64,000 nucleotides of DNA from Vulcanimicrobiota bacterium (GTDB taxonomy: Bacteria > Vulcanimicrobiota > Vulcanimicrobiia > Vulcanimicrobiales > Vulcanimicrobiaceae): contig DAIDGX010000023.1 in the NCBI GenBank assembly GCA_027452165.1, forward strand, positions 124,001 to 188,000, read 5' to 3'. The notes beneath the pieces are model-generated. The model was given only the letters and a program-made list of their open reading frames with translations. It was not told the origin of the DNA and searched no databases. The position numbers were made by a program, and so were the translations under genes. Positions 1 through 64,000 of the stretch are shown here, in pieces; positions within the stretch are counted from its first letter, which is position 1; each line of letters starts with the position of its first letter.

Positions 1-284
1 AGTCCGAGGCCGAGCAGAATATCTTGCTCGCGCGAATGGCCGCTCACCATAAGGATGTAGCAGTTCGTCGAATTCGAGAGCGAGGTGCATACGTCGAGAC
101 CGGAGATGTCGGGCAGCCCGACGTCGAGGATCACGACGTCCGGCTTATAATTGTCGGCAAGCTCGAGCCCCTCGGCCCCATTGCCGGTAACCCGCACCTC
201 GTAGCCTGCGCGTTCCAGCACGGTCTGTTCGAGCCGGGCGACGTCGTCGTCATCCTCGATTACCAGTATCCGGGCTAATGCCAT
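1..284 (-). CDS. Response regulator receiver domain, truncated by window edge
   Basis: The reverse strand reads MALARILVIEDDDDVARLEQ from an ATG at 284 and stays open to the window edge (94 codons). It matches a CheY-like receiver domain: the acidic cluster EDDDD lies at residues 10-14, the predicted phospho-acceptor Asp is in VVILDVGLPDISG near residue 54, and the conserved Ser of the MVSGHS segment follows. The output domain, if any, lies outside the window, so the regulated process is unknown. It is upstream of the malic enzyme gene on the opposite side of a 34-bp gap: this gene reads away from position 284 toward 1, and the malic enzyme also reads leftward toward it, so it may be the last gene of that transcript. 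Confidence 0.85.
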   Translation of the reverse strand, partial: MALARILVIEDDDDVARLEQTVLERAGYEVRVTGNGAEGLELADNYKPDVVILDVGLPDISGLDVCTSLSNSTNCYILMVSGHSREQDILLGLG

Positions 285-318
285 CCTGGGTGCGCTCCTA
301 TCCCTAGCAACAAATCCT

Positions 319-1761
<1,443 letters not shown>

Positions 1762-1776
1762 GGGGTACCTCCGCCG

Positions 1777-3108
1777 TTAGTTGCCGCTGATCGTCATCTC
1801 CGCTACGCGAAACGACGGTGACACGATCGAGCCGTCAAAACGCAAGTCGTTACCAACCATATCGACGGCGGCGAGCATATCGCAGAAGTTCCCCGCGACG
1901 GTACATTCATCGATCGGGTACGTTAACTCACCCTGTTCGATCATGAACCCGCGCGCGCCTCGGCTGTAGGTGCCGGTTGCGTGTTCGGTTGCAAAACCGA
2001 TCGTGTCGAGTACGAGGACGCCGCGCGGTGTTGCCGCGATCATCTCGGCCAACCCGCGATCGCCGGCCTCGAGATAAAAGTTATTTGCCCCGATCCCGCC
2101 TCCGGTCGAGTTGCCGGTCGTCGCCGCACCCAGCTTGCGCGCGTAATACGAGTCATACAGGAACGTCCGAAGGACGCCGCGCTCGAAGACCGGCGTGCGG
2201 CGCGTCGCCACACCCTCCCCGTCGAACGGCGCGCTGCCCAACCGCCCGGCCAGCGTCCCGTCATCGACGATCGAAACGAGAGCGCTCCCGACGCGATCGC
2301 CGATACGGTCGGCGAGAAACGAGTTTCCAACGGCCACGTTTGCGGCATTGACGGCCGCAAAGATGTCGTCGAGCACCGCCGCCGCGATATCGCGTTCGAA
2401 GATCACCGGCACCCGCATCGTCGGCGGCTTGCGCGCGCCGAACATCTCCACCGTGCGTCGCGCGGCCAAGGCTGCAACCGTCTCGTTGGCATCCAAATCG
2501 CGTGAGTGACTGGCGGCGGTTCCGTAATGGGCAGTACGCTTCACGCCGCCGGATTCGGCCACCGGGCTCGACGAGCGCGACGCTTGCGTGCTGACATACG
2601 CATCGGCGAAGCCGTGCGAATTCGCGAGTGCAACGAGCGTCTGCGCATCCGCGTAGTGCGATCCGCTCGAATTGACGATACGCGCATCCGCCTCGCGGAT
2701 CAAACGCTCGATCGCGAGCACGTCATCGATCTTCTGCATATCGTCGCGGGTTGCAAGATGCGCGTCGAAGAGGTCCAGGTCACCCGCACAGCGTCCGCAC
2801 GCATCCGGCAACGCCGCGAACGGATCGGCCGCGACGAACGGTGCCTGCGCCAACGCCTCGCGCAGTACGCGATCGATACCCTCCACGGTCAGATCCGATG
2901 TCGTGACGCTCACACGTCGGCCCGCATTGAATAGGCGCAGATGCAACGAACGACCGGTGCTCTGTTCGAGTTTGCTAATCGTCCGCTCACGCGCCTCTAC
3001 ATGGAAGCGACGCGTGATGCTCAGCGCCGCCTCGGCCTCGGCAGCCCCGGCGCGTTGCGCGCGCGCCACCGCTTCACTTGCAAGCGAAATGGCGTCGTCC
3101 GGCGTCAT
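1777..3108 (-). CDS. pmbA: TldD/PmbA family protein, TldE/PmbA subunit
   Basis: Non-catalytic partner of the TldD/TldE heterodimeric metalloprotease, which in Escherichia coli trims unfolded or leader-type peptides (microcin B17, CcdA). The 443-aa length is typical. It carries the family middle and C-terminal region (VPVIFERDIAAAVLDDIF, NSFLADRIGDRVGS, and a Gly/Asn-rich TTGNSTGGGIGANNFYLEAG segment), and it lacks the HExxxH zinc motif that its neighbour has, which marks it as the TldE/PmbA subunit. Its start overlaps the tldD stop by 4 bp, so translation is probably coupled. The products are cytoplasmic. Confidence 0.92.
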   Translation of the reverse strand: MTPDDAISLASEAVARAQRAGAAEAEAALSITRRFHVEARERTISKLEQSTGRSLHLRLFNAGRRVSVTTSDLTVEGIDRVLREALAQAPFVAADPFAALPDACGRCAGDLDLFDAHLATRDDMQKIDDVLAIERLIREADARIVNSSGSHYADAQTLVALANSHGFADAYVSTQASRSSSPVAESGGVKRTAHYGTAASHSRDLDANETVAALAARRTVEMFGARKPPTMRVPVIFERDIAAAVLDDIFAAVNAANVAVGNSFLADRIGDRVGSALVSIVDDGTLAGRLGSAPFDGEGVATRRTPVFERGVLRTFLYDSYYARKLGAATTGNSTGGGIGANNFYLEAGDRGLAEMIAATPRGVLVLDTIGFATEHATGTYSRGARGFMIEQGELTYPIDECTVAGNFCDMLAAVDMVGNDLRFDGSIVSPSFRVAEMTISGN

Positions 3109-4499
3109 GCTTGCGTCCCTCCAACCGTAATCGATGAAATCTTGACCGTCGGCATACCGACGCCGACGGGCACATGCTGGCCGCCCTTGCCGCAGGTGTA
3201 ATGGCGCCGTGCGAGCCTGCTGTCGTTCGCCACGGCCGTCACCTTCGTCATCGCGTCCGGTCCGTTCCCAACGATCGTCGCGTTCTTCACCGGCGCCGTC
3301 ACCTTGCCGTTTTCGATCAAGTAGCCCTCGGCGACCATGAAAACGAAATCGCCTTTACTGATCTCCACCTGACCGCCCGCGAACGACTTTGCGTAGAGCC
3401 CGTGCTTCGTCGAAGCGATGATTTCTTCGACGGTGGATTCACCGCTCGGCATATACGTGTTGCACATGCGCGGCTGCGGCATGAAACGAAACGATTGACG
3501 GCGCCCGCTACCGGTCGAGGCCGTGCCCATGAGCCGGGCGTTGAGCGTATCCTGCATGTATCCGCGCAAGACACCCTTCTCGACGAGCACTTTATGCTGG
3601 CCCGGAATGCCCTCATCGTCAACGGCGACGCTGCCGCGCTCCTCGGGAAGGTTACCGTCATCGTAGATCGTCACGAGCTCGCTTGCCACACGCTCGCCGA
3701 CGCGCCCGCTGTAGAGCGAGGTCCCGCGGCGATTGAAGTCGCTCTCGAGCCCGTGCCCCACCGCTTCATGCAACAACACGCCGCCGCCACCGGCGCCGAC
3801 CACCATCTCCATCTCGCCCGCCGGTGCGGGTCGCGCATCGACGTTCGTCGTCGCAACCCGTGCCGCGTCGCGTGCCAACTCGTCGGGCGCGTGGGTATCG
3901 AAATACGCGATCGAGGTACGGCCGCCGTCCCCGACATACCCCGACGCTCGCTCGCCGTGCGCAAGGGCTACGGCCTGCACGCCGAAGGTGACCATCGGGC
4001 GGTGATCGTGTACGTAACGGCCATCGCTCGTTGCGATCCACACATCTTGCAACTCGTCTGCCACATGGGCATTCACCGCGACGATGCGTGCGTCGTACGC
4101 ACGGGCCGCGCGATCGGCGCGTTCGAGCAAGGCCACGTACTGTGCGGCCGCGGCGTGCTCGCCGCGGGTCTCGTCGTAGAGAGGCGGCACGGACATCGTG
4201 GTGAGTTCAACCCGGTGCTCCGCCCCACTCGGCGCGCTTCGCGCTATCAACGAGGCGGCATCCGCCGCGCGTAACAACGCGTCGAGCGAGAGATCGTCCG
4301 AGTACGCGTACCCCGCAGACTCACCGACGACGACGCGCACGCCAACGCCCTGCGTCAGCGCGGTTGTGCCCTCGTGGATGGAGCCGTCCTGCAGCCGAAA
4401 GGCATAGGACCGCCGCCGTTCGCAAAAGATATCGGCGTAGGTTCCGCCGTGACGCAGCGCGCGCGCGATCAGGCGCTCTAACGTGAGGATATCGAGCAT
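3105..4499 (-). CDS. tldD: TldD metalloprotease subunit
   Basis: Zinc-dependent catalytic subunit of the TldD/TldE peptidase. The family HExxxH motif is plain: GGVLLHEAVGHGLESDF at about residues 239-255 (HEAVGH 244-249). Downstream the conserved C-terminal domain includes GKGGQHVPVGVGMP. I chose the ATG at 4499 because AGGAG sits 5 bp upstream of it; an alternative ATG at 4514 would overlap the dacB stop and has no clear ribosome site. The gene is followed directly by pmbA with a 4-bp overlap and preceded by dacB. No cognate modified-peptide precursor gene is visible in the window, so a housekeeping proteolysis role is the simplest reading. Confidence 0.95.
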   Translation of the reverse strand: MLDILTLERLIARALRHGGTYADIFCERRRSYAFRLQDGSIHEGTTALTQGVGVRVVVGESAGYAYSDDLSLDALLRAADAASLIARSAPSGAEHRVELTTMSVPPLYDETRGEHAAAAQYVALLERADRAARAYDARIVAVNAHVADELQDVWIATSDGRYVHDHRPMVTFGVQAVALAHGERASGYVGDGGRTSIAYFDTHAPDELARDAARVATTNVDARPAPAGEMEMVVGAGGGGVLLHEAVGHGLESDFNRRGTSLYSGRVGERVASELVTIYDDGNLPEERGSVAVDDEGIPGQHKVLVEKGVLRGYMQDTLNARLMGTASTGSGRRQSFRFMPQPRMCNTYMPSGESTVEEIIASTKHGLYAKSFAGGQVEISKGDFVFMVAEGYLIENGKVTAPVKNATIVGNGPDAMTKVTAVANDSRLARRHYTCGKGGQHVPVGVGMPTVKISSITVGGTQA

Positions 4500-4507
4500 G
4501 CCGTCTC

Positions 4508-6046
4508 CTACCATGACGCCAATCGATCCACGGCGCGCACGTATGCTTCGTCGGGATCGCCGGGTGAATCGTTGATCATAAACGCGAAGATCATCCGGCC
4601 GTGATGATCGGTGTCGACGTATCCCGCGAGCGAGGCCGCGTCGCTCAAATGCCCGGTCTTCGCGTGGATACGCGCGGGCGAGATCGTAAAGTCGTAGTAC
4701 TTGAGCGTACCGTCTTTGCCTCCCTCGGGAAGCAAGGGATACAGCTCGGTTCCGTCGCCGCGCAGCTCCGCATCGCTCAAGATGCGAGCGAGCGTGATCG
4801 CCGCGACTCGATTGCTCTCGGCCAAGCCGCTGCCGTCAACCAGATGAATGTTCGGCGTCGGTATCCCGCGCGATCGCAAGAACTGTAACTCGGTCGCGAT
4901 GCCCGTCCGGTCGTCGGCAACGTTCGTCGCGTTGCCGCCGAGCGTGCGCATCAACTGCTCGGCGTAATGGTTGTCCGAGATGTAGAGCATGTGGCGAAGG
5001 AGCACCGGCAAGACTTTCGAGCGATGATCCCACAGCACCACGCTCGCGAGGGGTGCCGTGCCGGCACGCGCGGGCTGTTCGACGGTGACGCCCGCATCGC
5101 GTAACATCGCGTCAAGCACCGCGCCGTCGTAGCGCGGCATCCCGTGCACCGGAAGCCAGTACTTTTCCTCAACGCCGGCCGGAATCGTGCCGTGAAGATA
5201 AAAGGTGTTCGGGGTTTCCATCGCCGCGATGATCACGTCGTCCGAGCCGCTGCTCGTCACGATCGTACCGCTGGCATGAATCGCCGAGCTCTTGGGTACG
5301 ACGGTTACGCGCGCCGGTGCGCCCGGCGTGGTGCCGTACACGCGAAACTCCGCGGTGTCGCCATCGAGCGATACCGCGCTCGTCGCCGCCTGATAGTCTT
5401 CGTTTGCGTCGCTCGAACTCCACAGAGGATTGATCTCTGGACCGCTCATCGCGCTCGCATCGACGAACACGCGCTGCACCGAATGTAACCCCTCACGTAC
5501 GAGCGTCGCCACCCCTTCGCGTAGGTCGCGGCTGCGAAAGGACGGATCACCCGAGCCGACGAGCCAGAGGTCGCTCAGATCGCCGTCGCCGATGGCGCCG
5601 GGTGCCGCCAGAATCGTATGGAAACGATAAGCCGGCCCGAGCAGATTGAGCGAGGCAAACGAGACGATGAGCTTCTGCACCGATGCGGGCGCAGCGGCAT
5701 GGTCAGCATGGTCGTCGTAGATCACCCGGCCGCGCGCGTCGATCACCGCGAGGCTGTAGCGCCCGTCGCCCTTTACCGGCGCAAAGATGCGAGCGAGCTC
5801 GCCGCGCACGCGCGCGACCTCGCTCGGAGTCCACCGCTGCGGTTTGGGCGTCGCGCGCGGCACCACCGTCGCAGCCGCCAGGGGCTGCGCGCGGCGCGCG
5901 CCGCGCGGTGGTGCGCTCAGGATGCGATGCAGCAGCAACCAGCCGGCGCATAGGACGAGCAGCAACGCGCCGATGCCGGCAAGCGCGCGACGCTTACGGA
6001 CGCGAGAGCGTCTCGATCTTCTCTTGGAGTTTCCGATGGTCTTCAC
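4508..6046 (-). CDS. dacB: D-alanyl-D-alanine carboxypeptidase/endopeptidase, PBP4 family (peptidase S13)
   Basis: A periplasmic penicillin-binding protein that hydrolyses peptidoglycan peptide stems and cross-links. The N-terminus is Arg/Lys-rich followed by a hydrophobic segment (about residues 22-40), giving a signal anchor. The three S13 catalytic motifs are present: SVQK (SxxK, 122-125), SDN in YISDNHYAEQL (SxN), and KTG in IHAKTGHLSDAASLAGY near the C-terminus. Length 512 aa is normal for PBP4. The start lies inside the end of the aminopeptidase gene (53-bp overlap in another frame), and no later ATG/GTG would keep the signal anchor, so I keep the overlap. It is co-directional with tldD. 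Confidence 0.92.
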   Translation of the reverse strand: MKTIGNSKRRSRRSRVRKRRALAGIGALLLVLCAGWLLLHRILSAPPRGARRAQPLAAATVVPRATPKPQRWTPSEVARVRGELARIFAPVKGDGRYSLAVIDARGRVIYDDHADHAAAPASVQKLIVSFASLNLLGPAYRFHTILAAPGAIGDGDLSDLWLVGSGDPSFRSRDLREGVATLVREGLHSVQRVFVDASAMSGPEINPLWSSSDANEDYQAATSAVSLDGDTAEFRVYGTTPGAPARVTVVPKSSAIHASGTIVTSSGSDDVIIAAMETPNTFYLHGTIPAGVEEKYWLPVHGMPRYDGAVLDAMLRDAGVTVEQPARAGTAPLASVVLWDHRSKVLPVLLRHMLYISDNHYAEQLMRTLGGNATNVADDRTGIATELQFLRSRGIPTPNIHLVDGSGLAESNRVAAITLARILSDAELRGDGTELYPLLPEGGKDGTLKYYDFTISPARIHAKTGHLSDAASLAGYVDTDHHGRMIFAFMINDSPGDPDEAYVRAVDRLASW

Positions 6047-8555
6047 GTAATGAATCGAGATCCGAGCGCAGTGCGCTCACTTGAGCAGGGATTTTTTGGG
6101 CTTCACGAACGCGGATTGCCGCCTCCATCGCATCGCGCCGAACGCGGCCGTCAACGCCGCTGACCGCGAGGCGATCGAGGGTGGCGAGAACGCGCGCGTC
6201 TTCGAGCGATTCGGTTGCCGCGATGGCCGCGAGTTGCACGAGGAACATAGGGTCGTCGAGCAGTTCGATCGTGCGCTCGACGATTCGCGTCCGCTCGCCG
6301 TCGAGCAACTCGCCGCAACGCGCGAGCGCGGCAACAGCGGCGCGGCGCAAGCCCTCGTCGCGACCGAGACGCGTCGCAGCGATCAGCGCATCGACCGAAC
6401 GCGGATCGGCGAACTCGGCCAGCCCTCGCGCGGCACCGCCCTCCACGATACCGTTCCATGAGCGCGCCACGATCGCTCCAGCGAGCACATCGAACGCGCG
6501 TGAATCGCGTGTCTTCCCGAGCGATGCGAGCGCGGCTGCGCGCACGAAATAAGACGCGTCGCCCGTTGCCGGTCGAAGGAGCGCGGTTGCCACCTCCGCG
6601 TCGCGGAAGTTGCCGAGCGCCGCCGCAACCGCGCGACGCACCTTTGGATGCGCGTGCCCGAGCGCGCCGAGCAGGATCGCCTTCGCCCACGGCGCCTTGG
6701 TCGCACCGAGCGCCGTCGCAACTTCCTCGAGAACGCCCCAAAAGGGGTCGTGCGCGAAGGCATCGGCAAGCGCCGCGCGCGCGCGCTGAGAGCCTTCTTT
6801 CGCAAGGGTGCGTGCCGCGCGAATGCGCGCGACCGGGTCGGGATCGCTCTGCAGCGCAGCGGCGGCAAACTCGGCCCCGAGTTTATACGTCACGCTCGCA
6901 AGCACGAACGCTCCCGGATCGACGCGTACGAGCTTCGGTTCGCTCTCGAGCGGAATCGTGATCGTCTCGTGCGCGCGTTCCACGCGCACCCGGACGCGAC
7001 GCTCCCCTTCGAGCACGCCGCTCCCGTGGTTCGCGCGCGGCACCGCATCGAGCCGTTCGCAAAAGCCAAGATCGATATCGAAGGCGTAGGCAGGATGCTC
7101 GTCGTCAACTTTCTGCTGCTGATCGATCGTCACCGTTGCCGCTTTTCGCTGAGCGTCCCAGGCAACGCTGACCTCGAGCACCGGGTGTCCCGCGCGGAAG
7201 ACCCATTGATCGAAGAATCCACGAACGTTGCGCCCCGTGGCCTCTTCGATCGCGCGGATCAGGTCGATCGTCTCGACATTGCGACGCGCGTTCTGCGCGA
7301 CGTAGTGCCGGATCGAGCGCCGGAAGCGTTCGTCACCGAGCGTTCCGCGCAGCATGTGCAGTACCGCGCCGCCCTTTTCGTAGAGGTGGCGGTCGAAGAG
7401 TTCGATCGGGTCCCGGAAGCGATTGCATACGATCGGGCGACGATAGCGTTGCGCGTCTTCGTCGAGATAGCGCGATACGCACCCGAAAACGTCGTAGAGA
7501 TATTCGTCGTAGCCAAGATCGGCCTCGCGCCACACGCACTCGAAGTAGGTAGCGAAGCCTTCGTTGAGCCATGCGTGAGCCCAGTCGCGGCAGGTAAGCA
7601 GATCGCCGAACCACTGATGTGCGAGTTCGTGCGAAACCAGCGGATCGCTCGAAAAGTCAAGGTGTGCGACGGCGTCGTGAAGGGTGCGATCGGTCTGCGT
7701 TGTCGCCGACGTGTTCTCCATGCCGCCAAAGATGAAGTCGCTGACGGCGATTTGGGAGTAGCGCGCGTACGGATACGGCGTTCCGATAAATTCTTCGAAA
7801 CAGGCGATCATGCGTGGGGTATTCGCGAAGGAGCGCTCGCCGTCGGCCTCGCGTCCCGGCAACACGTAATAGCGAACCGGCACCATTCGCTCGCCCGCCG
7901 TGCCTTGATCCACTTCGACGAACGGTCCCACGACGAGCGTCATGAGGTACGTGCTATGCGGCACGTCTTGCCGATAGCTATAGGTGCTGTGGGTCGCGTC
8001 GTCGTTGCGAGCGACCAGCTCACCGTTGCCGAGCGCGAAGGTCCCTTTGGGCACGCGGATCGTCGTCGTGGTCGTCTGCTTCTGGTGCGGATAGTCGAAG
8101 CACGGAAACCAATAGCGCGCGTTCTCGTCTTGGCTCTGCGTCCACGCATGCGCCACCTTATCGGGATACTCCGGCGTCGGCGCGATAAAAAAGAGACCGG
8201 CACGCGGATCGATCACGTGATAGGTCACGACGAACGCGCACCGTTCACCGGGTATAAGAGCCGGTTCGAACCAGATATCCAGGCTGCCGTCTTTTGTCGC
8301 AAACGCTAGCGGCTTGCCGTCGCGCTCCACCCGGCTCACGTGGAGATCTACCGCGCTTAAGGTGACGCGCGAAACGGGCTCGTCGTAGGCGCGGACCGCT
8401 GTCGTGCATACGCCATCGAGACGGCGAGCATCGAGATCAGGCTCGAGCACGAGATCGATGTGCTCGACATCGACGAGCTTGTCTGGGCCATACTGCAGGC
8501 GAGCACCCGGCAGCGCAAAGGCGCGGTGCCCATTGGAATCGTCGGCGATCGTCAT
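5994..8555 (-). CDS. M1 family metallo-aminopeptidase with C-terminal HEAT repeats
   Basis: Predicted zinc aminopeptidase that removes N-terminal residues from peptides. Residues 1-450 form the M1 core: substrate-anchoring FGGMENTSATT (276-286), HELAHQWFGD (HExxH at 309-313) and the third zinc ligand Glu in WLNEGFATYFE (332). Beyond about residue 560 the protein consists of Ala-rich helical repeats of about 30 residues (for example ARIRAARTLAKEG, KVRRAVAAALGNF, YFVRAAALASLGK), typical of HEAT repeats. It ends in a short coiled coil (SALRSDLDSLREDHRKLQEK). The organisation recalls TAF2-like and cold-active M1 enzymes. It has no signal peptide, so a cytoplasmic location is likely. The stop codon overlaps the start of dacB, and the SDR gene ends 3 bp upstream of its start. 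Confidence 0.93.
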   Translation of the reverse strand: MTIADDSNGHRAFALPGARLQYGPDKLVDVEHIDLVLEPDLDARRLDGVCTTAVRAYDEPVSRVTLSAVDLHVSRVERDGKPLAFATKDGSLDIWFEPALIPGERCAFVVTYHVIDPRAGLFFIAPTPEYPDKVAHAWTQSQDENARYWFPCFDYPHQKQTTTTTIRVPKGTFALGNGELVARNDDATHSTYSYRQDVPHSTYLMTLVVGPFVEVDQGTAGERMVPVRYYVLPGREADGERSFANTPRMIACFEEFIGTPYPYARYSQIAVSDFIFGGMENTSATTQTDRTLHDAVAHLDFSSDPLVSHELAHQWFGDLLTCRDWAHAWLNEGFATYFECVWREADLGYDEYLYDVFGCVSRYLDEDAQRYRRPIVCNRFRDPIELFDRHLYEKGGAVLHMLRGTLGDERFRRSIRHYVAQNARRNVETIDLIRAIEEATGRNVRGFFDQWVFRAGHPVLEVSVAWDAQRKAATVTIDQQQKVDDEHPAYAFDIDLGFCERLDAVPRANHGSGVLEGERRVRVRVERAHETITIPLESEPKLVRVDPGAFVLASVTYKLGAEFAAAALQSDPDPVARIRAARTLAKEGSQRARAALADAFAHDPFWGVLEEVATALGATKAPWAKAILLGALGHAHPKVRRAVAAALGNFRDAEVATALLRPATGDASYFVRAAALASLGKTRDSRAFDVLAGAIVARSWNGIVEGGAARGLAEFADPRSVDALIAATRLGRDEGLRRAAVAALARCGELLDGERTRIVERTIELLDDPMFLVQLAAIAATESLEDARVLATLDRLAVSGVDGRVRRDAMEAAIRVREAQKIPAQVSALRSDLDSLREDHRKLQEKIETLSRP

Positions 8556-8558
8556 GGA

Positions 8559-9311
8559 TTAATTCGCGTTTCGCTCGTCGGCTTGCGTCAACCCCCCATC
8601 GACCGCAATGACCGCGCCCGTCACGTAATCCCGGTCCGGCGCGACCAAAAAGCGCACCACGTCGGCGACGTCTTCGTAGCTGCCGGCCCTCCCCCGCGGG
8701 ACGGGGCTTACGAGCAATCGTGCCTGCGCGCGCCCAACCTGCTTGTCGCGGATGTCGCCGGGCTCGATCACGTTAACGGTGACACCGTTGGGCGCTTCCT
8801 CGATCGCGAGCGCCTTTGCAAAGGCGACGACGGCACTCTTGGCGGCGCCGTGCAGCGTGAAGCCACGAAAGCCCTGCGTTGCGCTCGAACCGTTCATACC
8901 GAAGAAGACGATACGACCGAAACCGGCCTCCCGCATCGCCGGAAGAACCGCGCGCGCCGCGATTACGGCGCTGCGTACGTTGCCGTCGAACATCTCGCGG
9001 TAATCGTCGAGATCGAGCCGCGCGAAGCGTTTGACCACAAGCGGGCCGACCGCGTGCACGAGCGTATCGTACGGTCCGCCGGCGTCGATAGCGGCCGTGA
9101 GGCCGGATTCGATTGCGCGCACGTCGTCGAGGAAGTCGATGCGCGTCGCACCGGACGTCGCACCGGCCCCTTCGATCGCACGCAGCGTCGTCTCGGGCGG
9201 CGTGTTCCGATACGTGATCGAGACATGACCAAAGCCGTCCGCCGCGAGCGCCGCGGCGATGCCGGCGGCGAGGCCGCTTGCAGCGCCGGTGACCAGCGCG
9301 CGACGCATCAT
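8559..9311 (-). CDS. Short-chain dehydrogenase/reductase (SDR) with atypical catalytic site
   Basis: A 250-aa Rossmann-fold protein of the classical SDR type. The cofactor motif TGAASGLAAG is at 8-17, the structural NVRSA Asn at about 111, a Ser pair at 142-143, and the C-terminal YVTGAVIAVDGG motif is intact. The segment that normally reads YxxxK is HGAAK (His154, Lys158), so the catalytic Tyr is replaced by His. The codon is CAC, which a one-base change from TAC would give. The closest feel is FabG-like 3-oxoacyl reductases, but substrate cannot be called. It overlaps the upstream DsbA-family gene by 4 bp and the aminopeptidase gene follows after 3 bp, so it is part of the same minus-strand run. 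Confidence 0.88.
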   Translation of the reverse strand: MMRRALVTGAASGLAAGIAAALAADGFGHVSITYRNTPPETTLRAIEGAGATSGATRIDFLDDVRAIESGLTAAIDAGGPYDTLVHAVGPLVVKRFARLDLDDYREMFDGNVRSAVIAARAVLPAMREAGFGRIVFFGMNGSSATQGFRGFTLHGAAKSAVVAFAKALAIEEAPNGVTVNVIEPGDIRDKQVGRAQARLLVSPVPRGRAGSYEDVADVVRFLVAPDRDYVTGAVIAVDGGLTQADERNAN

Positions 9312-9931
9312 GCGCCGCTCATCGCCCGCATCTGTTCGAGGATGCGGCGAAACGTCGCTGCATCCACAGCACCGGGCACGGCGAACTCATCCTCGAAGAC
9401 GAACGTCGGTACGGACGTGATGCCGCGGTCGAAGGCCTCGACCAGCTCGAGCCGCAGCGCATCGACGCCGTCATCGCTTGCCAAGTGGGCTGCAAGCGCG
9501 TCGCGATTGACGCCGACGGCGGCCGCGCGATCGGCGAGCACATCGCGATCGCTTACGTCGAGCCCCTCGCTGAAATACGCCGCAAACAACGAACGTTCGA
9601 GCTTGCGATCTTTGCCGGCACGACGCGCGAACGCGATCGCCCGATGTGCATCGAACGTATTGCACGTACGAGCTCGGTCGAAATCAAAGACAAGGCCATC
9701 TTCCGCCGCAGTCGCGGTGACGCGCGCGAGAATCGCGGCCGCTTCGTCGCCGAACTTCGCGTCATACCGTTCGCGCGCAGAAACGCCGGGTATAGGTGCC
9801 TCCGGATCCAGTTGAAACGGGTGCAGTCGCACCTCGACCTCGCCGTCAAAACCTTCGAGCGCTCGCTCGAATCGCATGATGCCAATGTAGCACCACGGGC
9901 AGACGACGTCGCTCCAAATATCGATTCGCAC
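9308..9931 (-). CDS. DsbA family oxidoreductase, FrnE-like
   Basis: A thioredoxin-fold protein of the DsbA/FrnE group, found in the cytoplasm in most bacteria. The redox motif is at the N-terminus: IDIWSDVVCPWCYIG, with CPWC in the first 15 residues. The remainder is the helical insertion followed by the cis-Pro segment VPTFVFEDEFAVPGA, and the end is standard for FrnE (about 207 aa). I place the start at the GTG at 9931, which puts the CPWC motif in its usual position and has GGAAG upstream; an in-frame codon at 9964 would add 11 residues that look unrelated. Its stop overlaps the SDR start by 4 bp. Members act in oxidative stress or polyketide metabolism; the role here is unknown. Confidence 0.88.
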   Translation of the reverse strand: MRIDIWSDVVCPWCYIGIMRFERALEGFDGEVEVRLHPFQLDPEAPIPGVSARERYDAKFGDEAAAILARVTATAAEDGLVFDFDRARTCNTFDAHRAIAFARRAGKDRKLERSLFAAYFSEGLDVSDRDVLADRAAAVGVNRDALAAHLASDDGVDALRLELVEAFDRGITSVPTFVFEDEFAVPGAVDAATFRRILEQMRAMSGA

Positions 9932-9992
9932 GCCATCGTACTTCCGCGCCCGCTCGCAGATCACTGCGAACCCCGCCTCCGGGTACGGTGTG

Positions 9993-12900
9993 CTAGGCGT
10001 GAGCCGGGATGCTCGCGCCTTCGAGTTCGGCTTTCACGGCGCGACGATCCCCACGCCGCTCGAGCGCTCCCATCCAGGTGTTATAGATCATCGGCACGAG
10101 AAAGAGCGTGAGCACGAGCGAGCTCAACAGGCCTCCGATGATGACGGTACCGATCGCTTGACGCCATTCGGAACCGGCATCGTACCCCATCGAGAGCGGT
10201 AGCATGCCGAAGATCATCGCCGCGGTCGTCATGATGATCGGGCGGAAGCGCGTCGATGCAGCTTGTACGACCGCTTCGTGCACGCGCATGCCGCGCCTGC
10301 AAAGCGTGTTTGAGTAATCGACGAGCAGAATACCGTTCTTGGCTACGAGCCCGAAGAGCATGACGATCCCAAGCATCGAGATGATGTTCAGTGATTGTCC
10401 GGCACCGCCCGGCAACTTACCGAGGATGGCAAGGAACGTGAGCGCGCCGATCACCGCAAGTGGTACCGAGAACATTACGATCAGCGGTTCGAGGAACGAA
10501 CCGTACAGGATCACCATGAGCATGTACACGAGCATGAACGACGTGACGAGCGCGATGCCCATGTTGGTGAACGTCTCTACCATGAACTGCGAGTTGCCCT
10601 CCGGCTTCAGGCCAACGCCGGCCGGCAGAAATCCCGGCTCGTGCAGCTTCTTGTTGAGTGGACCGGCAACTTGGCCAAGAGAGTATCCGGGCAACAGGTC
10701 GCCAAGCACGTTGACCACACGCTGGCGGTTCAGCCGTTCGATGCGCGTCGGCGCCGTCGTCCACGTGAAGTTCGCGATGGTACCGAGCGGGACGAGCGTC
10801 CCGTCCGCGGCGCGCACGCGAACGTCCTTCAGTTGATCGACCTGACTGCGATCCTGCAGCGGAAACTGCACGCGCACATCGACGAGGCCCGTCGAGGTGC
10901 GTACGCGCGTCGCCACCGCGCCGTCCACCGCGATACGCGCGACGTTCGCCGCATCCGCCGGGCTAACACCGAGCAGCGCGCACTTCGCGCGGTCGATATC
11001 GACGTTGAGGCGAGGTGCGCCCGACTCGGCGCTCGTCTGCACGTTGACCGTGCCGGGGATCGAACGCAGGTACTGCGCCACCTTCTCGGCCGCCGGGCCA
11101 ATCTCGTTGTCCGGTCCGGTTAACGCGTAGAAAATAGCCGAGCCATTACCGCTATCGCCGGCAACGTCGAGTTCACCGCCCGGTACCAGATAGGCGAGCT
11201 TACGGATCTTCGCTGCCGTCGCATTGGTGTCTTTGATGCGGTTGTTATGCATCGTCGCGTTCAACTGCGCATAGTTGCCGCCGGTCACCGAACCGTGCCC
11301 CGAGGGTTTGCGTCCAACGGTGGACGAGACCGACTTTACGCCGGGAAGTTTGGTGATCGCCTTCTCGAGTTGCACGACGTACGTGTCCGTCGTGGCGATC
11401 GGCGTTCCCGGCGGGTAGGTGACGGTCATGTTGATCGCACCGTCCTGCTGCTGCGGGACGAAGTCGGTGCTCACGGCAAGCGGAAAGAGCAGCGCCGCCG
11501 CGACGAGAGGTAGCAGGAAGGTAGCGATACCCGTTCCACGATGCTCGCCGATGCTGCGAATACCGTTGCCGACGATGACGAAGGGCGCTCGCAACCGTAG
11601 TGCGAGCGAGCGTCCTGCGGGCAAGGTAAAGCCCTTCGGGGCCGCACGGCGCAACATCCATCCGGCGGCATGAAAGAACGCCGTTAGGACGAGCACGATG
11701 ACGTCGAACCCGACCGTCGTCATGCCGCCGCCACCCACGAGCGTCAACGCGTTAAAAAAGAGCACGGTGCAAACGAAGACGACGAACTTCCCGTGACGTA
11801 AGCCAAACGGCAAAAGCACGTTGCGGTAGGTATTCAAGATGAGGTCGAAGCGATGCACCACCGCGTTGAGCGCAAGCGCCGCAACAACGAAGATCGCGAG
11901 CACGTTCAAGGCGTGAACCCCGGTCACTTGCCCGACGCCGAAGAGGAATGCACACGCAACGAGCACGATTGCATCGAGTCTGCGATTATCGAGGGCGCTC
12001 AGCCACGCGGGCTTCGCCTCCGAGCGCTTGACGACGCTCCACTTTGCGGCGAGGAGGGGCGTAAGCGTGAACGAGACCAGCAGCGAGAAGAGGGTCGCGA
12101 TCACGACGACGGCACCGAACTCCTTGAGGTAGGCGCCGACGATGCCGGGCAAAAAGGCGATCGGTAGGAAGACGATCACGTCGACGAGCGTGATGGCAAT
12201 CGCCGCCGAGCCGATCTCGCTACGCCCGTTAATGGCTGCGGATATGGGGTCCTCTCCCATGTCTCGATGTCGCGTTATATTTTCCAAGACAACGATCGAG
12301 TCGTCCACCAAGATACCGATGATGAGCGAGAGCCCCATCATCGAGAGCGAGTCGATATGGAAACCGAAGAGCTTCATCACGATGAACGTGGCGAAGATCG
12401 ATGTAGGGATCGCAAGGAAGACGACCACCGCGTTACGCCACGCATGAAGGAAGAGCAGGACGACGAGCGCGGTGAGATAGATGCCCTCGACGAGCGACCA
12501 GCCCACGCCGGCGAGTTGCTGGCTCGTGTAGTCGGCGGGCGCATCGATCACGTGGAACTCGAGTTGCGGGAATCGCGCTTCGATCTGCGCGAGTTGCGCG
12601 CGCGCGATCTGCGTCGCTTTGATCTGGTCGGCGTCAAGGGTGGGGTTGAGCGACATATACACGCGCGGCTTGCCGTTATAACTCGAAATCGTGCGCATCT
12701 CGATGTGCCCGTCGTCCGCGCTTGCCACGTCGCCGATGAGCAGGTTCTTGTCCGACGATCCCGGCACGGTGAGCGGAATGTCGAGCAGGTCCTGCGCGTT
12801 TTGGATGTACGAGTGAATCGCGACCGTCCCCTCGCGGGTCGGTTGGGTGAGGATGCCGCCCGGCACGTTCAGGTTGTTGGAGGCGACAGCGTTGAAGACG

Positions 12901-13508
12901 TCGGTGAGCGTGGCGTTGGTTCCGAGCAGACGCGTCGGGTCGGGGCGCACGTGGAACTCGCGGTCGGCCGTACCGTACACGTCAACGCTCTGCACGTTCG
13001 GAATCTGTTCTGCAAGCGGCTCGATCTGGTTGTTCACGAGATCCGCGATCTGCGTCTGGCTGAGCGTCTTGGAACTGATCGCGATGTCGAGCAGCGGGGG
13101 TTCCGATTGCCCTTCCTTACTGACCGTGGGTGGATTCATATCCGGCGGCATGTAGATGCGCGCGGTATCGACACGTCGCTGCACGTCGATCGAGGCGAGA
13201 TCGATGTCGGTGCCCATCTTGAACTGAGCGACCACCACCGCCGAGCCCTCTTGCGCCGTCGCGCTCAGTTCGTCAAGGTTCTCGACACCGGTCATCTGAT
13301 CTTCGATCGGTTTGATGACCATGCGCTCCATGTCTTGCGGCGACGCGCCCGCGTACCCCGCATAGACCACCACCACCGGGAAGTTCGTATTGGGCGGATT
13401 GGAACTGCGCCCCAATTGGAAGAACGAGATCAACCCAAAGATCACGAGCGCGGCGAAGAGCATGACCGTAATCACGGGGCGGCTGATGGCGAAGCGGGTT
13501 AACGACAC
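9993..13508 (-). CDS. RND efflux permease (AcrB/HAE1 type) with extra membrane insertion
   Basis: Inner-membrane proton-driven pump of the resistance-nodulation-division superfamily. It has the usual N-terminal TM1 (FAISRPVITVMLFAALVIFG), a first periplasmic loop, TM2-TM6 with the proton-relay pair in GILVDDSIVVLENI, a second periplasmic loop starting STDFVPQQQDG, and C-terminal TM8-TM12 including MLGIVMLFGLVAKNGILLVDYSN. Length is about 1171 aa, some 130 longer than AcrB: the excess lies between TM6 and TM7 and contains about four further hydrophobic stretches. The GTG start at 13508 follows GAGGAG at a 9-bp spacing and gives the family's usual first residues (xSLTRFAISRPV); a GTG at 13556 would add 16 residues. 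No membrane-fusion protein or TolC gene is adjacent, so partners must be encoded elsewhere. Confidence 0.93.
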   Translation of the reverse strand: MSLTRFAISRPVITVMLFAALVIFGLISFFQLGRSSNPPNTNFPVVVVYAGYAGASPQDMERMVIKPIEDQMTGVENLDELSATAQEGSAVVVAQFKMGTDIDLASIDVQRRVDTARIYMPPDMNPPTVSKEGQSEPPLLDIAISSKTLSQTQIADLVNNQIEPLAEQIPNVQSVDVYGTADREFHVRPDPTRLLGTNATLTDVFNAVASNNLNVPGGILTQPTREGTVAIHSYIQNAQDLLDIPLTVPGSSDKNLLIGDVASADDGHIEMRTISSYNGKPRVYMSLNPTLDADQIKATQIARAQLAQIEARFPQLEFHVIDAPADYTSQQLAGVGWSLVEGIYLTALVVLLFLHAWRNAVVVFLAIPTSIFATFIVMKLFGFHIDSLSMMGLSLIIGILVDDSIVVLENITRHRDMGEDPISAAINGRSEIGSAAIAITLVDVIVFLPIAFLPGIVGAYLKEFGAVVVIATLFSLLVSFTLTPLLAAKWSVVKRSEAKPAWLSALDNRRLDAIVLVACAFLFGVGQVTGVHALNVLAIFVVAALALNAVVHRFDLILNTYRNVLLPFGLRHGKFVVFVCTVLFFNALTLVGGGGMTTVGFDVIVLVLTAFFHAAGWMLRRAAPKGFTLPAGRSLALRLRAPFVIVGNGIRSIGEHRGTGIATFLLPLVAAALLFPLAVSTDFVPQQQDGAINMTVTYPPGTPIATTDTYVVQLEKAITKLPGVKSVSSTVGRKPSGHGSVTGGNYAQLNATMHNNRIKDTNATAAKIRKLAYLVPGGELDVAGDSGNGSAIFYALTGPDNEIGPAAEKVAQYLRSIPGTVNVQTSAESGAPRLNVDIDRAKCALLGVSPADAANVARIAVDGAVATRVRTSTGLVDVRVQFPLQDRSQVDQLKDVRVRAADGTLVPLGTIANFTWTTAPTRIERLNRQRVVNVLGDLLPGYSLGQVAGPLNKKLHEPGFLPAGVGLKPEGNSQFMVETFTNMGIALVTSFMLVYMLMVILYGSFLEPLIVMFSVPLAVIGALTFLAILGKLPGGAGQSLNIISMLGIVMLFGLVAKNGILLVDYSNTLCRRGMRVHEAVVQAASTRFRPIIMTTAAMIFGMLPLSMGYDAGSEWRQAIGTVIIGGLLSSLVLTLFLVPMIYNTWMGALERRGDRRAVKAELEGASIPAHA

Positions 13509-13630
13509 GACGTTGGTCTCCTCGGATGTACCTTCGCCCTTCCTACGGACGAGCACCGCCGGTTGTTTCGAACGGAGCGCCCCGAGCGTAGCGTGCCTTC
13601 CTGAAGATTGTCTTTAGGAGAGCATCAAAA

Positions 13631-13668
13631 GAGGAGGGCGGGGTGCCAATCGGCACCCCGCCCTCCTC
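13631..13668 (-). terminator. Rho-independent terminator of the TonB receptor gene
   Basis: Perfect 17-bp inverted repeat (13631-13647 against 13652-13668) with a 4-base AATC loop. On the minus strand it is followed by TTTT at 13627-13630. It lies 18 bp beyond the TonB receptor stop codon and separates that gene from the RND permease. Confidence 0.9.
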
Positions 13669-13685
13669 ATGGCCTCGAGCGAATG

Positions 13686-16556
13686 CTACGGAAGCTTGAA
13701 GTCGAGCGAGAACCGGTAGGTTGCCGGCCCGAGCACGTTGCCCGTGGTCGCGGCGGTCTGACCGTTGGCGAGCGGAATCGCGACGCCGCCGCCATAGATC
13801 GGTAGATACCCGGGATAGGCGTTGAAGATATTATCGCCCGAGATCTGGAAGTCGATGTTCTTGCGCAGCGGATAGCGCAGCGTCGCGTACCCGATCCCGA
13901 ACGGGGGCTCGTTGAGCGAGTTGTTCTTTCCGTACAGCGTCTCGCCGATGAGCAGGTAGGCCTTGTTCTTGAACGTGTACGAGATCTGCGCGTTGCCCTG
14001 GAAGTACGGGATGCGCATGTTTCCGTTGTAACTGACGTTATAGAACCCGACCGGGACGCCGTTGGTGTTTTCGCCCGCGATGATGTTGAGGTTTTGGTTA
14101 TAGTTTGCCGGCGTGCACGGCTGCGCGGCCGTCGGTACGAAGCTGCAGTAGAAATTCCCCGGAAGGTTATAGAAGTATCCACGTTGCAGCGAACCGGCGA
14201 GTTCGAAGCCGAGCCCATACTCGGGTGCGCGCTTCACCGAGAGTTCGAGCCCCTGGAAGCGCGCGTTGCTGATATTCGCATTCGTCTGCGAGTAGATCGG
14301 AATGTTGCCAGAGGTAATCGGCGCGCCGCCGCCACCGGACTGGCAGGGGGTCGCGACGCTACAGACCTGCCCCGTGTTCACCGTTTGACTAAAGAAACGA
14401 TTGTAGAGGTTGGTCAGGTAGAGATCGGCCGAAACGACCGTTCCATCGTGGAGACGAAGATCGCCGCCGAGATCGTATCCAAACGAGGTTTCGGGCTTGA
14501 TCCCCGCGTTGTTGGTCGTCTCGAGCGCGTACTGATTGAGCGCATCGGTGACCGGAGCCGAAGGCACGACGTTCAGCAACCCGGAGAACGGCGGCACGAT
14601 GCCGCTGCCGAGTGCCAAACGCACCGACGAATTGGACGATGGACGATAAACGAGGCCCAGGCGCGGATCGTTATGCGAGTACGAGGTCGATCCGAACGTG
14701 ACACCCGACCCGATGACCGCGGCATTATAGGTGTTGCAGTTGCCGCCGGCACACCCGTTGGGGTAGAACGCCTGGAACGTGTTGAGGTAATCGCTCACCG
14801 TCGCGTCGAGACGTTTGCCGACGAAGAAATGGCCGCGAAGCAGATACGTCGAGAGCGTCTGGTTGGTTCCCGGCGGCAGGTTGAACGAGTAGAACGGGCC
14901 GCTGAACTCGGAGTAATCCGAGCTTTGCGCATAGACGCGATCGGCCGAAAAGCTGAGCGTCGCGCTTCCGATCGGATGAACGTATTCGAAGGTGCCGCCC
15001 GAGAGACGATCGAGCTCCGGTTCGCGGTAGTAATCGTTGTAGCCCGCGCTTACCGTCTGCCCATTGAAGGTGTATGGATTCCCGTTCGAATCGGCCGTCG
15101 TGCCGTACAACGCGACGCTCTGGTAATCCGCCGTTTGGTTGTTTCCTTGGAACTGATACCGATTGATCGTCGCGTGGTAGAAGCGCGCGAGAACCGTATC
15201 GTTACCGAGCGTCGATGAGGCTTCCGCCTGGAAGATCGGCTCGTTGTTGAACTCACCCGAGTATGAACCGGGATAGACGTTCGAGACGTTGAGGGCACCC
15301 GCCGGCAGCGATCCCGCATATCCGGCTCCCGGCGTGAACTGGCTTGGGATGAAGTCCGACGTGTTCGCGTTTTGATCGCTGTACGATTGGCTTCCGAGAT
15401 AGCTCACCGTCGCCGTCGTCGCACCCGAGAAGCGATAGCGGAACTTGAAGAGTTCCGCCGTTTGATCGAGGTTACCGAGCAGCGTATAGCAGCACGCAAC
15501 GAGCGGGTATTGCGTCGGCGCGTTGCTGGCCGTGTTGCCCAGAGGCGTTGACGACGAGTTGTCCGGGAACGTCGCACCATTGTAGGTGAAGCTTCCAAAG
15601 GCGTTCGCGGGATCGTAATAGACCTGCTTGCCGTTGAGCGGGGAGACGTCGTTGAGCGTCGCGACATCGACCACGAAGCCGAGGCGCGAGATCGTGTCGG
15701 AGAGGCCGAAGTTGCTGAACGTTCCGCCGTGGCTGTCGATACCCATCGCGATGTCCGGTTCGGGCGTGAGCGTGGGATCTTTGGTGCGGAAGTTGAGCGT
15801 GCCCCCGACGGCGTTGTTGATCACCGGCGAGTCGGCGCCCGGCCCTTTGATCGTTTCGACCGAACCGAGCATGTAGGAGTTGATGAAGGTGGTAACGTTG
15901 TCGCCGTACTGTCCGACCGAGATCGGGTGACCGTCGATCAACGACGCGGTCTCGTACGATTCCGCATCGCGAATATTCGGCACCGTGATCGCGCCCGGCG
16001 CCGCGGCGTTCGCCGAGTTCGACGGGAAGGATATCTGCACGCCGGGGACTTGGCTGAGCACGCGCGTCACCTGCGTCGCGGATTGATTCGCGAACGTCTG
16101 CGGCGATACGACGTCGATCGAGGCAGCCGAGGTATTGATCGCGCCACGCCCGTTCACGCGGATGCTCGCAATCGTGCGCAACGAGGTGAACGTCTGCCGG
16201 TTCATGCGAACCGCCAAGCGTTCTACTTCGCCGGTAAAGACGGCGAGATCGGTTTGGCTCGCCCGGTCATAGCCCGGTTTGCTCACGAGCACGTTGTAGA
16301 GCCCCGCCTCGACGTGTGCGATCGTAAAGTCGCCCTTCGCATCGCTTGCCGTCGAGTAGGTTACCGGGCCGGTTAAGATGACCGCCGCGCCGCTGATCGG
16401 CGCTCCGGTCTCGTCGGCCACCGTTCCCTGCACGGAACCGACGGCGGCGGCTTGTTCGGCGTTGGCCGCGGTGCCGGAGCTCGCGGACGCACCGAGCGGT
16501 GCGATGACGAGCGCGGCAAGGGCGCACGCAACAAAAACATTTCTGTGATGCACCAT
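13686..16556 (-). CDS. TonB-dependent receptor with N-terminal carboxypeptidase-regulatory-like domain
   Basis: Outer-membrane beta-barrel that imports a ligand using TonB-transduced energy. The N-terminus has a signal peptide (VFVACALAALVIAPLGASA), then a beta-sandwich domain of the CarboxypepD_reg type (VQGTVADETGAPISGAAVIL, KPGYDRASQTD; about residues 40-120), then a plug with VTRVLSQVPGVQISF and VETIKGPGADSPVINNAVGGTLNFRTK. The rest is barrel with alternating aromatic residues and the classic C-terminal YRFSLDFKLP ending in a hydrophobic/aromatic strand. About 956 aa. Start: ATG at 16556 or GTG at 16553; GGAGG lies just upstream and spacing favours the GTG slightly. No siderophore, B12 or sugar genes flank it, so the ligand is unknown. 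A strong terminator follows. Confidence 0.93.
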   Translation of the reverse strand: MVHHRNVFVACALAALVIAPLGASASSGTAANAEQAAAVGSVQGTVADETGAPISGAAVILTGPVTYSTASDAKGDFTIAHVEAGLYNVLVSKPGYDRASQTDLAVFTGEVERLAVRMNRQTFTSLRTIASIRVNGRGAINTSAASIDVVSPQTFANQSATQVTRVLSQVPGVQISFPSNSANAAAPGAITVPNIRDAESYETASLIDGHPISVGQYGDNVTTFINSYMLGSVETIKGPGADSPVINNAVGGTLNFRTKDPTLTPEPDIAMGIDSHGGTFSNFGLSDTISRLGFVVDVATLNDVSPLNGKQVYYDPANAFGSFTYNGATFPDNSSSTPLGNTASNAPTQYPLVACCYTLLGNLDQTAELFKFRYRFSGATTATVSYLGSQSYSDQNANTSDFIPSQFTPGAGYAGSLPAGALNVSNVYPGSYSGEFNNEPIFQAEASSTLGNDTVLARFYHATINRYQFQGNNQTADYQSVALYGTTADSNGNPYTFNGQTVSAGYNDYYREPELDRLSGGTFEYVHPIGSATLSFSADRVYAQSSDYSEFSGPFYSFNLPPGTNQTLSTYLLRGHFFVGKRLDATVSDYLNTFQAFYPNGCAGGNCNTYNAAVIGSGVTFGSTSYSHNDPRLGLVYRPSSNSSVRLALGSGIVPPFSGLLNVVPSAPVTDALNQYALETTNNAGIKPETSFGYDLGGDLRLHDGTVVSADLYLTNLYNRFFSQTVNTGQVCSVATPCQSGGGGAPITSGNIPIYSQTNANISNARFQGLELSVKRAPEYGLGFELAGSLQRGYFYNLPGNFYCSFVPTAAQPCTPANYNQNLNIIAGENTNGVPVGFYNVSYNGNMRIPYFQGNAQISYTFKNKAYLLIGETLYGKNNSLNEPPFGIGYATLRYPLRKNIDFQISGDNIFNAYPGYLPIYGGGVAIPLANGQTAATTGNVLGPATYRFSLDFKLP

Positions 16557-16799
16557 GTCCTCCAAACGACTACGCGGCCGGCAGAGACCAGCCTCGCCTT
16601 CATGATAGCGCCGCGAAGCAACTGAGCCTAGCCCCTGCCGCTAGCCATTTCCGCCGCATGTGTCAAAAAATTCGACGCTAGAGATGCGCGTGCGCGAAGG
16701 TCACCGCAAGAGTTGCGTGGCGTCATCGTTTGCGCGGCGCCAAAACTACGGGCGCCACTACCACGCCACCACCGGCGCGACGACACGCGGGGAACAACG

Positions 16800-16834
16800 C
16801 GAAAGGTCCGGGGCGTGGTGCCGCGGACCTTTCG
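16800..16834 (-). terminator. Inverted repeat downstream of tRNA-Leu, possible terminator
   Basis: An 11-bp perfect stem (16800-16810 with 16824-16834, CGAAAGGTCCG type) around a 13-base loop. It lies 12 bp beyond the 3' end of tRNA-Leu on the minus strand. The run of T expected for a factor-independent terminator is weak (GTTGTT), so the assignment is tentative. The remaining sequence between 16557 and 16800 shows no gene I can support; it should hold the TonB receptor promoter. Confidence 0.35.
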
Positions 16835-16845
16835 GATCAACCATA

Positions 16846-16929
16846 TGCACGGGCCGAGACTCGAACTCGGACGGGATTGCTCCCGCTAGCACCTCAAGCT
16901 AGTGCGTCTACCAATTCCGCCACCTGTGC
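16846..16929 (-). tRNA. tRNA-Leu (anticodon GAG)
   Basis: The minus strand reads as a class II tRNA of 84 nt without an encoded CCA. The acceptor 5' strand is GCACAGG, the D-arm has GGCGGAATTGGTAGAC, the anticodon arm is CTAGC-TTGAGGT-GCTAG with GAG at the anticodon, the long variable arm is CGGGAGCAATCCCGT, and the T-arm is CCGAG-TTCGAGT-CTCGG. The acceptor stem has one A-C mismatch (fifth pair). It decodes CUC/CUU leucine codons. It follows the dppC-like gene by 52 bp on the same strand. Confidence 0.93.
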
Positions 16930-16981
16930 AAAAAGGGGGTTTGAGCCGGCTGGGAGCCGGACAACCCTGGTAGTCTATAGC

Positions 16982-17923
16982 CTACTTCATGTTCGGGTCA
17001 AGTGCATCGCGCAGACCGTCCCCAATATAGTTGATCGAGAGCACGGTGACCAGAATGCAGAGGCCGGGAAAGACCGCGGCCCACCACGCGATCTGTAGGT
17101 TAGCCTGTGCGTTTGCGAGCATATTGCCCCACGACGCGGTTGGCGGCTGGATGCCGAAGCCAAGGAACGAGAGGGTGGACTCGAGCACGATCACGTTGGC
17201 CACGTCCAGGGTGGCCTGCACCACGATCGGCGCGACCGCATTCGGCAGCAGGTGCCGGAAGATGATCCGCAAGTCGCCGTTGCCGACCGCCCGGGCGGCC
17301 TCGGCAAACTCCCGTTCCCGCAAGGTGAGGAACGAGGCCCGCACGAGGCGTGCGACGGCCGGCCACGAGAGGGCGCCGATAATCAACACGATCACGCCGA
17401 AGTTGAGCGCCGACTTTGACGAGCTCGATGCCACGATCGCGGTGAGGACGAGCAGCAGCGGCAGCAACGGGATCGACAGGAAGACGTCGGTGATGCGCAT
17501 CAGCGCCCAATCGACCCAGCCGCCGTAGTATCCGGCGAGGGCGCCGAGCGTCGTGCCGATCAGCACTTCGATGAAGACGGTAAAGATGCCGACTTCGAGC
17601 GAGATGCGCGCGCCGAAGAGCAGACGCGAGAGCAGGTCGCGTCCCACCTCGTCGGTCCCGAGCAGGTGACCGCCACAGAGCGCCGCGTTCTCAAAGCACG
17701 GCGGCAGCGGAGTCCCTTGCCAGTGCACGTTGTCGATGAAGTTGGGATCGAACGGGGCGAGTTGTTTTGCCAGGATCGCAGCGAGCACCATGACGGCAAG
17801 CACCACGAAGCCGGCGACGGCCAAGCGGTGGCGGCGCAGGCGGGTCCAGAACGTAACCTTGGAGTAAGCGGCGTCGTCATCGTCAAACCGCGCGTTCGGA
17901 GTAGTCGGAATCGTTGCGGACAA
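16982..17923 (-). CDS. ABC transporter permease, DppC/OppC family
   Basis: Inner-membrane subunit of a peptide-type (Dpp/Opp) importer. At 313 aa it has the OppC N-terminal segment (FWTRLRRHRLAVAGFVVLAVMVLAAILA), about six TM helices, and the BPD permease signature with the EAA loop (REFAEAARAVGNGDLRIIFRHLLPNAVAP). The periplasmic piece HLLGTDEVGRDLLSRLLFGARISL is the usual OppC marker. It pairs with the DppB-like gene 9 bp upstream. The substrate-binding protein and ATPases are not in the window, so substrate cannot be called; the link to the Kce-like gene hints at peptide or amino-acid uptake. Confidence 0.92.
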   Translation of the reverse strand: MSATIPTTPNARFDDDDAAYSKVTFWTRLRRHRLAVAGFVVLAVMVLAAILAKQLAPFDPNFIDNVHWQGTPLPPCFENAALCGGHLLGTDEVGRDLLSRLLFGARISLEVGIFTVFIEVLIGTTLGALAGYYGGWVDWALMRITDVFLSIPLLPLLLVLTAIVASSSSKSALNFGVIVLIIGALSWPAVARLVRASFLTLREREFAEAARAVGNGDLRIIFRHLLPNAVAPIVVQATLDVANVIVLESTLSFLGFGIQPPTASWGNMLANAQANLQIAWWAAVFPGLCILVTVLSINYIGDGLRDALDPNMK

Positions 17924-17932
17924 AGCGCGCTC

Positions 17933-18907
17933 CTAGTCGTACTTCACGCGCGGATCGAGCCACGCGTAGAGCACATCGGCGAGCAGGTTCGAGAAGACGA
18001 CGAAGACGGCGAGAATCAACAGATAGGCCATCATCAGCGCGATGTCACTCTGCTGAAGCGCATTGTAGAACATCCGCCCCGCGCCGGGCCATGCAAAGAT
18101 CGTCTCGGTAACGATCGCGCCACCGAGCACGCCCGGCAGCGAGAGCGCAAGGATGGTCACCACGGGAATCAACGCGTTCTTCAAGCCATGCTTGAAGAGG
18201 ATCGTGCGCGCATCGAGCCCCTTTGCGGCGGCCGTGCGCATGTAGTCGGCCATGCGTACCTCAAGCAGCGACGAACGCATGAAACGGCTATAGAGCGCCA
18301 AGCTCAAGAGCGAGAGCACGATGACCGGCAAGATCAAGTGCTCGATGCGGTCACCCAGCACGAAATGGTCGCTCGAGCTCAGGCCCGCCGAGGGTAATTT
18401 GATCTCGTAGCCGCCGGGAAGCGGGATGCCGTTGACCGCGAACGCGAGCTGGAGCATGAGCGCAAACCAGAAGACCGGCATCGACTGGCCGAAGAACGCG
18501 AACGTGGTAATGAAGTAATCCGAGAACGAGTACGGGCGAACGGCCGAAAAAATACCGGCCGAGATGCCGACGATGACCGAGAAGACGAACGAGGTGATCA
18601 TCAACTCGAGCGTCGCCGGAAGCCGTTGGAGCAACGCCTGCATTACGGGCTCCGAGTTGCTCGTTGAATACCCGAAGTCGCCGTGGAGAATCGTCCACAG
18701 CCACACGCCGTAGCGATACCAGATCGGCTTATCCAGCCCAAGATTGTGCTTGAGACGCTCGATGTCCGCAGGCGTGATGTGCGGATTCTGAAGATACGGC
18801 GCGAGCGGGCCGCCCGGCGCATTGTTCAGGATCACAAAGAGGATGATCGAGATCAGGAGGAGCAGCGGAATCGCTTGCAACGTCCGCCGGACGACATACG
18901 TAAACAC
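17933..18907 (-). CDS. ABC transporter permease, DppB/OppB family
   Basis: Partner permease of the same peptide-type importer, 324 aa. It begins with the family's MxxYVVRRTLQAIPLLLLIS first helix. It carries the periplasmic loop HNLGLDKPIWYRYGVWL and GDFGYSTSNSEPV, and the EAA loop YMRTAAAKGLDARTILFKHGLKNAL, and ends with LADVLYAWLDPRVKYD. It sits between the Kce-like gene (44-bp gap) and the DppC-like gene (9-bp gap), all on the minus strand. Without a binding protein or ATPase nearby, the importer must borrow subunits encoded elsewhere. Confidence 0.93.
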   Translation of the reverse strand: MFTYVVRRTLQAIPLLLLISIILFVILNNAPGGPLAPYLQNPHITPADIERLKHNLGLDKPIWYRYGVWLWTILHGDFGYSTSNSEPVMQALLQRLPATLELMITSFVFSVIVGISAGIFSAVRPYSFSDYFITTFAFFGQSMPVFWFALMLQLAFAVNGIPLPGGYEIKLPSAGLSSSDHFVLGDRIEHLILPVIVLSLLSLALYSRFMRSSLLEVRMADYMRTAAAKGLDARTILFKHGLKNALIPVVTILALSLPGVLGGAIVTETIFAWPGAGRMFYNALQQSDIALMMAYLLILAVFVVFSNLLADVLYAWLDPRVKYD

Positions 18908-18951
18908 GAACCGCGGCTAGTTATCAGGCTACGCGGAACAACCCTGCCAAA

Positions 18952-19776
18952 CTACGCCGCTTCACGCCTGCGCAGCCCGAGAATCTCGCGCGCCTGATCG
19001 GGGGTGGCGACCGGGCGTCCGGCCTCTTGCGCGATCCGCACGACGCGGGCTACCAGCTCTTCGTTTTTCGCCAAGCGCCCTTTGCTATAGAACAGGTTAT
19101 CCTCGAGGCCGACCCGCACGTGCCCCCCCATCGCGATCGCCGCGAGCGCCATCGGCAGTTGCTGCCGGCCGATGCCCGCGACCGACCACGTGCAGCCGGC
19201 AGGCAGATCGGCGACGAGGTCGGTCAAGTTCGGGACGGTCGCTTCCATGGCGCCCCCGACGCCGAGCACGAAATCGACGTGCTGGGGAAAGCTGAGCAGC
19301 CCTTCCTTGGCCAGACGCCGGGCGTTGGCAAGGTGGCCTTTGTCGAAGATCTCGAGTTCGGGCTTCACCCCGAACTCGTGCATCTTTGCAAGGATCCCAC
19401 GCATGATCGGAAAGCTGTTTTCGAAGATGTCGTCGCCGAAGTTGACCGAGCCACAGGTGAGCGTCGCCATCTCCGGGCGCAGTTGCAGCACCGCCGCACG
19501 CTCCTCGGGCGTCATGCCGATGGCACCGCCCGTCGAGAACTGCACGATGAGATCGCTCGCCCCGCGGACCGCGTCATAGGCCTCGCGGAAGCGCTCCACG
19601 CTGTGCGTGTTCGTACCGTCGTCGTTGCGACAATGCACGTGCACGATCGACGCTCCCGCCTCGCGGATCGCCTTCGCCGTCTCCGCGAGCTTCGCGGGCG
19701 TGTAGGGCAGGTGCGGCGTTTGGTCGGGCGTGACTTCCGCCCCAACGGGCGCGCAGGTGATGATCAGCGGTTCCAT
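18952..19776 (-). CDS. Beta-keto acid cleavage enzyme (BKACE / Kce family)
   Basis: Zinc-dependent Claisen-type enzyme that condenses a beta-keto acid with acetyl-CoA, releasing acetoacetate and a CoA ester. Kce in lysine fermentation uses 3-keto-5-aminohexanoate. Visible motifs are the HxH metal ligands in IVHVHCRNDDG, FSTGGAIGMTPEER, CGSVNFGDDIFENSF, and the Glu in VRVGLEDNLFYSKGRLAKN. Using the ATG at 19776 (MEPLIITCAPVG) the product is 274 aa, the family's normal length; an upstream TTG-type codon at 19869 would give 305 aa with an atypical leader. BKACE members differ widely in substrate, so the lysine assignment is only suggested by the KamBC-like genes 1 kb further on. A divergent gene starts 114 bp upstream. 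Confidence 0.88.
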   Translation of the reverse strand: MEPLIITCAPVGAEVTPDQTPHLPYTPAKLAETAKAIREAGASIVHVHCRNDDGTNTHSVERFREAYDAVRGASDLIVQFSTGGAIGMTPEERAAVLQLRPEMATLTCGSVNFGDDIFENSFPIMRGILAKMHEFGVKPELEIFDKGHLANARRLAKEGLLSFPQHVDFVLGVGGAMEATVPNLTDLVADLPAGCTWSVAGIGRQQLPMALAAIAMGGHVRVGLEDNLFYSKGRLAKNEELVARVVRIAQEAGRPVATPDQAREILGLRRREAA

Positions 19777-19890
19777 GCCCGCCCGATTCAGCGCGCGCGG
19801 CACCCCATCCCGTGCGCGGTGCATCTCCATCCAGTGCTTGCGAGTTATACATCCTGATCTTTCGACCAATGTCGCTCGAGGAGTTGCACC

Positions 19891-20610
19891 GTGCCCGAGT
19901 TTTCAACGCAAACCGTCTCACTCGCCGTCGCGGACGGAACGACCATGGATGCCTATATCGCCACCCCGGCCGCGCGTAGCACGGATGCACCGGGCATCAT
20001 GGTCTTTCAAGAGGCCTTCGGCGTGAACGCACACATCAAAGACGTCGCGCAGCGTTTCGCAAAACTCGGCTTCGTGGCGATCGCACCCGAACTGTTTCAC
20101 CGTAGCGCCCGCGGCTTCGAAGGCTCCTACACCGATTTCGCCGGCGTGCGCGAGCACATGGCCGCGCTCACCCTCGCGGGCCTCCAGGCCGACATCGACG
20201 CGACGTACGCATACCTCGCGAAATCCCCCGGCGTCGATCGCGAGCGCCTCGCGGCAACGGGTTTCTGTCTCGGCGGCCGCGTGACGTACCTCGCAAACGC
20301 GCGTGTGCGGCTGCGCGCAGGCGTGTCGTTCTATGGCGGCGGCATTGCGCCAGATCTGCTGCCGTTCGCAGCGCAGCAACATGCGCCGCTCCTGATGTTC
20401 TGGGGCGGTCTCGATACCCATATCCCGCCCGAGCAGTACCGCGCCGTCGCCGACGCGCTGAGCGCTGCCAACGCGGTCCACGAGCAGGTCGTCTTCGGCC
20501 AGGCCGATCACGGCTTCTTCTGCGATCAACGTGCGAGCTACAATCCGGTTGCAGCGCGCCAGGCCTGGGCGCTCACGCTCGAGTTCCTCCGTGCCTACGA
20601 CGTCGCTTGA
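19891..20610 (+). CDS. Dienelactone hydrolase family protein
   Basis: An alpha/beta hydrolase of the DLH family, 239 aa, which hydrolyses lactones or esters such as dienelactone. The catalytic triad is visible: Cys126 in the nucleophile elbow GFCLGG, Asp175 in WGGLDTHIP and His207 in QADHGFF. The oxyanion region QEAFGVN is typical. Members open the lactone ring in chlorocatechol and beta-ketoadipate-like routes, but many housekeeping members have other ester substrates and no aromatic-degradation genes accompany this one. It is transcribed away from the Kce-like gene and converges on the KamC-like gene, ending 58 bp before it. Confidence 0.9.
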   Translation: MPEFSTQTVSLAVADGTTMDAYIATPAARSTDAPGIMVFQEAFGVNAHIKDVAQRFAKLGFVAIAPELFHRSARGFEGSYTDFAGVREHMAALTLAGLQADIDATYAYLAKSPGVDRERLAATGFCLGGRVTYLANARVRLRAGVSFYGGGIAPDLLPFAAQQHAPLLMFWGGLDTHIPPEQYRAVADALSAANAVHEQVVFGQADHGFFCDQRASYNPVAARQAWALTLEFLRAYDVA

Positions 20611-20668
20611 TGCTCGCGGCTCATCCTACGACAACCGGCTATCACGATCGCCGCAGTCAATGCGCGTC

Positions 20669-22270
20669 TCATCGTTCGAGCGCGTCATAGGCCGATGCGG
20701 TCAGCGCATCGTCGAGGCCGAGTAGCGCGGCGAGCGCGATCGCATCCGAGCGCCGCGTTGCCTCCCGTGTGACCTCCTCGATGGCATAGTCCATCGAGGC
20801 CGCAAGTGTTACGAGCGCGGCGTGCAGATCGTCGGTCGCAGGCCGATGCGGTATGCCGCGCAAGCCGCGCACGGCGAAGTGCCGGGCGCCGGCCGCCGGA
20901 GCGACGCCGTCGAGATGCGTCGCGGCGAGCGCGCGCGCACCGGTCGCGCGCAGGCGCTCGAGCACCGCAACGAGCAGTGCGCGCCCCTCCCGCGGCGTGG
21001 TCGTACGGGCAAACTCATCGAGCAATACCAAACGGCGCTCCCGCGGACGCGCGAGCGCGTCGCGCAGGCGCACGACCTCGCGCGCGAACGACGAGAGTAG
21101 CCCGCCCATCTCTACGTCGGTCCCCGCTCCGAGCCACACGATCTCGTCGAACAGCGGCACGTTCGCTTCCATGGCCGGCACCGGCAATCCGTATGCAGCG
21201 CAGAGCGCGATAAAGCCGCAGGTGCGCAAGCAGACGCTCTTCCCACCCATATTCGGACCGGTCAGCACCGCAACGTCGTCCAGGTGCACGTCGATCGGCG
21301 TGAACGCTCGCCCTTCGCGCTGCAGTTCGTGTTCGAGCGCAACGTGACGTCCGCCGCGAAAGGAAAACGTTGCATCCTCGCCAATCGCCGGGACCGCGCA
21401 GCGATGCGCTTGCGCGAAACGCGCTGCGGCAACCAGAAGGTCGATCTCGCCAAAGGTGCGCGTCGCGAGGTCGAGCGCCGCAGCGTGCGCGCGAATTACC
21501 GCGGTCAAACGCTCGCGGATAAGCTCCTCCTCCTGCGCTACGGCCGCTGCTGCCTCGTCCCGGCGCGCGAGCGCCCCAAGCGTCGCCTCGTCGGCGTCGA
21601 GCTCGCAAAGGATGTAGGTCGGCGCTTCGCGCACGACGCGCACGCCCGCGGGCAGCGTGCCGCTCAGGTCCGCGCGCATGACGATGAACTCGTTTCCGGC
21701 AATCTCGCGGCCGAGCGTGGCGGCGACGGCGGCGTGCGCGCGACCTCGCACCGCGTCGTACTCCGCCTGCGCACGCGCGAGCGCTGCACGTGCGCCCGCC
21801 AGACGCTCGTCGAACGCGTCGGCAACGTAGAACCCGAATCTTCCGGAACGCCCCAATTCCAGGGCGCGTGCGCTCGCGCGCACCGCATCGGAAGCGACGC
21901 CCGGCAACTCGAAGCAATCGCCCACGAGGCCGTCGAGACGTTCGCAAGCATCGAAGAAACGTTGCAGTTCCAGCAAATTTGCGTCGGCGAGCGCATCGCC
22001 CATCGATGCGCGAGCGATCGCGGGCGATGCGTCGGGCACGTTGCGCAAGACCTCGCGTACGGCATCGAGACGTGCCGCGTCGAGCGCGCGCGCGAGCCGC
22101 ACGATCCGGGCGGCGTGCTCCTGTGCTTGCCCCTCGCTGCCGCGACGAAACGGTTCGACAGCAAGATATGCGCGATCGCCGTACGGGCTTACCGGGGCGA
22201 GTGCATCGCGCAACCATGCCGCATCGAGCGCGCGCACGGAGAGATCGTCGAGAAGCTCGCCGTGCTTCAT
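20669..22270 (-). CDS. MutS-related ATPase, KamC-like aminomutase reactivase subunit
   Basis: A 533-aa MutS-fold ATPase lacking the N-terminal mismatch-binding domains. It has a helical core (residues 1-320), a Walker A GPNMGGKS (338-345), Walker B LVLLDEF (414-420) and the MutS-type signature TDVEMGGLLSSF and THLDGVAP. This resembles KamC, the MutS-like partner of KamB in lysine 5,6-aminomutase operons, where the pair reactivates the B12/PLP enzyme. The start at 22270 is set by an ATGA overlap (22267-22270) with the KamB-like gene, which argues for a single protein unit. A direct role in DNA repair is unlikely given the missing domains, but MutS2-like relatives remain an alternative. Confidence 0.8.
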   Translation of the reverse strand: MKHGELLDDLSVRALDAAWLRDALAPVSPYGDRAYLAVEPFRRGSEGQAQEHAARIVRLARALDAARLDAVREVLRNVPDASPAIARASMGDALADANLLELQRFFDACERLDGLVGDCFELPGVASDAVRASARALELGRSGRFGFYVADAFDERLAGARAALARAQAEYDAVRGRAHAAVAATLGREIAGNEFIVMRADLSGTLPAGVRVVREAPTYILCELDADEATLGALARRDEAAAAVAQEEELIRERLTAVIRAHAAALDLATRTFGEIDLLVAAARFAQAHRCAVPAIGEDATFSFRGGRHVALEHELQREGRAFTPIDVHLDDVAVLTGPNMGGKSVCLRTCGFIALCAAYGLPVPAMEANVPLFDEIVWLGAGTDVEMGGLLSSFAREVVRLRDALARPRERRLVLLDEFARTTTPREGRALLVAVLERLRATGARALAATHLDGVAPAAGARHFAVRGLRGIPHRPATDDLHAALVTLAASMDYAIEEVTREATRRSDAIALAALLGLDDALTASAYDALER

Positions 22271-23160
22271 GCCGCCTGCGCCGCGTACACGTCGAAGGTC
22301 GGCATGCCGGTGGCCTCGGCCACGGCGTGCAACAGCGCGCCCGGTTCGAACGAACGGTCGCGGCCGGCCGACGAGACCGTGACCGCAACGACGTTCAAGG
22401 GACGTTCGCAGCGCACGTCGAGTCTCTCGAGCGCATGCAAAGCCGCGCGCCCGCCGAGCGCGATTTTGGTCGGATCGCGTACGACGACGCTGCGACGTTC
22501 GTCCGCGCGCATCAACTCTGCGGCGATTCCGGGCGTCAACGCTCCGTCGATGCGCACGTGCGGCGCGCCCGGCTCGACGCGCGCCACACACAGACGCCGC
22601 ACCAGCGCGCGCACATCGGCAACCGCTTCGTCGAGCGTTCCCGCGGCAGACGCCCCGCACGCCACCACGACCGCATCCTCGCCGCCGGCCAGCGCCGCGA
22701 TACGATCGATCGCACCATCGACGATGACGTACGGCGCAAACCTTCGCAGCATCGCGACGGCTTCGCGGATGCCCGACGCCGTCGGCGGGCCAACCAACTC
22801 GTAATAGGCATCGCTGCGCACGCGGACGTACACGAGATTGCCCGCGGCCGTGCGCAGTGGCGAGAGCGCGAGCATTTCGCTTGCCGGCGAACGCGGGAGC
22901 ACGTCACGCGCGGTCGCGATCACCGTTCCAGGGCGCAAGAACAACCGTGGCTTCGGCTGCGCGTCTCCCATATCGATCGCTTCGCCGTCACGCCCGATCG
23001 AGGTGAGGCCGGGCAGCACTCCGGCAGCCACGCATGCGTCGTAAATCGCGCGCATCGTGACGGTCTTGCCCACGTTTTTCCCGGTTCCGACAACAAAGAG
23101 CGACGACGTTCCCGTCGCTTGGGCGAGTTGCAAAATCGATGCGCCGACACGTGCGTGCAT
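22267..23160 (-). CDS. P-loop protein, KamB-like aminomutase reactivase subunit
   Basis: A 297-aa protein with a Walker A motif GTGKNVGKT at residues 25-33 followed by a Thr-Met helix (MRAIYDACVAAG). The body contains AIDMGDAQPKPRLFLRPGTVIATARDVLP and a further segment VIVDGAIDRIAALAG. This is the organisation of KamB/OrB-type reactivase subunits that accompany B12-dependent amino acid aminomutases. Its stop codon overlaps the KamC-like ATG (ATGA). The large open frame upstream of 23160 in this phase is antisense shadow from mntP and is not counted. The aminomutase itself (kamD/kamE) is not in the window. Confidence 0.78.
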   Translation of the reverse strand: MHARVGASILQLAQATGTSSLFVVGTGKNVGKTVTMRAIYDACVAAGVLPGLTSIGRDGEAIDMGDAQPKPRLFLRPGTVIATARDVLPRSPASEMLALSPLRTAAGNLVYVRVRSDAYYELVGPPTASGIREAVAMLRRFAPYVIVDGAIDRIAALAGGEDAVVVACGASAAGTLDEAVADVRALVRRLCVARVEPGAPHVRIDGALTPGIAAELMRADERRSVVVRDPTKIALGGRAALHALERLDVRCERPLNVVAVTVSSAGRDRSFEPGALLHAVAEATGMPTFDVYAAQAA

Positions 23161-23174
23161 ATCGGCGCTTTCTC

Positions 23175-23744
23175 TTAGTCGAGGTGCAGGGCCTTGAGCG
23201 CGATGAAGACGGCGCCCGTCAGCAGCAAGAGGATGCCGCCGAGCAATTCGGCACGATCCTCCACGCGTTTGCCGAGCGCACGACCCAGGCTCAATCCAAG
23301 CGCCGTCGCCGCGATCGAAACGGCGCCGATTACCGCAAGCGAAATCGTGATCGGCACCTTGATGTACAGGATCGAGAAGCCGATGCCGAGCGAATCGAGG
23401 CTGATCGACGCCGACGCAACGAACAGCCCCCAACCGCTCGACATGTCGAGCGGCTCGCGATCTTCGAGGTCGCGCGAAGCCTCGTAGATCATGTATGCGC
23501 CCACGCCGACGAGCGCGACGAAGCCGAGGTACCCCGCAAGCTCCCCAAGGTAGCGACCGGCCACAATCCCCAGGCCCGCGCCAAGCAGGTTCATCGTGAT
23601 CTCGGCACTTGCGAACGCGATGCCGATGCGAACCTTCGCGCGACGCGGGATACCGCGCACACCGACGCCGATCGAGACCGCGAACACGTCGAGCGCGAGC
23701 GAGAAGGCGATAACGACGATCTTGATCGCCGACGCAACGGTCAC
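23175..23744 (-). CDS. mntP: Manganese efflux pump MntP
   Basis: A six-helix inner-membrane protein exporting Mn2+. At 189 aa it matches MntP in length. The membrane-embedded acidic residues typical of the family are seen as ALDVFAVSIGVG in TM1 and SLDSLGIGFSI in TM4, and the two halves are internal repeats. A conserved GGILLLLTGAVFI segment ends the protein. It is encoded on the minus strand 14 bp upstream of the KamB-like gene and 18 bp downstream of a receiver protein. In Escherichia coli mntP is preceded by a Mn riboswitch (yybP-ykoY); the 18-bp gap here leaves no room for one. Confidence 0.93.
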   Translation of the reverse strand: MTVASAIKIVVIAFSLALDVFAVSIGVGVRGIPRRAKVRIGIAFASAEITMNLLGAGLGIVAGRYLGELAGYLGFVALVGVGAYMIYEASRDLEDREPLDMSSGWGLFVASASISLDSLGIGFSILYIKVPITISLAVIGAVSIAATALGLSLGRALGKRVEDRAELLGGILLLLTGAVFIALKALHLD

Positions 23745-23762
23745 GGCGGTCAGACGGGTCCG

Positions 23763-24185
23763 CTACAGATTCTGCGCGCCGAAATACGCTTCGCGCTTGG
23801 AGAGCAGATGGCTCACCGCCGAGCGCAATTGCGAGATCGTGAACGGTTTGTTCAGGAAGAGATTCGCGCCGGCATTCTTCGCGCGTCCGTCCATTGCGTA
23901 GTTGGTATGGCCGGAGATCATCAAGATCGGCACGCCGCGCGTGCTCTCTTTGCCGCGTAGGCGCTCGATCAAGTCGATGCCGGAGATGCCGGGGAGCATG
24001 AAGTCGCAGATGATGATATCGAACGGCCCTTGACGATCGACCGCCACAAGCGCGCTCTCGGCGTCGTTGCACATGATCATCTCATAGGGTCCCTTGCGCA
24101 ACACCGTATCGATGAGCGTGCAGATCGCCGGATCGTCGTCCGCGATTAACACCCGCCAGTTGCGCTGCACCATCTGCTCAGCCAT
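23763..24185 (-). CDS. Stand-alone response regulator receiver protein (CheY-like)
   Basis: A single receiver domain, about 140 aa. The acidic pocket DDD is at residues 16-18, the phospho-acceptor Asp at 61 (IIICDFMLPGISG), a Ser in ILMISGHTNY and the Lys in LFLNKPFT. No output domain follows, so it acts through partners. I chose the ATG at 24185, which follows AGGAGG-type sequence at 24197-24202; an in-frame codon at 24215 would add ten Gly/Arg-rich residues. A histidine kinase partner is not adjacent; the multi-GAF kinase at about 53 kb is an unproven candidate. It is divergent from the ModB-like gene with a 55-bp gap. Confidence 0.9.
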   Translation of the reverse strand: MAEQMVQRNWRVLIADDDPAICTLIDTVLRKGPYEMIMCNDAESALVAVDRQGPFDIIICDFMLPGISGIDLIERLRGKESTRGVPILMISGHTNYAMDGRAKNAGANLFLNKPFTISQLRSAVSHLLSKREAYFGAQNL

Positions 24186-24240
24186 TCGCGGCCGTCCACC
24201 TCCTGCCTCGCCCATCTCGTGATGCTTTGGTAAACTTTAG

Positions 24241-24984
24241 ATGATGACGAGACCCCTGCCCGGATTCTTCTTCCCGCTCGCAGCGATTCTTTTGACCGCG
24301 GCGTTTTTAGTTCCGATTCTTGCCCTCGTCGCGAATGTCAGCCCCGGCGAGGTGCTCGCAGCCTTCGCGCAACCGGCCGCGCGTGACGCGCTTCGCGTCT
24401 CGATCGCGGCATCGACCGCCGCAACGGCGGTAGCGGCACTGCTTGGCGTACCGGCGGGCTACTGGCTTGCGCGTGCCCCGCGGCGCGTGAGCGCACCGGT
24501 GCTCTTCGTGCTCGCGCTTCCGCTGGCGTTTCCGCCGGTCGCCTCGGGCATCTTGATCCTCTCGGCGCTGCGCGCGACGCCGGTGCCCGACACGCTGGCC
24601 GGGGTCGCCGCAGCCGAGTTCTTCGTCTCGGGGTCGTTCGTCGCGCTTGCCTCGGCGGCGGCGTTTGCGGCAGCCGACCCCCTGCGCGAGGACGCGGCAA
24701 GGACGCTTGGCATCTCAGAATGGCGGATATTTCAGTCGGTGGCACTGCCGGCAGCGGCCGGAAACGTGGCCGCCGGAATCGCCTTTGCATGGCTACGCGC
24801 GATCGGTGAATATGGGGCCACGAGCATCGTCGCCTATCACCCGACCGCACTGCCCGTTGCGCTTTATGTCGCACTCTCGGCATCGGGCGTACGCGCCGCG
24901 CTCGCGCTCTCCTACGGCTTCGTCCTCCTCGCGATAGCGGTGCTCGCGCTGCAGTGGTTTTTTCGCCGCCGCGTCGTAGTCTAG
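24241..24984 (+). CDS. ABC transporter permease, molybdate/tungstate (ModB-like) type
   Basis: Inner-membrane permease of the ModB/CysT class, 247 aa with five to six TM helices. The EAA motif reads EDAARTLGISEWRIFQSVALPAAAG, and AWLRAIGEYGATSIVAYHP is the signature that normally marks molybdate or tungstate permeases (GEFGAT in ModB). No ModA binding protein or ModC ATPase is adjacent. The proline dehydrogenase start is 8 bp beyond its stop, so transcription is probably shared. Sulfate and other oxyanion permeases are alternatives, but the GEYGAT box favours molybdate/tungstate. Confidence 0.82.
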   Translation: MMTRPLPGFFFPLAAILLTAAFLVPILALVANVSPGEVLAAFAQPAARDALRVSIAASTAATAVAALLGVPAGYWLARAPRRVSAPVLFVLALPLAFPPVASGILILSALRATPVPDTLAGVAAAEFFVSGSFVALASAAAFAAADPLREDAARTLGISEWRIFQSVALPAAAGNVAAGIAFAWLRAIGEYGATSIVAYHPTALPVALYVALSASGVRAALALSYGFVLLAIAVLALQWFFRRRVVV

Positions 24985-24992
24985 GAATCGCC

Positions 24993-25886
24993 ATGGCTAT
25001 TATCGATCGACTGCTCGCGCCCGACTCCGCGTTCCAGAAAAATTTTTTCTTTCTCGCGAAACGCTTCGTAGCGGGCGAGACGATTGACGGGGCGATCGCC
25101 GCGGTACGGGAACTAAACGCGCAGGGCATGTCGGCCACGCTCGATTTCCTCGGCGAAGACGTCTTCGAACGCGACGCGGCGATCAAGACGCGCGATGCCT
25201 ACATCGCGATGCTCGACGCGATCCGAGCGAGCGGCGCAAACACGAACGTGTCGGTCAAGCTGACCGCGATGGGCTTGCTCATCGACGAAGATTTCGCCCT
25301 CGACAATTTGACGACGATCGTGGAATACGCTCAACGCAACGGCGACCCGTTCGTGCGGATCGACATGGAAGGTTCGCCGGTGACCGACGCCACGCTGCGC
25401 GTCTTCGAACGCGCCTATGCCAAAAACAAGAACGTGGGCATCGTTTTGCAAGCCTATTTGAAACGCACGCAAGCGGATGTCGAGCGTATGGTCGAGCTCG
25501 GCGCGCGCGTGCGCCTGTGCAAAGGCGCGTATAACGAACCGCCTGAAATCGCGATCAAAGAGATGCCCGAGATTCGCGCCAACTACCTGGCGCTCGCGCA
25601 GGAGCTTTTGACGCGCGGCAACTATCCTGGCCTCGCCACCCACGACCGCGAGGTAATCGACGCGCTACGCGCGTTTGTAAAGCAGCACGGCATCGCGCCC
25701 GATCGCTTCGAGTTTCAGATGCTGTACGGCTGCCGCCCACAGTTACAGCGCGAGTTGGTCGCACAGGGCTTCCGGATGCGCGTGTACGTACCGTTCGGCA
25801 CGCATTGGGCGGGCTATTTCTATCGCCGCGTGATGGAGCGCCGCGAGAACGCGTTCTTCGCTCTCTCATCGATGTTCTCGAAGTAG
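24993..25886 (+). CDS. Proline dehydrogenase (PutA-type FAD barrel)
   Basis: Flavoenzyme oxidising L-proline to pyrroline-5-carboxylate at the membrane. At 297 aa (ATG at 24993) it is the monofunctional type. Visible motifs are DFLGEDV, SVKLTAMGLLID, DMEGSPVTD, the barrel strand VRLCKGAYNEP, GLATHDREV, and RMRVYVPFG near the C-terminus with WAGYFYRRVMER, all characteristic of the proline dehydrogenase barrel. The pyrroline-5-carboxylate dehydrogenase is not nearby. The ATG is preceded by AGGA within CTAGGAATCGCC. It lies between the ModB-like permease and dtd, with a 9-bp gap to the latter. Confidence 0.93.
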   Translation: MAIIDRLLAPDSAFQKNFFFLAKRFVAGETIDGAIAAVRELNAQGMSATLDFLGEDVFERDAAIKTRDAYIAMLDAIRASGANTNVSVKLTAMGLLIDEDFALDNLTTIVEYAQRNGDPFVRIDMEGSPVTDATLRVFERAYAKNKNVGIVLQAYLKRTQADVERMVELGARVRLCKGAYNEPPEIAIKEMPEIRANYLALAQELLTRGNYPGLATHDREVIDALRAFVKQHGIAPDRFEFQMLYGCRPQLQRELVAQGFRMRVYVPFGTHWAGYFYRRVMERRENAFFALSSMFSK

Positions 25887-25895
25887 CTACGCATC

Positions 25896-26345
25896 GTGCG
25901 AGCGGTCATCCAGCGCGTCGCACGAGCCGCCGTCCGCGTCGGTGCCCGCACGACCGGCGAGATCGGGTCCGGTCTGCTCGTCCTTCTCGGCGTCCATGTC
26001 GAAGACAGCGCAGACGACGCTTGCTACATCGCCGAGAAGATCGCGCACCTCCGCATCTTCACCGACGAGGCGGGGTTGATGAACCGCTCGGTGCTCGACA
26101 TCGGCGGCGCCGTGCTGCTGGTCTCGCAGTTTACCCTCTACGGCGATGCCCGCAAGGGTCGCCGTCCATCGTTTATCACCGCGGCGGCAGGGCCGCTGGC
26201 ACGAGAACTGTACGAACGCGTCGGACGTGAGATCGCGGCGAACGGACCGCGCGTGGAATTTGGCGAGTTCGGCGCCGAGATGAAGGTGGAACTCGTCAAC
26301 GATGGGCCGGTGACGATCCTCCTGGACTCCACCCGCGCGTTCTAA
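25896..26345 (+). CDS. dtd: D-aminoacyl-tRNA deacylase
   Basis: Hydrolyses D-amino acids mischarged onto tRNA (and Gly-tRNA-Ala), a quality-control enzyme acting in the cytoplasm. At 149 aa with a GTG start it has the two family signatures: SQFTLYGDARKGRRPSF, and near the C-terminus NDGPVTILLDS (the Gly-cisPro box). The N-terminal MRAVIQRVARAAV is typical. It is the third gene of the modB-like/proline dehydrogenase run and converges on the lipoprotein gene, ending 8 bp before it. Confidence 0.95.
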   Translation: MRAVIQRVARAAVRVGARTTGEIGSGLLVLLGVHVEDSADDACYIAEKIAHLRIFTDEAGLMNRSVLDIGGAVLLVSQFTLYGDARKGRRPSFITAAAGPLARELYERVGREIAANGPRVEFGEFGAEMKVELVNDGPVTILLDSTRAF

Positions 26346-26353
26346 CGCCCGTT

Positions 26354-26731
26354 CTACCCACCCGCGCTCTGTACGGTGCCGTCGGCGAAGACGGCCTGCG
26401 TGGCGACGCAATTCATCGCCGCGCCACTGCTCGCGCCCTTTGCAACCGGGGCGTTGAAGCGCACGGCACGCACGCTGCCCGGATCGAGGACGGGGACGAA
26501 CTTCACCGTCCCGCTCGCGCGCGTGAACCGGTAGTTCCGGTACATGTCGAGCACGATCACCGCGCTTGCCATCGGACGATCCCCGGTGTTGCTTACGCGA
26601 GCGGCAACCGAGATTTGCGAACCGGCCACGGCGACGTTGCAATGCGCAACCTGCAACGGCACCCCCGGTGCCGGCGCACAACCCGCGAGTACGGCCACGG
26701 CCGCGCACGCGACGATGCTATAGGTTCGCAT
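26354..26731 (-). CDS. Small predicted lipoprotein of unknown function
   Basis: A 125-aa protein with a short signal peptide and lipobox (VAVLAGC at residues 13-19, the Cys at 19), indicating lipidation and envelope attachment. The mature part is beta-rich (VAGSQISVAARVSNTGDRPM, FTRASGTVKFVPVLDPGSVRAV), reminiscent of FxLYD-like or immunoglobulin-type folds with two later Cys, but I recognise no family. Its start overlaps the cyclophilin-HEAT gene stop by 14 bp, so the two are likely translated together. Confidence 0.8.
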   Translation of the reverse strand: MRTYSIVACAAVAVLAGCAPAPGVPLQVAHCNVAVAGSQISVAARVSNTGDRPMASAVIVLDMYRNYRFTRASGTVKFVPVLDPGSVRAVRFNAPVAKGASSGAAMNCVATQAVFADGTVQSAGG

Positions 26732-28193
26732 CGGGAATTCGCTCGACGCGGATCACGCGGTCGGACTCGACCAAACGACCGAGCACGTCGCCGCCCGAGA
26801 CGACCTTGCCGAAAACGGTAAAACCGTTATCCAAATGATATTGCGGCGAGAGCGTAATGTAGTACTCACTGCCCGCAGAGTCGCGAATCGGCGTTTGCGT
26901 TTTGTCGTCGTAATTCAATCCCATCGAGATGATTCCAGCGTCCTGTTCGAGTGGATTCTCTTCGGCAACAAGCGTGTAGCCCGGGCCCGGTTGCTTGATA
27001 TCGTCCTGTTCGCCGGTCTGCACCACGAAGTCGGGCACGATACGAAACCAACGGTTGTTGTCGAAAAATCCGCGGTTTGTGAGGTTCAAAAAGTTGGCTA
27101 CGGTGAGCGGCGCCCACTCCGGATAGAGCACCACGTAAAAATCGCCCTTGGTCGTGACGAAGCGGAGACGTGGATGGGGGCCATGGGCGGGGTTCACCAT
27201 CTCGCGTGCGGTGCGCGGCAGCAACTCCGGGATCGCGCCGAGTTCGCCGGGCTGCGGAGCCCCGGGCGCGACGGGCATGCGCGGCAACGCCGCGAGTCGC
27301 GCGTACGGATCACGGCGCGGCGACGGAACGTGCACCGACGGCGGGATCGTTTTCCAATGCGCGGTAAAGGCGCCGCCTCCAAGCACCTTGATCGATTCGG
27401 CGGTCTGCTCTTGCACCCGCCATGACGGGTCGTTCAGAAGCGGCTTGAGATCCACCACCGCGCGCTTATCGCCGAGTGCCCCATAGGCGCGCACCGCCTC
27501 GATCCGCACGACCGTATTTCGATCGTGCAGCATCGCGCGCAGAAACGCACGCGGCGTGCGCTTGGCGTAGCCGCGATAGAGCGTCCACATCGCCCGTTCG
27601 CGCACGGACTGGGCGCGATCCCTACGCACGGCGGTCATCAGCGCGGCCGTCGCCACCGGCGCCTGCGCATCGTTCGCAAAGGCAAACAGCGCAATCGCCG
27701 CGCGGCCGCGAACCACCGCCGAACGGTCGCGCGCCAAGGCTTCCACGACGGCGCGCTCCGCACCGCGCTCAGCGGCAGCGGGAAGGCGTTTTGCCGCCTC
27801 GTAGCGCCCGAGGGCGTCGAGCGCCGCCACCCGGACCGCGCCGGACGAGTCGGCGACGGCCAGATGGTCGAGCCGGGCGACATCGCTGCCCCGGCCGATC
27901 AGGCCCAATCCATAGACGCTGAAGGCCCGAACCGGCGCACGGCGGTCCTTCAGGTGCGCCGCGAGCAAGGGGATGCCCGCAGGGAGCTCGGTCCGGCCGA
28001 TCGCGAGGGCTGCTCGTGCCGCGGTCGCCTCGTCGGTCGAGGCCAGGAGCGTGGCAAGGCGCCCATCACAGAGCGATCGCTTTGCCTCGCAGCCGATGAT
28101 CTGGCGCAGCGTGCTTGGCGGCATTGTCCCAAGAAGCAAGCTCGACGCACACGTAACAACGACGGCGCTCGTTAAAGAAGCTCTGAATCGCAC
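26718..28193 (-). CDS. Peptidyl-prolyl cis-trans isomerase (cyclophilin) with N-terminal HEAT repeats
   Basis: Predicted envelope-located foldase of 491 aa. Residues 1-25 form a signal peptide (SAVVVTCASSLLLGTMPP). Residues 50-280 are Ala-rich helical repeats (for example DSSGAVRVAALDALGRY, RDRSAVVRGRAAIALF, WRVQEQTAESIKVLG). From about residue 340 a cyclophilin domain follows: LRFVTTKGDFYVVLYPEWAP, the active-site RIVPDFVVQTGE, GIISMGLNYDD, SEYYITLSPQYHLDNGFTVFGKVVSGGDVL. The catalytic Arg and the QTGE segment are kept. HEAT-cyclophilin fusions are known in other bacteria; a role in assembling secreted or outer-membrane proteins is inference. Confidence 0.9.
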   Translation of the reverse strand: MRFRASLTSAVVVTCASSLLLGTMPPSTLRQIIGCEAKRSLCDGRLATLLASTDEATAARAALAIGRTELPAGIPLLAAHLKDRRAPVRAFSVYGLGLIGRGSDVARLDHLAVADSSGAVRVAALDALGRYEAAKRLPAAAERGAERAVVEALARDRSAVVRGRAAIALFAFANDAQAPVATAALMTAVRRDRAQSVRERAMWTLYRGYAKRTPRAFLRAMLHDRNTVVRIEAVRAYGALGDKRAVVDLKPLLNDPSWRVQEQTAESIKVLGGGAFTAHWKTIPPSVHVPSPRRDPYARLAALPRMPVAPGAPQPGELGAIPELLPRTAREMVNPAHGPHPRLRFVTTKGDFYVVLYPEWAPLTVANFLNLTNRGFFDNNRWFRIVPDFVVQTGEQDDIKQPGPGYTLVAEENPLEQDAGIISMGLNYDDKTQTPIRDSAGSEYYITLSPQYHLDNGFTVFGKVVSGGDVLGRLVESDRVIRVERIPDANL

Positions 28194-28249
28194 GCTCTAC
28201 CCCCAACCAATAAGCCCGGCACTGCGTTTAAGTATATGCAGAACAACCT

Positions 28250-28266
28250 CAGACCTCCCCGGTCTG
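28250..28266 (+). other. Short hairpin in the leader of the KGG-repeat gene
   Basis: CAGACC-TCCCC-GGTCTG, a 6-bp stem with 5-base loop, ends 25 bp before the chosen start of the KGG-repeat gene. It could form in its 5' untranslated region. The 98-bp gap (28194-28291) also holds an A/T-rich TTTAAGTATATG stretch at 28227-28238 that could carry a -10 element; I could not find a convincing -35. Confidence 0.3.
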
Positions 28267-28291
28267 TGAAGATATGCAAGAGAGAGCACGT

Positions 28292-28639
28292 ATGTCTAGC
28301 CCAGATGCCCCCAAAAAAACCAGCGGCATGTCCGTCCGCGAAGCCGGCCAAAAAGGCGGAGAAACGGTCAAACGTAAGTACGGCCCCGAGTTCTACGAAC
28401 AGATCGGCCGTAAAGGCGGTCTTGCAACAAAGCAGGCGCACGGTCACGAATTCTACGAGCAGATCGGTAAGAAGGGTGGGAAGAAAGGCGGCGAAGCAAC
28501 GCGCGATCGCTATGGCCCTGACTTCTACGAACGCATCGGACAAAAAGGTGGCCAAAAAGTTAAGCAACTCATCGAAGAAGGCAAACGAGCCGCTGCGGCA
28601 GCTCGCGCTACCGCTGAGCCCGAGGAGCGCGCGAGCTAA
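28292..28639 (+). CDS. KGG-repeat stress protein (GsiB/Con-10-like)
   Basis: A 115-aa, highly charged and probably largely disordered protein composed of tandem KGG repeats of about 20 residues: GQKGGETVKRKYGPEFYEQI, GRKGGLATKQAHGHEFYEQI, GKKGGKKGGEATRDRYGPDF and a final GQKGG. Family members (GsiB in Bacillus subtilis, Con-10) are induced by general stress, desiccation or sporulation. I used the ATG at 28292, with GAGAGAG upstream; an ATG at 28274 is also possible and would add six residues. No sigma-B-type partner is nearby. The next gene begins 13 bp beyond the stop. Confidence 0.85.
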   Translation: MSSPDAPKKTSGMSVREAGQKGGETVKRKYGPEFYEQIGRKGGLATKQAHGHEFYEQIGKKGGKKGGEATRDRYGPDFYERIGQKGGQKVKQLIEEGKRAAAAARATAEPEERAS

Positions 28640-28652
28640 GATTGCGCTCGTG

Positions 28653-29384
28653 ATGGCGACGAGCCTCGTGCTCGCCGCCATCGCACCGCTCGCTTCCTCC
28701 GCCACGCCCCCATCGGCCCCCTCGTACGTGCCGATGGGAACCCGCCTGACGTTCGTGCTGGACGGCACGATTTCGTCGGCTTCGTCGCATGCAAACGACG
28801 TTGTGGACGCGCATCTCGAGAAGCCGATCGCGCTCGGTGGCAAAACCGTTGTCCCGGCCGGCACACCGATCCAGATTCGCGTTCTCGACGCAAGTCCGGC
28901 ATCGAATCCCGACATCTACGGCTTCGTCGATATCTTTTTCGGCCCGCTGCGCCTCGCGGACGGCGCCGTGCTGCCACTGAGCGCCCCGAGCGGCCATCTC
29001 ACGGTTGACCCGAGCGCCGGCCATCAATCGACCGTCGGGGTCGAGAACACGATCGGTGACATCTTCGTTCCGACGTTTCTCTATCATGTGTTTCGCAAAG
29101 GACGCAACTTTACGCTCACGCCCGGCGCCAAGATCCACGCGCTTACCGGCGCGCGCCTCGACCTCGCGAGCGACGGAACCCTCGCAATCGTCACCCCTGC
29201 GCCGCTGATCAACGATAACGACGGTATGCCGCGCTCGTCGTTCCCCGCGGTACAACTGGCGACGCCGGGGGGAAATCCCGGGGAGGCGCCGGTACCAGGT
29301 CTGCATCCCTCGGCGATGCCGACTCGCACGCCCTACCCGGGCGAGCCGACCCCGCCGCCGATCGACCAAACTCCGCCGCCCTAA
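28653..29384 (+). CDS. Exported protein of unknown function, proline-rich C-terminus
   Basis: A 243-aa protein with a hydrophobic start (ATSLVLAAIAPLASSA, signal-peptide-like though without a positive charge unless translation begins upstream). It has a beta-rich core (GTRLTFVLDGTISSASSHANDVV, GGKTVVPAGTPIQIRVLDA, GHLTVDPSAGHQSTVG) and a 50-residue Pro/Thr/Gly-rich tail (GNPGEAPVPGLHPSAMPTRTP, ending PPPIDQTPPP). I do not recognise the fold. ATG 28653 or GTG 28650. It sits between the KGG-repeat gene and another exported protein gene, 28 bp away, likely as one unit. Confidence 0.75.
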   Translation: MATSLVLAAIAPLASSATPPSAPSYVPMGTRLTFVLDGTISSASSHANDVVDAHLEKPIALGGKTVVPAGTPIQIRVLDASPASNPDIYGFVDIFFGPLRLADGAVLPLSAPSGHLTVDPSAGHQSTVGVENTIGDIFVPTFLYHVFRKGRNFTLTPGAKIHALTGARLDLASDGTLAIVTPAPLINDNDGMPRSSFPAVQLATPGGNPGEAPVPGLHPSAMPTRTPYPGEPTPPPIDQTPPP

Positions 29385-29411
29385 CGGCATCAACCACGAA
29401 GGAGAGGCCCC

Positions 29412-30080
29412 GTGTTACGACGTTTTCTCGCCGCCGCCATAGCATTTGCTGCGATGGCAACGACCGGTACGCTCGCCGCCGCAAAACTCTCATCGAAACC
29501 GCAAGGCACCGAAGTCGCCTTCGTCGCCGGCGTTCAAAAAGATCTGACCGCACGCTTCGCAACCCCCGCCGAAGCCGAGAAAGCCGGCTACATTCGCTTT
29601 ACGAACGAAGACGATACCGGGTCGATCAGCTATACGAACCTTACCTGGAACTCGCCCGATCCGCAGCACCCCTGCCAGCTGTGGTATAGCGTGAAGGGTC
29701 AACTTCTGGGCGCCGACTACTGCGTTCCGGCGGCGCATCAGGCAAAGGCGCCGTCGCTCTGGGGCGTTAACCCGCAGCGCTGGCAGATCTTTGGCGCACA
29801 CGTGCATTACATCTATGCAGACGCCATGGGGACGCTCGTGTACGGCCATGCGACGAGCGTAAAAAAATTCACGGCCGCGGGCGGAAATCTGGAGGATCCG
29901 AAGCCCGCAACGATCGCAAAAATGGGCCTGGTCAAGAGCGCCGCTCAGGTGAAGCGCGTCTTCCTCTTCCCGCATCTGTGGGACTTGGAAGTTTGGGTCC
30001 TACCGAACCCGAACGGCGCCTTCGCCGATAAGAATCCCAACGTCAAACCGTCCAAAAATGCGAGCACGATGGGTATGTAA
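29412..30080 (+). CDS. Exported protein of unknown function
   Basis: A 222-aa secreted protein starting with GTG, preceded by a GAAGGAGAGG ribosome site at a good spacing. Signal peptide: FLAAAIAFAAMATTGTLAAA. The mature part contains QKDLTARFATPAEAEKAGYIRF, a Cys pair (PCQLWYSV and ADYCVP), and a His/Trp-rich region (LWGVNPQRWQIFGAHVHYIY, FLFPHLWDLEVWVLPNPNGAF). The aromatic and His content would suit a small-molecule or metal-binding periplasmic protein, but I recognise no family. Its stop is followed by two facing terminators. Confidence 0.75.
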   Translation: MLRRFLAAAIAFAAMATTGTLAAAKLSSKPQGTEVAFVAGVQKDLTARFATPAEAEKAGYIRFTNEDDTGSISYTNLTWNSPDPQHPCQLWYSVKGQLLGADYCVPAAHQAKAPSLWGVNPQRWQIFGAHVHYIYADAMGTLVYGHATSVKKFTAAGGNLEDPKPATIAKMGLVKSAAQVKRVFLFPHLWDLEVWVLPNPNGAFADKNPNVKPSKNASTMGM

Positions 30081-30100
30081 AAACGGGGCGCTCTGCGCCC
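30078..30100 (-). terminator. Terminator for rpoD (minus strand)
   Basis: A GGGGCGC-TCT-GCGCCCC hairpin (30084-30100), which on the minus strand is followed by CGTTTTT at 30083-30078. It lies 55 bp beyond the rpoD stop. It overlaps the very end of the plus-strand exported protein gene, whose stop codon sits beside the T-run. Confidence 0.75.
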
Positions 30101-30124
30101 CGGCTGATCGGGTTATTCGCGTGA

Positions 30125-30155
30125 CCCCGCAAAGCTTCGCTTTGCGGGGTTTTTT
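30125..30155 (+). terminator. Terminator for the exported-protein gene (plus strand)
   Basis: CCCCGCAAAGC-TTCG-CTTTGCGGGG with T6 (30150-30155) on the plus strand. Perfect 11-bp stem and stable UUCG-type loop. It faces the rpoD terminator across about 25 bp and touches the rpoD stop codon. Confidence 0.92.
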
Positions 30156-31315
30156 CATTCGTTTGACCAGTAGTCTTTAAGGGCTTTGCCACGGCTCGGA
30201 TGGCGCAATTTGCGCAGCGCCTTCGCCTCGATCTGTCGGATGCGTTCGCGCGTGACGCCGAACTCCTGGCCCACCTCTTCGAGCGTGCGCTGGTGGCCGT
30301 CTTCCAGGCCGAAGCGCAGCACGAGCACTTTGCGCTCGCGCTCGGTAAGATTTTGCAGCACGTCCTGCATCTTCTCTTTAAGCAGCATCACCGACGCGGC
30401 CTCGGCCGGCGCAACGGCTTCCTGATCCTCGATGAAATCGCCGAGGTGCGAATCTTCCTCTTCGCCGATCGGCGTCTCGAGCGAGATCGGTTCCTGCGAG
30501 ATCTTCATCACCTCGCGTACCTTCTCGGGGGTCAGCGCCATCGCTTCGGCGATCTCTTCGACCGAAGGTTCGCGCCCAAGCTCCTGAAGTAGTTGGCGCG
30601 AGATCTTGATCAAACGATTGATCGTCTCGACCATGTGCACCGGGATACGGATCGTGCGTGCTTGATCCGCGAGCGCGCGGGTAATCGCCTGGCGAATCCA
30701 CCAGGTTGCGTAGGTGGAGAACTTGTAGCCTTTGCGATAATCGAATTTCTCGACGGCGCGGATCAGGCCCAAATTCCCCTCCTGGATCAGGTCCAGAAAG
30801 AGCATGCCGCGGCCGACGTACTTCTTCGCGATCGACACCACCAAGCGCAGGTTTGCTTCGGTGAGTTGGCGCTTGGCATCGTCACCGTCGGTGACGATGC
30901 GTGAGTCGGCCGTGCCGTTCTTTTGCAATTCCAATTCGCCCGCTTCGATGCGCATCGCAAGCGATTTCTCTTGCTCCATCGAGAGCAGTGGAACGCGGCC
31001 AATCTCCTTGAGATACATCCGAACCGGATCGTCCAGGGAGAGCCCGTCGGGTATCGGCTCCTCTTCCCCAGCCTCGGCTTCGGGCTTCTCTTCTTTCTGC
31101 TCATCGACGATCTCGATGCCGGCCGTCGTGATCTCTTCGAAGAGTCCGTCGATCTCGTCGGGGTTAACATCGTCGAGCGCGTCGAACGCGGTGTTGATCT
31201 CTTCGTACGATAACGAACCACGCTGCTTGCCGCGTGCAATCAGCTTCTTTTTGAGTTCATCCAGCGTCAACGTCGGCTGTTGTGTTTCGGCTACCGCGGC
31301 CTTCTTGCGTGGCAC
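30155..31315 (-). CDS. rpoD: Primary RNA polymerase sigma factor (sigma-70)
   Basis: Directs RNA polymerase to housekeeping promoters. At 386 aa it has a short sigma 1.1 (residues 1-75), then the acidic linker [14 protein letters not shown], region 1.2 ([21 protein letters not shown]), region 2 ([39 protein letters not shown]), region 3 ([17 protein letters not shown]), and region 4 ([39 protein letters not shown]). Start: GTG at 31315 with AGGGGGTGA about 9 bp upstream. It is 78 bp downstream of dnaG on the same strand, a normal dnaG-rpoD arrangement. Confidence 0.97.
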
Positions 31316-31393
31316 TCGCTCGTCACCCCCTTTCCCTCGAACATCCGCGCGCTTGCGCGGGGACTCGCTTACATTAGACTCGTTAATTTGCGT

Positions 31394-33214
31394 TTACTTC
31401 TTTAGTTTCAGCTTTGCCGCCTCGAACTGCTCCAGCAGGTCGTGCGGTACCGGTTGCCCGGCTAGGAACATTTCGTCAATCGAGCGGGACAGCGCGGCAT
31501 AACGTGCCTCGTCATCCTCTCGCTGCAACCGCTCGACGACGCGGTCGAGATGCGCACGGCGCTCCGCCGCATCGCCATACCGCACGATCGAACTGCGATC
31601 GCGCGCCCCGAGCGAGGTGAGCACATGGAGCGCCTCCTCGTCCTGCGCGCACGCGGCGAACACGTCGGCGGTCTCGCGCAGCCCGTCGGCCTGCGCCACG
31701 ATCGCCTCGTATGCCCGTCGATAGAGCTCGTTGCGGAATCGCCGTGGAGCGATGCGCTCGCCGTATTCGCGCACGAGCGTCGGGTCTTCAAGCACGATGC
31801 CCAAGACCTCTCGCTCGAACGAGAGCGGTTCGAGATGCACACCCGCACCGGACCGCCGATGGACCGGCGTGTGGCGGCTGCCGGCTCCGGCAGCGTTCTC
31901 ACGCGGGCCGAAATTGGCGGCATTCGCGAGGAACCGGCTATTCCGAAGGTCGTCCACGTTCACCTTCAGCCGCCCGGCGACATAGACACGCCAGCGGTCC
32001 CATTCTTCACGCGGGGTTAACTCGCGGATGATCGCCTCGGCCTTTCGGGCTATGGCCGACGGCGACTCGAAACCAGAGTTCAGACCGTCGATACGCTGGT
32101 CCAGTTTGTACTCGACCGAGGGTTTGGCGCTCGCCAGCAGGGTTCTGAAGGCCTCCGCGCCGCGCGTTCGCACGAAGCTATCGGGGTCGTCGCCGTCCGG
32201 CAGCGTCACGATTCGGACGCTCGAACCCGTGTGCTCGATTACCTTAGATGCGATATCGATCGCTTTGGTTGCGGCGTTGCTGCCCGCCGCGTCGGCATCG
32301 AAGCAGAGATACACAAACTCGGCATACTTGCGCAGCTCTGCCGCTTGCTTCTCGGTAAATGCCGTGCCCAGGGCGGCGACGGCGCTTTCAATCCCGGCCT
32401 GATGCAACGCGATGCAGTCAAGGTAGCCCTCCACCACCACGAGCGTTTTGTCACGTTGCGCTGCTCGTCGCGCGACGTTGAGCGCGAAGAGGTGATCACC
32501 TTTGGTATAGACGGGCGTCGTCGAGGTATTGAGATACTTGGGCTCGCTCTCGTCGAGGGCGCGGCCGCCGAAGGCGATGACCTCACCCGTCGTCGCGTAC
32601 GTCGGCACCATGAGCCGATTGCGGTAGAAGTCGTAGTAGCCGCCACGTTGCGAGGGTTTGACCAACCCGGCCTTGGCCGCAAGCGCGAGATCGACGCCGC
32701 GCTCGCGCAACTCGTCGGTGAGGCCGCTCCAGCCTTCAGGGGCGTATCCGAGCGTAAACTTCTCGATCGTCGCCGGCGAGAACCCGCGCCGTTCGCAGTA
32801 CGCTCGCGCGTCGGTTCCTTCGCTACCGCGAAGCATGCGCGCGAAGTATGCGGCGGCAACCTGGTTTGCTTCGTAGATCGCTTCGCGTTCGTTGCGCGCG
32901 CGCGCAGCGCGCGGATCTTCGGCTTCGAGCTCGATGCCCGCTTTGCTCGCAAGCACGCGAACCGCCTCGGGGAAGGGCAGGTTCTCCAGCTTCTGGACGA
33001 AGGCGATGACGTCGCCCCCGGCGCCGCAACCGAAGCATTTGAAGAACCCGCGGTCGGGGTGCACGTGAAACGACGGCGTCTTCTCGCCGTGGAACGGGCA
33101 CAAGCCGATGAGATCGTTCCCGCGCTTTTTTAGCGAAACGTATTGGCCGATGAAGGTCCCGATGTCGATTCGCGCGTGAATTTCGCGAGCGACACCTTGG
33201 TCGAAGCGCGCCAT
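31394..33214 (-). CDS. dnaG: DNA primase
   Basis: Synthesises RNA primers for replication. The product (606 aa from the ATG at 33214, which follows GGGGAGA at a good spacing) has the N-terminal zinc ribbon (IGLCPFHGEKTPSF, FKCFGCGAGGDVIAF), the RNA polymerase domain with RGGYYDFYRNRLMVP, the Toprim core (TLVVVEGYLDCIALHQ, YLCFDADAAG) and a C-terminal helical domain that binds DnaB. A codon at 33241 would add nine residues and is less likely. It is upstream of rpoD, and the HD-phosphohydrolase gene is divergent with a 67-bp gap. Confidence 0.97.
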   Translation of the reverse strand: MARFDQGVAREIHARIDIGTFIGQYVSLKKRGNDLIGLCPFHGEKTPSFHVHPDRGFFKCFGCGAGGDVIAFVQKLENLPFPEAVRVLASKAGIELEAEDPRAARARNEREAIYEANQVAAAYFARMLRGSEGTDARAYCERRGFSPATIEKFTLGYAPEGWSGLTDELRERGVDLALAAKAGLVKPSQRGGYYDFYRNRLMVPTYATTGEVIAFGGRALDESEPKYLNTSTTPVYTKGDHLFALNVARRAAQRDKTLVVVEGYLDCIALHQAGIESAVAALGTAFTEKQAAELRKYAEFVYLCFDADAAGSNAATKAIDIASKVIEHTGSSVRIVTLPDGDDPDSFVRTRGAEAFRTLLASAKPSVEYKLDQRIDGLNSGFESPSAIARKAEAIIRELTPREEWDRWRVYVAGRLKVNVDDLRNSRFLANAANFGPRENAAGAGSRHTPVHRRSGAGVHLEPLSFEREVLGIVLEDPTLVREYGERIAPRRFRNELYRRAYEAIVAQADGLRETADVFAACAQDEEALHVLTSLGARDRSSIVRYGDAAERRAHLDRVVERLQREDDEARYAALSRSIDEMFLAGQPVPHDLLEQFEAAKLKLKK

Positions 33215-33281
33215 GGTGGTTCTCCCCTGATTCGGAGCCAAACGGAGAATCCTAGCGCCGGACGAACCTTTCGGGGGCAGC

Positions 33282-34496
33282 GTGAAGAGAATTTTCGATC
33301 CCGTTCACTCTTTCATCGAGCTCACCCCCGCTGAAGCGCGGCTGCTCGACTTGCCGCCCATGCAGCGCCTGCGCCGCCTGCGTCAGCTGGGGCTCGCCTA
33401 TTTTGCCTTTCCCTCCGCCGAGCACTCGCGCTTCACCCACGCACTCGGCGCGCTTGCAATGGGCACGCGCGCCTTCGACGAGCTTCTTCGCTCGAGCGGC
33501 GACCATGTACCGCACGCAACGGAGCGCACCTATCAGCGGCGTTTGGTGCGCTGCGCCCTCTTGCTGCACGACATCGGCCATGGCCCGTTCAGTCATGCCT
33601 GCGAGGCAGTGCTCGGCATCCATCATGAAGAGCGCACCCACGAGATGCTGCGCCTGCCCGAGATGCGTGCCGGTATCGAGGCGCTCGACGTGGATCCCGA
33701 TCACGTACTCGGGTTGATCGTCGGCGATCCCGCGACGCCGTACCCCGCGCTACGCGAACTCGTCAGCGGGCCGAACCTCGATGCGGACCGCATGGATTAT
33801 CTGCTGCGCGACGCCTATTTCACCGGGGTCGCGAGCGGCCGCTACGACGCAGACCAATTGATCGCGTCGCTACGGCTCTTCGAGCACGGCGGACGCCTTG
33901 CCGTCGGCATCGACGCACGAGGAACCGTCGCACTCGAATCGTTCGTGGTGGCGCGTTACATGATGTTCGCGTCGGTCTATTTCCACCACACGACGCGCAT
34001 GTTCGAGCGCGTGCTGCAGGACGTGCTGCGCGAGCTCTGGCCCGATCCGCGTACGCTCGATCCGATCGACGAGTACCTTCGATGGGATGATTTCCGGGTG
34101 CTCAACGAGTTGCGCGATCGCGAGAGCGAGGCGGCGCGCGCGCTGCGCGAGCGCCACCGTGTGTATGTGATCGTCGCCGAGTTCAACGCCGAGCGCGATT
34201 TACGTGCTTTCGAACGCTGTGACGCGGCGCTACGGGAACGATATGGCACCGACGCCGTGTGGGCCGACGAGCAGTCGCAGGTGATGCATCGCCTGCCGCT
34301 GGGCGCTGACGACCCGCGCTCGACGGTCTGGGTTGGCACGCCCGCCGGACCGCTCGATGCGCGGCGGGCGTCCGACCTCATCGCCAAACTCTCCGGTAAG
34401 GCCTATTGGCGTAAGCTCTTCGTGCGGCGGGATCGCGCGGGCATCGACGATGCGCGCGCGATCTGTGCCAAGATCATCGCCGAAAGCCGTCAGTAA
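33282..34496 (+). CDS. HD-domain phosphohydrolase, dGTPase/SAMHD1-like
   Basis: A 404-aa HD-superfamily metal-dependent phosphohydrolase. The N-terminus is KRIFDPVHSFIELTPAE, followed by the motif set RFTHALGALAMG (metal His), LLHDIGHGPFSH (HD pair) and LDADRMDYLLRD (last Asp). This order is that of the dNTPase/SAMHD1-like YdhJ-type family, which removes triphosphate from dGTP or related nucleotides. The C-terminal part (about 280-404) is not recognised beyond that family. It is divergent from dnaG. Its end overlaps the convergent repeat-protein gene by 7 bp. Substrate and nucleotide specificity are not shown by the sequence. Confidence 0.9.
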   Translation: MKRIFDPVHSFIELTPAEARLLDLPPMQRLRRLRQLGLAYFAFPSAEHSRFTHALGALAMGTRAFDELLRSSGDHVPHATERTYQRRLVRCALLLHDIGHGPFSHACEAVLGIHHEERTHEMLRLPEMRAGIEALDVDPDHVLGLIVGDPATPYPALRELVSGPNLDADRMDYLLRDAYFTGVASGRYDADQLIASLRLFEHGGRLAVGIDARGTVALESFVVARYMMFASVYFHHTTRMFERVLQDVLRELWPDPRTLDPIDEYLRWDDFRVLNELRDRESEAARALRERHRVYVIVAEFNAERDLRAFERCDAALRERYGTDAVWADEQSQVMHRLPLGADDPRSTVWVGTPAGPLDARRASDLIAKLSGKAYWRKLFVRRDRAGIDDARAICAKIIAESRQ

Positions 34497-35017
34497 CCGC
34501 GGGCCCGCGCGAACTGCTCGGCCGCGGCGATCTCGCTGCGCGCCGCCTGCATATCGCGAATCGCATTCACGCGATGGCCGCCGTAATCGCGCTGATCGCC
34601 GTTGAGTTGATCGATCAGACGCTCGACGTAGCCAGCGACACGCGCCATATCGATGTTGCTGCCGCGCTGCGTGCGCGTGCCGCGATTCGCATCGGCATCA
34701 CCGATCGATCCGAGGCTGCGGATGCACGCCGGGTTTTCGTGATCGTTTTCAATCGCATACTGCGCGGCCGCGTAGAGTTCGCCCCGCGCGTTCGCGAGGT
34801 CTCGAATCGCGTTCGCCTTATGGCCGCCGTAGTCGCGCTGATCGTGCGTGAGGCGATCGATCGTGCCGTCAAGGCGGTCGTGAACGCGGCGTATGTTCGT
34901 ATTGCTGGCGCAGTCCGTGCGCGCTGCGGCGGGGAGCGCCGTCGCAGCGAACGCCGTAACGCCGGCCGCCACCGCCGTCGCGAGCACGAGCCCGCCAAAT
35001 CGTTGAGAAAGCTGCAT
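34490..35017 (-). CDS. Exported protein with two QRDYGGH repeats, function unknown
   Basis: A 175-aa protein with a signal peptide (GGLVLATAVAAGVTAFAATALPAAA). The mature part has two copies of one motif: HDQRDYGGHKANAIRDLANARGE and NGDQRDYGGHRVNAIRDMQAARSE, separated by a loop containing two Cys. Each copy is amphipathic helix, so a helical hairpin bundle is likely. Start ATG at 35017 follows GGAGG with 7 bp spacing; an in-frame codon at 35110 would add 31 residues with no homology. I know no named family. The gene is convergent with the HD phosphohydrolase, and 110 bp lies between it and ppdK. Confidence 0.85.
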   Translation of the reverse strand: MQLSQRFGGLVLATAVAAGVTAFAATALPAAARTDCASNTNIRRVHDRLDGTIDRLTHDQRDYGGHKANAIRDLANARGELYAAAQYAIENDHENPACIRSLGSIGDADANRGTRTQRGSNIDMARVAGYVERLIDQLNGDQRDYGGHRVNAIRDMQAARSEIAAAEQFARARGY

Positions 35018-35127
35018 TCCTGAACCTCCGTGAAAGACGCTGATGGACGAGACAACGCTACCGATACGACGCGGGTTCCGGCTGCACTGCCGGAACCCGC
35101 GAACTCTCACGCCGCTCTAACCGAGCC

Positions 35128-37785
35128 TCACGTTAACGTGCCGAGCGTCGCCTGCGCTGCGGCGAGACGCGCAATCGGCACGCGGTAGGGAGAGCACGAC
35201 ACGTAGTCGAGTCCGAGCGTGTCGCAGAACGCCACGCTGGACGGTTCGCCGCCGTGTTCGCCGCAAATCCCGATCTTCAACTCCGCGCGCGCATCGCGTC
35301 CGAGGCGCACCGCCTCGCGCATCAGCGATCCCACGCCGCGACGATCGAGCACCTGGAAGGGGTCGTCTTTGAGGATCTTCTTCTCGAGGTAGGTCGGGAT
35401 GAAGCCGGCCTCGGCGTCGTCGCGGCTGTAGCCATAGGTCGTCTGGGTGAGATCGTTCGTGCCGAATGAGAAAAATTGCGCCGTCTGCGCGAGCTCATCT
35501 GCAACCACGCATGCGCGCGGCAACTCCACCATCGTACCGATATGATACGCAAGCGTCGTCGTTTGCGCGGATAGCACGGCGTCGGCAACGGCCTTTGCCG
35601 CATCGTAGGTAGAACGCATCTCCTCGGGTGTGCCGACGCCCGGAATCATCACCTCGGGGCGCGCATCCACGCCACGCTCCTTCAACTCGCAGGCGGCTTC
35701 GAAGATGGCGCGCACTTGCATCGCGTAGATTTCCGGATAGAGAATGCCCAAGCGGCAGACGCGCAAGCCGAGCATCGGGTTTTGCTCGTGCAACTGCTGT
35801 ACGCGTTTGAGCATCGCCTCCTTCGCACGATACTCGTGCGTCTCCACCCCGGTCGTCAAACGCAACTCGGTGGTCTCGACCAGCAGTTCCTCGAGCGATG
35901 GCAAAAACTCGTGTAGTGGCGGATCGAGCAGACGAATCGTCACCGGATACCCGGCCATCGCCTCCAGGATGCCGACGAAATCTTCGCGCTGGAACGGCAG
36001 CAGCTTCGCAAGCGCTTCCGCACGTGCTTCCGGCGTATTCGCGAGGATCATCTGCTGTACGATCGGCAGGCGCTCCTGCTGCATGAACATGTGCTCGGTA
36101 CGGCAAAGCCCGATGCCTTGCGCGCCGAGCTCGCGCGCTTTGCGCGCATCCTCGGGGGTGTCGGCATTAGCCCACACCTGCATGCGCCGCACGTCGTCGG
36201 CCCACGACAAGAACGTGGCAAGCCACGGCGGGAGTGTCGATGGCGCCTCAATGAGCGGTAGTCGGCCGAGCATCACGTTGCCCGTGCTGCCGTCGATCGT
36301 CAGCCAATCCCCTTCGTGCAACGCGGTGCCGTTCAACGACGCGGTCTTGCTGCGGCGATCGATCTGCAACGCGTCGCAACCGGCAACGCACGGTTTCCCC
36401 ATGCCGCGCGCCACGACGGCCGCATGCGATGTCGCTCCGCCTTTTGCGGTAAGGATGCCGCGTGAGGCGATCATGCCGTGCACGTCGTCGGGCGTCGTCT
36501 CTACCCGCACGAGGATCGTTGGTTTGCCGGCTTCGTTCCATGCAACGGCATCGTCGGCGGTAAAGACGACCTGCCCCGTCGCCGCTCCCGGTGATGCGTT
36601 CAAACCATGCGCTGCAACCTCGACGCGCGCGTCCGTATCGATGCGCGCGTGGAAGAGTTGATCGAGCGACGAGGCATTCACGCGGCCAACCGCCGTGCGC
36701 TTGTCGATCAGCCCTTCGTTCACGAGGTCGATTGCGATTTTGACGGCTGCCTCGGCACTGCGCTTGCCGGTACGCGTTTGCAGCATGAAGAGCTTGCCGC
36801 GCTCGACCGTGAACTCGAGATCCTGCATCTCTTTGTAATGGCGTTCGAGCCGGTGCGCGATCTCCTGAAATTGGCGATAGATTGCCGGTTGCGAGCGCTC
36901 GAGATCGGCGATTTTCTGGGGGGTACGGATACCCGCGACGACATCTTCGCCCTGCGCGTTCACCAGATACTCTCCAAAGAGGACGTTCTCGCCGGTGTTA
37001 GGATCGCGCGTAAACGCGACGCCCGTACCCGAATCATCGCCCATGTTTCCGAAGACCATTTGCACCACGCTTACCGCGGTGCCCCAATCGTCAGGAATTT
37101 TGTTGAAGCGCCGGTAATCGATCGCTCGCTTCGAATTCCACGAATCGAAGACGGCCTGAATGGCGAGATGCAGTTGTTCGCGTACGTCCTGCGGGAAGTC
37201 GCGCCCGGCATGTTCGCGCACGATCGCTTTGAAGCGCGTGACGAGCGCCTTCCACGAGCCTGCGTCGATCTCGGGATCGGTCGAGATGCCGAGTTCGTGC
37301 TTGCGTTCCTCGATCAGCTCCTCGAAACGATCCTTATCGACGTTCAGCACCACCGAGGAGAACATCATGATGAAGCGGCGATACGCATCCCACGCGAAAC
37401 GCTCATTTTGCGTCAGCGTAGCGAGTCCAGCGACGGTCGCATCGTTCAAGCCCAGGTTTAGGATCGTATCCATCATGCCGGGCATCGAGACGCGTGCGCC
37501 CGAGCGAACCGACACGAGCAGCGGATCGCTCGGGTCGCCGAAACGCGTGCCGACGCGCCCTTCGAGTTGCAGCATCGCCTGTTCCACTTGCGCATCAAGG
37601 CCATCGGGAAAGCTCCGCTGCGCCTCGTAAAAGCGTAAACAGGCCTGCGTCGTGATGATAAAGCCCTGCGGAACCGGAAGCCCGGCGCGCATCATCTCGG
37701 CCAGCCCCGCACCCTTGCCGCCGAGAAGCTCCTTCATCGTACCGTCGCCTTCCTCGAAGAAGTACACGTACTTGGGTGCGCTCAT
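35128..37785 (-). CDS. ppdK: Pyruvate, phosphate dikinase
   Basis: Interconverts pyruvate plus ATP plus phosphate with PEP plus AMP plus PPi. At 885 aa it has the whole architecture: N-terminal ATP-grasp (KYVYFFEEGDGTMKELLGGKG, VSVRSGARVSMPGMMDTILN), the phosphohistidine swivelling domain with catalytic His in GGATSHAAVVARGMGKPCVAG, and the C-terminal PEP-binding barrel (RTEHMFM, FFSFGTNDLTQ, GICGEHGGEPSSV). It could work with malic enzyme to move carbon between C4, pyruvate and PEP. The glyS-like gene follows 15 bp downstream of its position on the same strand. A phosphotransferase-type regulatory protein is not seen. Confidence 0.96.
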   Translation of the reverse strand: MSAPKYVYFFEEGDGTMKELLGGKGAGLAEMMRAGLPVPQGFIITTQACLRFYEAQRSFPDGLDAQVEQAMLQLEGRVGTRFGDPSDPLLVSVRSGARVSMPGMMDTILNLGLNDATVAGLATLTQNERFAWDAYRRFIMMFSSVVLNVDKDRFEELIEERKHELGISTDPEIDAGSWKALVTRFKAIVREHAGRDFPQDVREQLHLAIQAVFDSWNSKRAIDYRRFNKIPDDWGTAVSVVQMVFGNMGDDSGTGVAFTRDPNTGENVLFGEYLVNAQGEDVVAGIRTPQKIADLERSQPAIYRQFQEIAHRLERHYKEMQDLEFTVERGKLFMLQTRTGKRSAEAAVKIAIDLVNEGLIDKRTAVGRVNASSLDQLFHARIDTDARVEVAAHGLNASPGAATGQVVFTADDAVAWNEAGKPTILVRVETTPDDVHGMIASRGILTAKGGATSHAAVVARGMGKPCVAGCDALQIDRRSKTASLNGTALHEGDWLTIDGSTGNVMLGRLPLIEAPSTLPPWLATFLSWADDVRRMQVWANADTPEDARKARELGAQGIGLCRTEHMFMQQERLPIVQQMILANTPEARAEALAKLLPFQREDFVGILEAMAGYPVTIRLLDPPLHEFLPSLEELLVETTELRLTTGVETHEYRAKEAMLKRVQQLHEQNPMLGLRVCRLGILYPEIYAMQVRAIFEAACELKERGVDARPEVMIPGVGTPEEMRSTYDAAKAVADAVLSAQTTTLAYHIGTMVELPRACVVADELAQTAQFFSFGTNDLTQTTYGYSRDDAEAGFIPTYLEKKILKDDPFQVLDRRGVGSLMREAVRLGRDARAELKIGICGEHGGEPSSVAFCDTLGLDYVSCSPYRVPIARLAAAQATLGTLT

Positions 37786-37800
37786 CGCGTCGTGCTTCTC

Positions 37801-39144
37801 CTATCCGATCCGGTCGCGGAAGAATCGTTCGAGGGCGTCGGCCGCGATGCGCTCTTGACGCATCGAATCGCGTTCGCGCACGGTTACGCTGCCGTCGTCG
37901 AGCGAGTCATAATCGACGGTCACGCAGTACGGCGTCCCGATTTCATCTTGCCGGCGATACAACTGGCCGATGTTGCCTTCGTCGTACTGTGTACGAAAGT
38001 GCGGGCGCAGCGTGCGCTCAATCGAGCGCGCGCGCTCCACAAGCTCTGGCTTGTTGCGCGCGAGCGAGAAGACCGCCAGTTGGACGGGCGCGATGAACGG
38101 GTGAAAACGCAGCACGGTACGCTCGGTCTCCTTGCCGTTGGGATCGACGCTCTTCTCTTTATCGTACGCGTCGATAAGCATCGTAAGCGTCGTGCGATCC
38201 ATCCCGGCCGAGCTCTCAATCAGGATCGGGGTGTAATGCGTCTTCGTCGCTTCGTCGAAAAAGCGCAGGTCTTTGCCCGACAGGTTCATGTGCGCGTCGA
38301 GATCGTAGGTGCCGCGATGCGCGATCGATTCGAGTTCGCCCCAGCCCCACGGAAAGAGATACTCGACGTCGATGCCCGCCTTCGCGTAGTGCGGGCGCTC
38401 TTCGGGCGTGAGCTCGTAGAAGCGCAGACGCTCGGCCTTTACGCCATACTGTGAGTACCAGGCCTTGCGGCGATCAACCCACTCGCGAAACACCTCGAGA
38501 TCCTTGCCATCTGCCGGAACGAAGTATTCGAGTTCGGCCTGTTCAAACTCGCGCACGCGGAAGGTGAAGTTCCCGGGTGTGATCTCGTTGCGAAACGACT
38601 TGCCGATCTGCGCGATCCCAAACGGCGGGCGCTTGCGCGCGGTCTGATAGACGTTTTTGAAGTTGACGAAAATGCCCTGAGCCGTCTCGGGACGCAGGTA
38701 TGCGGTCGAAGCCGTATCCTCCATCGGACCGATCTGTGTCTTCATCATCAGATTGAAGTTGCGCGGCTCGGTAAAGCTCTCTTTGCTTCCGCAGTCGGGG
38801 CACTGCTTGGGGTCCTTCAAATGGTCGAAACGGAACCGATGCTTGCACACCTTGCAATCGACCAGCTTATCGTGGAATGCGTCCACGTGGCCCGAGGCCT
38901 TCCACGTGAGCGGATGCATGATGATCGACGAGTCGAACCCGACCACGTCGTCGCGCAACTCGACGGTCTCGCGCCACCAGGCATCCTTGACGTTACGCTT
39001 CAGGATCGCTCCCAGTGGGCCGTAATCCCAAAAGCCGTTGATGCCGCCGTAGATTTCGCTGGACTGAAAGATAAAGCCGCGGCGCTTCGCAAGCGCCGTA
39101 ATCTCGTCCATGGTCACGCGTTGTTCGGGAGCTGCGGTATCCAT
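37801..39144 (-). CDS. glyS: Glycyl-tRNA synthetase (alpha2 type)
   Basis: Class II synthetase charging glycine to tRNA-Gly, the single-chain form of about 447 aa seen in many bacteria, archaea and eukaryotes. Motifs: motif 1 region with [20 protein letters not shown], the insertion carrying a zinc-binding [24 protein letters not shown], motif 2 with [21 protein letters not shown], and the ATP-binding [29 protein letters not shown] near the C-terminus. I chose the ATG at 39144; a GTG/ATG-rich stretch further upstream gives an unrelated leader. It lies on the minus strand with ppdK. Confidence 0.96.
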   Translation of the reverse strand: [447 protein letters not shown]

Positions 39145-39197
39145 AAGGGCTGTTAGATTTATCAAGCACCGCCAAATCCCCGTGCGGGGTGCCGCGC

Positions 39198-40379
39198 TTA
39201 TGACCGGGCGTACCGCCGCCCGCGCCAGGTTACCCCTCCTCGCGCGTGTTTGAAGAGCGAGGTTGCGAAGATCGCGCTCATCACCCCGATGCCAATCGGC
39301 AACCACGCAGCCCCCGAACCCGCAAAACCGAACCGGCGCATTCCCCGCGCCGCGGCGACACCCGCAGCGAGCATACCCGCCGCGAGGAGCAGCGCGACGC
39401 CCCACACATGCCATGCGAGCGCCACGAGCAACGCAAGCGGCTGGAGCGGCGAGAAGAGCGCGAATGCGAGCAACGCGCCGGCCGTAAGGAGCGGTTGACC
39501 GCGAACGCCGAGCGCAAAGTTCTTCACGAAGCCCTCCCAAATCTCGCGGAACGAGCGGTACATGCGGGTGCGCACCTGTCCACTCGCCCCGACCAGAGCC
39601 GTGCGAAAGCGGCCGTCGGCCTTCAAACGGCGGGCAAGTTCCAAATCCTCGGCGATCTCACCCCGCAGAGCCCCATGTCCGCCGATCGCCTCGTACGCCA
39701 CCCGGTCGATCAGGATGTATTGCCCGTTGAAGAGGGCGTTGCCGCGCGCCGGATCGTTCACGTCATCGAGCGGCCCCGTGCCGAGCGCGATCGTCCAGAG
39801 AATGCTCGGCAGCACGATGCGTTCGGCAGCGGTTACCATCGTTTGCTCGGTCAGCAGGCTCACCGCATCAAGCTCGCTCGCGCGCGCGTAGGCAAACGCA
39901 GCCCCGGCGGAGTCGGGTTCATGCTCGGTGTCGGCGTCGGTGAAGAGCAGCCAGGCACCCCGCGCACGCCGCACGCCCTGTTCGAGCGCCCACGGCTTGC
40001 CAACCCAGCCGTCGGGCAGATCCACGCCTCGCACAAGCGTGAGACGCGCATCGTCACGCGCGATACGTTCCACGATAGCCGCCGTTGCGTCGTCCGAACG
40101 ATCGTCCACGACGATCACCTCGTAGGCGGGATAGCGCAGCGCGAGCAGCGTTCGCACGCATCCCGCAATCTGTCGCTCCTCGTTACGCGCGGGAACGACG
40201 ATCGAGAGGAACGGGAAATTCCCGCGCTCTTCCGGAGGCGCGGCGTCACCATGCGTCCGCCCAAGCATTGCATGCGAACGCCGCGCGATCTCTACGCTTC
40301 GGAGCACGATGAGGAGATCAACGATCGCGCACGCAAGCCCGACGACCCAGAGCGCAATCACCCGCGCGTCCGGCATCAT
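39198..40379 (-). CDS. Family 2 glycosyltransferase, membrane-bound (HpnB-like)
   Basis: A 393-aa GT2 enzyme transferring a sugar from a nucleotide donor. An N-terminal TM helix (ALWVVGLACAIVDLLIVL) is followed by the GT-A core: LSIVVPARNEERQIAGCV, VIVVDDRSDDATA, the donor-binding LFTDADTEHEPD (DxD), and the acceptor side GEIAEDLELARRLKADGR. Three to four hydrophobic segments close the C-terminus (LLTAGALLAFALFSPLQPLALLVALAW and following). The overall order is that of hopanoid-associated HpnB-type and related GT2 enzymes. The nuclease-like gene ends immediately upstream (1 bp), so they may be co-transcribed. No hopanoid gene is present. Confidence 0.85.
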   Translation of the reverse strand: MMPDARVIALWVVGLACAIVDLLIVLRSVEIARRSHAMLGRTHGDAAPPEERGNFPFLSIVVPARNEERQIAGCVRTLLALRYPAYEVIVVDDRSDDATAAIVERIARDDARLTLVRGVDLPDGWVGKPWALEQGVRRARGAWLLFTDADTEHEPDSAGAAFAYARASELDAVSLLTEQTMVTAAERIVLPSILWTIALGTGPLDDVNDPARGNALFNGQYILIDRVAYEAIGGHGALRGEIAEDLELARRLKADGRFRTALVGASGQVRTRMYRSFREIWEGFVKNFALGVRGQPLLTAGALLAFALFSPLQPLALLVALAWHVWGVALLLAAGMLAAGVAAARGMRRFGFAGSGAAWLPIGIGVMSAIFATSLFKHARGGVTWRGRRYARS

Positions 40380-41345
40380 CTAGCCACGCACGATCGCGAG
40401 TCGTTCAGCCCGGGCATTGAGAGGCACCATGGCGTCGCCGTTTCGTGCAACAAACGCGACCCCATTTTCTTCGAGAATCTGCCCGACCCAGGAAGTCGAT
40501 CGATCCGGAATTGCACCAAAGGCCAAAACCGGTGTTGCATCTTCGATTTCGGCGCGATACCGAACGCGATAATCGAAAAGTTGCCCCATACCGTACCGCA
40601 TACGATCGACCGACTGACGAGCGTCGGTAAGGCTTTTAGCTTCAATCAGCAGCCGCTGGTCACCGCACCGGACAAAAAGATCGATGTTGTTGTACCAGCA
40701 AACGCCACCGCTACGCTCGACCGACCGGCGGATGAGTTCAAGCGTCTCATTATGATCTTTGCGCGCGCGCTCTTGCAAGGCGGCCGACTCGTACACGCTT
40801 GGCAACGCCTTTCCGCTCGGCACGTACCCTGTGCCGTCGGGGATACGCTCGACCCGGCGCATCACATCTTTCGGCATTGCCGCTGCGAACGTCGAATACC
40901 CTGACACGAGCACGTTCTCGACGGTCAACAACGGCGCGCTCTCGCGACCGGCAGAGACGCCAGCAGCCGCCAATATCCGATAAAAAGCCGTCTCTCGTAT
41001 TTGGCGCGCGGCACTCTGGAATTGTGGCTTGCTCGTCGATTCGGTTTCGAGGAACTGCGTATCGTATCGCAGTGGAACCGGTCTAGAAAACGGCTCATAC
41101 CAAGCAATCGGCATCCACCAGTGAGCGGGACGGCCGAAATCTTCAAATGCAGCGCCAAGGACACCATGCCCTATGTAACTCGATGCCTCACTCGCATCGG
41201 CTCCCGCCGCCGGCCGGTAATAAATAAAGCGGTCGTAGTCATTGATGCGGCCACGATACTGCCGTGGATAATGATAGATGACGCCTTCGCGATCTAGGTA
41301 CTTCGGATCGGCGTGCCACGTACGCTGACTCAGCACAACAGGCAT
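40380..41345 (-). CDS. Predicted PD-(D/E)XK-type nuclease with N-terminal unrecognised domain
   Basis: A 321-aa protein in two parts. The C-terminal part (about 190-300) has a plausible PD-(D/E)XK core: a leading Glu helix (HNETLELIRRSVERSG), NNIDLFVRCGDQRLLIEAKS (Asp then Glu-x-Lys) and GMGQLFDYRVRYR (Gln/Tyr helix). The N-terminal part (YHYPRQYRGRINDYDRFIYY, SYIGHGVLGAAFEDFGRPAHWW) reads like a beta-rich domain seen beside HNH or PD-(D/E)XK nucleases in restriction/defence proteins, possibly a reader of modified DNA. I am unsure of that domain. The gene is 1 bp from the GT2 gene and sits at the edge of a disturbed intergenic region. A phage-defence role is inference. Confidence 0.65.
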   Translation of the reverse strand: MPVVLSQRTWHADPKYLDREGVIYHYPRQYRGRINDYDRFIYYRPAAGADASEASSYIGHGVLGAAFEDFGRPAHWWMPIAWYEPFSRPVPLRYDTQFLETESTSKPQFQSAARQIRETAFYRILAAAGVSAGRESAPLLTVENVLVSGYSTFAAAMPKDVMRRVERIPDGTGYVPSGKALPSVYESAALQERARKDHNETLELIRRSVERSGGVCWYNNIDLFVRCGDQRLLIEAKSLTDARQSVDRMRYGMGQLFDYRVRYRAEIEDATPVLAFGAIPDRSTSWVGQILEENGVAFVARNGDAMVPLNARAERLAIVRG

Positions 41346-41530
41346 GTTGCCTATGGTACCCTAGTGCCGGCACGTGTCCTGCGATCGGTCATGCGATCTG
41401 ACAGGAGCAACGCCCGAAGAGCGCCTCATACCCCGCAAAAGACCGCTCGTGTCCATCAGATCTTGTTCATTGCGTGCAATGCGTGATAGCACCGTCGCTG
41501 CGCGTCTCGATGGCGTCGACTGCCGGTCTG

Positions 41531-41570
41531 AAATGCCGTGCAGCACCGGGTTCGATTCCCGGACGAGTCA
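41531..41570 (+). pseudogene. tRNA 3'-half-like remnant
   Basis: A perfect T-arm with CCGGG-TTCGATT-CCCGG (41546-41562) followed by ACGAGTCA, like the 3' end of a tRNA with discriminator A. I could not find a matching acceptor 5' strand (GACTCGT) or D-arm within 120 bp upstream, so no full cloverleaf can be folded. It may be a leftover of a tRNA gene or an attachment-site half. Confidence 0.45.
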
Positions 41571-41593
41571 GCCGCAACGATCCACCCGGCGTT

Positions 41594-42035
41594 GCGAAGG
41601 CGCCGCAGTAATGCGGCGCCTCGTTCCCTTGGTTTCGCCCTATCCGGCAACGTTGTATTCACCACGCCCTCGGCGGTGCGCGAAGGCGGCGCCGTCGCGC
41701 CTAACGATACACCTTGCAGCCACGGGTCCGATTCCCTAGCGCTCCAAGCGCCCTTGCGAAGTCGCAGTCTTACCGTCGGCTGTATATCAAGCCCGCAGTC
41801 TCACGTCGAAACGCACGGGACACACTGATAGTGAAGGCCAACGCAGCAATGCCTTCCACACCTCCTCGGAATCGTAACGATTCGCTACATCACTTTCGAT
41901 CATGGACGCGCTCCAGTTTATAGGCAACACCCGGCGTCGCCCTAACGAAGCATCGCGGTTTGTAACGCGTTTCACGTTCTTCAAACCGTCGTCGCCTTAA
42001 GCGCCTTCGGCTGAGTCTCCGCTCGTAGTTGCCCG
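41594..42035. repeat. Diverged direct repeat R1 (hairpin, spacer, rlmN-tail copy)
   Basis: R1 begins with hairpin H1 (41598-41621, AGGCGCCGCA-GTAA-TGCGGCGCCT), contains ACACTGATAGTGAAGGCCAACGCA at about 41820-41843, and ends at 41915-42035 with a diverged copy of the rlmN 3' end and its downstream 100 bp. R2 (42757-43215) has the same elements in the same order. The two are roughly two-thirds identical where aligned by eye, with indels. This is described further under findings. Confidence 0.55.
41719..41746 (+). pseudogene. Second, degenerate tRNA 3'-end-like remnant
   Basis: CACGGGTCCGATTCCCTAGCGCTCCA resembles a T-arm plus 3' acceptor (loop TCCGATT, three intact stem pairs, two broken). 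It is weaker than the remnant at 41531-41570 and no 5' half is recognisable. The 41346-42075 stretch contains no gene I can support other than these pieces and repeat R1. Confidence 0.3.
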
Positions 42036-42075
42036 CAGGTCCCCGCACGAGGCGAACGCGAATCCGGCGAAATCT

Positions 42076-42561
42076 ATGGCCGAACAATCATCCACACTTT
42101 TCACGATGCTTTCGAAGTTGCTCATTGAGTATACCTATGAATTTGACGCCGCTATGGTTCGCGAGCTCGGGCGTTGCGCCGAACCCCCTCCGTCGCTTGC
42201 CATGTGGGCTAACGTTCTGCAATACGTAAACGACGTTGGTATTACGGCTACGGAGCTGCGCTCGAAGTGCGGCATTGCGCCGCCAACGTTGAAGTCGATG
42301 ATTGACTGCCTCAGGCGCCATGGATGGATAACGATTCAGATGGGAAAGCTCATCACGCTGACGGCCGAAGGGCGAGACGCTGCTCGAGCGTTTCCGAAGG
42401 CCATACGGGCAGCCGAGGCGCGATGCAAATCCCAATGGGGAGCGGACGTCTTTGCGCCGCTACAGCGCGCGCTCGAAAGCGCGTGCGCACGGCTTCAGCG
42501 AGGCTATCCGGCTTACCCAATGCCTTCGGCGCACCGCGGAGGCCTCCCAGCGGGCGAATAG
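42076..42561 (+). CDS. Winged-helix (MarR-like) protein
   Basis: A 161-aa protein with a helical start (LFTMLSKLLIEYTYEFDAAM), then a winged helix-turn-helix: WANVLQYVNDVGITATELRSKCGIAP (first helices), PTLKSMIDCLRRHGWITIQ (recognition helix and wing), then ITLTAEGRDAARAFPKAIRAAEARC. This matches a family of MarR-related proteins known from actinobacteria and others, in which the domain follows a conserved LLxxFTxEFD start. The ligand and target are unknown. It lies alone between repeats R1 and R2, on the plus strand, in a region with no co-directional neighbour. Confidence 0.75.
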   Translation: MAEQSSTLFTMLSKLLIEYTYEFDAAMVRELGRCAEPPPSLAMWANVLQYVNDVGITATELRSKCGIAPPTLKSMIDCLRRHGWITIQMGKLITLTAEGRDAARAFPKAIRAAEARCKSQWGADVFAPLQRALESACARLQRGYPAYPMPSAHRGGLPAGE

Positions 42562-42685
42562 GCGCGCGAACGAGCGCACGCTTTAGCGATGATGTTCGAT
42601 CCGAAACGTGGGGTAGACATTCTCTATGATGCGCAATGATTACCGCGCCGTGAGCGCCGCGAACTTGCGCAACGTTTCCAAACCC

Positions 42686-43105
42686 TTAAGACCCCCGATT
42701 GACACTGTGCATCGACCGCCGGTGACTTATCACGCCAGCAGACACCTCGAAGCGCACGAAGCGCCGCAGTAATGCAGCGCTTCGCCATTTTACAAGACGC
42801 ACTGATGGCGGGGGCCAACGCCGTACGGGCTTGCCATCCCACCTGTACCACTCTGCCCAATTGCCACGCAAGCCAATGAGGTGTAGCGTTACGGCAATGA
42901 TGCCACCGTTTGCATCTTCCGCGGTGACGTCGACTAGCTCAATTCCAGCGTCTTCTGCTGCCTGTTCAAAATAGAAATGCCCTCCGCTCCTGCCGGAATC
43001 CCATTCTTCGCGGCCAACTCGGAGGTTGCGCGGACAGACGGCGAGGTCGGCATCGAAGGCGTGCAACGCCGCGATCTGACGCGCCCTCCGGCCTATACGC
43101 AACAC
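42686..43105 (-). CDS. Possible small protein or fragment, unknown (DUF6984-like segment)
   Basis: A minus-strand open frame of 139 codons. The middle (GGHFYFEQAAEDAGIELVDV, AVTLHLIGLRGNWAEWYRWD, GKPVRRWPP) has a composition and rhythm of a real, folded domain and loosely recalls DUF6984-type immunity-like proteins. The first 35 residues and the tail after RRWPP look non-coding. The GTG start at 43105 lies inside repeat R2. I regard it as a probable decayed or partial gene. The remaining 42562-42685 has no gene I can support. Confidence 0.3.
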   Translation of the reverse strand: MLRIGRRARQIAALHAFDADLAVCPRNLRVGREEWDSGRSGGHFYFEQAAEDAGIELVDVTAEDANGGIIAVTLHLIGLRGNWAEWYRWDGKPVRRWPPPSVRLVKWRSAALLRRFVRFEVSAGVISHRRSMHSVNRGS

Positions 43106-43215
43106 TCGGCGCTGCTGCGACGAAGTACCGCACTTGTGCGGGCGCTTCGTTCTTCAAACGATTGTCGTCTTCCGCGCCTTTGGCTGACTATCCGCCCGTA
43201 ACTGCCCGCAGGCGG
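42757..43215. repeat. Diverged direct repeat R2 (hairpin, spacer, true rlmN tail)
   Basis: R2 begins with hairpin H2 (42757-42784, CGAAGCGC...GCGCTTCG with GCA-GTAA-TGC inside), contains ACGCACTGATGGCGGGGGCCAACGCC at about 42797-42822, and ends with the real 3' end of rlmN (43154-43215) and the 70-100 bp beyond. See R1 at 41594-42035. Confidence 0.55.
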
Positions 43216-44248
43216 CCGAGATGTCGCGACCCATGTTGTGACGCACCGTCGTCGGCACGCCCGCGCGATCCAGAATCGCGGCGAAGGCCCAAATGCGATC
43301 GTCGGTCGTTCCGGCAAACGGACCGTCCGGCGTGGTGTTGTATGGAATCAGATTCACGTGGTAGAGTTTTCCGCGCATCAAATCGGCGAGATCTTGCGCG
43401 CAGGCTTCCGTGTCGTTCACGCCCTGCAGCATGACGTACTCGAAGAAGACCTTGCGATTCGTTTTGGCCACGTAACGTTCGCATGCCGCCATCAGTTCGG
43501 AGGTCGAGAATTTCCGGTTGACCGGCATGATCGTGCTGCGCACCGCATCGTTCGGCGCGTGCAGCGAGATCGCGAGATTGACCTGCAGCCCCTCGTCGGC
43601 AAAGCGATCGATTCGATCGACCAATCCCACGGTCGAGATCGTGATATGGCGGTGCCCGAGGCCGAGTCCGTGCGGATCGTTGAGCAGGGCGACCGCTCCC
43701 ATCACCGCATCGTAGTTGTGGAAGGGCTCGCCCATACCCATGAAGACGACGTTGGTAATGCGCTTACCGCGGCCGCTTAGCTCGCGTGCGAAGAAGCGGG
43801 CTTGCGAGAAGATCTCGGTCGAGGTGAGGTTGCGTGTGTAGCCGGCTTGACCGGTCGAACAGAACGCGCACGCGAACGCGCAACCCGCCTGCGACGAAAT
43901 GCAGACCGTGGTGCGCTCGCCCTTGTGCTCCATCAGCACGGCCTCGACTTCGTTGCCGTCGTGTAGACGAAAGAGCCCCTTCGTGGTTTTCCCGTCGCGC
44001 GAACGCTGCATTACCACGGGTTCGACCGCACTAAAGGCCACGCCACGCTCGGCGAGTGCGGCGCGCAGCTCCTTTGGCAGCGTCGTCACCGCCTCGACGG
44101 TCTCGGCCAGCTCTTTGTTCGCAGCGCGATAGAGCTGACCGAGGCGGTAAGGTTTCAGTTCAAACGCCTGCGCAAAGGTACCCGTATCGGCAAAGCCGAG
44201 GCGTTGGGTGATATCGTCGAACCAGATAGCCTGGGGATCGCGCGTCAT
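43154..44248 (-). CDS. rlmN: 23S rRNA (adenine-2503-C2)-methyltransferase
   Basis: Radical SAM enzyme methylating A2503 of 23S rRNA and A37 of some tRNAs. At 364 aa it has the N-terminal helical domain (RLGQLYRAANKELAETVEAVTTL), the 4Fe-4S CxxxCxxC as CAFACAFC in SSQAGCAFACAFCSTG, GMGEPFHNYDAVM, GLVDRIDRFADEGLQVNLAIS, and C-terminal MQNINDTE-like VMLQGVNDTEACAQDLADL and ending with MGRDISAACGQL. The final codons (SQPKARKTTIV) are duplicated in altered form in R1. Start ATG at 44248. Confidence 0.97.
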   Translation of the reverse strand: MTRDPQAIWFDDITQRLGFADTGTFAQAFELKPYRLGQLYRAANKELAETVEAVTTLPKELRAALAERGVAFSAVEPVVMQRSRDGKTTKGLFRLHDGNEVEAVLMEHKGERTTVCISSQAGCAFACAFCSTGQAGYTRNLTSTEIFSQARFFARELSGRGKRITNVVFMGMGEPFHNYDAVMGAVALLNDPHGLGLGHRHITISTVGLVDRIDRFADEGLQVNLAISLHAPNDAVRSTIMPVNRKFSTSELMAACERYVAKTNRKVFFEYVMLQGVNDTEACAQDLADLMRGKLYHVNLIPYNTTPDGPFAGTTDDRIWAFAAILDRAGVPTTVRHNMGRDISAACGQLRADSQPKARKTTIV

Positions 44249-44298
44249 GACGCCCCTTTATACCACATTCCCGCGGCCCGCGCCGCATGCCCAGGACG

Positions 44299-44949
44299 TT
44301 AGAAGAGCGACGCCTGCTCGGGCGGCGCCTCGGCGGGCGCCTCGTCGAGCTTCGTGCGCACCGCCTTCAGGTCGCTCCACACCAGGCGCTTGACGGCGGT
44401 CAGTTCGCCCCCCGTCTGCCGCAGCACGTACGCGGGATGAAAGGTCGCGAGCAGCGGGATCCCGAGCGGTCCTTCGTACCACTGCCCGCGCATCTTCGTG
44501 ATTTGGAACTCACGCCCCAGAAACGACTTTGCGGCGGGCGCGCCAAGCGCCAAGATCACGCGCGGGCGAATGATATCGATTTGCTCGTCAAGATACGGGC
44601 GACAGTTGGCCATCTCGGCGGGCTCGGGAGCGCGATTTTTCGGCCCGCGCGGGCCGGGGAGCGTCGGGCGACACTTGACCGTGTTGCAGATATAGACGTC
44701 CTCGCGCGCAAGGCTGACCGCAGCGAGCATCTTCTCGAGGAGTTGGCCCGCACGGCCTACGAACGGCCTCCCAAGCAGATCTTCCGTCTCTCCCGGACCT
44801 TCGCCGATCACCATGACCTCGGCGCAGGGATTGCCCTCGCCGTACACGTTGTTACGGCGCTGCGCACCGATCTCGCAGCGGCGACATGCCGAGGCCGCGC
44901 CGGCGGCCTGCGCGAGCAAGCGCTCGCGCCGCGCCCGCTCCTCAAGCAT
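44299..44949 (-). CDS. udg: Uracil-DNA glycosylase, family 4 (Fe-S)
   Basis: Removes uracil from DNA. The family 4 markers are present: the N-terminal CRRCEIGAQR for the cluster, VYGEGNPCAEVMVIGEGPGETEDLLGRPFVGRAGQLL (GEGPGExED), CNTVKCRPTLP, and C-terminal LLATFHPAYVLRQ. Length 216 aa is usual. It overlaps the YbjQ-like gene by 8 bp and has rlmN 50 bp downstream on the same strand. Thermostable family 4 UDGs are known but this is widespread in ordinary bacteria as well. Confidence 0.95.
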   Translation of the reverse strand: MLEERARRERLLAQAAGAASACRRCEIGAQRRNNVYGEGNPCAEVMVIGEGPGETEDLLGRPFVGRAGQLLEKMLAAVSLAREDVYICNTVKCRPTLPGPRGPKNRAPEPAEMANCRPYLDEQIDIIRPRVILALGAPAAKSFLGREFQITKMRGQWYEGPLGIPLLATFHPAYVLRQTGGELTAVKRLVWSDLKAVRTKLDEAPAEAPPEQASLF

Positions 44950-45289
44950 CGTGCGAGCCTTCGGGCACGAGCAGGACCGCCTCGCCGAAGGCCACCACCT
45001 TGCACGAGCCGTCGCTATCTTCGGAGACGTGAAAACTCAGCCCGATCACGGCGTTCGCACCGAGCGCATTTGCCCGAGCGAGGAGCGTGTCGAGCGCTTC
45101 GTGCCGCACGTGCTCGGCGTCGCTCAGGTACTCTTGTGCGGCAAGCCCGATCAGCATGCCCAGGCTGCGAAAGGTGGAGCGGAAGCGATTGCGCTGGCGG
45201 CTGGCAATGCCGGAGACGTAGCCATAACGGCGCGCGATCGCGACGCCGTCGAGATCATCGAAGGTGACGACGTTCTCGGGTGCGATCAT
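44942..45289 (-). CDS. YbjQ/UPF0145 family protein
   Basis: A 115-aa protein with the YbjQ fold: MIAPENVVTFDDLDGVAIARRYGYVSGIAS, followed by a helix and the conserved LGANAVIGLSFHVSEDSDGSCKVVAFGEAVLL. The family forms pentamers and is sometimes called heavy-metal binding, though no biochemical function is firmly shown. It is the upstream member of the udg pair with an 8-bp overlap. It is divergent from the GT9 gene, and 42 bp separates them. Confidence 0.88.
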   Translation of the reverse strand: MIAPENVVTFDDLDGVAIARRYGYVSGIASRQRNRFRSTFRSLGMLIGLAAQEYLSDAEHVRHEALDTLLARANALGANAVIGLSFHVSEDSDGSCKVVAFGEAVLLVPEGSHDA

Positions 45290-45331
45290 GCAGGCGCCCG
45301 CACCGCGCGAGCGGGAACAACGGCTACCGTC

Positions 45332-46309
45332 ATGACCGATTCTTCACCGTCGGTGCTCGTGATCCGCCTCGACGCGATCGGCGACGCGCTCGCACTTACG
45401 CCGCTGCTCGCCGCATTTGCCGGTCGTGGCATTGCGGTCGATCTGGTGCTGCGTGCCGTTAACGCCGAAATCTTCTCCTCGCGCGCGGCGCGCGAGGTAT
45501 TCGTAGCACCGTTTGCGTTACGTTCGAGCACGCGCGCAAATCGCGCTGCGATCGCCACCTTCGGCGCGATGCTACACGAGCGCGGATACTCGCACGTCCT
45601 CGTCGCGACCGAGGATCCCGCAGGCTACCGGCTCGCGCGCGCGGTGGACGCGCCGGTACGCGTCGGCTTCACCAACGGGTGGGGCAAGCCGTTCAAGACT
45701 CTGTGGGCGCACATGCTGCTCACTTCGACCGTGGTACGCAGCGCCGGCCTCGATCCAAACGCCCCGCACGAGGTTGACGTGCTCTTCTCACTCGCGGCAT
45801 CGTTCCTCGAAGGCGAAACGCCTACGCGCGATCCGGAACTTCTGCGGCCATTCGTACTCGATCGCGACATCGCACGCGGCGAGACCGTCGTGGTACAAGT
45901 GAGCGACAAGTGGGAGCGGCTCGGCATCGCCTTCGGCGAGGTCGTACGGACAGTCCACGCCTGCGCCGCGCTTGCGCCGCTGCGGCTGATCGCTGCCCAC
46001 AACGAGGCGGACTACGCCGATCGCCTCGCGCGGGCCACGCAGCGCACGGTCGAACGTTTCGCAACCCTCGAGCCCTGGAAAGAAGCTATCGGAGCGGCAC
46101 GCGCGCTCGTCGCGCCCGACTCCGGTGCGCTCCACGTGGCCGGCATGGTGGGCACACCAACCGTCGCCGTTTTTCCGCCAATCGCCGATTTTTCGTTACA
46201 AGCGGCACGCTGGCGCCCGTGGGCCGCGCCATATTCGCTCGTGCGCGCTGACGACGGATGGCCGGCACGCGCCGCCGATGCGCTTGCGTCGTTGCTCGCC
46301 GGCGCTTAG
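45332..46309 (+). CDS. Family 9 glycosyltransferase (heptosyltransferase-like)
   Basis: A 325-aa GT-B fold enzyme of the heptosyltransferase family that adds sugars to lipid-linked or LPS acceptors. N-terminal ILVIRLDAIGDALALTPLLAAF (with the usual GD), VGFTNGWGKPFKT, and C-terminal ALVAPDSGALHVAGMVGTPTVAVFP are the family signatures (SG..H..aa). No waa or rfa genes accompany it, so the acceptor is unknown. ATG at 45332. It converges on the DUF2079 gene, sharing 4 bp. Confidence 0.88.
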   Translation: MTDSSPSVLVIRLDAIGDALALTPLLAAFAGRGIAVDLVLRAVNAEIFSSRAAREVFVAPFALRSSTRANRAAIATFGAMLHERGYSHVLVATEDPAGYRLARAVDAPVRVGFTNGWGKPFKTLWAHMLLTSTVVRSAGLDPNAPHEVDVLFSLAASFLEGETPTRDPELLRPFVLDRDIARGETVVVQVSDKWERLGIAFGEVVRTVHACAALAPLRLIAAHNEADYADRLARATQRTVERFATLEPWKEAIGAARALVAPDSGALHVAGMVGTPTVAVFPPIADFSLQAARWRPWAAPYSLVRADDGWPARAADALASLLAGA

Positions 46310-47643
46310 TTACACGGCGCGAGGTTACGATACAATCCGATCTCGTCATGAACAAAGATCGGCACGTAATCGCCATCGGCCACCAGTGCCTGGACCGTCG
46401 CGCCGTACTCTTGCAATCGCGGCGAATGCGGGTACGCGGTATCGACGAGAATGAAGCATGCGTCGGTTGCAACGGTCGGGTCTTCGGGCAGCACGCGCGC
46501 GTAGGGATCGCGCAAGGCAAGGTGCGTGAACGCCTCCTCCTGCGTTGCAATCGAGATACCGCGCGGAAGGCTCGCGAGCACCGCATCCAGCCGCACGTCG
46601 CGTGCCTCGCGCGGTCGCAGGTTCAGGCCCGGGTGCATGGGATTAGCGACGGCAAGCTCCAACACGCAAAGACCGATGCACCACGCAAGCGTCCGCTTGG
46701 CGCGGTCGGGCGGCATCGCGCGCACGGCGAACGCGAACGCGACGAGCACATATCCCATCCAGGCGCCTGCGTAATGCGTCCCCATCGTGTATGTGGTGGA
46801 CATACGCGAGAGCAGCACTTCGGCAAGCGGCGCCGCCGCCAGCCACATCATCCCCGAGCGAAACGGCATAAAAAGTAGCGGCAAAAACGCCAGCACCACG
46901 AAACCCAGGCGAGCCACGATGCCGCTATGCAGCAGCGCGCCGAAATCCGCCGCGTTCCAGGCGTAGAAACGCGTCGGCGACCAGTGCGGATTCGCTGCGG
47001 CGTGCGGCTGGATCACGAGGAAAAAGAGTCCCAGTACGGCGAGCGCAACGACGGCAACGGCCGCTGCCGCGCGTCCCGCGTCGCTGCCACGATACCGCCA
47101 GGCGCCGAGCGCGCCGGCGATCGCAACGAAGATCGCCTGATCCTCTTTGATCGCAAGCGTCACGAGTGCGAACGTCACGGCCATGGCGAGCATGCCCGCG
47201 TCAAACGCCCAGAACATCCACGCAACGGCAGCCGGCGCAAGACCGTTTTCGTGAAAATCGTTGAACACGAGCCCGGCAAGCGCCGGATACAGCGCCACCA
47301 CGAGCGCGCCCATGCGCGCGAGCGCCACCCCGCCGCGACGCTCGATCAGTGCATAGACCGGCGGCATTGTCAGAGCACCGGCGAGCGCTTGTACGAACAC
47401 GAGCGTCAGCGGCGAGTGCCACAGCCACAACGCAACGCCGACGAGGTACAGGATGGGCGAAAAATGAAACGCCCAGTGACTGCCTTCGACTTGATTGCAG
47501 AAGCATCCGAACGCGCTCGCCACCGTCTGCGCGAAGATGCCTAAATCGACGAAATTGCGATGCGCCGCGTAACGAATCGCTCCGAGCCACGTGAAGAGGG
47601 CGGTATAGACCACAACCGCGATCCAGAGTGCACGATCTCGCAT
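46306..47643 (-). CDS. DUF2079 family membrane protein
   Basis: A 445-aa polytopic protein with about ten TM segments and the DUF2079 motifs: FVDLGIFAQTVASAFG, VEGSHWAFHFSPILYLVG, AFALVTLAIKEDQAIFVAI, and C-terminal SMTYTMGTHYAG-like STTYTMGTHYAGAWMGYV. The N-terminus is a TM helix in GALRYAAHRNFVDLG context. DUF2079 resembles GT-C or oligosaccharyl-type membrane enzymes, but function is unproven. ATG at 47643; the prfB stop lies just upstream. The tail (PRLQEYGATVQALV) reads like a soluble lobe. The adjacent GT9 gene would suit envelope-glycan work. Confidence 0.82.
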   Translation of the reverse strand: MRDRALWIAVVVYTALFTWLGAIRYAAHRNFVDLGIFAQTVASAFGCFCNQVEGSHWAFHFSPILYLVGVALWLWHSPLTLVFVQALAGALTMPPVYALIERRGGVALARMGALVVALYPALAGLVFNDFHENGLAPAAVAWMFWAFDAGMLAMAVTFALVTLAIKEDQAIFVAIAGALGAWRYRGSDAGRAAAAVAVVALAVLGLFFLVIQPHAAANPHWSPTRFYAWNAADFGALLHSGIVARLGFVVLAFLPLLFMPFRSGMMWLAAAPLAEVLLSRMSTTYTMGTHYAGAWMGYVLVAFAFAVRAMPPDRAKRTLAWCIGLCVLELAVANPMHPGLNLRPREARDVRLDAVLASLPRGISIATQEEAFTHLALRDPYARVLPEDPTVATDACFILVDTAYPHSPRLQEYGATVQALVADGDYVPIFVHDEIGLYRNLAPCN

Positions 47644-47644
47644 G

Positions 47645-48755
47645 CTACGTCGTCGCGAGCGTTCGTCTTGACTGCAGGTAGGGCCAGATGAAGGTATCGA
47701 TATCGCCGTCGAGCACGCCTTGGGCATTGCCCGTCTCGACGTTCGTACGATGGTCCTTGACCAGCTGATATGGCTGAAGCACGTACGAGCGAATCTGCGA
47801 GCCCCATTCGTTCGCTTGGCGTTCGCCGCGCAATTCGCTGAGTTTCGCGTTGCGCTCTTCGATCGCCCGTTGGGCCAGCTTCGCGCGCAGGATGTTCATC
47901 GCCACGTCGCGGTTTTGTGCCTGCGAGCGCTCTTGTTGCGAGGCGACGATGATGCCGCTCGGCTCGTGGATGATACGCACCGCGGACTCGGTTTTGTTGA
48001 CGTACTGTCCGCCCGCGCCGCCCGACTTGAATGTTTCGATGCGTAGGTCGTCCGGGCGAATTTCGACGCCGACATCTTCATCGGCTTCGATCTCGGGGAT
48101 AACGTCGACCGCGGCAAACGAGGTATGGCGGCGATGCGCCGCGTCGAACGGCGAGAGGCGTACGAGCCGGTGCACGCCTCGCTCGCTCTCGAGCATGCCG
48201 TATGCGTTACGGCCGCGCACGAAGAACGTCACGGACTTCAATCCGGCCTCTTCGGCCGGCGACTCATCGACGACCGAGGTGGCAAAGCCCTTTTGGTCGG
48301 CCCAACGCAGGTACATACGCAGCAACATTTGCGTCCAATCGGCGGCGTCCACGCCGCCGGCGCCGGCAAAGATGCTTACGATCGCGCCGTGCGCGTCGAA
48401 CTCTCCGTCAAAATTGGCCGCCATTTCCAACTCGTCGAGCGTGGCACCGGCTTGCGCGAGCGAACGATCGACCTCGGCGCTCGCGCTTTCGTCATCCGCG
48501 AAAAGCTCGAGCAACTCGCGCGCGTCGGAGAGCGCGCGATCCACACCGTCGATACGGCCGATCTCCTCGCGGAGATCGGCCAGCTCTTTCATCGCGCGTT
48601 GGGCGCGTTCGGGGTCGTTCCAGAACGTTTCCGCACGCGAACGTTCATCAAGCTCGCTGATTGAGCGGACCTTCCGAGCGTAGTCAAAGACGCTCCTTGA
48701 GCGTCGAGAGACGCTCGGAGAGGCGCGAAATCATCGTAATCTGGCTATCGCTCAT
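47645..48755 (-). CDS. prfB: Peptide chain release factor 2, with programmed +1 frameshift
   Basis: Terminates translation at UGA and UAA. The first 23 codons (MSDSQITMISRLSERLSTLK...) run from the ATG at 48755 to CTT at 48689-48687, then meet an in-frame TGA (48686-48684). Skipping one base (48686) and reading GAC gives DYARKVRSISELDERSRAET, which continues into the RF2 body: 369 aa in total. Further motifs are GGVDAADWTQMLLRMYLRW, the GGQ in SGGAGGQYVNK, and SQQERSQAQNR. The slippery site CTTTGAC is preceded by AAGGAG at exactly the 3-base spacing known from Escherichia coli. The frameshift makes RF2 self-regulating. Confidence 0.95.
48683..48698 (-). promoter_or_regulatory. prfB programmed frameshift element
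   Basis: On the minus strand AAGGAG (48698-48693), a CGT spacer, CTT, TGA, then C: the standard RF2 recoding site with Shine-Dalgarno-like sequence 3 nt before the slippery codon. When RF2 is scarce, ribosomes pause on UGA and slip +1. Confidence 0.95.
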
Positions 48756-48860
48756 GGCCGTAAACGCATTCTTCCGCTGCGCCAAGCTCCCTTGTCGGGC
48801 GTGGCTGCGCGCGTGATGGAGCAACGTTCGCTTTTCCCTACATGGAGGCTCGCGAAGGAC

Positions 48861-49664
48861 ATGAACGTTCAGCTTCTCGATCGCCCGCTCGAAGCAGCAG
48901 GTGCTCCTCTCTCGCAATTTGGCAACCTTGGGTTTGGAGCGCCGGCACCGCTCGGCGGCACGCCCGGTGGAAGCGATGCGATCGCACGGGTCGTGCCGCC
49001 CAGCATTCCGGCGGCAAATCCGGTTGGATCGGCGAGCGACACCGGCGGGCTCGGCGGACTGATCGGAAGCTTGCTTTCGCAGATCGCCTCGCTCCTTGCG
49101 CAGTTCTTTGGCGGCGCGAGCGCAAACGAGCAATACTTTGCAAACGCGCAGGGCGGATCGGTCGGCGATCCGCACCTCTCGTTCAACGGAAGCACCTGGG
49201 ACAACATGCAAGGACAGGGCGATCTCTTGCAGTCCGACTCGATTCCGGGCGGATATCAGCTCTCCACCAGCACCACTGCTCCGGACGCAAACGGCGTCAC
49301 CTATAACCAGCAAGCGAGCATCACCACGAACTTCGGCCAAACGTGCGTCTCGCTCGATAAGACCGGCGCCGCGACGGTGCAACAAAACGGCACGAGCTAT
49401 CCGGTTGCCCCGGGCACCTCGTACGATCTCGGAAACGGCGAATTCGTCTCGCGCGACCAAAACGGCACGCTCACGGTCACCACGCAAAACGGGATCGGCG
49501 GGCAGATTACGACCACGATGCAAAGCAATGGCGTCGGCGTCGACGTGCGTACGAGCGCCAACAATCTCGATCTCGGTGGCACGCTCGTGAACGGTGCGCC
49601 AGGAGCATCGCAGCCACCGGCGATTCCGAGCCCGATCCCGACGCCGATTCGCTACCGGTTTTAG
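48861..49664 (+). CDS. Exported or surface protein with von Willebrand D-like (GDPHL) segment
   Basis: A protein of 267 aa with no classical signal peptide. The first 100 residues are Ala/Gly/Pro-rich ([18 protein letters not shown], ending [22 protein letters not shown]), which could act as a flexible or membrane-associating region. From about residue 117 it has [20 protein letters not shown], which resembles the GDPHxxTFDG start of von Willebrand type D domains. After this the chain is beta-rich with two Cys. The ATG at 48861 is likely; ATGs upstream (48792, 48816) are possible. It is divergent from prfB and overlaps the secA stop by 4 bp. Confidence 0.75.
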
Positions 49665-52327
49665 TCGCTATCGGCTCCGTGACACTTCTTGTATTTCTTG
49701 CCGCTGCCACACGGACACGGATCGTTTCGGCCGATCTTGGCCTCTCCGCGCTGCACCGGCTTCGCCGGTTCATCGCCATCCAAGTTGGTATGCAGTTGCT
49801 GAGCGCGACGCTGCGCTCCGGGCACCGGCCCAAGCAACTGTTCGGCTTGGGCGGGCGAGAGGCGCCCCGCACCGGCACCGACCGCGGCGGGCTGCGCCGT
49901 CATCGCGCCGCTCGGAATCGGCTCGAACTGGGGCGCCTGCGAACCGAGCGGCATCTCCATGCCTTCGGGCGGCGGACCATGCTCGATTTGCACGCGAAAG
50001 ACGCTCTTAACGGCCTCTTCGGCGATGTTGTTTTTGAGCGATTCAAAGATCTCGTACGCTTCCTTTTCGTACTCGACTCGTGGATCTTTCTGACCGTAGC
50101 CGCGAAGGCCGATACCGGTCTTCAAGTGGTCCATCACGTACAGATGATCGACCCATTGACGATCGATGATCGGGAGTAACAAATAGCGCTGCTCGACGAC
50201 GCGCAGCACCTCCGGCGTCACCTCGGCTTCTTTTGCCTCATACGCGGCCACACCGTGATCGCGCAGCATGCGGCGAATCTCCTCACGATCCTTGCCGGAG
50301 AGATCTGCAACGGTCAGCGCCTGCTTGACCGGGAAGAACGTATCGATGACGTCGAGCACCTCTTGCAGGTCCCACTCACCTGGATGGGTATTCTCGGGCG
50401 CATTATTATCGATCGCTTCGTCGATCTTGGCTTCGAGCGACTGCAGCACGAACGCGCGCGAATCGAACGTGCCTTCAAGGATCGCTCGTCGATCGGCATA
50501 AATGATCTCGCGCTGCTTATTCATCACGTCGTCGTATTCTAGGACGTGTTTGCGGATCTCGTAGTTGTGGTTCTCGACCTTACTTTGCGCGCGCTCGATC
50601 GATTTGGTCACCAGGCCCGATTCGATCGGTTGCTCGTCGGTAAAGCCTACGCGATCCATGATACTCGTCATGCGCTCGCCGCCAAACAGACGCATGACCT
50701 CGTCTTCCAGCGAAATATAGAACCGGGTCGATCCCGGATCGCCCTGACGGCCCGAACGGCCGCGCAACTGATTGTCGATGCGGCGTGATTCGTGGCGTTC
50801 GGTTCCGATGATATGGAGGCCGCCTTTGGCAGCGACGCCCTCTCCAAGCTTGATATCGGTACCGCGGCCAGCCATGTTGGTCGCGATCGTCACCTGGGCT
50901 TCTTGTCCCGCGTCCTTGACGATCTCGGCTTCCTGCTCGTGATACTTGGCATTAAGCACGTTACAGTCGACACCGCGACGGCGTAACATCGAGGCCAGCA
51001 ACTCGCTCTTCTCGATCGAACGCGTGCCAACGAGCACCGGACGTCCCTTCCCGTGTTCCGCGATGATTTCGTTGACGACGGCCTCGAACTTCGCCTTTTC
51101 AGACTTATAGACGATGTCGGAATGATCTTTACGGGCCATTGCCTGGTTCGTCGGGATGACAACCACGTCAAGACCATAGATATCGCGAAACTCGCGTTCT
51201 TCGGTCTTGGCCGTTCCCGTCATACCGGCCAGGTGTTCGTAAAGCCGGAACAGGTTTTGGAAGGTGATCGTCGCGAGCGTTTGATCTTCGCCGCGCACCT
51301 TGATGCCTTCTTTGGCTTCGATGGCTTGGTGAATGCCGTCGGAGTAACGGCGTCCCTCCATCAAGCGACCGGTAAACTCATCGACGATGACCACTTCGCC
51401 GTCTTTGACCATGTACTGCTGATCGCGGTGGAACAGGTTCCATGCTTTGAGCGCGGCGTTTAACTGGTGCGCGAGTTCGATGTTACGCTGATCGTAAAGG
51501 TTCGAGATACCGAGCATCTTCTCGACCTTCGCAACGCCTGCTTCCGTAATCGGAACCGCATGCGCTTTCTCATCGACCGTGTAATCCTCGCCCTTCTTCA
51601 AGCGCGGGATGATCTTCGCGAAGTTATCGTAGAGTTCGGTTGACTCGTTTGACGGGCCGCTGATGATGAGCGGTGTGCGCGCCTCATCGACAAGAATCGA
51701 ATCCACTTCATCGACGAGCGCAAAATAAAGCTGCCGCTGCACGAGATCCTCGACCTGCCACGCCATGTTGTCGCGCAGGTAGTCGAATCCAACCTCGTTG
51801 TTGGTCACGTAGGTCACGTCGCAATTGTATTGTTCGCGACGCTGTGCAGGGTCGAGCCCGTGTTGAATGACGCCAACCGTCAGTCCCAGGAAGCGGTAGA
51901 GCGGTCCCATCCATTCGGCGTCGCGGCGCGCGAGGTAGTCGTTGACCGTCACGACGTGGGCACCGTTGCCCTCGAGCGCCCGTGCATAGACCGGCAGCGT
52001 TGCGACCAGCGTCTTGCCTTCGCCGGTCTTCATCTCGGCAATGCGTCCCTCGACGAGAACTTGGCCGCCCATGATCTGCACGTCGAAGTGACGCATGCCG
52101 AGCACGCGCTTTCCCGCTTCGCGAACAACCGCGAAAACCTCGGGAAGCATCTCTTCGAGCGTCTCGCCATCAGCGAGGCGCGCGCGAAATTCATCGGTCT
52201 TCGCACGTAACTCATCGTCACTGCGAGCTTGCATCTCGGACTCGAGCGCGTTCACTCGCTCTGCGGTGCGGCGCAGCCGTGCGACTTCGCGCTCGTTGCC
52301 GTCAAAGAGGGTCTTCAGGAATGCCAT
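49661..52327 (-). CDS. secA: Protein translocase ATPase SecA
   Basis: Drives preprotein export through SecYEG. At 888 aa it has all domains: NBD1 with Walker A in [15 protein letters not shown] and [19 protein letters not shown], the preprotein cross-linking domain, NBD2 with [18 protein letters not shown] and [16 protein letters not shown], and a C-terminal zinc-binding tail [19 protein letters not shown]. The helical scaffold and wing sit between. The kinase gene ends 56 bp upstream of its start. It overlaps the vWD-like gene's end by 4 bp on the other strand. Confidence 0.98.
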
Positions 52328-52382
52328 ACCGGGTTGTAACGTTCTCCGTGATGAGGTGTTTCTGCTGCGGGGCGGTGGGGAC

Positions 52383-54857
52383 TTATCCGGCCAGGAGCGG
52401 GAGCGTCACGACAAAGGTCGATCCTTCGCCCTCGTGCGAGGATACCGCGATCTGTCCACCGTGGACCTCGACGATCTTGCGGGCCAGGTAGAGCCCGATG
52501 CCGGAGCCCGCGATGCCGAATTCGCGCGCGTTGCTCGCGCGTCCGAAGCGCGTGAAGAGCGTGGCGAGTTCGGCGGCGGGAATGCCGATCCCACGATCGC
52601 TCACCTCGATCGCGGCCCACTCTCCATCCTGGCGAACATTCACGCGGACCTCGTCCTCCGAGTACTTGAGCGCGTTGGAGAGCAGGTTGTCGATAACGTG
52701 CCGGAAACGATGCGGATCGATCTCGACCATCAGCGGATCGGGGGTTGTCGTCACGGCGATACGTGTGTTCCCGGGTGCGATCGCCTCCACGCATTCACCC
52801 GTAAAGGTTGCGAGATCGAGGATGCTACGCGCGAGCGAGAACCCCTCGGACTGCGTCTGCGCGAGCACGAGGGCATCTTCCGATAAGCGCACGAGACGCT
52901 GGGCTTGCGCGTAGATCGTCGCAACCCCATCGTCGTGTTCGACCTCCAGCAAGAGTTCGCAGTAGCCAAGAATGACGGCGAGCGGACCCTTGAAATCGTG
53001 CGCAAGCATCGCTAGCAAATCGTCTTTAAAGAGATTGGATTCGTAGAGCGCGCGATTGGCAAGACCCGTGCGTTCGTACAATTCGAGATTACGCAGCGCA
53101 AGCGCAAGGAGCGCGCCCAATTCTTGCATGATGCGAAGATCGTCGCGTGAAAAACGTTCGTTGACCGCACGGCCAACGAGTAAGAACGCGTCGATCGTCT
53201 CTCCATCGCCCGAGTTGAGGGGCGTAACGAGATATCCCGGTCCATCGATCAGGCGCTGAACCCGCCGTTCGTCGCCAACCAGGCCGGGCAAGCGCTCCTC
53301 CCGGTGTTCCAGGTCGAACCCGGTACGCGCGACGAGTTGGTCACCATCGCCTCCATGCGAGCCCACGATCGCGTAGCGCTCGCCGCTCCATCGCAGAACG
53401 CAGGCCTGTTCCGCGCGGGCGAGCATCGTCGCCAAGCGACACATGACGGCGGCAAGACCGCCGATCTCGGTGTACGAGAGGATCGTACGCGCCGCCTCGG
53501 CCAGCGTCTCGCGCTCCTGCGCTCGGCGCAACTCGCGCTCGTAGGCTCGCGCGTTCGCAAGCGCGATCTCCAAATGCGATCCAAGCGTCCGAAAAAATGT
53601 CGCGCGGTCTTCGGCGGGCCACGCGAAAGCGCCGTCATCCCAACGAACGACGAACGCTCCCCACAACGCGCCATCCAGACGCAATGGCACGATCACGCCA
53701 CCGCGTCCGTCAAAGAGCATGTCGCGCGGCCCGCGCGGCAGCATGACCGAGTCCGATGGTTCATCCACGGCGAGGAACGGTTCGATCGCTGCACGTTCGA
53801 GTGAGACCGCGGGCTCGAAACTGCGCGGTTCGCCTAAACGTAACGCGCGGCGTACCAGCAGATCGCCTTCGAGGACGTACGCGGCGCAATCGACGGGCAG
53901 TTCGTGCGACGCGGTCACAGCGAAGACGAGTAGCACTTCATCGACGTACTGCGTGTCGCGCAGGATGCGCACGACGTGTTCGAGCGACTCCGCCTGCGCG
54001 CGTCGCGCGCGTTCTCGCGCGTACAGACGCGCGTTCGAAAGAGCCAGGCCGACGTGAAATGCAAGCGATCGCAACGCGACGACGTCCGCATCGTGAAACG
54101 CGTAGGGGCGTTCGAATGCGAGGACGAGCGCATCCTCCACCTGGCCATCGACGACGAACGGAAGAGCCACGGCGCTGCGCGCGTTCGCACCGTAGATCGC
54201 ACCGCCGTCGAACGCATCGCGCCGCACCGTCAAGCCGCCGAATACGCGACGCAGATCCGCGTCGAGTTCAATCGCAGGAGCACCGGCCGATGGAAGCGCC
54301 GTACCGGCGGCAGCGGCGATCGTGGCATGATCGCTTTCGGCCGGGCGGTTAAACACAAGACAGCGATCGGCGTCGAAGGCGGCTCGCACCCCCTCGACGA
54401 TTCCCGCGAGCACGTCGCGCCGGTCGAGCGATTTGTGCAACCGCTCGTTCACCATCGCGAGCAATTGGCTATCGCGCGATTGGCGCCGCACCGCGACGAG
54501 CGCCCGCCCCATCTCAAGGACGCGCGCCGCGAGGGCCGCATACGCGATCAACTCGGATCGCGTCTCCTCGGAGGGTTTGCCGTCAAGCAACACCGCGATA
54601 ACGCCGAGCGTCGGCCCGTCGGAGACCAGTTGCGTGACGAGCAGATCGCGTTCGCCGATCGTGGGACTCACCCCGATAAAACCGCGTTGTTGGTCGCGCG
54701 GGACGAAAATCTGGCGTTCGTCCCCAAAGCGCGCGAGCGCGTGAACGAAGAGCCGGCGAAGCTCGGCGGAACCGTCCCGAAGGACGAATCCGCGCGCGCC
54801 CGCCGGCTCGATAACCGTCTCGACGGCGTCGTCGCTAAAGAGGAGCACGCTCACCAC
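52383..54857 (-). CDS. Multi-GAF sensor histidine kinase
   Basis: An 824-residue kinase. It begins with four GAF-like sensor modules (rough ranges 1-115, 130-280, 290-435, 445-590), then the phospho-acceptor His620 in [18 protein letters not shown], and an HATPase domain with N-box [13 protein letters not shown] (about 722-734), G1 in VSDRGIGIP (752-760) and G2 in [14 protein letters not shown]. The GTG at 54857 is the first usual start, but the reading frame is open back to the upstream gene's TAG (54990), and the extra 45 residues (LGALAELADADSTASRASAL) look like a natural GAF first helix. The true start is therefore unclear. No cognate regulator is adjacent. Its gene lies between secA and the lipoprotein gene. 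Confidence 0.85.
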
Positions 54858-54989
54858 GCCGTTCTCGGTGAGGATCCCGCGCGCGCCTCGGGCGAGCGCC
54901 GACGCGCGCGATGCCGTCGAATCGGCATCCGCAAGTTCGGCGAGCGCGCCTAAACCATCGACGTGCGTGCGAACGGCGTCCCCCTTTCC

Positions 54990-56162
54990 CTACGGCGTAA
55001 GGGCGAGGCCGATGACGCTACCGGGTGACGTCAGGGTGGCGATCGGCGCAACGTTGCCCGTGGCGCCCGCGGCGAAGACGTAGATCACACCCGAGCCGCT
55101 CGGCGTCGAGTCGGCCACGTAGATGCGTCCCGTTCCATCGACCTTCACGTCGGTCGGAGCGAGCAGCATCGTGTTGGATCCCTCGATCGCCTTTGGGGTC
55201 ACGGCGCCGTTCGAACCGGCTGGGAAGATCAGGATTGCGGGACAGGTCTTTCCGCCACCGCAGATCGTCGAGGCTTGATCGCTGACGTAGATGTTGCCCC
55301 CCTGGTCCAGGGCGATGCCGGTCGGCGCGCCGATTCCCGTCGTAGCTCCCGAGATCGCCGCGATCGGCGCAATGTTCATCGGGGTCGCCGTGGGCACGGG
55401 CGTCGGCGACGGCGTGGGCGTGGCACCGATCGGGGTTGCGGTCGGAACCGGTGTCGCGGTCGGGGTGGCGGTCGGCGTCGCCGTTGCGGAGGGTGTCGGC
55501 GACGGCGTCGGAATGCTGAACACCTCAACCGACTGGCCGCGCAGGTTCGTGACGTAGAGATTCTGCTTGGCATCGACGGCAACGCCGCTTGGGACGTTCA
55601 GTCCCGTCGCCGGACCGGCGATCGTCTCGTAGCCGATGAAACCGCTGGCTTCGTAGATCTCAAGCTCGCTCTGGAAGCTCGCGCTGCTGTTGGTGGGATC
55701 GAATTCGGCCGCGGCCAAGAGGTCGGTCGGCGTGGTCGCACCTGGAAGCGTTTGCTGGTAATCGGCAAGCCCGCGCGCACGCACGGAGCCGAGGGAGAGC
55801 GTGCCGTAGGGCAGCACGTTCCCCGTCGCGGTCGCCTTGAACTCGAGCAGCGCGCCAACCGCCAAACTCGCGTTCCAGTTGCTCACGTAGAGGTTGCTCG
55901 CGCTGTCGAAGGCGAGGTACTGCGGACCGGCAAGGGTGGTATTCGATCCGCCGATCTGATAGGCGGGACCACCGCCGGAGGCCGTTCCCGCGGAGTAGAT
56001 GCTCACGCCGTTCTGACTCGTGTTGGTCGCATAGAGCGTCTGGGACGCAAAGGTGGGACCGACCGAGATTGTTTGTGACGAGGACCCGCCGGAGCTGCAC
56101 GCCGAGACCGCGACCGCGGCCAGAGCGACTCCAACGAACCCGAAGGCAAGCCTACGCAGCAT
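54990..56162 (-). CDS. NHL/SMP-30-type beta-propeller lipoprotein
   Basis: A 390-aa protein with a lipobox at AVAVSAC (Cys22). Repeats of the kind GPQYLAFDSASNLYVSN, VPSGVAVDAKQNLYVTN, GAPTGIALDQGGNIYVSD and APTDVKVDGTGRIYVAD suggest an NHL-type propeller. These are split by a Thr/Pro/Ala-rich linker (PTPSPTPSATATPTATPTAT and following, 55389-55511). This linker is low complexity and not informative. The protein may bind ligands or proteins at the cell surface. Its start overlaps the small membrane protein gene by 11 bp. Confidence 0.85.
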   Translation of the reverse strand: MLRRLAFGFVGVALAAVAVSACSSGGSSSQTISVGPTFASQTLYATNTSQNGVSIYSAGTASGGGPAYQIGGSNTTLAGPQYLAFDSASNLYVSNWNASLAVGALLEFKATATGNVLPYGTLSLGSVRARGLADYQQTLPGATTPTDLLAAAEFDPTNSSASFQSELEIYEASGFIGYETIAGPATGLNVPSGVAVDAKQNLYVTNLRGQSVEVFSIPTPSPTPSATATPTATPTATPVPTATPIGATPTPSPTPVPTATPMNIAPIAAISGATTGIGAPTGIALDQGGNIYVSDQASTICGGGKTCPAILIFPAGSNGAVTPKAIEGSNTMLLAPTDVKVDGTGRIYVADSTPSGSGVIYVFAAGATGNVAPIATLTSPGSVIGLALTP

Positions 56163-56343
56163 AGATACTCCTGTAGTGAGGAACCGGAGCCAGGTTCACG
56201 GAGGTGGCCCGGTGGGCCTTCATCCAGGAGAATCCGGCAAAAGCGGCAGCGGCCAGCAGTACGAGCGCCACCACCCAGCGCACGGCCAAGCGGCGTTGAT
56301 AGGTTGGGCGACTGGAGGCGGTGTCGATGATCTCTCGGGGCAC
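56152..56343 (-). CDS. Small single-pass membrane protein
   Basis: A 63-aa protein with one TM helix (RWVVALVLLAAAAFAGFSWM, residues 22-41). The N-terminus is polar and Arg-rich and faces the cytoplasm by the positive-inside rule; the C-terminus is short and periplasmic. The GTG start at 56343 is preceded by AAAGGGA. It overlaps the lipoprotein start by 11 bp, so the two are likely co-translated. I know no family. Confidence 0.7.
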   Translation of the reverse strand: MPREIIDTASSRPTYQRRLAVRWVVALVLLAAAAFAGFSWMKAHRATSVNLAPVPHYRSIYAA

Positions 56344-56357
56344 GATTCCCTTTTGCT

Positions 56358-57176
56358 CTAGACGGAGAGGTGGAGCGGGTGATTGATGGCCTCGGGCTGG
56401 ACTTGACGCAACAACTCGCCCGCAGTAACGAAGGTATAGCCGGCTTTCCGGAAACGCGCCACGACCGATGGCAGCGCCTCGATCGTCGCGAGCTTGCCAC
56501 TATGCAGGAGCACGATGTCCGGCGCGCTCGCGTAATGCAACAGATTCGTCTCGACCTGCTTGGGCGTCAACGTGCGCCAGTCACCCGAGTCGTCGGTCCA
56601 CAAGACGACCTTATAGCCGAGGCGCTGCGCCACGCGCAACGTTGCGGCCGTGTAACGTCCGTGCGGCGGGCGCATGAGGTCGCGCACCGACGCATCGTGC
56701 GTCAGGTGCCAGAGCACGTCGCGCCCCTTCAATATCTCCTCGCGGACCTGCGCGTTGGTCTCGTGGTCGAGATCCGGATGCGTGTACGTGTGATCCGCGA
56801 TCTCGTTCCCGTCGGCTTCGATCAAACGCGCGATGCCGGGCCACTGCTGCGCGTCTCGACCGATCAAAAAAAACGTCGCATGGACGTGCATCGCGCGTAG
56901 TTCGTCGAGCAGCAACGGCGTAAACATCGGATATGGTCCGTCGTCGAACGTGAGCGCGATCAGCTTGGGATGCGCAAGCGTACGCTGCGCCACCATGCCA
57001 TGGGTAACACGATAGAGACGTGCGCTGAAATCTCCCGAAAATTCAGCATGCACGTTCATGTGCGGCGTCACGAGCGCGGGCTTAATATCGGAGTCGTGAC
57101 GAAACACGCGAAAGCCGCCGGCGACGACGAGCGCCGCCACGATGAAGGCGAGGACGGTCTGCATCGTGCGGTTCAC
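56358..57176 (-). CDS. Polysaccharide deacetylase (NodB domain)
   Basis: A 272-aa carbohydrate esterase family 4 protein. The N-terminal signal anchor (TVLAFIVAALVVAGGFRVF) is followed by the NodB motifs: ALTFDDGPYPMFTPLLLD (TFDDGP), EIADHTYTHPDL (metal-binding HxxxH) and MRPPHGRYT. Later segments are KVVLWTDDSGDW and PDIVLLHSG. The protein would remove acetyl groups from peptidoglycan or another envelope glycan. Its start abuts the LCP gene's stop (56358-57176 and 57177), a translationally coupled arrangement. Confidence 0.93.
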   Translation of the reverse strand: MNRTMQTVLAFIVAALVVAGGFRVFRHDSDIKPALVTPHMNVHAEFSGDFSARLYRVTHGMVAQRTLAHPKLIALTFDDGPYPMFTPLLLDELRAMHVHATFFLIGRDAQQWPGIARLIEADGNEIADHTYTHPDLDHETNAQVREEILKGRDVLWHLTHDASVRDLMRPPHGRYTAATLRVAQRLGYKVVLWTDDSGDWRTLTPKQVETNLLHYASAPDIVLLHSGKLATIEALPSVVARFRKAGYTFVTAGELLRQVQPEAINHPLHLSV

Positions 57177-58577
57177 CTACGGTGTCGCCGTCGCGGATGT
57201 CTTGGCCACGAGCGCGCTTGCCAGGTCTTTGCCGACGATCAGCGTGACATCGCTCTTGCGAGGGGCTGCGGTTGCTTCGCTGCCGAGGACGCGAATGTTT
57301 CCCTCCGCCGATGGTAGCGCGGCCCGCACTTTGAAGCCCGCCCACGTCGTGGCCGAATGCTCGCGAATTACGGAGACCGCGTGGTCGGAGCGCGAGGCAT
57401 TCCCGATCGTACCGATCTTGAACCCGGCCTTTTTCAGCATGCCGGCAACGGTGCCCGCCGCTCCCGCTACGTCGCTTCCATTCTCAACGTCCACCGTCAG
57501 CGACCCCGGATCGATACCGGCAAGCGCCATCGAGTCGGGTGAGGGCTCGGGGCTCGGCGGCGCGATTAGGTAGTTGCGCACGATACGCGTCTTCGCGTTA
57601 TCGTCGGGAATCAGGTCGTCGCCGTCGGCGAGTTGCACGTCGCCCGTGTACGGGAGCTCCTTGAAGTGCACGTCGGCCGGTGTAATGCCCGAGAAGTATG
57701 TCGCGAGCGAGATCAACTCGTTGTTGGTAAAGTTGGATTGCACGTCCTTGTGGATCACGGCGAGCAGGTTGCCCGCACTCAAGAACGTGTTCAACTTATC
57801 GTTCTTCAACTTATCGACGATCGCGTGGATCACTTGGTCTTGTCGTTTGATCCGGCAGGGATCGCTGCACCAGTCGTGGCGGAAGCGGCCGTAACCCACG
57901 GCCTGACTCCCGTCGAGATGCTGCATGCCCTCTTTTAAGTGAACGTGGAGGTGCCCCCACGAGTCGTCGTAGTCGATACGTCCGCCGGTGCACTTGGTGT
58001 CGTACATGATGCAGTCCGAGTTCTTGACGTACACATCCACACCGCCAATGGCATTGATCAGGTCTTTTGTCGCGTCGATGCGCAGGATCGCGTACCGGTC
58101 GAAACCCGGAATCCCAAGGAAGTTGGCGATGACCTGCTGCGCCTCTTTTACGCCGCCGTCCGCCTGCGCTTGGTTGATCTTTGCGCGACTACCGTCGGGA
58201 TAGGTCGCGAGCATGTCGCGCGGCACGTCCACCACGTAGACTCGTTTGTTCGCAAAATCCAAATTGACAGCTTTGATCACATCGCTGCGCGAAGCAGTAG
58301 AAAATTCCACGTCGTTCGCGGTGTAGTCGTAATCAAGCCCTTCGAGCAACACGAGCAGATTGGGCCGGCCGAACACCTGCTGCGGCGATGGCACGAAACT
58401 ATCGGCGATCAGTTGGATCGGATTCTCGTGTTTGAAGATGGCAAAACCGGCAAGCGTCGAGCCCATACCCACGAGCACGAGCCCTATGACGAGCATCGCT
58501 CGACGTACCCAGAGCGGCGGGCGCCGCATTGGCGTACGCACCGAAGGCTGTTGACCCGGATCGAGATGTTTACCCAC
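57177..58577 (-). CDS. LytR-CpsA-Psr (LCP) family protein with LytR_C domain
   Basis: Membrane-anchored enzyme attaching glycopolymers to the cell wall or envelope. From GTG at 58577 it has 466 aa: one TM (MLVIGLVLVGMGSTLAGFAIF), then an LCP core (NLLVLLEGLDYDYTANDVEF, SRSDVIKAVNLDFANKRVYVVDVPRD, RAKINQAQADGGVKEAQQVI, GYGRFRHDWCSDPCRIKRQDQVI) and a C-terminal LytR_C domain (SLTVDVENGSDVAGAAGTVAGMLKKAGF). Two Cys pairs in the core are uncommon. A later ATG at 58529 is an alternative start. It overlaps the rimO stop by 8 bp and is followed at once by NodB, which supports a joint role in envelope glycan work. Confidence 0.92.
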   Translation of the reverse strand: MGKHLDPGQQPSVRTPMRRPPLWVRRAMLVIGLVLVGMGSTLAGFAIFKHENPIQLIADSFVPSPQQVFGRPNLLVLLEGLDYDYTANDVEFSTASRSDVIKAVNLDFANKRVYVVDVPRDMLATYPDGSRAKINQAQADGGVKEAQQVIANFLGIPGFDRYAILRIDATKDLINAIGGVDVYVKNSDCIMYDTKCTGGRIDYDDSWGHLHVHLKEGMQHLDGSQAVGYGRFRHDWCSDPCRIKRQDQVIHAIVDKLKNDKLNTFLSAGNLLAVIHKDVQSNFTNNELISLATYFSGITPADVHFKELPYTGDVQLADGDDLIPDDNAKTRIVRNYLIAPPSPEPSPDSMALAGIDPGSLTVDVENGSDVAGAAGTVAGMLKKAGFKIGTIGNASRSDHAVSVIREHSATTWAGFKVRAALPSAEGNIRVLGSEATAAPRKSDVTLIVGKDLASALVAKTSATATP

Positions 58578-59943
58578 GTGTCGTCGAGAGCTCCATTGCA
58601 TGTCCAAAGAAATCAAACGGGCCGTGACCGTCGAGCGTGATATCCACGAACGAACCGACCTCGGCATCACCCGCGAAGAAGATGCCGCCATCGACGCCCG
58701 GCGCCTCACCCTGCGACCGCCCGAACCACACGTCGCTTGTGCCAAGCGCCTCCCGGAAGGGATCGCTCTTACGCAGGCGACGCCGTTCTTCAACGAGCAC
58801 CCGTTCGGTCGTGCCGATGCGCCGCGTGCGCGCCCGCTCGGAGGCGACGCGCTGCGCTTCCCGCAGGCGCACCAGACGCCTGCGGCGTTCGCGAGCGTTC
58901 ACCGCACCCTCGAGACCCGCACCCGGCGTCCCCTCCTGGGCGCTGTACTCGAAGAAGCCGACCCGGTCGAGCTCGGCCCGGCCGATCCACTCCTCGAGGT
59001 ATGACACATGTTCCTCGGCTTCGCCTGGGAAGCCCACGATGAAGGTAGAGCGCATCGTAATTCCAGGCACGCGCTCGCGGAACTCGTTGATGATCTCCAG
59101 GTAGCGCTCGCCGTTGCTCGGGCGCAGCATGCGGCGCAGCACGTCGGGATGCGCATGCTGGAGCGGCATATCCATGTACTTGCAGACTTTCGGAAGGTTT
59201 GCCATGGCATCGATCAGTTCGCGATCAACCGTCGCGGGATACAGATACAGCAATCGAATCCACTCGAGGTCGTCGATCTCGTGCAGGGCCTCGAGCAGCT
59301 GTGCGAGCCCGCCACGACGCGCGCCACGGTCACGGCCATACATCGATGTATCCTGCGCAATTAAGATCAGCTCTTTGGTGCCGCCGGCGACGAGGGCTCG
59401 CGCCTCTTTGAGAATCGATTCGACGCTACGGCTGCGGAAGTTGCCGCGCAGTTTTGGAATAATGCAAAAGGTACATGGATGATCGCAGCCTTCGGCCACC
59501 TTCAGGTACGCGGTCGCGCGCGGCGTGGTGACGAGCCGAGGAAGAAAATCATGCTCCGGCTCCGCTTCGAAATCCAAACGTATCGGCTTTTTGCCGGCAT
59601 GCACGTCATCGAGCAACTCGACGATACTGCCGTATGCGCCCGTCCCAACGATTCCGTCGATCTCGGGGATCAGGGCTTGCAATTGTTCGCCGTAACGCTG
59701 AGCGAGGCAACCGGCGACGACGATCTGCTGCCCTTTGCGCTTGCGCTGCGCGTGTTCCAAAATGACGTCGGTTGATTCGGATTGCGCGGGGTCGATGAAG
59801 GCGCAGGTATTGATGACGACCGTGTCCGCCGCGCGCGCGTCGGGGGCGAGTTCGTAACCTGCCGCACCGAGCTTCGCGATCATCACTTCGGTATCGACAA
59901 GATTCTTAGCGCAACCAAGACTGACAAACGAAACGCTTGACAT
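58570..59943 (-). CDS. rimO: Ribosomal protein S12 methylthiotransferase
   Basis: Radical SAM enzyme adding a methylthio group to Asp of ribosomal protein S12. At 457 aa it has the N-terminal UPF0004 domain (VSLGCAKNLVDTEVM, VVINTCAFID, VAGCLAQRY), the radical SAM cluster CDHPCTFCIIPKLRGNFRSR, and a C-terminal TRAM domain (ERVLVEERRRLRKSD). The SLGCAKN motif and EGCDHPCTFC are diagnostic. Start ATG at 59943, 5 bp from the yajQ stop. It is followed by the LCP gene with an 8-bp overlap. Confidence 0.96.
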   Translation of the reverse strand: MSSVSFVSLGCAKNLVDTEVMIAKLGAAGYELAPDARAADTVVINTCAFIDPAQSESTDVILEHAQRKRKGQQIVVAGCLAQRYGEQLQALIPEIDGIVGTGAYGSIVELLDDVHAGKKPIRLDFEAEPEHDFLPRLVTTPRATAYLKVAEGCDHPCTFCIIPKLRGNFRSRSVESILKEARALVAGGTKELILIAQDTSMYGRDRGARRGGLAQLLEALHEIDDLEWIRLLYLYPATVDRELIDAMANLPKVCKYMDMPLQHAHPDVLRRMLRPSNGERYLEIINEFRERVPGITMRSTFIVGFPGEAEEHVSYLEEWIGRAELDRVGFFEYSAQEGTPGAGLEGAVNARERRRRLVRLREAQRVASERARTRRIGTTERVLVEERRRLRKSDPFREALGTSDVWFGRSQGEAPGVDGGIFFAGDAEVGSFVDITLDGHGPFDFFGHAMELSTTRG

Positions 59944-59948
59944 CGTCG

Positions 59949-60440
59949 CTACCGGTAATTCGTGAATTGGAGCGGCAACTCGAAATCCATTGCCTTGAGT
60001 TCGGCGATGACCGTCTGGAGATCGTCGCGGCTCTTCGAGGTCACGCGTATCTGCTCGTCTTGGTATTGCGCGTTCACCTTGAGCTTGAGCGCTTTGATCT
60101 TCTCCATCAGCGGCTTGCTCTTGTCTTTGGGGATACCGGTGCGCAACGCGATCACGCGACGCACGGTGCCGCTCGCGGCCGGCTCGAGCTCGCCGAGATC
60201 GAAGGCTTTGATGTCGATCCCGCGCTTTACCGCCTTACCTTGAATGACGTCGATGACGTTACGCATCTTGAGTTCATCGTCGGAGACGACCGTGATTTTC
60301 TTGTCGTCCCAATCGATGGTCGTTTTCGAATTCTTGAAATCGAAGCGGTTCTCGATCTCGCGGCGCGCTTGGTTCAGCGCGTTGTCCAGTTCTTGTTGGT
60401 CGATGCGCGACACAACATCGAACGACGATTCGCTCGCCAT
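59949..60440 (-). CDS. YajQ/UPF0234 family nucleotide-binding protein
   Basis: A 163-aa protein matching YajQ, a family known to bind cyclic di-GMP in Xanthomonas. Markers: MASESSFDVVSRIDQQELDNALNQARREI, ENRFDFKNSKTTI, KAVKRGIDIKAFDLGE, and C-terminal MDFELPLQFTNYR. Two-fold repeats of a ferredoxin-like domain are typical. A role in c-di-GMP signalling here is inference. It is between rodZ (22-bp gap) and rimO (5-bp gap). Confidence 0.93.
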   Translation of the reverse strand: MASESSFDVVSRIDQQELDNALNQARREIENRFDFKNSKTTIDWDDKKITVVSDDELKMRNVIDVIQGKAVKRGIDIKAFDLGELEPAASGTVRRVIALRTGIPKDKSKPLMEKIKALKLKVNAQYQDEQIRVTSKSRDDLQTVIAELKAMDFELPLQFTNYR

Positions 60441-60462
60441 GACAGCTCTCCGGATTTGGTCG

Positions 60463-61263
60463 TTACAGCGTGAAAGTGCGTTCTACGACGTCGCCGGTTT
60501 TGCCGAGGGTGCCCAGGTTCTTCCCATCGACGGTCACCTCGACGCCGCCCGCATTCCCGATGCGGAGAACGGCCGTCTTCCCGTGGAACTGCCGCGCAGT
60601 TCCGGCCGGAAACGTACCCTCCATGCTAACACTGCCGTCAACGGTGACCCTAACCCAAGAGGCCCCCGTGAAGGCGAGCTGGAGGCTTTGGATCGCCGAA
60701 GTGCCCGGGGTTGCCGAAGCGCCCGGGCTCACCGAAGCAGCCGGGCTCACCGAGGCTGCCGGGCTCACCGAGGCTGCTGGGCTCACCGAGGCTGCCGGGC
60801 TCGCCGAGGCCACCTCGGTCGCCGCCGCAAGCACTGTTGGGGTTGCGCTCGGAGCCACAGCCACCGGTGCCGGCGCGTGCAGCGAGAACTCGTTATAGGC
60901 GACGAAGGCGACCAGCACGACGGCCACGAGCGCCGCGATCCAGATGAGGGGCGAGAGGTTGCGAGCCCGTACCCGTTCGGGCACATGAGGATCCGGGTCG
61001 GAAGCAGCCGTGCCCGGTGACGGCGCGCCCAAGGCGCTCGTGCCGCTGAACGCACGCACGATATCGTCGGTGTCCAGCCCAAGAAAGCGAGCGTACGTTC
61101 GCAGAAAGCCGCGGATATAGACCGGTGCGCCGATGGCGCTCCAATTCTCGTCTTCGATAGCAGCAAGATACACCGAGCGGATGCGAATCTGCTCGGCCAC
61201 GTCGGAGAGGGAGAGGCCCCGCGCCTCGCGGGCCGCACGGAACCGTTCGCCGAGCGCTGACAT
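60463..61263 (-). CDS. RodZ-like cytoskeletal protein
   Basis: A 266-aa single-pass protein. Residues 1-80 are a helix-turn-helix (LGERFRAAREARGLSLSDVAEQI, VYIRGFLRTYARFLGLD), followed by a TM helix (LIWIAALVAVVLVAFVAYNEF), a Ala/Ser/Val/Pro repeat (ASVSPA x4-5) and a C-terminal DUF4115 domain (SWVRVTVDGSVSMEGTFPAG). RodZ links MreB to the membrane and shapes the cell. No mre genes are in the window. The linker repeat spans 60720-60800 in DNA. Confidence 0.88.
   Translation of the reverse strand: MSALGERFRAAREARGLSLSDVAEQIRIRSVYLAAIEDENWSAIGAPVYIRGFLRTYARFLGLDTDDIVRAFSGTSALGAPSPGTAASDPDPHVPERVRARNLSPLIWIAALVAVVLVAFVAYNEFSLHAPAPVAVAPSATPTVLAAATEVASASPAASVSPAASVSPAASVSPAASVSPGASATPGTSAIQSLQLAFTGASWVRVTVDGSVSMEGTFPAGTARQFHGKTAVLRIGNAGGVEVTVDGKNLGTLGKTGDVVERTFTL
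60717..60812. repeat. 18-bp tandem repeat in the rodZ linker
   Basis: Four to five copies of an 18-bp unit (CCGGGCTCACCGAGGCTG-type) that encode ASVSPA on the minus strand. The copies are nearly identical and in frame, so length is likely to vary between strains. Confidence 0.85.
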
Positions 61264-61270
61264 TGGGGCT

Positions 61271-61299
61271 TTGTCTTAGGCCATAATCCCTGTTATCCT
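61271..61299 (+). promoter_or_regulatory. Candidate sigma-70 promoter of mnmA
   Basis: TTGTCT (61271-61276), 17 bp, TATCCT (61294-61299), about 17 bp before the mnmA ATG at 61316. Motif similarity is moderate and spacing is ideal. Confidence 0.35.
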
Positions 61300-61315
61300 G
61301 TGCCCTGGTATCACG

Positions 61316-62404
61316 ATGGAAACGCTCGATAAACCCCGCGTCGTCGCCGCCATGAGCGGCGGCGTCGATTCCGCGGTCGCCGCCGGCCTACTTGTCGAAG
61401 CCGGGTACGACGTCATCGGTGTCACGATGAAGATGTACACCCCGACGCGCGCCCCGCACGCCAAGAGTTGCTGCGGCGTCGATGATTTCGATGACGCACG
61501 CCGCACCGCGGCCGTGCTCGGCATCCCACACTACGTGCTGAATTTCGAAGAGACGTTCCGGCGTAACGTGATCGATCGCTTCGCGGATGACTACGCGAGC
61601 GGGCGCACTCCCAATCCGTGCGTGGCCTGCAACAACTTCGTGAAGCTCGGAACGCTCGCCGAGTACGCGCAGCGCCTGGGCGCGCGCTACATTGCAACCG
61701 GTCATTACGGGCGCATCGAGCACCGCGACGACGGCGCGCATTTGTATCGAAGCGAAAGCGAAAAGGATCAATCATACGCCCTCGCGCAGCTCTCGCGCGA
61801 ACAGCTCGACATGCTGTTGCTTCCGGTCGGCTCGTACGATAAATCGACGACCCGCGAGCACGCGCGGCGCATGGGGTTGCCGGTGCATGAAAAGACGGAA
61901 TCGCAGGATATCTGCTTCGTCGAAGGCGGCGATTATCGTGACGTGCTGGCCCGCGTGCGGCCGGAAATCGAGCAGCCCGGCGAGTTTCGCACCGCAAGCG
62001 GCGCGCTGGTCGGCACGCACGCCGGAATCGCGCACTATACGATCGGCCAGCGCGCCGGACTTCCCGCCAGCAACGACGGTGCTCGCTATGTCACGCGTAT
62101 CGATCCGGTGACACGCGTCGTTACGATCGGACGCGAGGACGAGCTGTTCTCGCAGCATCTACATGCCGACGAAGTCAATCTCGTCCGGCCGGAACACTTT
62201 GCGCACGGCCCCGTTCCGGTGCGCGCGATGGTCCGCTATCGCGCCGTGCCGGCGCGCGCGAGCGCGCTCCTGCGTACCGATGGGACGCTCGCTCTCTCGT
62301 TCGAGCAGCCCCTTCGAGCGATTACGCCCGGCCAACTCGTCGCGCTCTTCGACGAACAAGCACACGAGGTGCTTGGCGCGGCGACGATCCGTTCCGCCTC
62401 GTGA
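61316..62404 (+). CDS. mnmA: tRNA-specific 2-thiouridylase
   Basis: Adds sulfur to U34 of Lys/Glu/Gln tRNAs. At 362 aa it has the PP-loop [13 protein letters not shown], the catalytic Cys pair context ([13 protein letters not shown] and [12 protein letters not shown]), [12 protein letters not shown], and C-terminal [18 protein letters not shown]. The start ATG at 61316 has no strong ribosome site; a candidate promoter lies just upstream. It is divergent from rodZ. No IscS-like gene is nearby. Confidence 0.97.
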
Positions 62405-62453
62405 CCTTACGTCATCCATAACATCCGCGCGGCCGGGCTCCGATATAGAAAAA

Positions 62454-64000
62454 ATGGAGCCGGGTACTCCTGCGGTCGGCACCCCCGTCGCGCTCGAGGC
62501 GTTGATTCGCGTTGCCGCCGAAAGCACGCAGTCCCCGATTGCGATCCTCTGGACGCTCGACGACTTGGGGGTTCAAACGCGTGCGGTGGCCGGCACCGAT
62601 CCCGAGCACGCACGTGCGCTTCTGAGCGATCGCCGCGACGGCTCGAGCGCGCTCGAAGTTCCGCTTCCACTCGAGTACGGCATTCCCGGCGCCATCTGCG
62701 TCCTGGACCTTAACCAACAGCGCAGTTTCACGCCCGAACATCGGCAAACACTCGCCCATATCGCGCGGGCCGCGGGCGCACTCCTAGCCGAAGAAGGCGG
62801 ACGCCCCAGCCGCTATGACGCGCTACTCGAAGCGACCGCATTTGCCGATGTCGCTATCAGCGTCTTCTCGATTGGCCCGAACGACACGACGCCGGTCTGT
62901 GAATACCGCAGCGCAGGCTCGCGCGACACGTCCGAATTCTATGCGCTTGGCACGAACGATCACGCGTTACCCAAGGTCCTCGATCACGCGCGGCGCGACG
63001 ATCGCACGCCCTTCGAGTGCCGGCTCACCGATCTCGATCAGCATACGTATTGGATCGAGGTCAGCGTCAGAAAGCTCTCGCCCGGAGACAAGCAGCCGCT
63101 TCGCTACATGGTGATCGCGCGCGAGATCACCGCGCGCAAGCATGCCGAAGAACAGAGTCACCTGCTCGCCGCGGCGATCGAAGAGCAGCCGGCGGGCGTC
63201 CTTATCGTCAACTTGCAGGGCGCACATTGGTTACGTCCGCCGATCGTCTACGTGAACGCAGGCTTCTCCGCTCTGACCGGTTATAGCTTGGAGGACATCC
63301 GCGCCGGCGTCTATCCGCTGATCCTCGGCGAGAAGAGCGATCGCGAGATCGTGCGCAACGCGGCAAAGCGCGTTTTCGACGGAGAGCAAGTAACGGTGGA
63401 GCTCCAGCTCTACCATCGCAACGGCACGCCGTTCTGGGCCGAGGTACGGGCGCATGCCCTCGAATCCCCGAGGGCTTATGCGGTGTTGATCATCAACGAT
63501 ATCAGCGGCCGTCGCGCCAAAGACAACTGGATGCGAATGCTGACCGAGGCGATCGATCAAGCAAGCGACTTCGTCACCATCTTCGCGGATAGCGACTACA
63601 GCACGGGTGGTCCGAAGCTCAAGTACGCGAACCGTGCGTTTTTCGAGGCGACCCAATACGAACCCGGGGAGTTGCTCGGTCGTCCGTACACCGCCTTCTA
63701 TTCGCCCCGCAACGATGCCGTCGTGCTCGACGCCATACGCGATAGCATCGAGGCGGGACTCCCGAATTTTCGCGAGGTGCTCGCGCAGCGTAAAGACGGT
63801 AGCGAGTTTTGGATTGAGTTCGTCAGCAAGCCGATCGTCGATAGCGATGGGCGCGCCTTACGGTTGAGCATCGGCCGCGACATCACGCTGCGCCGCCGGG
63901 CAACCAATCACCTCACGCTGCTGCTCGCGGCCTTCGAGCAGTCGCCAAGCCGCGTCGTACTCTACGAGACGAACCAACACGACGAACTCGAGGTTGCCTA
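62454..64000 (+). CDS. GAF/PAS multi-domain sensor protein, truncated by window edge
   Basis: Open from ATG 62454 to the window end (515 codons). The first 120 residues form a GAF-like domain (LEALIRVAAESTQSPIAILW, PLEYGIPGAICVLDLNQQRS, FTPEHRQTLAHIARAAG). Then at least three PAS/PAC modules follow: about 130-225, about 235-345 (AAAIEEQPAGVLIVNLQG, VNAGFSALTGYSLEDIRAG) and about 355-470 (YANRAFFEATQYEPGELLGR, VLAQRKDGSEFWIEFV), and a fourth begins at the end. The output (kinase, GGDEF or other) lies beyond the window. It is 49 bp downstream of mnmA on the same strand. Confidence 0.85.
   Translation, partial: MEPGTPAVGTPVALEALIRVAAESTQSPIAILWTLDDLGVQTRAVAGTDPEHARALLSDRRDGSSALEVPLPLEYGIPGAICVLDLNQQRSFTPEHRQTLAHIARAAGALLAEEGGRPSRYDALLEATAFADVAISVFSIGPNDTTPVCEYRSAGSRDTSEFYALGTNDHALPKVLDHARRDDRTPFECRLTDLDQHTYWIEVSVRKLSPGDKQPLRYMVIAREITARKHAEEQSHLLAAAIEEQPAGVLIVNLQGAHWLRPPIVYVNAGFSALTGYSLEDIRAGVYPLILGEKSDREIVRNAAKRVFDGEQVTVELQLYHRNGTPFWAEVRAHALESPRAYAVLIINDISGRRAKDNWMRMLTEAIDQASDFVTIFADSDYSTGGPKLKYANRAFFEATQYEPGELLGRPYTAFYSPRNDAVVLDAIRDSIEAGLPNFREVLAQRKDGSEFWIEFVSKPIVDSDGRALRLSIGRDITLRRRATNHLTLLLAAFEQSPSRVVLYETNQHDELEVA

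Follow-up and report, generated by a model that had tools for sequence, protein, structure and literature searches.

Which enzyme does a KamB-KamC-type gene pair serve when no aminomutase gene lies beside it? The window analysed here, a stretch of 64,000 nucleotides from a Vulcanimicrobiota genome, raises this question: an earlier note had described a P-loop protein (GTGKNVGKT) and a MutS-fold ATPase lacking mismatch-binding domains, joined by an ATGA overlap, a description with which our coordinates and MutS alignment agree. The genes concerned and their neighbours are as follows.

23763-24215, minus strand: single-domain response regulator (Pfam Response_reg), upstream of mntP
23175-23744, minus strand: MntP-like manganese efflux pump (Pfam Mntp), 14 bases upstream of kamB
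22267-23160, minus strand: kamB, 297 aa, P-loop (SIMIBI-type) NTPase with the GTGKNVGKT motif; putative divergent lysine 5,6-aminomutase reactivase subunit KamB
20669-22270, minus strand: kamC, 533 aa, MutS-fold ATPase; putative lysine 5,6-aminomutase reactivase ATPase KamC
19891-20610, plus strand: dienelactone-hydrolase-family gene (Pfam DLH), between kamC and kce
18952-19776, minus strand: kce (BKACE), 382.8 bits against NF052387 (cut-off 382); sole BKACE gene of the genome
17933-18907, minus strand: oppB-like ABC permease (Pfam BPD_transp_1), downstream of kce, synteny kept in Eremiobacterota loci
16982-17923, minus strand: oppC-like ABC permease (Pfam BPD_transp_1 and OppC_N), downstream of oppB, synteny kept in Eremiobacterota loci

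The overlap between kamB and kamC comprises four bases (22267-22270), with the kamC start inside the kamB stop codon, and mntP and kamB are probably co-transcribed. A tRNA gene lies just past the oppC end of the cluster (16846-16929, minus strand); it was the sole RNA match, and neither the window nor the other pathway loci yielded a riboswitch.

KamC and a divergent KamB

The KamC identity is the firmer of the two. The protein scores 331.9 bits against NCBIfam model NF052383 (cut-off 300), spanning profile positions 4-505 of 508, and carries a Walker A motif (TGPNMGGKS). Against the MutS2 model it reaches 154.8 bits, below the equivalog cut-off of 400 and over only positions 237-450 of 790, and against the MutS model 129 bits. 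Because KamC can be aligned to MutS and MutS2 from the core onward only, its residues 64-454 matching Thermus aquaticus MutS 315-698, the mismatch-binding domains (MutS domains I-II) are absent. MutS and MutS2 of this genome are encoded by genes of their own, which score 180 and 169 bits. We rejected an assignment to MutS2, given these separate genes and a KamC score more than twice the MutS2 score.

For KamB, the sole NCBIfam match is the KamB model NF052386, at 167 bits, short of the cut-off of 210. This shortfall is general: among the 117 genomes of the class that we surveyed, none reaches 210 bits and all 91 with a match fall below it, so that the Eremiobacterota KamB is a diverged subfamily rather than the window's protein being an outlier. 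The contextual marks of KamB are nevertheless present, namely the P-loop GTGKNVGKT, the ATGA overlap with kamC and co-occurrence with KamD in 55 of 55 good-quality genomes, and we file the protein as a divergent KamB homologue rather than a strict member of NF052386. The KamB-KamC identification made in the earlier note thus holds up, with KamC above its curated cut-off, the two genes adjacent in Bacillota as in Eremiobacterota, and co-occurrence with KamD; a profile comparison that it had proposed returned KamC as the best match of one protein and KamB, below cut-off, as the sole match of the other.

The KamB sequence matched neither solved structures nor PHROGs. Its predicted structure (pLDDT 90.6) has a P-loop fold like that of SRP, BioD and DUF1611 proteins, resembling SRP GTPases and dethiobiotin synthetase (Z 10-12) and the DUF1611 protein 2obn. 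A Foldseek search with the model gave no match at E ≤ 0.001, and placement in the SIMIBI class comes from weaker Foldseek matches, among them members of the LAO/AO (MeaB-type) family such as 3nxs, and from a VIA second look. Separately, the KamBs of two loci that retain kamC (L120 and L162) have lost a near-invariant GRDGE segment.

A lysine pathway dispersed over three contigs

The genome (2.64 Mb in 27 contigs) carries the pair and kce on one contig, C23. Both subunits of lysine 5,6-aminomutase are encoded on contig C4 (KamD alpha, 803 bits, cut-off 600; KamE beta, 359 bits, cut-off 280), with Kal (195 bits, cut-off 160) on the same contig about 37 kb away. Kdd (255 bits, cut-off 200) is encoded on contig C13, where its neighbours are a KamA-family gene and an Lrp/AsnC regulator, in the order lrp-kdd-kamA. 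The KamA-family protein (C13:49.1-50.5 kb; L013:9155-10528) passes the subfamily model, but despite the adjacent kdd it misses the lysine 2,3-aminomutase equivalog (249.7 vs 525.4 bits), making the substrate of KamA the weakest link of the pathway. By these profile matches, genes for the route from lysine through KamA, KamDE, Kdd and Kce to Kal are present, dispersed over C4, C13 and C23.

Whole-genome searches placed all matches to kamD, kal and the KamA family outside the window and the kce match inside it only, and kdd on C13, in keeping with the earlier observation that the window lacks kamA, kamD and kal. The statement that the pair stands without its aminomutase therefore applies to the neighbourhood and fails for the genome, and a true orphan pair was rejected. 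Because the remaining pathway genes turned up on other contigs, a pathway split around the genome, one of two explanations offered beforehand, was the right alternative; the other, service to a different B12-dependent aminomutase, gives way to a KamDE that is present within a scattered pathway. The apparent orphan pair is now placed in a dispersed lysine pathway.

What this pathway does for the cell is a further matter. The genome encodes two heme-copper oxidases, which point to an aerobic organism, and for this reason the pathway probably feeds respiration rather than fermentation; we propose that an aerobe uses it to break down lysine. A role in growth would be tentative, as the phylum's first isolate, an obligate aerobe, showed no growth on L-lysine alone (PMC9758169). 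An anaerobe-style B12 route is unexpected in such a phylum.

Linkage to kce and the history of the cluster

The Kce/BKACE gene had been placed about 1 kb from the pair, and it does lie some 0.9 kb from kamC, separated by the plus-strand dienelactone-hydrolase gene. Its product passes the Kce cut-off narrowly, begins with the conserved start MEPLIITCAP and has the Kce structure 2y7d as its nearest solved relative. Its HVH, GAE and LEDN align with HLH, GAE and FEDN of 2y7d, which we take to include the metal site (HxH) and the Glu-Asp pair of that enzyme.

Three arrangements in relatives bear on this proximity. Bacillota loci have the order kdd-kamA-kamB-kamC-kamD-kamE; an order-level outgroup within Eremiobacterota (L169) holds lrp-kdd-kamA-RR-kamB-kamC-kce-oppB-oppC in one cluster, its response regulator (RR) likewise adjoining kamB; and the window's family keeps RR-mntP-kamB-kamC-kce-oppB-oppC with kdd-kamA no longer alongside. 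On account of these arrangements, the closeness of kce to kamBC is a real linkage, most likely handed down from a lysine cluster that was once larger. The adjacency of kamB and kamC is shared by loci of Bacillota and of Eremiobacterota. The dienelactone-hydrolase gene is present at the kamC-kce junction only in the two closest relatives (L124 and L125) and absent from the other loci; the KamB of L124, a Candidatus Eremiobacterota record, is 82% identical to that of the window. Upstream of kamB, the window's family almost always has the MntP-like gene.

KamDE as the probable client

The class-wide survey of 117 genomes detected KamB in 91, Kal in 88, KamD in 84 and KamC in 69. Within the good-quality subset (completeness ≥ 90%, contamination ≤ 5%; n = 70), KamB and KamD were both present in 55 genomes, both absent in 15 and discordant in none, although the genomes are related and do not amount to 70 independent tests; all discordant genomes of the full set were less than 90% complete. 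Kal occurred in 53 of the 70. Co-occurrence with an aminomutase among relatives, a check proposed at the outset, is thus complete in this subset.

Cumulatively, we assign a probability of roughly 0.88 to the reading that the two proteins together reactivate KamDE, the B12/PLP-dependent lysine 5,6-aminomutase encoded elsewhere in the same genome. No NCBIfam family fits either protein better than KamC and KamB; on the other side stand the KamB score below its curated cut-off and the KamA-family score below that for lysine 2,3-aminomutase, together with the lack of growth of the cultured aerobe on L-lysine and the two methylmalonyl-CoA-mutase-type proteins of the genome, which would be alternative B12 clients. 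The earlier note had named a best match to MutS2 together with a genome free of B12-dependent aminomutases as evidence against its own reading; the best match is to KamC, and KamDE is encoded.

How such a factor could act is suggested by the chemistry of its presumed client. Lysine 5,6-aminomutase undergoes suicide inactivation through electron transfer from cob(II)alamin to the substrate radical, which leaves cob(III)alamin behind (PMC3958899). KamDE would inactivate itself during turnover by this oxidation; KamB, the SIMIBI-type P-loop NTPase, together with KamC, the MutS-fold ATPase, would bind the stalled enzyme and use ATP to open it, whereupon the damaged cobalamin would leave and fresh adenosylcobalamin enter. 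The reactivase activity, the choice of KamDE as client and the ATP-driven exchange are proposed by analogy with other B12 reactivases. A search of the available literature for experimental work on KamB/KamC reactivases found none, the matches to the name KamB referring to an unrelated antibiotic-resistance methyltransferase.

Repeated loss of kamC

KamC was not detected at E ≤ 1e-60 in 12 of the 55 good-quality genomes with KamD. In 11 loci from 3-4 lineages (L139-L143, L146, L149, L154, L158, L163 and L168), all of them in draft or metagenome-assembled sequences, the junction of kamB and kce lacks kamC while kce and oppBC are kept. There kamB usually abuts kce, mostly within about 60 bases; in L168 a glycosyltransferase-like gene lies between the two, and an in-frame scar left by codons 185-223 of kamC persists in L149. 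Whole-genome searches of the KamC-less genomes found only MutS/MutS2-level scores, up to 187 bits, while control genomes with kamC showed an additional match at 299-319 bits. On a tree of Kce and OppB, the distribution of kamC needs four changes, at least three of them forced by well-supported branches, and since Bacillota and the outgroup carry kamC, the absences are most simply read as losses, in at least three lineages.

KamD is kept in the KamC-less groups and Kal in most of them. The median pN ratio of kamB to kce was 2.04 in KamC-less pairs and 2.67 in pairs with kamC, a comparison drawn from few, non-independent pairs; as the ratio is no higher where kamC is missing, KamB there apparently remains under constraint. 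We consider it possible, at somewhat less than even odds, that the lysine 5,6-aminomutase of Eremiobacterota depends on KamB as its essential factor for reactivation or cobalamin loading, with KamC a dispensable partner that disappeared on at least three occasions while KamB, KamDE and the pathway stayed. This proposal, in which KamB alone is the reactivase or loading chaperone and KamC an accessory in some lineages, would refine rather than replace the assignment of KamBC as the reactivase, and we hold it tentatively: the absent genes, the L149 scar, the unrelaxed KamB and the retained KamD and Kal argue for it, whereas the draft or metagenome-assembled state of all the genomes, the thinness of the pN comparison and the possibility that MutS2 has taken over argue against it, and most lineages keep kamC, so KamC matters there.

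Two features of KamB follow the absence of KamC, both leads picked after seeing the data. In alignment A3, numbered by the window's protein, position 55 is Ala (SAGRDGE within SxGRDGE) in 9 of 9 KamC-less KamBs, with the truncated KamB of the KamC-less genome G063 (SIGRDGE) as an exception, and the SPA motif at 91-93 is lost in most KamC-less KamBs. Judged from the alignment, Ala55 and the loss of SPA may mark a contact with KamC or a compensating change.

The G063 protein (L116:4954-5667) is without some 60 middle residues and is possibly decaying. A Sericytochromatia locus (L184:10001-18000) contains kamB, kamD and kamE and no kamC; the best KamC-model match in its genome scores 203 bits and lies in a 788-aa frame.

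That KamC was lost repeatedly while KamB stayed is the unexpected part of these results and merits a second look. These lineages supply natural enzyme sets with which to ask which of the two proteins reactivates the mutase.

Other clients and other functions

A different client for the pair, for instance one of the two methylmalonyl-CoA-mutase-type (MM_CoA_mutase) proteins that are the genome's other B12 clients, would make the link to lysine merely historical. Besides the presence of these proteins, the broad P-loop class that KamB shares with MeaB/ArgK-type chaperones is compatible with such a role, as is gene order: kamBC lies beside kamDE in no Eremiobacterota locus, and in a single-contig genome (G104) the two are 1.5 to 2 Mb apart. 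However, the complete concordance of KamB with KamD, the linkage of the pair to kce, which in the outgroup extends to kdd and kamA, and the fact that KamD is the genome's sole match to the Lys-AminoMut_A family leave this alternative very improbable; ornithine aminomutase as the client is likewise unlikely. That KamC is a MutS2- or MutS-like protein of DNA or ribosomes, beside which an unrelated P-loop protein, KamB, lies by chance, is less probable still, the matches of KamC to the MutS2 and MutS models being outweighed by the KamC score, the separate MutS and MutS2 genes and the long-held kamB-kamC adjacency.

Comparison with known systems

With KamDE retained as the probable client, the pair can be set beside its nearest counterparts. 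MeaB, like the KamB proposed here, serves a B12 enzyme, and the SIMIBI P-loop chaperones MeaB/ArgK, BioD and MinD are similar to KamB in predicted fold, a likeness that shows no function; KamB has no sequence match to any solved structure. MutS2 and MutS share with KamC the core and ATPase domains of the MutS fold, whereas KamC, at 533 aa, has no mismatch-binding domains and is distinct from the genome's own MutS and MutS2.

The closest likeness is to the KamB-KamC pairs of lysine-fermenting bacteria (NF052386 and NF052383), with which the window shares gene order, both protein families and the presence of the pathway genes in the genome. It differs from them in that the pair lies away from kamDE and is linked instead to kce and an oligopeptide-type permease pair, in a KamB that falls short of the 326-position model in length and of its cut-off in score, and in the loss of kamC from some relatives. 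A mutS-family gene is also drawn in the lysine fermentation clusters of Fusobacterium and Ca. Cloacamonas, where kamA, kamDE, kdd, kce and that gene belong together as they do here (PMC3149608); in the present genome, however, they are spread over three contigs. The pair itself is ordinary, and it is the arrangement that is unusual.
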